Source of the DNA: a virus
Strand: one strand, 5' to 3'
IMG/VR virus record: IMGVR_UViG_3300047353_000994
Location: 1-20,479 of that record
DNA length: 20,479 nt
Made by a program: the position numbers and the translations under genes. Numbering within the stretch: position 1 is the first letter of the stretch; the number at the start of each line of letters is the position of its first letter. Below the pieces are notes generated by a model. It saw nothing but the letters and a program-made list of their open reading frames with translations, was not told the DNA's origin and did no database searches. This document shows positions 1 to 20,479 of this stretch, piece after piece.

Positions 1-2
1 AA

Positions 3-227
3 AGTGGCATTGCTAAAGAACAAGCTCGTTCAGTTCTACCAGAAGGTATTACAGACTCTCGACTATATGTCAACGGAACCATTAGGTCCTGGGTCCATTA
101 CATCGACTTACGCTCTGGAAATGGCACGCAAAAAGAGCACATCGAAATAGCACAGCAATGTGCACTTGCATTGAAACCTATTTTTCCAATGATTATGGAG
201 TTTTGCCATGGCGCAGATAGATTATAA
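3..227 (+). CDS. thyX: Flavin-dependent thymidylate synthase ThyX, C-terminal part (5' end outside window)
   Basis: Reading from base 3 gives 74 residues and a TAA at 225-227. ThyX methylates dUMP to dTMP using methylenetetrahydrofolate and FAD, supplying thymidylate for phage DNA synthesis. The visible part carries the conserved C-terminal ThyX block: EQARSVLP, then NGTIRSW, then HYIDLRSGNGTQKEH, matching the family's A-R-x-x-L-P / N-x-R / H-F-x-x-L-R / A-Q-x-E pattern, including the arginine-rich folate and dUMP site. The N-terminal RHRxxSxNxxSxRY motif would lie upstream of the window. The last 20 bases overlap the start of the DUF3310 gene, which suggests coupled translation of two nucleotide-metabolism genes. 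Partial only because of the window edge. Confidence 0.85.
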   Translation, partial: SGIAKEQARSVLPEGITDSRLYVNGTIRSWVHYIDLRSGNGTQKEHIEIAQQCALALKPIFPMIMEFCHGADRL

Positions 228-486
228 ATTTGATGAAAAGAATCTTATTACTGAATTTCAAAAGTATATTGATTCAACATATAATTCACATTACTCAAAA
301 GACAAGTTCCAAGCCACGGAGTTTATTATCGATGGTGGCCATGGAACAGGCTTTTGTATTGGCAATGTGTTAAAGTATGCGCAACGTTACGGTAAGAAAG
401 GTAGTAATGAAGACGCACGTAAGGATCTTATGAAAGTTCTTCATTACGCTCTTATTCAGTTGCATGTTCATGACACGTCACAGTAG
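208..486 (+). CDS. DUF3310 family protein (SaV-like)
   Basis: This 92-residue protein has the DUF3310 signature: a short N-terminal helix region, then HGTGFCIGNVLKYAQRYGKK at about residues 45-64 and DLMKVLHYALIQLHVHD near the C-terminus. Proteins of this family are common in phages and often sit near nucleotide-metabolism or replication genes. Some are annotated as nucleotide kinases, but the biochemical role is not established. The start overlaps the end of thyX by 20 nt. No strong Shine-Dalgarno is visible (GGAG lies within the upstream gene at about 197-200, spacing 7), so coupling to thyX is plausible. The 3' end overlaps convergently with a possible small minus-strand gene. Confidence 0.8.
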   Translation: MAQIDYKFDEKNLITEFQKYIDSTYNSHYSKDKFQATEFIIDGGHGTGFCIGNVLKYAQRYGKKGSNEDARKDLMKVLHYALIQLHVHDTSQ

Positions 487-619
487 TAGGTTTCCACTTA
501 TACATTAAAAGCCATTCTATTTTTGCTTTGTGATATTCGCACGTCTGTAGATCTGAATAAGTTAGATTATCAAACGTGTGAATTGTAGCACCTATTTGAA
601 TAATAATCGCGAATAACAA
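452..619 (-). CDS. Possible small exported Cys-containing protein (non-ATG start)
   Basis: On the minus strand, an open frame from a TTG at 619 to TAA at 452-454 encodes about 55 residues. The N-terminus is short and hydrophobic (LLFAIIIQIGA). It is followed by a polar segment with YSDLQTCEYHKAKIEW and KPTTVTCHEH, so it has two Cys spaced as in many tiny exported phage proteins. It lies directly downstream of, and partly overlaps, the minus-strand membrane gene at 592-771. It also overlaps the end of DUF3310 by 35 nt convergently. There is no ATG and no clear ribosome binding site; the frame is closed by a stop at 635-637, so start candidates are TTG 619 or ATA/ATT codons. The coding-like composition and position support it, but the start is uncertain and it could be a remnant. 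Confidence 0.4.
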   Translation of the reverse strand: MLFAIIIQIGATIHTFDNLTYSDLQTCEYHKAKIEWLLMYKWKPTTVTCHEHATE

Positions 620-771
620 TGGATATATCTTTCTTTATTTAATTTTGTTTTTCTTTCAATATCTGTTTCTTCATAAGGAACATAGAAATTTTCTACTTTG
701 TCATAGGCAATTGCACCATAAAATACTAGTCCTATTAGATAAGTCATGATTATTAAGAAAAGATATATCAC
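592..771 (-). CDS. Small membrane protein, coupled to upstream gene
   Basis: A GTG start at 771-769 overlaps the TGA stop (770-768) of the upstream minus-strand gene in a GTGA arrangement, typical of translational coupling. The product is 59 residues with one N-terminal hydrophobic segment (IYLFLIIMTYLIGLVFYGAIA), then a charged tail ending in basic residues. An alternative ATG at 747 would remove eight residues from the membrane segment and has no better ribosome binding site, so the coupled GTG is preferred. I do not recognise the family. With the preceding coiled-coil/tail-anchored protein it forms a small minus-strand operon. A role at the membrane or in lysis is possible but nothing in the sequence proves it. 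Confidence 0.6.
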   Translation of the reverse strand: MIYLFLIIMTYLIGLVFYGAIAYDKVENFYVPYEETDIERKTKLNKERYIHCYSRLLFK

Positions 772-1244
772 GCTGCATACATTGCGGCAATAAGAGCTCC
801 GCCACCCATAATTACACATCCAGCAATAATCATAAACGTCTTAACCTGTTCCCAAAACTCTGCATCTTCTCTACGCTTTTTAATTGCAGCCTGTTTTGCA
901 GCTTCTTTTGCTTCTGCAATTCTTTTAATTCTTTCATCAATAATACTTTGCCAAGTTCCCGGGCCGAATCGAAGATCTACTAGAGTTCTCATCTCTTGCA
1001 TTTTTTCTTCAACTAACTTAGCGTCAATCATTTCTTGTGCTACGCTATTTATTCCAAATTGATCTGCAAGTCCAGGCTTTGACTTTTTATTCCTGTCTTT
1101 TTGCACATCTTCATTTCCGCGAAATAGTCCATCAATTGCGCCAGCTATTTCACCTACATCTTTTGCGGTATCGATATTTGATTTTATGAAATCAACGCTC
1201 GCCTTTACAAGCGAGATTCCAGCCAGTATCTCTGCTACTGCCAT
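768..1244 (-). CDS. Coiled-coil protein with C-terminal membrane anchor, phage conserved-type
   Basis: This 158-residue protein has an amphipathic Ala-rich N-terminal helix (residues 1-40) and a central region with GLADQFGINSVAQEMIDAKL and RFGPGTWQSIIDERI. A highly charged predicted coiled coil (KRIAEAKEAAKQAAIKKRRED, about 105-127) follows, then a C-terminal hydrophobic segment (about 136-157). The ATG at 1244 is preceded by AAAGG at 9-nt spacing. A TATAAATA box on the minus strand lies 68 nt upstream, suggesting late expression. The overall layout resembles conserved proteins of unknown function in marine T4-like phages; virion, lysis or membrane roles are all possible. It is transcribed against all neighbours. 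Confidence 0.7.
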   Translation of the reverse strand: MAVAEILAGISLVKASVDFIKSNIDTAKDVGEIAGAIDGLFRGNEDVQKDRNKKSKPGLADQFGINSVAQEMIDAKLVEEKMQEMRTLVDLRFGPGTWQSIIDERIKRIAEAKEAAKQAAIKKRREDAEFWEQVKTFMIIAGCVIMGGGALIAAMYAA

Positions 1245-1311
1245 CTTGATCTACCTTTGTTTTGGTTAGATAGATGTAATTCAATTTTAGAATAAAACTC
1301 ACTCTCGTTAT

Positions 1312-1319
1312 TATTTATA
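1312..1319 (-). promoter_or_regulatory. T4-like late promoter box (TATAAATA), minus strand
   Basis: The minus strand reads TATAAATA here, the T4 late-promoter consensus recognised by gp55-type sigma with gp33/gp45. It lies 68 nt upstream of the ATG of the minus-strand gene ending at 768, in an intergenic gap. In DNA this AT-rich an 8-mer can arise by chance, so the support comes from its position. Confidence 0.5.
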
Positions 1320-1348
1320 TGTACAAGCGCTAAAATATGTGTTATAAT
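1320..1348 (+). promoter_or_regulatory. Sigma70-like promoter driving the tmRNA gene
   Basis: TGTACA (1320-1325) and TATAAT (1343-1348) are separated by exactly 17 nt. The predicted start would be near 1355, just upstream of the acceptor piece of the tmRNA. The same architecture recurs at 12952, 13695 and 15815. Confidence 0.7.
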
Positions 1349-1353
1349 ATAAG

Positions 1354-1361
1354 TATAAATA
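1354..1361 (+). promoter_or_regulatory. T4-like late promoter box (TATAAATA) before tmRNA
   Basis: TATAAATA at 1354-1361 would place a late transcription start near 1367-1370, close to the predicted 5' end of the acceptor RNA. Together with the sigma70-like promoter just upstream it suggests the tmRNA could be made both early and late. It may also be coincidental because it overlaps the early start region. Confidence 0.4.
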
Positions 1362-1365
1362 TAGA

Positions 1366-1672
1366 TGATTCAGTGAAGCTGGATGGATGTAGGCTGGACG
1401 TGGGGGCAGTACCCACCGCCTCCACCATAAGGAGTCTTATAATGGATGAAGTATTATTGTGGCAGTTTAGACAAAAATGTGTAGAATATATTTGCATCAA
1501 TAACTACTCAATATATCACGCGAGACTCATTATGATGGGGGCGAAATAGGATCGACAGATACGAGAAGGCAGTGGAGAATCAAAAAAGTAAATGCAAACG
1601 ATAACTTTGCTCCTGAGATGCGCCTAGCGGCATAATCTCTGGGCCCGCAGGAGCCTCGAAACAGAATCCTGC
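1366..1672 (+). ncRNA. ssrA: Circularly permuted (two-piece) tmRNA gene
   Basis: Trans-translation RNA that rescues stalled ribosomes and tags their products. The acceptor piece comes first (about 1366-1427): GGATGTAGG, T-stem GTGGG/CCCAC (1400-1404/1412-1416), acceptor strand CGCCTCC (1417-1423) and a templated ACCA (1424-1427). After a 109-nt intervening segment the coding piece starts at GGGGGCG (1537-1543), which pairs fully with 1417-1423, including the G-U at the third pair as in E. coli. GGATCGACAG follows as the D-region. TGATTC (1366-1371) pairs with GAATCA (1577-1582) as a P2-like helix. The tag frame is 1594-1635; its end and stop lie in a GAGAT/ATCTC hairpin. An H-type pseudoknot follows: 1641-1644 with 1653-1656, and 1647-1652 with 1667-1672. 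The order (acceptor before coding) is the permuted arrangement known from alphaproteobacteria and cyanobacteria. Outer ends are approximate. The T-loop GGCAGTA departs from TTCRANN. Confidence 0.93.
1594..1635 (+). other. tmRNA tag-peptide reading frame (ANDNFAPEMRLAA)
   Basis: The resume codon GCA follows AGTAAAT, the usual context upstream of alphaproteobacterial tags. The 13 codons give ANDNFAPEMRLAA and end with TAA. With the alanine charged on the acceptor piece, the appended tag would be A-ANDNFAPEMRLAA. The start (ANDN) and the LAA end are typical; C-terminal LAA is the degron read by ClpXP. Met-Arg just before LAA makes it differ from common tags such as ANDENYALAA. Confidence 0.9.
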
Positions 1673-1694
1673 AACTTATTTTTAAGGAGAAATT

Positions 1695-2780
1695 ATGCCA
1701 CCACGTAATCATAGTAATTGGACTAAGACGCCAAAGGTAGAATATATTAGCAGTGAATGCTATAATGATCATAGCATTTATCTACGTGAACAAGAAGAAA
1801 TCTTTTCAAAGGTGTGGGTTCCTATGTGCCACATCAGTGAGATGTATAATAAAGATGACTATCGTACTACACAAATTGCAGGTCAAAATGTAATTGCATG
1901 GAATACTGGTGACGGTATTAAGGCAGCATATAATTTACAAATGCAATCACCTGCTGGCAATCAAGTCTCTATTGATAGAGGTTGTGGTAAAAAGCTACAC
2001 TGTGAAGTCAAACATGGTGGTATGGTATGGGTAACACTTGATCCCAATCCTACACAATCAGTTGATGAATGGACAGCGGGTGCATTTGATTGTATTGCTG
2101 ATGCTATTGACACCGAAGAGATGGAAGTTTTTCATTACCATAAAGCAGTTATAGATACTAATTATAAATTATGGCATGATACAAACAGCGAATTCTATCA
2201 TGACTTTATGCATTATTTTAATCGTGTGTCAGGATTCAACGATGAATACTTTGCCAGAAAAAATATACCATTCGATAATGGCCACGTTAATGTTAGTTCA
2301 TTTACAGTCAACTACGAAGAGTATGATGGGTTTGAGGATAGAGGCGAGCTTAGTTTCCCTAACCTCCCACCAAATCAATGGTATATGGTTGATTTATTCC
2401 CTGGATTTAATTTTAATTTACGCGGTAGCGCTTATAGAAGCGACAGCGTCACACCTCTTGGGCCAAACAAAGTACTTATTGAGTTTAGAGGGTATGGTCT
2501 CAGAAAAGATACGCCAGAAGAAAGGCAAACTAGAATAAAACACCATAACTCTATATGGGGACCATTCGGTCGTAACCTACATGAAGATTTAATTGGTGTT
2601 GCAGGTCAAGGTACTACAATGAGAGAAGGTACCGAATCAAGAAACATTCTACATGGTCGCCATGAAAATTCTACAATTCATGATGAAGTTGGAATGAGAC
2701 ATTATTACGAAGCATGGGGAAATATGTTGGGCGTAACTCCAATGAATCCTTTACAATTTGAAAAGGCAAAGGCTGCATAA
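1695..2780 (+). CDS. Rieske-type aromatic-ring-hydroxylase-like alpha subunit lacking Rieske ligands
   Basis: This 361-residue protein follows a strong AAGGAG at 8-nt spacing. It aligns in outline with Rieske non-heme iron oxygenase large subunits: the N-terminal EQEEIFSKVWVPMCH, then GGMVWVTLDPNP (about 108-119), then a catalytic domain. The iron site is intact: H169 and H173 in EFYHDFMH and D298 in NLHEDLIG fit the 2-His-1-carboxylate facial triad. The CxH...CxxH cluster motif, expected around residues 78-107, is absent; that stretch reads NLQMQSPAGNQ and then LHCEVKHGG. Known enzymes of this class need the [2Fe-2S] centre to feed electrons to the iron, so this protein must either use another electron route or do different chemistry. 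It is coupled to two small genes downstream. Substrate unknown; class assignment fairly secure. Confidence 0.75.
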   Translation: MPPRNHSNWTKTPKVEYISSECYNDHSIYLREQEEIFSKVWVPMCHISEMYNKDDYRTTQIAGQNVIAWNTGDGIKAAYNLQMQSPAGNQVSIDRGCGKKLHCEVKHGGMVWVTLDPNPTQSVDEWTAGAFDCIADAIDTEEMEVFHYHKAVIDTNYKLWHDTNSEFYHDFMHYFNRVSGFNDEYFARKNIPFDNGHVNVSSFTVNYEEYDGFEDRGELSFPNLPPNQWYMVDLFPGFNFNLRGSAYRSDSVTPLGPNKVLIEFRGYGLRKDTPEERQTRIKHHNSIWGPFGRNLHEDLIGVAGQGTTMREGTESRNILHGRHENSTIHDEVGMRHYYEAWGNMLGVTPMNPLQFEKAKAA

Positions 2781-3001
2781 TGGCTGAAGAAAAAAAGACT
2801 GGTGTTGTGGTTAAAAACGATCATAACGAATTCGAGTTGTTGTTAAGATTTTTAGGCAATGAATTAATTGCAATTAGATTGGCAGCAACAAACTTTAATG
2901 GTAAGTTGATTATGTGGAGTATTGTCCTTATGATCTTTACGTTTATGATAATGGAGGTTTTCGGTCTGAGCGCAATGCTCGGTTTCGGCGATATGGGATA
3001 A
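2780..3001 (+). CDS. Small single-pass membrane protein
   Basis: The ATG overlaps the stop of the oxygenase-like gene (TAATG), indicating coupled translation. The 73 residues comprise a charged N-terminus (MAEEKKTG), an amphipathic stretch to about residue 40, and a hydrophobic segment of about 25 residues (LIMWSIVLMIFTFMIMEVFG). It ends in a short Gly-rich tail. No known family is recognised. Its conserved-looking position between the oxygenase-like protein and an exported protein suggests the three act together, possibly with this one anchoring a complex in the inner membrane. That is inference from order and overlap only. Confidence 0.6.
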   Translation: MAEEKKTGVVVKNDHNEFELLLRFLGNELIAIRLAATNFNGKLIMWSIVLMIFTFMIMEVFGLSAMLGFGDMG

Positions 3002-3357
3002 TGACAAAATTCGGTAAACAATTATTAGCCGCATGGATTTTTTCTATTGGCGTTATAGTATTAACTAACCTAGCTTTTGCTGCTCCGTATTGGGCACAAA
3101 AGCCTATTCAATGCGCTTCTCCGGGAGAAGTATTTAATAGATTGGATAGAGATGGTCTCGTACCATTATTTTCTTCTACAGGAAATGCTAAAGTAGAAGA
3201 TAACATTTATACTAAAATGTATGCTATGTTGTATAATCAAGACACCGGTGCGTGGGCCTTTATAGAATTTTTTGATGAAGAAACAACATGCGTCATAGTA
3301 GTCGGCGAAGGTGTAGACTTTGATGTACAAGGCGAAGAAACAAAAGCACCGTACTAA
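3001..3357 (+). CDS. Small exported protein with N-terminal signal peptide
   Basis: The chosen ATG at 3001 overlaps the preceding stop (TAATG). A longer frame from 2914 would overlap that gene by 88 nt and lacks support. The 118-residue product begins MTKFGKQLLAAWIFSIGVIV and ends its hydrophobic core with NLAFA-APYW, a good signal-peptidase I site around residue 27-28. The mature part has two Cys (IQCASPGEV and EETTCVIV) and is acidic. The sequence suggests a small soluble periplasmic protein. It completes a three-gene unit with the oxygenase-like alpha subunit and the membrane protein. Function unknown. Confidence 0.65.
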   Translation: MTKFGKQLLAAWIFSIGVIVLTNLAFAAPYWAQKPIQCASPGEVFNRLDRDGLVPLFSSTGNAKVEDNIYTKMYAMLYNQDTGAWAFIEFFDEETTCVIVVGEGVDFDVQGEETKAPY

Positions 3358-3377
3358 AATGTATTAGGAATTTTAAT

Positions 3378-3995
3378 ATGAGTTATAATAGTTTATTATC
3401 TTTTGGTGACTTGATACCTTTAAAATTAAAGTGTGATGTCAAGAAGTTATTTGACGAAACGGAAGAGTTCGTCTATCTAAAATACAATCCAAGAAAAGAT
3501 ATAGAAAGATACGGTTTAAGTATTACCAGTTTAGACGGTTCTTTAAATGGTATAGATTTAGATTCTATAAAAGAATATAATAAAGAAAATAATACTGAAT
3601 ATGATGAGTTATCTTTTAATAAATTTACAGATGTTTATAATATTAGTTCAGAAATACAAAAAATAGTAGAACCATTTAAAAATCATATAGGTCGTTCACA
3701 CATTTTACATTTGGCAAAGGGTGGTTATTTTCCACCTCATAGAGATTTGCCTGTGTATGTAGAACAACAGAATAGTTTAAGAGTATTAATACCTTTGAAA
3801 GGTTGTAATCCACCAGATATGTATTTTATGTACGAAGATAAACCATTACATTTTGAACATGGTAGGGCATATTTTTTAAACACAAATAAAGCACATAATC
3901 TATTTGCATTTAAAGATAGTTATATGATAGTATTAAATATAAAAACAAGTGAGCAAGTGTATCAGATTTTAGGAAACAATTTCCAGGCGAGTTAA
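3378..3995 (+). CDS. 2OG-Fe(II) dioxygenase, aspartyl/asparaginyl beta-hydroxylase-like (1 of 7)
   Basis: This is a 205-residue protein with a weak GGA ribosome binding site. The C-terminal half fits the Asp/Asn beta-hydroxylase cupin pattern: HLAKGGYFPPHRD supplies the H121-x-D123 iron ligands, LRVLIPL follows, and HGRAYFLNTNKAHNLF supplies the distal H173. The canonical 2OG-binding Arg after the distal His is not obvious (MIVLNI instead of RxxLxx). The family hydroxylates Asp/Asn or other substrates using O2 and 2-oxoglutarate. It opens the 15-gene enzyme run, with the first sharp AT-rich shift. Substrate cannot be read from sequence. Confidence 0.72.
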   Translation: MSYNSLLSFGDLIPLKLKCDVKKLFDETEEFVYLKYNPRKDIERYGLSITSLDGSLNGIDLDSIKEYNKENNTEYDELSFNKFTDVYNISSEIQKIVEPFKNHIGRSHILHLAKGGYFPPHRDLPVYVEQQNSLRVLIPLKGCNPPDMYFMYEDKPLHFEHGRAYFLNTNKAHNLFAFKDSYMIVLNIKTSEQVYQILGNNFQAS

Positions 3996-3996
3996 T

Positions 3997-4557
3997 TTGA
4001 CGTTTTTATATATTTACATTTTGTATTACACTATGGTAACTATTGGAATTACTTGGGGTTATCACCGATGTTTTGCACATAATGAAATAAAAGTAAATTT
4101 AGTAATCGAATGTATAATGCTTTATTTTGGATTATTGTGTGGAGGACAGTCTGCATTAAGTTGGTGTGGTGTTCATAGAATGCATCATGCCTATTCAGAT
4201 ACACCACAAGATCCTCATAGTCCATTATATAAAAAATGGTATGAAATAGTTTTTTCGAGTTGGAAAGTAAAAAATATTCCAAGGAAATTTGTAAAGGATC
4301 TATATGAAAATCCTAGGGTAATGTTTTTCCATAAGTATGGTTGGCCAATAATAATATCAACATGGGCATTGGCAATATATTTTTATGTCATCCATTATTT
4401 AATATCAGTATATCTATTATCATATATATTTTATGGTATGCTAAATTTATTTGGTCACTCAGAAAATGGTCCAGTAAATAAATGGTGGATTAATCTATTT
4501 GCACCATTTGAAGGACAACACAGAGATCATCATGAAACAAAACATATTAAATCGTAG
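3997..4557 (+). CDS. Minimal fatty-acid (delta-9-type) desaturase
   Basis: The 186-residue integral membrane di-iron enzyme has all three His boxes of the acyl-CoA/acyl-lipid desaturase family: HRCFAH (23-28), HRMHH (60-64) and HRDHH (175-179), plus NLFGH (150-154). Hydrophobic segments flank them (about 3-20, 35-55, 115-150). Family members of about 300 residues usually have more N- and C-terminal sequence, so this is a stripped-down version. The TTG start at 3997, one base after the previous stop, is favoured over the ATG at 4033 because it restores part of the first membrane segment, which enters GITWGYHR. It points to an acyl chain as one substrate of the surrounding operon. Confidence 0.82.
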   Translation: MTFLYIYILYYTMVTIGITWGYHRCFAHNEIKVNLVIECIMLYFGLLCGGQSALSWCGVHRMHHAYSDTPQDPHSPLYKKWYEIVFSSWKVKNIPRKFVKDLYENPRVMFFHKYGWPIIISTWALAIYFYVIHYLISVYLLSYIFYGMLNLFGHSENGPVNKWWINLFAPFEGQHRDHHETKHIKS

Positions 4558-5287
4558 TAAAGCAGTTAGAACCTCTATTCTACCAGAAGTTTATAATACA
4601 ATAAAAGATATACCTGTAGATTTTGACGGTATAACCAATTACAAAACAAATATCATTGAGTGGTTAAAACCAATGGTAGACCTAACAGGCTATCATGTTT
4701 ATCCACGCAATGGTATTACTGAAGGATTAGATTGGTGGTATAATAGAGAGTTGCGCGGCGTAAATATAAGAGAAGGTGACTATCAATGGATTGATAGTAA
4801 AAAGGGTGAAGGTAAAATTGCTTACATTAGTCTACCTAGTTCTATAGATGGAAATATAGATATAGGACCAAAACTTTGTCCTATTGCGCTAGATCTTGCA
4901 TATGTTGGTAGTACACAAATTAAACCAATTGAGTTAGATACAATCGATTATGCTTTCTATAGTTTAAGTAAATCATTCGGCGTAAGAAATATAAGGACCG
5001 GATGGATATTTACAAAGGAACCGGATCCTAAACTAGAGGCATTGACTTTTAGTGCAAAGTATTATAATTATTATGCACATCAAGTTGCTGAAAATATTAT
5101 AAGTAACTACGATATAGATTATGTACATAATCGTTTATATGATGAACAACTACGTGTATGTAAAGAATTAAACGTAACACCAAGTGACAGTGTTTGGTTA
5201 GCAACAAGTACACATAACGATTGGAGCAAGTTTAGAAGAAAAGATAACCTTGCTCGTATATGTTTAGCAGGAGTTTTTAAATTATGA
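4532..5287 (+). CDS. Minimal PLP-dependent aminotransferase-like protein
   Basis: At 251 residues this is far shorter than normal fold-type I aminotransferases (about 400) but keeps the active-site marks in order: NGITEG (60-65), DLAYVG with the pyridine-binding D121 and Y124, SLSKSFG with the Schiff-base lysine K147, R155 in RTGW, and a late ARICLAG whose R242 matches the substrate-carboxylate arginine. The N-terminal small-domain portion is strongly reduced. The ATG at 4532 is chosen; an upstream in-frame ATG at 4499 would enlarge the overlap with the desaturase. It overlaps that gene by 26 nt. It could be a real transaminase or a decarboxylase-type PLP enzyme; the substrate is unknown. Confidence 0.75.
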   Translation: MKQNILNRSKAVRTSILPEVYNTIKDIPVDFDGITNYKTNIIEWLKPMVDLTGYHVYPRNGITEGLDWWYNRELRGVNIREGDYQWIDSKKGEGKIAYISLPSSIDGNIDIGPKLCPIALDLAYVGSTQIKPIELDTIDYAFYSLSKSFGVRNIRTGWIFTKEPDPKLEALTFSAKYYNYYAHQVAENIISNYDIDYVHNRLYDEQLRVCKELNVTPSDSVWLATSTHNDWSKFRRKDNLARICLAGVFKL

Positions 5288-5904
5288 AAAAACACAATTT
5301 GCCAACGATATCTAATTTCAATTTAAATATTGATCTTACTAAATTACAAATGGAAACTGACAAGCTAACAGAAAAATTCGTAGATGTTAAATCAGCCAAT
5401 CCAATGTTATGTGATAATCATATGGAACTCGTAAGTCAAGTTTATGATAATTTTGAACAAATTAATTTAACGACACCTAGTAAAATTTTACCTCATACTA
5501 CAAGCATTAAAGAAAGATTAAAACGTAGAGAAGAACATTTATACAATGTTCCTACTAAAGATTATACTGGAAGTTATTTTGAAAAAATTATTACACAACT
5601 TAATGCTTCTGCAAGTAGAATCCGGATTACAAAACTTGCTTGTAATAAAGTGATACCTTTTCACGTAGATTATGATATAAATTATGCTGTAAGGTGTATA
5701 TGTCCTATCTATGGTGATGATCAAGTTGTAAATCTATTTAAGCGAGATAATAAACTTGAAGCATATAATCTAGAAAATGGCAAAGCTTACTTTTTAAATA
5801 TTGGTTATCCTCATGCAGTTGTAAATATGAGTAATAAACCAAGGATCGCATTAATGTTTAGTTTAGATGGTACCGATGATCTGGAAACTATGTGGAATAC
5901 GTAA
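5284..5904 (+). CDS. 2OG-Fe(II) dioxygenase, Asp/Asn beta-hydroxylase-like (2 of 7)
   Basis: This is a 206-residue protein whose ATG overlaps the previous TGA (ATGA). A helical N-terminal half of unclear role is followed by the beta-hydroxylase core: IPFHVDY gives H127-x-D129, VRCICPIYG is the core strand, and GKAYFLNIGYPHAVVN gives H177. R187 in KPRIALMF is the expected 2-oxoglutarate-binding arginine. All four hallmark residues are present, so it should be catalytically competent. Its neighbours are an aminotransferase-like gene and a GNAT-like gene. It differs strongly from the first dioxygenase of the run outside the motifs, arguing for distinct substrates. Confidence 0.75.
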   Translation: MKKHNLPTISNFNLNIDLTKLQMETDKLTEKFVDVKSANPMLCDNHMELVSQVYDNFEQINLTTPSKILPHTTSIKERLKRREEHLYNVPTKDYTGSYFEKIITQLNASASRIRITKLACNKVIPFHVDYDINYAVRCICPIYGDDQVVNLFKRDNKLEAYNLENGKAYFLNIGYPHAVVNMSNKPRIALMFSLDGTDDLETMWNT

Positions 5905-6331
5905 TTACAAAAAAGAAATTGATATTCTTTTTCAGCAAAATAAATATCATAAGCATGCAAGCAATTATTTAAAATATCCACTATTTGAATGGACAGCCTT
6001 TGCACGTATGGGATTTGATCCTCATCTTGTTTATTACTCTGCAGGTATTGAAAGACCTGAATATAATGGCTCTATTCGAATTATGTCTAGACATACTAGA
6101 GATATAAAATATAATTTTGGTGGATGGAAAGCAGATTTAACTAGAGGATTGGAAACGCTAGACTTATCAACAGAAATGGCTATTGATTTAGGGTATGATG
6201 ATATTTGGGTTTCACGTGAAGAAAGTCCTAACTTATTAGAATATTTTAAAAGTAATAGTAAATATAAATGGAAAGTTAATTACGAAAGATTACCAGTTGG
6301 AGGAACACAGTATGTCCTTCGTAAAGCGTAA
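5867..6331 (+). CDS. GNAT-like N-acetyltransferase-fold protein (tentative)
   Basis: The product is 154 residues if the ATG at 5867 is used; an ATG at 5876 is also possible and neither has a good ribosome binding site. The central part, GSIRIMSRHTRDI then LTRGLETLDLSTEMAIDLGYDDIWVSREES, has the strand-helix pattern of GNAT proteins. In that pattern an Arg-rich loop stands before the helix that would hold acetyl-CoA, but the canonical Q/RxxGxG/A motif is not clear. It ends in GGTQYVLRK. Similar proteins occur in marine T4-like phage genomes. It overlaps the dioxygenase upstream by 38 nt and the radical SAM gene downstream by 20 nt. Acyl transfer is a guess. Confidence 0.5.
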   Translation: MVPMIWKLCGIRNYKKEIDILFQQNKYHKHASNYLKYPLFEWTAFARMGFDPHLVYYSAGIERPEYNGSIRIMSRHTRDIKYNFGGWKADLTRGLETLDLSTEMAIDLGYDDIWVSREESPNLLEYFKSNSKYKWKVNYERLPVGGTQYVLRKA

Positions 6332-7790
6332 AGTTTTCTTAGGAACAATATCTTCAGTATACGAAGATTGGGCACCTTATGCTGTAGGGTGTTTAATTTC
6401 GCATTGCTTAAAAAACGAATTTATTGAAAAGCATTATGAATTTTTAGAACCAGAATATAGACATAAGTGGGATACTGAAGAATTTAATTTAAAGCTAAAA
6501 CAAACTGATATTCTAGGGTTAACGTGTTATGTTTGGAATCAGGTAGCAAATGATAAAATAGCAAAGCGGTTTAAAGAATATAATCGAAATGGTATAGTTA
6601 TCTTTGGTGGTCCTAATGTACCAGAAGATAATTTAGAAGATTATAAAAGAAGCTTTGTTGATCACTATATCACCGGTCCAGGTGAACTACAATTTGAAAA
6701 AATATTAGATCCATCTGCAAATACTGAATACGTAATTCCAACTCCGTATACTGATGGAATACTCGATACTATTATAAAAAATAATGTTAGTGTTGCTTAT
6801 GAAACTAATAGAGGATGCCCATATAGGTGTGCATTTTGTGATTGGGGCGGTGTATCACGTAGTAAAATTAAAAAGGTAAATGATAATGATGTGTATGAAA
6901 ATATAGATTATATTCTAAAACATAAAGTTAAACGTCTTGAAATCCTTGATGCTAATTATGGCATATTTGAAAGAGACTTAAACTTTATTAAACATATTGT
7001 TGACAATAAACAAAGAGATGATATGTTATTGACATTTGCTGGATTTGCAAAAAATGGAAGTAAATGGACTGCACCAATTATGAACTTGGTGATGGATAAT
7101 TTTAATGATAAAAAAAGAAATATAAAAATAAGTTTACAAACATTTACACCAGAAGTTTTAGCCGCAATTGATAGAGATAATATTAAAACAGAAAAACTTT
7201 TAAGCATTTTAGATGATTTAGAAAATGTAGATATTAATACGGAATTAATTATTGGATTACCCGGTGAAACCGCAAGTACTTGGGCTGATACTTTATTTAA
7301 ACATAAAGAGTTAAATATAGATTTTGCGCGGGGATATCCATTATATATTCTACCAAATACACCTATGGCTAAGAAAGAATATCAAGATAAGTATGATATA
7401 AAAACTAAAAAAATGATTTTACCAGATGGTGAAATGTTTGAAATGATATATCAGTGTTATTCTTATGACTTAGAAGAATTAAAAAAAATATATTTAACGT
7501 GGCTATACTTCAATACTTTTTATAACTTTGGTCTCGATAAAACAATTACCAGAGAATCGCTTGATGAATTCTTAGAATCTCCGCCAAGTGTGATGAAAAT
7601 ACACGAAGTTATAGAATCACTCGAAAGAATATTTAAACCAGAACCTGAATTTTATTTAAAAGACTATGATCTTCATTATCTACATTATCAATTAGGAAGA
7701 GGTAATGAACTTGTGTATTTTAAGAGTGCTGGATACCCAATAAATAACTTAGATAAGGAACTTAGAAGTCCTTTTGCGGTGATAACATGA
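6312..7790 (+). CDS. Radical SAM protein, B12-binding-type architecture
   Basis: This 492-residue protein starts at the ATG at 6312, which has GGAGGA at 7-nt spacing; a TTG at 6297 lies inside that ribosome binding site and is rejected. The N-terminal 140 residues resemble the Rossmann-like domain of cobalamin-dependent radical SAM enzymes (ILGLTCYVWNQ, IVIFGGPNVPE), but the DxHxxG cobalamin motif is not visible. The [4Fe-4S] motif is ETNRGCPYRCAFCDWGG, with C169, C173 and C176. The remaining TIM-barrel motifs (ISLQTFTPEVL, ELIIGLPGET) are intact. Such enzymes methylate unreactive carbons or rearrange carbon skeletons. It is the largest enzyme of the operon. Substrate unknown. Confidence 0.85.
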   Translation: MSFVKRKVFLGTISSVYEDWAPYAVGCLISHCLKNEFIEKHYEFLEPEYRHKWDTEEFNLKLKQTDILGLTCYVWNQVANDKIAKRFKEYNRNGIVIFGGPNVPEDNLEDYKRSFVDHYITGPGELQFEKILDPSANTEYVIPTPYTDGILDTIIKNNVSVAYETNRGCPYRCAFCDWGGVSRSKIKKVNDNDVYENIDYILKHKVKRLEILDANYGIFERDLNFIKHIVDNKQRDDMLLTFAGFAKNGSKWTAPIMNLVMDNFNDKKRNIKISLQTFTPEVLAAIDRDNIKTEKLLSILDDLENVDINTELIIGLPGETASTWADTLFKHKELNIDFARGYPLYILPNTPMAKKEYQDKYDIKTKKMILPDGEMFEMIYQCYSYDLEELKKIYLTWLYFNTFYNFGLDKTITRESLDEFLESPPSVMKIHEVIESLERIFKPEPEFYLKDYDLHYLHYQLGRGNELVYFKSAGYPINNLDKELRSPFAVIT

Positions 7791-8266
7791 AAGTAGCAAT
7801 AACTGGTCATACCTCAGGAATTGGTGAGGCATGCTTTAATTATTTTGATTCCATAGGGTTTAGTAGAAGTAACGGATTCAATAATAATAAACCAACTGAT
7901 ATTCTTAATAATCTAAAAGATAGTACAGTCTTTATAAATTGTGCACACGGCGGGTTTGGCCAAGCGAAGATGATGAAAGCCATATTTGATAAATGGCGTA
8001 ATGAACAAAAACACATTATTAATATTGGTGTTACGAAAGTAAGCGTAAGATGTTGGGAACTAGTGCATGAATCCTATAGCGTAGAAAAGCTGGCCGCGCA
8101 TGCCATGGTAGATCAATGCCAATCGTTAGAAAGAAAATGTAGAATAAGTAATTTGTGTTTAGGTGTAGTTGAAAATTACAACGGCATCATAACCTATAAT
8201 CAAATAATAAACACGATAATATATATTATTGATAGAGAATATGAAATAAAAGAAATAGTGCTGTGA
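7787..8266 (+). CDS. Short-chain dehydrogenase/reductase-like mini-protein
   Basis: Its ATG overlaps the radical SAM stop (ATGA). The 159-residue protein retains the SDR landmarks in compressed spacing: TGHTSGIG (6-13, the TGxxxGIG nucleotide-binding turn), NCAHGG (51-56, counterpart of NNAG) and YSVEK (97-101, the YxxxK catalytic pair). Ser before Tyr is not evident. Classical SDRs have about 250 residues, so helices between these landmarks are trimmed and the substrate lid is missing. It would be predicted to reduce a ketone or oxidise an alcohol with NAD(P)H. It ends in a GTGA overlap with the next gene. Confidence 0.72.
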   Translation: MKVAITGHTSGIGEACFNYFDSIGFSRSNGFNNNKPTDILNNLKDSTVFINCAHGGFGQAKMMKAIFDKWRNEQKHIINIGVTKVSVRCWELVHESYSVEKLAAHAMVDQCQSLERKCRISNLCLGVVENYNGIITYNQIINTIIYIIDREYEIKEIVL

Positions 8267-8853
8267 CAAGTTTTATAAAAAAATCAGATGATAAAATTTT
8301 AACTGAAGTGTGGAAGGCGCTAATAGAATTTTACGATTGTATAGATGAACAGGAAATAGCTAAAAAAGTACCACACGGTTATTCAATAAACATTGATGAT
8401 GAAATTAAAACACCTGATTTTATTAAAACTTTAAAAAAATATTTTAATGCAGATGCATCACACGCTTTAAGATTTTTCGAAATTAAAAATCCTGGGTGGG
8501 GAAAACATTTAGATTCCTCGTTGACCGGTGATGTGTATACTGGTTCGTGTATTTGGCCAATAAAAAATTGTAGTTCAGAAAATATTACAAAATGGTATGA
8601 ACATACAAAAGGTAAAGTAGAATGCATAGAATTAAATCATAGTCAAAAAAATAGTGGTGGTTTACCATGGAAATATTCTGATGATAGCGTATTCACACTT
8701 ATTGATTCTACTATTATTGATGGCCCAACCATTATAAGAACAGACATTCCACATGAAGTAAATTCTCCTGACAAAACTAGAGTTATTGCATCATGGAAAT
8801 TAGGAAGTACTAAAAATATATCATGGAACGAGATATGCGATTTATACCAATAG
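8263..8853 (+). CDS. 2OG-Fe(II) dioxygenase-like protein (3 of 7)
   Basis: A GTG start overlaps the previous TGA (GTGA). The 196-residue product shows NPGWGKHLDSS (H82-x-D84), a central strand TGSCIWPIKN, GPTIIRTDIPHEVN (H164), and KTRVIASWKLG (R173). This order matches the double-stranded beta-helix of Asp/Asn-hydroxylase-like dioxygenases. The N-terminal 60 residues are helical and not recognised. Iron- and 2OG-binding residues are all in place. It lies between a mini-SDR and another dioxygenase, so sequential oxidation of one substrate is conceivable. Confidence 0.65.
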   Translation: MTSFIKKSDDKILTEVWKALIEFYDCIDEQEIAKKVPHGYSINIDDEIKTPDFIKTLKKYFNADASHALRFFEIKNPGWGKHLDSSLTGDVYTGSCIWPIKNCSSENITKWYEHTKGKVECIELNHSQKNSGGLPWKYSDDSVFTLIDSTIIDGPTIIRTDIPHEVNSPDKTRVIASWKLGSTKNISWNEICDLYQ

Positions 8854-9485
8854 ACATACCTAAATTTAATTTTAAACAAAAAGTATTAGACGAGTTCAAT
8901 CCTAATACAAAATTCTATTGGTGGTCAGAAGAATATATCACTGAATGGGATATTAAAGAAATACTCCATGATCCACCTAAGATGCGTAATGTACACTTAG
9001 AGTTACAAGAGCATATTGAAAAATATCTTCCCTTTGATTCAATTACTCTATGCAAATTATCTAGAGCTAATATTGATGTAGATGCACATGTTGATGATAG
9101 TTACACATCATTCAAAGGGCCAAAAGATAATTGTAAATTAATTTCAGAAGAATATAGACAGCACCAATTAAAGACTGAACCTTGTGGATACAGAATTTTG
9201 ATTGAAGGTGATCGTACGAGTTTATATCTATCAGATGGTGAACCTGATGTTATTAATCAAAAATTGATATATGGTAATAAAACATACACTAAATCATGTA
9301 TTATACCAGAAACCACAGATTGCTTTGCTTTACAATCATATGGAAGTATGCATGGTGTTAATAAAACGCCTGGTGATGATAATCGTTTACTATGTTTTAT
9401 TATAGGATGGCTTAATGAAGAAAAGCATAATGAACTGATAAAGCGAAGTGAGGAAAGATTTAAAGATTATGTACACTATGCATGA
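8835..9485 (+). CDS. 2OG-Fe(II) dioxygenase-like protein (4 of 7)
   Basis: This 216-residue protein starts at ATG 8835; ATG 8823 is an equally open alternative adding four residues. The core reads ITLCKLSRANIDVDAHVDDSY (H85-x-D87), CGYRILIEG, FALQSYGSMHGVN (H173) and DDNRLLCFIIGWLN (R184). All ligands for Fe(II) and 2-oxoglutarate are present. A 20-residue insert (about 90-112) precedes the central strand, which is unlike the other copies. It overlaps the upstream gene by 19 nt and the methyltransferase-like gene by 17 nt. The substrate cannot be inferred. Confidence 0.68.
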   Translation: MRFIPIDIPKFNFKQKVLDEFNPNTKFYWWSEEYITEWDIKEILHDPPKMRNVHLELQEHIEKYLPFDSITLCKLSRANIDVDAHVDDSYTSFKGPKDNCKLISEEYRQHQLKTEPCGYRILIEGDRTSLYLSDGEPDVINQKLIYGNKTYTKSCIIPETTDCFALQSYGSMHGVNKTPGDDNRLLCFIIGWLNEEKHNELIKRSEERFKDYVHYA

Positions 9486-10089
9486 AAATACGTATTGGCC
9501 TACGTTTAAAAAAGTTTTTGATTTTTACAAGCCTAAAACTATTGTAGAAGTTGGTACATATTACGGAGGACTTTCATACAGATTTCATGAGCTTTTAAAT
9601 GGAACGGGCCAAGTTTTTGGTGTACAGACCCCAGATGAGAATAAGCTAATCCATGTGCCAGATTCTAATATGGGTGATTACAGTGTAGGTGAAGCAGACG
9701 GGCATATTGATTATAGACTGGGCAAACATGACTGGAAACGCGCAGTCAAGAAATATTTTCCGGAAAAATATCATTATCACTATGACTTTAACTTAGTCAT
9801 CGAAACATTTCAACAGATGGAACACGGCACATTAATTTTAGATACATCACCTTTTGTATATCCATGGAAGATAGGTTATGACCTTTGCATACTTGATATT
9901 ACAACAGAAATTGAAGAAAACGAAAAACAAGTAGATTATTGGATTAAGTATGGTAATGAAGGATCAGTGTTAATGGTAGGCGCATGGACACATCAAGATA
10001 AATTTTATGAGTTATCTAAAAACAAATATAGTTTTTTGACAAAAGAAATAATAAAGGAAGGTTCTGAGCATGTCCTATTGCGCTTATGA
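9469..10089 (+). CDS. Class I SAM-dependent methyltransferase-like protein
   Basis: The product is 206 residues from ATG 9469; GTG 9448 and ATG 9478 are alternatives. The N-terminal motif TIVEVGTYYGGLSYRF (residues about 24-39) is the glycine-rich motif I of class I methyltransferases, of the cephalosporin-hydroxylase/macrocin-O-methyltransferase kind. GQVFGVQTPDE (47-57) places an acidic motif II nearby. GYDLCILDITTE is the motif around the post-methyl loop, where LD could bind metal in catechol-type enzymes. It is the only methyltransferase of the run. O-methylation of a hydroxyl made by a neighbouring dioxygenase is a reasonable but untested idea. Confidence 0.65.
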   Translation: MYTMHENTYWPTFKKVFDFYKPKTIVEVGTYYGGLSYRFHELLNGTGQVFGVQTPDENKLIHVPDSNMGDYSVGEADGHIDYRLGKHDWKRAVKKYFPEKYHYHYDFNLVIETFQQMEHGTLILDTSPFVYPWKIGYDLCILDITTEIEENEKQVDYWIKYGNEGSVLMVGAWTHQDKFYELSKNKYSFLTKEIIKEGSEHVLLRL

Positions 10090-10681
10090 ATTAAACATAC
10101 CAAATTTGGAAGAATTAAAAAATGAAATACATGAATATACTAACAATTTTGATTGGAAAGGAGATTGGCCACCTTGCCAAAACTATAAAAATATAGGACC
10201 TAATGTTCTTAAATTTTATAAATTGTTTAATCATTGCTTTATGAATACAGTTAGAATTATAAAATCTCCAGCAGAAACTAATTGGTTGCCCCATATAGAA
10301 ATTGATCACGGTGGAAAATTTGATAAATTTAAAGGTGAGATAGATAATTCACAACAAATTAATTCAGTAATAAACATTATGGTTGTTAATTCTGTAGAAG
10401 ATGAAACTAGATTTTATTTTGACAGAGATTTAAATAAGTTTTATCATCCTACTAAAGAACCATTTTCACCTGAATATTCTAGATATGATAGAAAAAAAGA
10501 TTTAAAACTAATAGATAAATTTAACGTAAATAAAAATCCAGTTTTAATTAATACTGGAACTTGGCATGCTATAAAAAACAATTCCCCTAGAGTAGGTTTA
10601 TCGTTTTTTGTGCACCCATGGATATCTTTTGAAGCTGTAGTAGATTTTTGCAGGGATAATAATATATTAATAGAAAGATGA
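10070..10681 (+). CDS. 2OG-Fe(II) dioxygenase-like protein, HxE variant (5 of 7)
   Basis: This 203-residue protein is preceded by AAGGAAGG, though at long spacing. Pattern: VRIIKSPAETNWLPHIEID (H75-x-E77, so Glu replaces the usual Asp; D79 is a possible alternative), INIMVVN as core strand, PVLINTGTWHAIKN (H166) and SPRVGLSFF (R174). The layout and the C-terminal helix after VHPW closely parallel the last gene of the run at 12303-12938, so these two are probably paralogues. Glu can serve as the carboxylate ligand in some family members. It is followed by a sulfotransferase-like gene with ATGA overlap. Confidence 0.6.
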   Translation: MSYCAYELNIPNLEELKNEIHEYTNNFDWKGDWPPCQNYKNIGPNVLKFYKLFNHCFMNTVRIIKSPAETNWLPHIEIDHGGKFDKFKGEIDNSQQINSVINIMVVNSVEDETRFYFDRDLNKFYHPTKEPFSPEYSRYDRKKDLKLIDKFNVNKNPVLINTGTWHAIKNNSPRVGLSFFVHPWISFEAVVDFCRDNNILIER

Positions 10682-11250
10682 TTATATTTGAAAACAAAAT
10701 AATATTACTATTACCAAAAAATGGCACACATAGCATTATGATGGAACATGGCGTTAATCCATGGGATGGTCCTGGCAGCTACACAAGATTAAATAAAAAT
10801 GATGCATTAATATTTTTAGATGGAGATAGTCCGCATTTGCCGGCAAATAGAATACCAAAAAGATTTGAACATTTGCCTAATTATGCACTAGTTAGAAATC
10901 CATGGTTTAGAACAATAACTAGATATTTTTGGACAAAACGGAGAAATTGGTTTAAAGAAAAAATATCAATAGACGAATATGTAGAACAAAAATATTTTCC
11001 GGAAAAATTAAAAGGCGATTATATCTATGAAGAATGGGCTGGTACAAGCTGGAGACCACAAATAGAATGGTTTAATGAAAAAACAATAGTTTCAAAATTT
11101 GAAGATTATAATTTTAAATTTCATTTTAATGAAAGTAAAAATAAATATAATATTAAAATATCAAAAAAAACAGCGAATTTAATAGGTGATTATTATTTAC
11201 CAGATATAAAAAAATTTAATTATAATGTACCAGAAGGAATAATACAATGA
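10678..11250 (+). CDS. Sulfotransferase-like protein, copy A
   Basis: This is a 190-residue protein with an ATGA junction. The N-terminal strand-loop KIILLLPKNGTHSIMM has the PK-x-G-(S/T) 5'-phosphosulfate-binding loop (residues 13-20) of PAPS-dependent sulfotransferases. LVRNPWFRTITRYFW (71-85) is the 3'-phosphate-binding VRNPxxRxxSxY signature. Both occur in the right order, with 50-odd residues between. Total length is shorter than the usual 250-300. Sulfation of a glycan or other hydroxyl is predicted. Copy B at 11771 shares HGVNPW/FGVNPW, DSPHLPA/GSPHMPA and the same motif spacing. The two copies bracket one dioxygenase gene. Confidence 0.72.
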   Translation: MIIFENKIILLLPKNGTHSIMMEHGVNPWDGPGSYTRLNKNDALIFLDGDSPHLPANRIPKRFEHLPNYALVRNPWFRTITRYFWTKRRNWFKEKISIDEYVEQKYFPEKLKGDYIYEEWAGTSWRPQIEWFNEKTIVSKFEDYNFKFHFNESKNKYNIKISKKTANLIGDYYLPDIKKFNYNVPEGIIQ

Positions 11251-11774
11251 TAATTATTAAAGACAATTTTTTAGAAGAAGATTATTTGCGGTCTTTAATT
11301 AATCTTGTTAATAGTGCTGAAAGAATGAAACTAGATTCTACTGGAACTCATGTAATGCAAGCGCGATCAGATTATGATTGGTATATGATTAGCTCAAAAG
11401 AACTAAGAACTACACCAATACGTTATCCTCTTCTTGAAAAAATAGATGCACTAACAGGAGAAAAAACTAAAGAAAATCTAACTCATATTCATTTGTTTGC
11501 AAAAGAGTTTGATGAAGGTAGTTACTGTGCACCTCATGTAGAAGACCCAAAATTATATGGTGATTGGGCGTTTATGCTATATTGCACTGATGAAGAAGAT
11601 GGTGCATTATCTGGAGACGGCTTTTCAATTTTACCAAGATATAATAGATTAGTTCTAATGAGGACAGGAACGGTTATGCATAAAGTTGATAAGTGTTCTG
11701 GTAGTAGATTAAATATAGCAGGATGGCCTTATGCTACAGATGAAGTTGTAAAAAGGTGGAGAGAAAATAATTGA
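11247..11774 (+). CDS. 2OG-Fe(II) dioxygenase, prolyl-4-hydroxylase-like (6 of 7)
   Basis: This 175-residue protein has an ATGA junction. It differs from the beta-hydroxylase-like copies and looks more like the P4H type: HLFAKEFDEGSYCAPHVED (82-100) gives H97 with E99 or D100 as carboxylate. WAFMLYCTD follows as a core strand, then GGD-like GDGFSILPRYNRLVLM, TVMHKVD (H145) and SRLNIAGW (R154). The N-terminal MIIIKDNFLEEDY is the start typical of such hydroxylases. HxE instead of HxD leaves the exact carboxylate ligand open. It lies between the two sulfotransferase-like paralogues, so its product could be the hydroxyl acceptor for sulfation. Confidence 0.7.
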   Translation: MIIIKDNFLEEDYLRSLINLVNSAERMKLDSTGTHVMQARSDYDWYMISSKELRTTPIRYPLLEKIDALTGEKTKENLTHIHLFAKEFDEGSYCAPHVEDPKLYGDWAFMLYCTDEEDGALSGDGFSILPRYNRLVLMRTGTVMHKVDKCSGSRLNIAGWPYATDEVVKRWRENN

Positions 11775-12322
11775 TTATTTTTCCTGATAGAATTTTTATT
11801 CTTATACCTAAATGTGGCTGCGTGAGTGTGATGGCTGGATTTGGTGTAAATCCATGGGGTAAGAATATAAAAAATAAAGAAAATGTAGAAGATGCAGTTG
11901 TTTTCATGAGAGGTGGCAGTCCTCATATGCCTGCCTCACAAATACCAGAAAGATTTAAACATTTGCCTACTGAAGCAATTGTGAGAAACCCTTGGGATAG
12001 AACAGTTTCTCGATATTACCATCTTATAAAACAAACAGGCTCTGATATATCTTTTGAAGACTTTGTTATTAATACACCATTTCCATTTCCGGGTCGTTTT
12101 AATGTATCGCACTGGGCACCAGATAGTTGGGTACAACAAAGTGAATACATAAGCCATGACACAAAAGTGCATAAGTTTGAAGAATTTGATTTTTTAGTAC
12201 ATTTGAATAAAACTGAACATAAACCTTATAGAGAATTGTATAATCATAAGTTACAAGACCTAATCGCAACATATTATAAAGATGATATAGAAAGGTTCAA
12301 TTATGAATTTTGGCCAGAATAA
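11771..12322 (+). CDS. Sulfotransferase-like protein, copy B
   Basis: This 183-residue paralogue of the 10678 gene starts at a TTG that overlaps the upstream TGA (TTGA). PKCGCVSV (13-20) takes the place of the PKNGTHSI phosphosulfate loop, and VRNPWDRTVSRYYH (71-84) is a textbook 3'-phosphate motif. In the phosphosulfate loop Gly-Cys replaces the usual Gly-Ser/Thr, which may change activity. HW..DSWVQQSEY matches EW..TSWRPQIEW of copy A, showing that similarity extends beyond the cofactor site. Divergence between the copies suggests two acceptors or two positions on one acceptor. Confidence 0.7.
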   Translation: MIIFPDRIFILIPKCGCVSVMAGFGVNPWGKNIKNKENVEDAVVFMRGGSPHMPASQIPERFKHLPTEAIVRNPWDRTVSRYYHLIKQTGSDISFEDFVINTPFPFPGRFNVSHWAPDSWVQQSEYISHDTKVHKFEEFDFLVHLNKTEHKPYRELYNHKLQDLIATYYKDDIERFNYEFWPE

Positions 12323-12938
12323 CCCGTGTTACGAATTAAATTTAGATATAAATGAAAATTATAAAACTTTAGTATTATCTGCATTTGATGAATTAAAAGA
12401 TAAAAACAAAAAATATTTACAACCAGAAGCAACTAAGAAAGAGTTTCCAGAATTATGGAATATTCTAGGTCCTTTAGAGCCATGGTTTTGTGAAAAGGTT
12501 CGAATCATAAATCATACTACCGAAGACTTAGGAACATCAGCTATACACTTAGATGTGAATGAACACTTACAATATGAAAGCACCAGCCCAGATGCTATTA
12601 CACAATGTGCTTTGAATATTCCATTATTTGAACCTGTAGGTGATATTACGCGTTGGTGGAGGCAAAAAAACCCGGATGTAATTATGCCATATGATTTTTG
12701 GATTGGTGATGGCAATAGTTTAGAAACTCATAAGACTAATAATAATATCTATGATATGGAATGTATATATGAGTTTGAAATAAAAAATAAGCCAGTACTA
12801 TTTAGAACAGGTATATGGCACAACTGTGAGCAAAAAGCACCACAAATTAGATGCATGTTAAGTTTTCATGCTCATTACACAGTTGATTGGGATACTTTAG
12901 TAGCAACAGCAAAAAAATATGATTTAATTTCACTTTAA
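12303..12938 (+). CDS. 2OG-Fe(II) dioxygenase-like protein (7 of 7)
   Basis: The 211-residue last gene of the run overlaps the sulfotransferase-like gene by 20 nt. The core is VRIINHTTEDLGTSAIHLDVNE (H82-x-D84), CALNIPLF, PVLFRTGIWHNCEQ (H173) and PQIRCMLSFHAHY (R183). It is evidently related to the 10070 copy, with the same order and the same C-terminal helix (TVDWDTLVATAKKYDLI against SFEAVVDFCRDNNILI). Here the first carboxylate is the standard Asp. Its stop codon lies inside an 11-base palindrome followed by six T, a possible terminator for the long operon. Confidence 0.65.
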   Translation: MNFGQNNPCYELNLDINENYKTLVLSAFDELKDKNKKYLQPEATKKEFPELWNILGPLEPWFCEKVRIINHTTEDLGTSAIHLDVNEHLQYESTSPDAITQCALNIPLFEPVGDITRWWRQKNPDVIMPYDFWIGDGNSLETHKTNNNIYDMECIYEFEIKNKPVLFRTGIWHNCEQKAPQIRCMLSFHAHYTVDWDTLVATAKKYDLISL

Positions 12939-12949
12939 GTGCATTTTTT
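12931..12949 (+). terminator. Possible weak terminator at the operon end
   Basis: CACTTTAAGTG (12931-12941) is a perfect palindrome spanning the TAA of the last dioxygenase gene and is followed by CATTTTTT. The stem can be only 4-5 bp with a tiny loop, so it is weak by itself. It directly precedes a sigma70-like promoter, as in composite terminator-promoter units. Confidence 0.35.
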
Positions 12950-12951
12950 AG

Positions 12952-12980
12952 TGTACATTGCCGTAAAAATAGTGTATAAT
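12952..12980 (+). promoter_or_regulatory. Sigma70-like promoter
   Basis: TGTACA (12952-12957) and TATAAT (12975-12980) are separated by 17 nt. The spacer contains AAAAATAGTG, shared with the promoters at 13695 and 15815. A transcript from about 12987 would lead directly into the GGAAGAGGAG ribosome binding site of the 13016 gene. Confidence 0.7.
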
Positions 12981-13015
12981 ATATGTATATAATCAAAAAG
13001 GAAGAGGAGCCTAGT

Positions 13016-13192
13016 ATGATTAAGTTTGAATTTCAAAATCCAGATCACAACGATACTTGGAGATTTATCATTGCGTTTTGTATGACTCAGCCTGAAGGTA
13101 CACCTAATGTAGATCTTCAGCGTATGTTAGCTGAACAGTTCGGTATCGAAGCAAGCGAGACTGCTTGTGCACTAGCTGCAATCAGATTCTAG
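13016..13192 (+). CDS. Small protein of unknown function
   Basis: The ATG at 13016 is chosen because it follows GGAAGAGGAG; an open frame from 12983 would start inside the expected leader. The 58-residue product is acidic (MIKFEFQNPDHNDTW then FIIAFCMTQPEG and a C-terminal LAEQFGIEASETACALAAIRF). It has no membrane segment and ends in an Ala-rich helix. It is the first gene after a strong promoter, so it is probably an early-expressed accessory protein. The family is not recognised. Confidence 0.7.
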   Translation: MIKFEFQNPDHNDTWRFIIAFCMTQPEGTPNVDLQRMLAEQFGIEASETACALAAIRF

Positions 13193-13202
13193 GAGGATTA
13201 TT

Positions 13203-13274
13203 ATGGGACAAATTATTCTAGGAATTATTTTTATGTTTGCAATGGCTTCATTACCGATTTTGATGTTCATATGA
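13203..13274 (+). CDS. 23-residue hydrophobic peptide
   Basis: ATG at 13203 follows AGGAGG at good spacing, and the TGA at 13272-13274 overlaps the next ATG (ATGA). The peptide (MGQIILGIIFMFAMASLPIL plus three residues) is essentially one transmembrane helix. Its strong ribosome binding site and tight junctions on both sides argue it is translated. It could act as a membrane micro-protein or serve as a leader coupling translation to the next gene. Confidence 0.6.
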   Translation: MGQIILGIIFMFAMASLPILMFI

Positions 13275-13522
13275 AAAATCCTATTGCAAAATATCTCATG
13301 TGTTCTTATGCATACTACAAAGAAGACAATCCTCTTGTCAGCGATGATGAGTTTGATAATCTTGCTAAGTGGTTACTCGAGCATTGGGATTCAGTGGATC
13401 ATCCACATAAAAAATATATTACTAAACATGATCTTGAAGCGGGTACATATCTTGGTAAGTATCCTTCAATGGTAGCAGGCGCAGTGAGGAGTTATCGTGT
13501 CACATCAGTCAGAAGTAATTGA
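13271..13522 (+). CDS. Small protein resembling the N-terminal subdomain of NAD-dependent DNA ligase
   Basis: This 83-residue protein starts within ATGA. YAYYKEDNPLVSDDEFDNL (about 13-31) resembles the Ia subdomain of LigA (YYxxDxPxxSDxEYDxLxxxL), which binds the NMN half of NAD+. The adenylation domain itself is absent, so it cannot be a ligase alone. Similar short proteins occur in T4-like phages and are sometimes mislabelled as DNA ligase. The C-terminal part, HPHKKYITKHDLEAGT then KYPSMVAGAV, is shared-looking phage sequence of unknown role. NAD binding is possible but untested. Confidence 0.65.
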   Translation: MKNPIAKYLMCSYAYYKEDNPLVSDDEFDNLAKWLLEHWDSVDHPHKKYITKHDLEAGTYLGKYPSMVAGAVRSYRVTSVRSN

Positions 13523-13694
13523 TACTCTAGGACATCATCTTGTTGGTGTTATTTGGAATGTAATTGGAAGTAGAGGAGATAAATACAATGTCGAAATGGT
13601 CAACTACGGATTTGAATGTAATTGCATTGCATATCGGAAGTGCAAGCATATCAAAGAGGTCGAGAAAAAAATCACTTCTCAATGCACTTTTTAG
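13497..13694 (+). CDS. Small SWIM-type zinc-finger-like protein
   Basis: A GTG start at 13497 follows GAGGAG and overlaps the previous gene by 26 nt. The 65-residue product ends with FECNCIAYRKCKHIKEVEKKI, which gives C41-x-C43-x5-C49-x-H51, close to the SWIM zinc-finger pattern CxCx(n)CxH. SWIM domains bind DNA or proteins. The N-terminal part (HLVGVIWNVIGSRGDKYNVEMV) looks like the beta strands that precede the finger. Standalone SWIM mini-proteins are rare enough to be notable. The 3' end of the gene carries an inverted repeat and overlaps the next promoter's -35 region side. Confidence 0.6.
   Translation: MSHQSEVIDTLGHHLVGVIWNVIGSRGDKYNVEMVNYGFECNCIAYRKCKHIKEVEKKITSQCTF
13638..13692 (+). 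terminator. Possible terminator with nested stem
   Basis: AAGTGCA (13638-13644) pairs with TGCACTT (13683-13689). Inside, GAGAA (13662-13666) can pair with TTCTC (13676-13680). The outer arm runs into five T. The loop is long, so strength is uncertain, but a promoter follows at once. Confidence 0.35.
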
Positions 13695-13723
13695 TTTACT
13701 TTCGTGGAAAAATAGTATATAAT
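13695..13723 (+). promoter_or_regulatory. Sigma70-like promoter for the DUF932 gene
   Basis: TTTACT (13695-13700), 17-nt spacer, TATAAT (13718-13723). The -35 begins one base after the stop of the SWIM-like gene. A transcript from about 13730 precedes AAAAGAGG, the ribosome binding site of the gene at 13757. Confidence 0.72.
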
Positions 13724-13756
13724 ATATCTATCAAATGAAAAAAAGAGGTTTATATA

Positions 13757-14713
13757 ATGGCACATATGGTTGAAACAATGGCGTACGCGGGTGAGACACC
13801 TTGGCATGGATTGGGTGTTCCAGTCTCAAATGATCTTACACCGGTACAAATGCAGGAAAAAGCAGGACTTGATTGGAAAGTTCGCGAAGTTGAATCATTT
13901 ATTGAATTCGATGGTAAGAAAATGTCAACAGGCCTTAAGTCGCTTGTACGTGAAACAGACGGTCGTATTCTAACAAACGTTGGTGAAAACTGGAATCCAG
14001 TTCAAAACGAACAAGCATTTGAATTCTTTTCAGAGTATGTAATGGCAGGTGATATGGAAATGCATACTGCTGGTTCTCTCAAAGATGGTCAAATGGTATG
14101 GGCGCTGGCTAAAGTCAAAGACTCATTCGAGATCCTCGGTGGAGATCGTGTTGACTCATACTTGTTATTCTCAAATCCACATCAGTACGGCAAATCAATC
14201 GATATTCGCTTTACACCAATTCGTGTGGTATGTAACAACACTTTGACTTTTTCACTCGAATCAAAAGCAGAACGCTCTGTTCGTGTAGGTCACCGTGTAG
14301 AATTCGATGCTCATTCAGTTAAAGAACAACTCGGTATTGCGACTATGAAAATGGAACAATACAGTGAAGTTGCAAAGTTCTTGGCTGGTAAGCGCTTTAA
14401 TCAAGACTCATACATTGAGTATCTGAATTCAGTCTTTCCGCGTACAGCAGATAAGCGTGTACAAGGCAAAGGATTGTCAATCGATACACTTTCACGTAAC
14501 GCTAAACTTGCACATGATGTTATTGAAACTCAGCCAGGTGCAGAGTATGGTGAAGGTTCATGGTGGCAGGCATTTAACTCTGTCACTTATATTACTGACC
14601 ATGTACAAGGTCGTAATGCAGACAACCGTCTTTATTCTTCATGGTTCGGCGGTAACCAAGTTCGTAAGAGTCAAGCTCTTTCAAAAGCAATCGAATATGC
14701 AGAAGCGGCATAA
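13757..14713 (+). CDS. DUF932 / TIGR03299 phage-plasmid family protein
   Basis: This 318-residue protein matches the DUF932 (phage/plasmid-like TIGR03299) layout: N-terminal ETPWHGLG, then LTNVGENWNPVQNEQAFEFF, SYLLFSNPHQYGKSIDIRF, and TPIRVVCNNTLTFSL, the most conserved block, followed by an alpha-helical C-terminus. The family is widespread in phages and plasmids; no reaction is established. Its codon use is rich in CGT arginine and GC-richer than the operon to the left, as expected for a core, well-expressed gene. It has its own promoter, which fits high early expression. Confidence 0.87.
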   Translation: MAHMVETMAYAGETPWHGLGVPVSNDLTPVQMQEKAGLDWKVREVESFIEFDGKKMSTGLKSLVRETDGRILTNVGENWNPVQNEQAFEFFSEYVMAGDMEMHTAGSLKDGQMVWALAKVKDSFEILGGDRVDSYLLFSNPHQYGKSIDIRFTPIRVVCNNTLTFSLESKAERSVRVGHRVEFDAHSVKEQLGIATMKMEQYSEVAKFLAGKRFNQDSYIEYLNSVFPRTADKRVQGKGLSIDTLSRNAKLAHDVIETQPGAEYGEGSWWQAFNSVTYITDHVQGRNADNRLYSSWFGGNQVRKSQALSKAIEYAEAA

Positions 14714-15144
14714 TGTATCGCATTAAAGGATACTTTAGGGATCATACTGTTGTCAGATACTTTACTGACCAGTATGATGCCATAGAGTTTAAAGATATAG
14801 TGGATGCTCACTATCCACTAAAAGTCACATTTGAAAAAGGAGTTTATCCAGTGAGAACATTTATTGTTAATGGTTGGAATGCCGTAATGGATGACAGGCG
14901 AAATCCACTCAGCAATATTCCAGATCTTCAAGTACGACATCTAGTCATGCAAGTATTAGCTTGGATGTGGTGTATTGTATTTGCATTTATTGTTGGTAGT
15001 TGGACTGCATTTGGTGTAAGTGTTATTGCACACGTTATTCTACTTGCAGCTATTGTAATTACTGTCGGAACATTTGAAACAGCTAGACGAGCTCCACAAT
15101 ATTTTGGTGGACTTGGTCGAGGCAATGGCGGAGAACATGAATGA
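14713..15144 (+). CDS. Membrane protein with two predicted transmembrane helices
   Basis: It starts in a TAATG overlap with the DUF932 gene. The 143 residues comprise a soluble N-terminal domain (about 1-75) with MYRIKGYFRDHTVVRYF and a mixed strand pattern. Two adjacent hydrophobic helices follow (about 78-98 and 99-118), then a short Gly-rich polar tail. The family is not recognised. Position suggests it is coexpressed with the DUF932 protein. A function in altering the host membrane is possible; nothing specific is visible. Confidence 0.6.
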   Translation: MYRIKGYFRDHTVVRYFTDQYDAIEFKDIVDAHYPLKVTFEKGVYPVRTFIVNGWNAVMDDRRNPLSNIPDLQVRHLVMQVLAWMWCIVFAFIVGSWTAFGVSVIAHVILLAAIVITVGTFETARRAPQYFGGLGRGNGGEHE

Positions 15145-15341
15145 GAAGTATAGATAGAGATGTAAAAGCTATGGCACAAGGTATCGATGCCATTAATGAA
15201 CAAATAAATATTTTGAGTGGTAATGTTAAGCTTCATAAAGCTGAACGCAAACGACTTGAAAGATTAGAGGCTGTCAAAGTTCAAATGGTCGATAATCCTC
15301 AAGATTGCAATAAATTAGTGAAACGATACAAGGAAATGTAA
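15141..15341 (+). CDS. Small coiled-coil protein
   Basis: ATGA overlap with the preceding gene. The 66 residues are almost wholly helical and charged: MRSIDRDVKAMAQGIDAINEQINILSG, then KAERKRLERLEAVKVQ, forming a likely helical hairpin or dimeric coiled coil. No membrane segment or metal motif. Function unknown. Confidence 0.6.
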   Translation: MRSIDRDVKAMAQGIDAINEQINILSGNVKLHKAERKRLERLEAVKVQMVDNPQDCNKLVKRYKEM

Positions 15342-15342
15342 A

Positions 15343-15534
15343 ATGAACGACGGTCCTTTGAAATCAGCACTTGACAACTTATCAAGTCAAGGTGTAATTA
15401 GACGTGAATTAGTCACGTATAAAATGAAAAGCGGTAAGATGATTCGTGAAACAGTTTGTAGAGAATATCGATCAGATGGAGATTATACTGATCATTCTAT
15501 TTCTACTCCTTTTAATGGAGGAAGCACAGTATGA
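15343..15534 (+). CDS. Small basic/polar protein of unknown function
   Basis: ATG one base after the previous stop, preceded by AAGGAA. The 63 residues contain a short helix (LKSALDNLSSQG), a beta-hairpin-like stretch (IRRELVTYKMKSGKMIRETVCREYR) and a disordered tail. No family recognised; the next gene overlaps it by ATGA. Confidence 0.55.
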   Translation: MNDGPLKSALDNLSSQGVIRRELVTYKMKSGKMIRETVCREYRSDGDYTDHSISTPFNGGSTV

Positions 15535-15689
15535 AAGCACATAGTATAGAACAAACTGCGGCCTGGGCTAAAAGCTGGAATATGAAAGGATACGAACACT
15601 TGTATCCTGAAAATCGTGAAAAAGCTCGTCAATATGCGATTAAACAAAGTAATGAACGTAAAAGGAACACTGAGTACAAAGACAAGTAA
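15531..15689 (+). CDS. 52-residue polar protein of unknown function
   Basis: ATG at 15531 lies within an ATGA junction and follows GGAGG at 8-nt spacing; the stop is TAA at 15687-15689. The product (starting MKAHSIEQTAAWAKSWNMKG) has aromatic residues at regular spacing in the N-terminal half and a basic C-terminal helix. Too short for most gene finders, but the ribosome binding site and overlap support it. Confidence 0.6.
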   Translation: MKAHSIEQTAAWAKSWNMKGYEHLYPENREKARQYAIKQSNERKRNTEYKDK

Positions 15690-15703
15690 AATGGAGCTTA
15701 GTA

Positions 15704-15784
15704 ATGAAGTGGTTAAAAACTTGGTTTAAAAAATGGTTGGCTAAAAAAGAAGCGAATGTACCTAAGTATTTAGGTCGTAAGTAA
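15704..15784 (+). CDS. 26-residue cationic amphipathic peptide
   Basis: ATG at 15704 follows GGAG at 7-nt spacing; TAA at 15782-15784 is immediately before the terminator hairpin. The peptide begins MKWLKTWFKKWLAKK, with Trp/Leu/Phe and Lys alternating as in an amphipathic membrane-active helix, and ends KYLGRK. Its position as last gene before a terminator and its clear ribosome binding site favour translation. Confidence 0.5.
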   Translation: MKWLKTWFKKWLAKKEANVPKYLGRK

Positions 15785-15785
15785 T

Positions 15786-15811
15786 AAAAAGAGCATTTAG
15801 GTGCTCTTTTT
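15786..15811 (+). terminator. Rho-independent terminator
   Basis: AAAAAGAGCA (15786-15795) pairs with TGCTCTTTTT (15802-15811) across a 6-nt loop (TTTAGG). The stem is 10 bp with a GC-containing core and ends in the T run. It closes the small-gene block that begins at the 13695 promoter. Confidence 0.85.
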
Positions 15812-15814
15812 CTG

Positions 15815-15843
15815 TTTACTTTTCTGTATAAATAGTGTATAGT
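15815..15843 (+). promoter_or_regulatory. Sigma70-like promoter before the internal-protein block
   Basis: TTTACT (15815-15820), 17-nt spacer, TATAGT (15838-15843). TATAAT at 15849-15854 is an alternative -10. It shares TTTACT, ATAGTG and spacing with the other promoters of this window, and follows the terminator directly. Confidence 0.6.
15827..15834 (+). promoter_or_regulatory. T4-like late promoter box (TATAAATA)
   Basis: TATAAATA lies between the -35 and -10 of the sigma70-like promoter, 44 nt upstream of the ATG at 15879. Genes downstream look like head-internal proteins, which are expected to be expressed late. Confidence 0.6.
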
Positions 15844-15878
15844 TGTTATATAATATGAAACAACATAAGGAAAAGAAC

Positions 15879-16724
15879 ATGCTTAAGTTTAAAACATTTG
15901 ACATGATACAGGAGATGGCAGCTGTGAATGTAGCAGATCTAGATATGAAATTTTTAAATAGAGCTCAAAGAGTAACATCATTCAATCTGAAAACTGGCGA
16001 TTTTGAAAATCTTAAATACAAAGCTGAAATACAGCACTTATTTAACAGATCGTTTTTTCCTGATTTTGACTTGAATGATACTATGAAAGGTCAGCCTAAT
16101 ATACGACAATTAAATAAAACAATTGACAAATTAAAAAAAGAAAGTTTTATTAACTACAATAGACTTCACTTCTACAATCTAAAAGGGGTAGGCCCGGGAG
16201 AGGCAGCTCTCTACTTTCTTTTAGATGATGCACATCTCGGTGGCGGTGGATCTGCTGGTGTTGATCTCGTTTGTGCAGGTCAAAAATATGAAGTTAAAGC
16301 TTGTCTTGTATCAAAAGACGGTAGATCACTAAGTGGATTTAAACTCGGCGGTACTGCACCTGTCGGATCACTTGTTACAGAGTTAGTAAAGTACAAGAAA
16401 AAACTTGGATTTACTACAGCAGGTAAAGGTGAGAATGAAGTTAATACTTCTCAAATGGCTGCAATTAAGAAAGCATATCCTCGTGAATATGCAAAGATTG
16501 AAGCAGACTATGGTAGAATTGCAGGTAGATACTTTGGTAGTATTCCAGTAATTTTTATCAATAATAACTCAAGTAATAAAGTTGATCCAGAAGATATTGC
16601 CGAAAAAACTAGACAACTTAGCGGTGCGGCTGGCGGCGTAGTTGCAATTAAGAAGGTAACTGCACGAGACATTAAAATGCAAGTTGCAACACAAGGCACA
16701 TTAAAGCCAATGGTGACTGTATAA
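15879..16724 (+). CDS. Putative PD-(D/E)XK nuclease-fold protein with capsid-targeting-like N-terminus
   Basis: The ATG at 15879 follows AAGGA; upstream in-frame ATGs at 15843 and 15855 would fall in the promoter or at the transcript start. The product has 281 residues. The N-terminus MLKFKTFDMIQEM resembles the T4 internal-protein targeting peptide, with I-Q-E as a possible prohead-protease site. In the middle, VGPGEAALYFLLDDAHLGG (104-122), GVDLVCAGQKYEVKA (127-141) give E108, D129 and E138-x-K140: the order and spacing of a PD-(D/E)XK active site. The C-terminal half has RIAGRYFGSIPVIFINN. The nuclease idea is motif-level only. It starts the late block and is coupled by TAATG to the next gene. 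Confidence 0.6.
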   Translation: MLKFKTFDMIQEMAAVNVADLDMKFLNRAQRVTSFNLKTGDFENLKYKAEIQHLFNRSFFPDFDLNDTMKGQPNIRQLNKTIDKLKKESFINYNRLHFYNLKGVGPGEAALYFLLDDAHLGGGGSAGVDLVCAGQKYEVKACLVSKDGRSLSGFKLGGTAPVGSLVTELVKYKKKLGFTTAGKGENEVNTSQMAAIKKAYPREYAKIEADYGRIAGRYFGSIPVIFINNNSSNKVDPEDIAEKTRQLSGAAGGVVAIKKVTARDIKMQVATQGTLKPMVTV

Positions 16725-17950
16725 TGGAAAATTTTGGTTCGTATATAACAGAACAAAAAAATACTCATATGACTCATATCGAAGATAAAGTTATCTATGG
16801 TGGAGTAAAAGGAACAAGGGACGCAATCATGGCATTGCGTTCTCTTCGAGATGCACTTGGAGGTGTACATGATGGAAACGTTAGTGTTAAATGGGACGGT
16901 GCTCCTGCTGTGTTTGCTGGGATTGATCCTAGTGATAAGCGATTCTTCGTGGCGAAGAAAGGGATCTTTAACAAATCTCCCAAAATATACAAGAGTGATG
17001 CTGATATTGATGCTGATACTAGTGGCGATCTTGCTACCAAGCTTAAACTCGCTTTACGGTATCTTCCTGACTTAGGAATCAAAGGAGTAATACAAGGTGA
17101 TTTTCTGTTTGGTCCAGGTGACGTTAAAAAGAGTAAAATCAAAGGTAAAGACTATATTACGTTCCACCCCAATACAATTGTATATGCAATACCAGCAGGC
17201 ACGGAAATGGCCAAGCAAGTATTATCGACAAAAATCGGAATCGTATGGCACACGGAATATAAAGGCTCGTCATTTGAATCTATGAAAGCTTCATACGGCG
17301 TTGACATAACTCGATTTAAATCTAAGAATGTGTGGTCTCAGGATGCAATGTTGAGAGACATGACACAATTTACTATGTCAAAAAAAGACACGGAGGAAGT
17401 CAATGCATTACTTAGCGAGGCAGGTAAAATCTTCAATCAAATCAGTGGCAGCACACTTAGGCAGCTTGAAAATAATAAAGAGCTTGCACAAACTATTGAA
17501 ACGTTTAATAACACATATGTGCGCCGCGGTGAAGTGGTTACTAATAGCCGTGCACACGTTGGGAATCTTTTACGTTATGTTCGTAACAAATATCGTAAAG
17601 AGCGTGATAAGCGTAGTACGGAAAGAGGAAAAGCAGGACAAGAAGCAAAATTAAATGAATTGCTTTCATTTTTTTCAGCAGAGAATAAAATGTCTCTTAC
17701 AAAAATGTTTGATTTACAAAAGTATATCATTCTAGCGAAAATGAAACTTATAAATATACTTAATAAACTAAACAAAGTTCAGACTTTTTTGAAAACAAGA
17801 AAAGGATATCGTACAACAGGCCAAGAAGGCTATGTAGCAATCGATAAACTTGGTGGTGATGCAGTGAAAATTGTGGACCGAATGGAATTTTCATTCGCAA
17901 ACTTTTCACCGACTATATTAAAAGGATGGGATAAACCAGGAAGGAACTAA
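16724..17950 (+). CDS. DUF6267-type protein, nucleotidyltransferase/ligase-like candidate
   Basis: This 408-residue protein has a TAATG overlap with the previous gene. It matches the DUF6267-like family of marine T4-like phages: THIEDKVIYGGVKGTRDAI (14-34), VSVKWDGAPAVFAGIDPS (53-70), RFFVAKKGIF and GVIQGDFLFGPGD (121-133), YITFHPNTIVYAIP (144-157). The K56-W-D-G59 tetrad followed by AKKG, GD-LF and a later hydrophobic strand is laid out like motif I (KxDG) and later motifs of ATP-dependent DNA/RNA ligases and capping enzymes, so a covalent lysine-nucleotidyl role is possible. MENFGSYITEQ at the N-terminus has a capsid-targeting-like I-T-E site. The C-terminal 180 residues are helical and basic. 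Confidence 0.7.
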   Translation: MENFGSYITEQKNTHMTHIEDKVIYGGVKGTRDAIMALRSLRDALGGVHDGNVSVKWDGAPAVFAGIDPSDKRFFVAKKGIFNKSPKIYKSDADIDADTSGDLATKLKLALRYLPDLGIKGVIQGDFLFGPGDVKKSKIKGKDYITFHPNTIVYAIPAGTEMAKQVLSTKIGIVWHTEYKGSSFESMKASYGVDITRFKSKNVWSQDAMLRDMTQFTMSKKDTEEVNALLSEAGKIFNQISGSTLRQLENNKELAQTIETFNNTYVRRGEVVTNSRAHVGNLLRYVRNKYRKERDKRSTERGKAGQEAKLNELLSFFSAENKMSLTKMFDLQKYIILAKMKLINILNKLNKVQTFLKTRKGYRTTGQEGYVAIDKLGGDAVKIVDRMEFSFANFSPTILKGWDKPGRN

Positions 17951-17952
17951 TA

Positions 17953-18507
17953 ATGGCTGAAAAGCTATTAAGGTTTAAAGACCTATACACCGCAGAATAT
18001 CGTCCAGGCGAAGACGAGCTTACTAACTATCGTGCAATGAAACGTAAGAAACATATGTACGAGGCAGTTAAATATCCTCATATGATGTATGACCCGAAGA
18101 CTGGTAACGAAATAGAAGTTAAAACGCCAGCTGATCATGAAAAATATACTAAGATGGGTTATACACATGAGAAGCCAAGTGTAGATGAAGCTCTAGATAT
18201 TCGTCAGAGATTAGCCAAATCTCGTATGTTTAGGCGATATAAGTCAAAGATCAAGTTAGGCCGCGCTCGTGCAAAGCGCCGCATGGCTAAACCTGATGTC
18301 TTACGTAAACGCGCTAATAAAGCAGCTCGTACACTCATCCTTAAAAAAATTACTAAAGGTCAAGATAAATCCGATTTATCATTTGCCCGCCGCCAAGAGA
18401 TTGAAAAGCGTTTAGAGAAGCCTGCAGTTAAGAAAAGAATTGCAATGCTCGCTAAGCGCATGTATAAAGATGTTCGTAAAAAAGAAGTTGAGCGGAAAAA
18501 AGGTTAA
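17953..18507 (+). CDS. Highly basic helical protein, possible internal head protein
   Basis: This 184-residue protein begins two bases after the previous stop. An N-terminal part (MAEKLLRFKDLYTAEYRPGED) recalls, less clearly than its neighbours, the targeting-type start. The second half is extremely rich in Lys/Arg: IRQRLAKSRMFRRYKSKI, ARAKRRMAKPDVLRKRANKA, SFARRQEIEKRLEKP and KKRIAMLAKRMYKD, predicted to be long helices. This is a family seen in marine T4-like phages without known activity. Its charge suits DNA or RNA binding inside the head. Ends in TAATG overlap with the nucleotidyltransferase gene. Confidence 0.65.
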   Translation: MAEKLLRFKDLYTAEYRPGEDELTNYRAMKRKKHMYEAVKYPHMMYDPKTGNEIEVKTPADHEKYTKMGYTHEKPSVDEALDIRQRLAKSRMFRRYKSKIKLGRARAKRRMAKPDVLRKRANKAARTLILKKITKGQDKSDLSFARRQEIEKRLEKPAVKKRIAMLAKRMYKDVRKKEVERKKG

Positions 18508-19628
18508 TGATTAATTCATTTAGTAAGTTTCTTGTTGAAGAAGAAAAGCAGGTTTTCTTTACCTTCGGTAGAATGAACCCGCCTACAATTGGTCATGAGA
18601 AGTTATTAGATAAACTTGCTCAGAGTTCTCGTGGTTCGTCATATAGAGTTTACCTGTCTCAGTCACAGGATAATAAGAAGAATCCTTTACAGTATGCAGA
18701 AAAGATTAAGATTGCGCGTAAGATGTTTCCACGACACGCTAGATCTATTATGTTAAATAAAAAAGTTAAGACAATCTTCGAAGCTTTAACTACGATGTAT
18801 GATGAAGGCTTTGCAAATATTAATATGGTAGTGGGATCAGATCGTGTAACTGAATTTGAGATTCTTCTTAAACGTTATAATGGCACAAAGGGAAAGCATG
18901 GATTCTATAACTTTAGAAAAATTAATGTTATCAGTGCAGGCCAGAGAGATCCGGATGCAGAGGGCTCGGAAGGTGCGAGTGCTACAAAGCAGCGTGAGGC
19001 GGCGAAATCAAACGACTTCACGGCATTCGCTCAGGGTCTCCCGAAAAAAGTTAGCAATGCAGATGCAAAACGAATATTTAATTCAGTCCGAAAAGGACTT
19101 GGGTTAAAAGAACAAAAAGAATTTAAGAATCATTTACAACTAGAACCTGTATCCAAGGTTAGAGAAGCATATGTTTCTGGAAATTTATATAAAAAAGGCG
19201 ATGATGTTATTATTAAAGAAACATCACAAGTTGGAACTGTATTGCAACTTGGGTCTAATTACGTAATTGTAGAGGCAAATGGTATGAAGTTTAGAAAATG
19301 GCTAGATGATATTGAACCATTAGATGAAGATTATTATAAAGGCCTTTCGAAAACAACTGCAGATAAAAGAAAAGCACATTTTAAAAAACACGGCGATAAA
19401 CCTGACGATCAAAAGAGTGCATATAAACCTGCACCTGGTGATGCAAATGCTAAAACAAAGTTAAGTAAACACACATTGAAATTTCGCAAAATGTATGATG
19501 AACAAAACACAGACATGGCAAAAGCAAAAATTGAAAGAGAAAAAAAGGCAGATCAAATCAAGCATGATCGCATGATGGATAGAGCACGAATGAGAGACAC
19601 ACTTAAAAAGAACAAGGAAACAAAATGA
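18507..19628 (+). CDS. Nucleotidyltransferase (cytidylyl/NMN-adenylyltransferase-like) with KOW-like extension
   Basis: This is a 373-residue protein. The first 200 residues form a HIGH-superfamily nucleotidyltransferase: FFTFGRMNPPTIGHEKLLD contains T27-x-G-H30. VGSDRVTEFE (109-118) is the usual mid-domain signature, and SATKQREAA (158-166) replaces ISxTxxR. It would join NTP to a phosphorylated substrate such as NMN. Residues 222-272 (YVSGNLYKKGDDVIIKE..GTVLQLGSNYVIVEANG) look like a KOW/SH3-type module ahead of a long Lys-rich tail. The N-terminus MINSFSKFLVEEE has a capsid-targeting-like L-V-E site. Related proteins are typical of T4-like cyanophages and pelagiphages. The next gene overlaps its stop by ATGA. 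Confidence 0.8.
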   Translation: MINSFSKFLVEEEKQVFFTFGRMNPPTIGHEKLLDKLAQSSRGSSYRVYLSQSQDNKKNPLQYAEKIKIARKMFPRHARSIMLNKKVKTIFEALTTMYDEGFANINMVVGSDRVTEFEILLKRYNGTKGKHGFYNFRKINVISAGQRDPDAEGSEGASATKQREAAKSNDFTAFAQGLPKKVSNADAKRIFNSVRKGLGLKEQKEFKNHLQLEPVSKVREAYVSGNLYKKGDDVIIKETSQVGTVLQLGSNYVIVEANGMKFRKWLDDIEPLDEDYYKGLSKTTADKRKAHFKKHGDKPDDQKSAYKPAPGDANAKTKLSKHTLKFRKMYDEQNTDMAKAKIEREKKADQIKHDRMMDRARMRDTLKKNKETK

Positions 19629-19876
19629 TTAGGTTTAGTCAATACCTCTCAGAGGAAGAAAAGAAGGGTCTTGCGGCTAAGGCTGAAAAGTCTGGCATGC
19701 CAATCGGTATCCTTCGTAAAGTTTATAATCGTGGAATGGCTGCATGGAAAACTGGTCATCGACCAGGAACAACACCACAACAATGGGCTATGGCGCGTGT
19801 TAACTCATTTGTAACTAAATCCTCAGGTACTTGGGGAAAGGCAGACAAAGATTTAGCCGCAAAGGTAAGAGGATAA
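19625..19876 (+). CDS. DUF5824-type small protein with targeting-like N-terminus
   Basis: ATGA overlap with the previous gene. The 83 residues contain the conserved block GLAAKAEKSGMPIGILRKVY, then RGMAAWKTGHRPGTTPQQWAMARVNSF and GTWGKADKDLA, recognised as the DUF5824 type common in marine phages. The motif also appears fused to larger virion proteins. The start MIRFSQYLSEEEKKG shows the [I/L]-x-E cleavage pattern of internal head proteins. Biochemical function unknown. It would be a short core protein after cleavage at about residue 10. Confidence 0.75.
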   Translation: MIRFSQYLSEEEKKGLAAKAEKSGMPIGILRKVYNRGMAAWKTGHRPGTTPQQWAMARVNSFVTKSSGTWGKADKDLAAKVRG

Positions 19877-19877
19877 A

Positions 19878-20479
19878 ATGAAAACATTCGATCAAATTAG
19901 AGAAGAAGCTAAGTCTATTGATGAGGCATCGGCCACAGCAGGTGATCATGAAGATGCAGCGCATGCACATAGAACTGCTTCAAAACAACCTAAACAAGAT
20001 TTAAAAGCAGTAAAAGCTCATGAAAAAGCAGCTGAACATCATGATACTGCCGCTAAGCATCTTAGAAACGGTAATGCATATGCTGCTCAAAATGCACATA
20101 TCAATGCTAAAAATGAAGCTGATAAAGCTAAAGATCATGGTGATGTTCACTCTAAGAGAGCACATGCTGATACACGCGCGATTGGCGAAGGTTTTGTATC
20201 AGCTGCGCAGCGCAAAGCCGTATGGGCATCTAAAGCTGACGGTGGTAAAGGTCATCCAGATAATAAAAAAGAAGCTAAGTCTGCAGATGTAAAGCCTGAA
20301 AAATATACAGATGCAAATGGCAAAGTAAAAATCCGCATGGTTCCAGTTACAAGAGAAGATTATACACCAGCACAAAAAGCTGCAAAAGAAAAAGGTAGAA
20401 TTGGACCTAAGGGCGAAGTTGGAAAAAGAGAGTATGGTTCTGATAAATCAAAAAGAGGTTTTCATAAAGCTCAACGTGG
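19878..20479 (+). CDS. Ala/His/Lys-rich putative internal virion protein (3' end outside window)
   Basis: ATG one base after the previous stop, ribosome binding site AGAGGA. At least 200 residues, open to the window end. MKTFDQIREEAKS is the closest match here to the T4 internal-protein targeting peptide (MKTYQEFIAEA), including the I-R-E site. The next 90 residues are an Ala/His/Lys-rich helical repeat region (HEDAAHAH, KAHEKAAEHHDTAAKH, NAHINAKNEADKAKD). FVSAAQRKAVWASKADGG follows, a motif shared by phage proteins, then a basic tail. A DNA-condensing internal protein fits the composition. Function not proven. Confidence 0.7.
   Translation, partial: MKTFDQIREEAKSIDEASATAGDHEDAAHAHRTASKQPKQDLKAVKAHEKAAEHHDTAAKHLRNGNAYAAQNAHINAKNEADKAKDHGDVHSKRAHADTRAIGEGFVSAAQRKAVWASKADGGKGHPDNKKEAKSADVKPEKYTDANGKVKIRMVPVTREDYTPAQKAAKEKGRIGPKGEVGKREYGSDKSKRGFHKAQR

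Follow-up and report, generated by a model that had tools for sequence, protein, structure and literature searches.

Fifteen overlapping genes in a marine phage: a candidate biosynthetic or tailoring pathway with a recurrent desaturase, aminotransferase-fold and hydroxylase core

Introduction

The auxiliary metabolism of phages is usually described gene by gene, with desaturases, for example, being regarded as membrane fluidisers. The locus described here raises the question of whether a phage may instead carry a pathway, and what such a pathway would act upon. The DNA analysed, referred to as the window, comprises 20,479 nucleotides (positions 1–20,479) of IMG/VR record IMGVR_UViG_3300047353_000994, from a marine virus of bacteria. 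An earlier note on its sequence had described fifteen overlapping genes at 3378–12938, designated A to O here, as a chemical-modification pathway rather than a scatter of single auxiliary genes. In this study, we examined the reality of these genes, their recurrence in other phages and the probable chemistry of their products. If the pathway reading is true, some abundant ocean viruses carry out multi-step syntheses of their own, and viral desaturases would need rereading.

Results

Layout of the island

The fifteen open reading frames all lie on the plus strand and span 3378–12938. Thirteen of the 14 junctions overlap, as the earlier note had reported, and the single gap, a 1 nt interval between A and B, is the only non-coding sequence in the whole operon. 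With refined starts for C (4532), E (5876), F (6312), I (8835) and J (9469), six of the overlaps are of 4 nt (ATGA, GTGA or TTGA) and seven are of 17–29 nt. Promoter-like matches inside the operon occur at chance level (80, versus 74.5 ± 7.3 in shuffled sequences), and no riboswitch was detected in the window with Rfam. The GC content of the cassette in the window is lower, at 0.303 versus 0.372 and 0.376.

A to O were compared with L002, an IMG/VR contig and the closest relative, and with Mosig, an isolated phage of Pelagibacter, and prove to be real genes. The dN/dS ratio relative to L002 is 0.03–0.10 for the three genes with estimable dS, that of A relative to Mosig is 0.12, and for the other genes compared with L002 dS is saturated and dN is 0.08–0.33. 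Near-identical copies of the left part of the island are present in three further assemblies (L003, L005 and L138), and the island is therefore not an assembly artefact. Upstream of A, a gene for a Rieske-type ring-hydroxylating oxygenase alpha subunit (1695–2780, plus strand; Pfam Ring_hydroxyl_A, 1.1e-7) is kept in front of A-B-C in L003, L005, L137 and L138 and lies directly beside B-C-D in L135. This oxygenase is probably an outlying member, and the island seems to reach further left than A.

Recurrence and linkage of the core

D was found at 162 viral loci. Where at least 8 kb flank D in both directions, B and C always accompany it (29 of 29 loci), and they do so in 20 of 20 after near-duplicates were taken out. 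Conversely, among 38 loci carrying C, B is present in 33, D in 33 and both in 30. The linkage survives inversions, B being encoded on the opposite strand at 12 of the 29 D loci. A TauD-like oxygenase occurs in 22 of the 29 D loci; it was considered for the obligate core and rejected, since it was not found in the near-identical contigs of the window or in L002, G003, G005 and G007.

The window and L002 share eleven genes (B–G, I, J, K, M and O) in the same order, and the same set is present, with inversions, in L004, L006, L007 and G007. A, H, L and N are present in the window and absent from L002, and up to twelve radical-SAM genes are found in relatives. B, C and D thus form a fixed core, while F, the six other 2-oxoglutarate (2OG) oxygenases, the methyltransferase, the SDR protein and the sulfotransferases are variable. 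Absence of a conserved gene order elsewhere had been named in the earlier note as a sign of unrelated cargo; many phages turned out to carry the set, with B, C and D fixed, which removes that objection and strongly supports a pathway over scattered auxiliary genes. As a coherent unit the fifteen-gene pathway stands, but it is less uniform than that notion suggests: only B, C and D are constant, and the other twelve or so are lineage-specific.

The genomic setting varies. Mosig has the core beside its tail-fibre genes, where it has been annotated and not described as a pathway, and in L004 and L006 the cluster adjoins T4-type structural genes. In the window and L002 it adjoins DUF932/DUF6267; tail-fibre genes are not adjacent to the window copy, and neither VrlC nor gp14 was recognised in the window. 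Except for Mosig, all the phage sequences behind this evidence are uncultivated contigs. When 84,980 bacterial genomes were scanned with E and with C, using short peptide patterns that could miss distant cellular relatives, the sole match was L136, an 8.6-kb contig in a Ca. Paceibacter MAG. Its first gene is DUF6267, a phage gene, and misbinning of phage DNA is its most likely origin.

The core enzymes B, C and D

B (3997–4557, plus strand) encodes a short membrane di-iron desaturase. It scores above the Pfam FA_desaturase cut-off (3.6e-8; 33.9 bits, cut-off 29.7), its family profile matches SCD1 (4ymk) at 1.6e-19, and its His boxes are complete, with histidines invariant in 26 relatives. B is accordingly classed as an acyl-CoA desaturase-like di-iron enzyme; membership of this family is no proof of an acyl substrate, and acyl desaturation by B is predicted.

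C (4532–5287, plus strand) encodes a miniature, 251-residue PLP enzyme of the class-I aminotransferase fold. Its AlphaFold2 model (pLDDT 95) superimposes on aspartate aminotransferase 2gb3 with a Z score of 18.5 and 3.6 Å over 242 residues, and the SxSK lysine, the PLP-binding Asp121 and the carboxylate-binding Arg242 are invariant in 48 relatives. The Pfam Aminotran_1_2 score is below the cut-off (13.0 versus 19.7 bits), and the assignment follows from the fold and these residues.

D (5284–5904, plus strand), the most conserved of the core genes, encodes a 2OG-Fe(II) hydroxylase of the Asp_Arg_Hydrox family (PF05118, 2e-5; 24.9 bits, cut-off 22.6), in which the facial triad H127xD129 and H177 and the distal R187 are invariant. 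Enzymes of this family also hydroxylate protein residues (AspH) and lipids (LpxO and OlsC). The model of D (pLDDT 89) has Cpz10 (7v4m) as its best structural match, with a Z score of 18.7 at 18% identity, followed by AspH with a Z score of 14.2. Cpz10 β-hydroxylates an amino-acid moiety in caprazamycin biosynthesis (PMC9814697).

The accessory enzymes

Seven of the fifteen products are putative 2OG enzymes, and all seven carry an HxD/E motif with a distal His. Orthologues retain these residues, the acidic one of K being the exception; H had no orthologue for this comparison. Besides D, they are as follows. A (3378–3995) is Asp_Arg_Hydrox-like; it falls below the PF05118 cut-off (0.0039; 17.5 versus 22.6 bits), is related to D in profile–profile comparison (E 4.7e-11) and is 87% identical to Mosig_00081, with H121xD123 and H173 conserved. 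H (8263–8853) has the HxD motif and distal His, and no orthologue was found in the gene strings of all the other loci compared. I (8835–9485), part of an F-(G)-I-J block, has H85xD87, H173 and R184 invariant in six orthologues. K (10070–10681) is a paralogue of O (profile comparison E 5.7e-28) with H75, H166 and R174 invariant and a varying acidic position. M (11247–11774) is an HxE variant (H97xE99, H145 and R154 invariant) with matches to phrog_274 (3.4e-6) and phrog_61 (0.0033) and a sub-threshold Pfam match. O (12303–12938) has H82xD84, H173 and R183 invariant, and its orthologues are 48–88% identical. H, I, J, K and O have no Pfam match. These genes and those described below are all on the plus strand.

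F (6312–7790) encodes a radical SAM protein resembling the cobalamin-dependent C-methyltransferases (TokK/CysS/KedN5-like). It exceeds the Pfam Radical_SAM cut-off (8.4e-9), carries a conserved CxxxCxxC motif and matches TokK (1.2e-52) and CysS (1.6e-34) in PDB profile searches; its match to the B12-binding domain PF02310 is weak (20.1 bits, cut-off 32.1). Equivalence to KedN5 was rejected: NCBIfam NF033712 is matched at 1.2e-44, yet with 152.6 bits against a cut-off of 700. The second methyltransferase candidate, J (9469–10089), is SAM-methyltransferase-like, with orthologues at 41–88% identity, a conserved VExGTYYGG motif and a weak profile match to CmcI (0.053). G (7787–8266) encodes a short, 159-residue SDR-like protein (adh_short 0.014, sub-threshold) whose motifs TGHTxGxG and YxxxK are kept in L002, L004 and L006, YxxxK not being kept in L007 and L015.

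N (11771–12322) is a PAPS sulfotransferase by its Sulfotransfer_2 score (3.3e-7; 31.1 bits, cut-off 22), with the motifs PKCGC and RNPWDRTVSRY. L (10678–11250) is sulfotransferase-like, with a weak match found in PHROGs only (phrog_3347, 0.0065); it has an RNPW motif and can be aligned with N and four phage orthologues. The sulfotransferases require PAPS, and F probably requires cobalamin.

E (5876–6331) encodes a strongly conserved protein, present at 28 viral loci with 58–85% identity across phages. The earlier assignment of E as GNAT-like was not borne out: Pfam and NCBIfam gave no hit at E values up to 0.1, the PDB profile search returned no GNAT, and hhalign comparison with the other GNATs of these islands is not significant (probability under 5). 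Counted together with two other families, partly putative, a gene of this GNAT-like group is found in 17 of the 20 loci, and any methyltransferase gene in 14 of the 20. These counts are no more than suggestive of a conserved acetyltransferase slot and a conserved methyltransferase slot, each occupied by different families.

Discussion

Proposed pathway

The island is very probably one functional unit. The best explanation, held as a whole at about even odds, is a biosynthetic or tailoring pathway carried by the phage, in which three fixed core enzymes are joined by variable decorating enzymes. C and D would act on the same amino-acid-bearing substrate, since C has an aminotransferase fold and D is closest to a β-hydroxylase of amino-acid moieties; we put the odds of an amino-acid-bearing substrate at about even. 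B, a membrane acyl-CoA-desaturase homologue, would oxidise an attached or precursor aliphatic chain. Taken together, these properties make the most likely core product an amino-acid-containing, membrane-associated molecule resembling a lipo-amino acid or an aminolipid, with the odds somewhat against the product being lipid-linked. After the core, F would C-methylate, A, H, I, K, M and O would hydroxylate, J would methylate, G would adjust the redox state, and L and N would sulfate the newly made hydroxyls. The chemistry put forward in the earlier note (desaturate, hydroxylate, aminate, methylate, sulfate) is plausible, apart from the putative GNAT step. Since the island has no recognisable ligase, glycosyltransferase or synthetase, the scaffold would have to be supplied by the host or by some other molecule of the phage. 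Saxitoxin-like and carbapenem-like pathways share enzyme classes with the island and are not proposed, as the scaffold-building enzymes of neither were identified. The most likely use would be an altered envelope of the infected cell or an altered virion surface, affecting adsorption or superinfection exclusion; this would fit the variable accessory set and the tail-fibre neighbourhood in Mosig, and we hold a function in the envelope or virion to be possible at a little under even odds. More tentatively, lytic marine T4-type phages may own a specialised-metabolite pathway, with an obligate desaturase–aminotransferase–hydroxylase core and lineage-specific tailoring, by which a diversified family of small, probably amino-acid-containing molecules is made during infection and for which no chromosomal cluster was found in the scanned bacterial genomes.

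Several other explanations have to be weighed. The enzymes might tailor LPS or surface sugars, with LpxO-like hydroxylation, sulfation and methylation directed at the sugars or the lipid A in the envelope of the host, a role put forward in broad terms for the host recognition cluster of pelagimyophages. N matches Sulfotransfer_2 and phrog_3347 (Gal-3-O-sulfotransferase), Mosig and G006 additionally carry DegT aminotransferase and carbamoyltransferase genes, and host recognition clusters contain glycosyltransferases and LPS genes (PMC7029224). We nevertheless consider this unlikely, because no glycosyltransferase, nucleotide-sugar or O-antigen gene was recognised among the fifteen, the core has no sugar enzyme, and C models as an amino-acid aminotransferase rather than a DegT sugar aminotransferase. 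Hydroxylation, methylation and sulfation of a tail fibre or other virion protein would suit the family of D, with AspH as its next-best structural match (Z 14.2), and the position of the Mosig cluster. The window and L002 copies, however, lie away from recognisable tail-fibre genes, no structural gene accompanies the core with the regularity seen for B and C, and protein modification would be an unusual task for a membrane desaturase or for an enzyme with the fold of an amino-acid aminotransferase; this reading is quite unlikely.

That 2OG and radical-SAM enzymes act on a ribosomal precursor peptide, in a RiPP-type pathway, is highly improbable. Radical-SAM genes are abundant in relatives and F is weakly similar to rSAM_ocin_1 (NCBIfam), but the closer resemblance of F is to TokK and CysS, neither a peptidase nor a leader-binding domain was found, and with 1 nt of non-coding sequence the coding strand of 3378–12938 cannot accommodate a precursor gene of its own, although one may lie at a distance. 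Accumulation of unrelated auxiliary genes in a hypervariable region, a kind of region that exists in T4-type marine phages (PMC7029224), would agree with most island genes being accessory. It is already disfavoured, and improbable, in view of the linkage of B, C and D (29 of 29 and 30 of 38) across rearrangements and different settings, under purifying selection.

The pathway reading draws on an invariant three-enzyme core with swappable tailoring genes, kept in overlapping arrays under purifying selection in dozens of phage contigs and found also in an isolated SAR11 phage. Mosig on HTCC1062 offers a testable system. The island is also a very compact enzyme reservoir, with a full aminotransferase fold in 251 residues and a desaturase in 186.

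Comparison with known systems

The individual chemistries and the hypervariable island are already known, and the linked core is, as far as could be found, undescribed; no description of it was found in the open-licence literature. The pelagimyophage host recognition cluster (HRC) is a large hypervariable island carried by T4-type SAR11 phages, holding radical-SAM cassettes and LPS genes besides the tail fibres; it is defined by position, from VrlC to the neck gene gp14, and read in terms of LPS and host recognition (PMC7029224). The A, B, C and D orthologues of Mosig are located between its tail-fibre genes and VrlC, whereas the window and L002 copies are on the DUF932/DUF6267 side. The passages of PMC7029224 consulted do not describe the B-C-D core. 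Pelagiphage 2OG-Fe(II) oxygenase clusters (PMC9599517) likewise have several non-orthologous 2OG genes close together in SAR11 phages, but these are podophages with a ferrochelatase partner, and no desaturase, aminotransferase, radical SAM or sulfotransferase is mentioned there.

Among biosynthetic systems, the caprazamycin-type nucleoside clusters (PMC9814697) contain Cpz10, the closest fold to D, and share 2OG oxygenases and amino-acid chemistry with the island; the comparison concerns the fold of one enzyme, and neither a uridine-specific nor a transaldolase-type gene could be identified in the window. F matches the profile of the cobalamin-dependent radical SAM C-methyltransferases TokK, CysS and KedN5 over the radical SAM domain, but lies far under the KedN5 subfamily cut-off. 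Finally, B and the fatty acid desaturases encoded by other viruses (PMC7300359 and studies cited therein) are members of one SCD1-like family, which has three His boxes. The latter enzymes are read as single host-membrane fluidisers, whereas the desaturase of the island is linked to C and D.

Operon layout and genomic setting

The fifteen ORFs A–O (3378–12938) lie on the same strand of a linear, 20.5-kb IMG/VR virus fragment and, with conservative starts, leave a total of one non-coding nucleotide inside the 9.5-kb operon: the A/B junction is a gap of 1 nt, and the other 13 of the 14 junctions comprise six overlaps of 4 nt and seven of 17–29 nt. Both flanks are phage-type. The right flank contains DUF932, DUF6267 and a cytidylyltransferase-like gene, DUF6267 being distributed mainly among T4-type cyanophages and their marine relatives. 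Left of the island, a permuted tmRNA of alphaproteobacterial type (1327–1676, +; Rfam alpha_tmRNA 96 bits, tmRNA_permuted 90 bits) precedes a Rieske ring-hydroxylating oxygenase gene (1695–2780, +), which is rare in relatives and also directly adjoins B–C–D in the related locus L135. The GC content of the cassette (0.303) contrasts with that of the left (0.372) and right (0.376) flanks, which suggests an origin in a lower-GC phage; gene A is 87% identical to a gene of Pelagibacter phage Mosig.

Conservation of the B–C–D core

Related viral contigs were compared using F as the first query, followed by D, E and C, with automatic gene calls. F matched the near-identical fragments L003 and L005, and also L002 (88%), L004 (74%), L006 (71%), L007 (65%) and, found later, G007 (64%). 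L002 carries B C D E F G I J K M O and is otherwise collinear with the window; A, H, L and N are therefore gains or losses. L004 and L006 share the string B D S E F G I J K M, downstream of which O and C are inverted; the automatic strings omit three of these genes that ORF comparison recovers, namely K in L004 and both E and M in L006. Between the inverted C and radical-SAM genes of these two contigs (L004, 15737–18735, −; L006, 16957–20757, −) lie proteins of 185–250 amino acids, one of which, by eye, recalls small-molecule or LPS kinases. Gene order is rearranged in L007 and G007. Radical-SAM genes number seven, six and five in the contigs G005, G003 and G006, respectively, and twelve in G007 (L013–L015), an 85-kb phage contig in which they adjoin core genes at about 18–40 kb.

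The D scan gave 162 relatives, of which 80 were kept, and the E scan 28, with neighbourhoods from many phages. All 29 D loci flanked by at least 8 kb in both directions have B and C within 7 kb of D; these loci, like those of the C scan, were picked for similarity and counted without phylogenetic correction, and the answer is identical (20/20) once D sequences more than 88% alike are removed. With C as the starting point, B is present in 33 of 38 loci, D in 33 and both in 30. The strand and order of B and C relative to D vary among loci, and the linkage therefore reflects more than the shared ancestry of a single collinear block. Optional genes in the D loci include a TauD-like oxygenase (22/29), A (18/29), F (10/29) and E (9/29). 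The core is conserved, under selection and co-localised, and the accessories are variable.

A T4-type major capsid gene was found in nine of the 16 core-carrying contigs checked. C is present in three exceptionally long viral contigs that also have T4-type capsid genes, G009, G010 and G013 (342, 519 and 251 kb); the several partial Gp23 matches of G013 could represent more than one phage or pseudogenes. L136 (JABAAK010000084.1), binned as Candidatus Paceibacter, starts with DUF6267 and carries B, C, TauD and D; it is most likely a misbinned phage contig.

Predicted enzymes and proposed pathway

All assigned chemistry is homology-based. B gives an FA_desaturase match above the cut-off, is SCD1-like and retains every His box. 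C has a class-I aminotransferase fold, complete in 251 residues (model pLDDT 95; Z = 18.5 against aspartate aminotransferase), with an invariant PLP lysine, aspartate and C-terminal arginine. The D model (pLDDT 89) matches Cpz10 best (Z = 18.7 over 158 residues), with clearly lower scores for AspH (14.2), proline 3-hydroxylase (14.1) and proline cis-4-hydroxylase (13.8). In the caprazamycin pathway, Cpz10 β-hydroxylates a glycyluridine intermediate on its amino-acid moiety (PMC9814697). Profile comparison separates at least four groups of 2OG oxygenases (A/D, K/O, I and M), with H not assigned to a group; among the accessories, L and N are sulfotransferases by homology, J matches CmcI weakly, and F is a radical SAM enzyme of the TokK/CysS type, whose homologues transfer methyl groups onto unactivated carbons.

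C and D may act on a substrate bearing an amino acid, and B on an aliphatic chain at the membrane. The 2OG enzymes may create hydroxyls that the sulfotransferases and methyltransferases could cap, and F could methylate unactivated carbons as its homologues do. None of the fifteen operon products was recognised as a ligase, synthetase or glycosyltransferase, so the starting material must be a host molecule or another phage molecule.

The only isolate found with the core is Mosig, in which D, C, B and A are located between annotated tail-fibre genes and VrlC, a region that corresponds to the hypervariable host recognition cluster described by Zaragoza-Solas et al. (PMC7029224). Neither the Mosig genome announcement nor the Melnitz paper discusses the cluster. 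Variable tailoring beside the Mosig tail fibres suggests a surface role at the host–virus interface; however, the copies of the island in the window and L002 are sited away from such a setting. An envelope or virion function is a tentative reading, to which we assign a probability of roughly 0.4. Mosig (L030, 20991–31306) and G006 (11.5–22.1 kb) also have in common a second conserved block, with orthologues of at most 59% identity, that encodes nitroreductases, MoaA-like radical-SAM proteins, a DegT aminotransferase, a carbamoyltransferase and a methyltransferase.

Comparison with known systems

No description of the near-obligate linkage of desaturase, aminotransferase-fold protein and hydroxylase, or of the core-plus-tailoring organisation, was found in the literature searched. 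Clustered 2OG oxygenases of phages (PMC9599517) and viral desaturases (PMC7300359) are already known, as are hypervariable islands in phages. We class the island among phage metabolic gene islands, and there is a real chance that it represents a virus-specific class of specialised metabolism.
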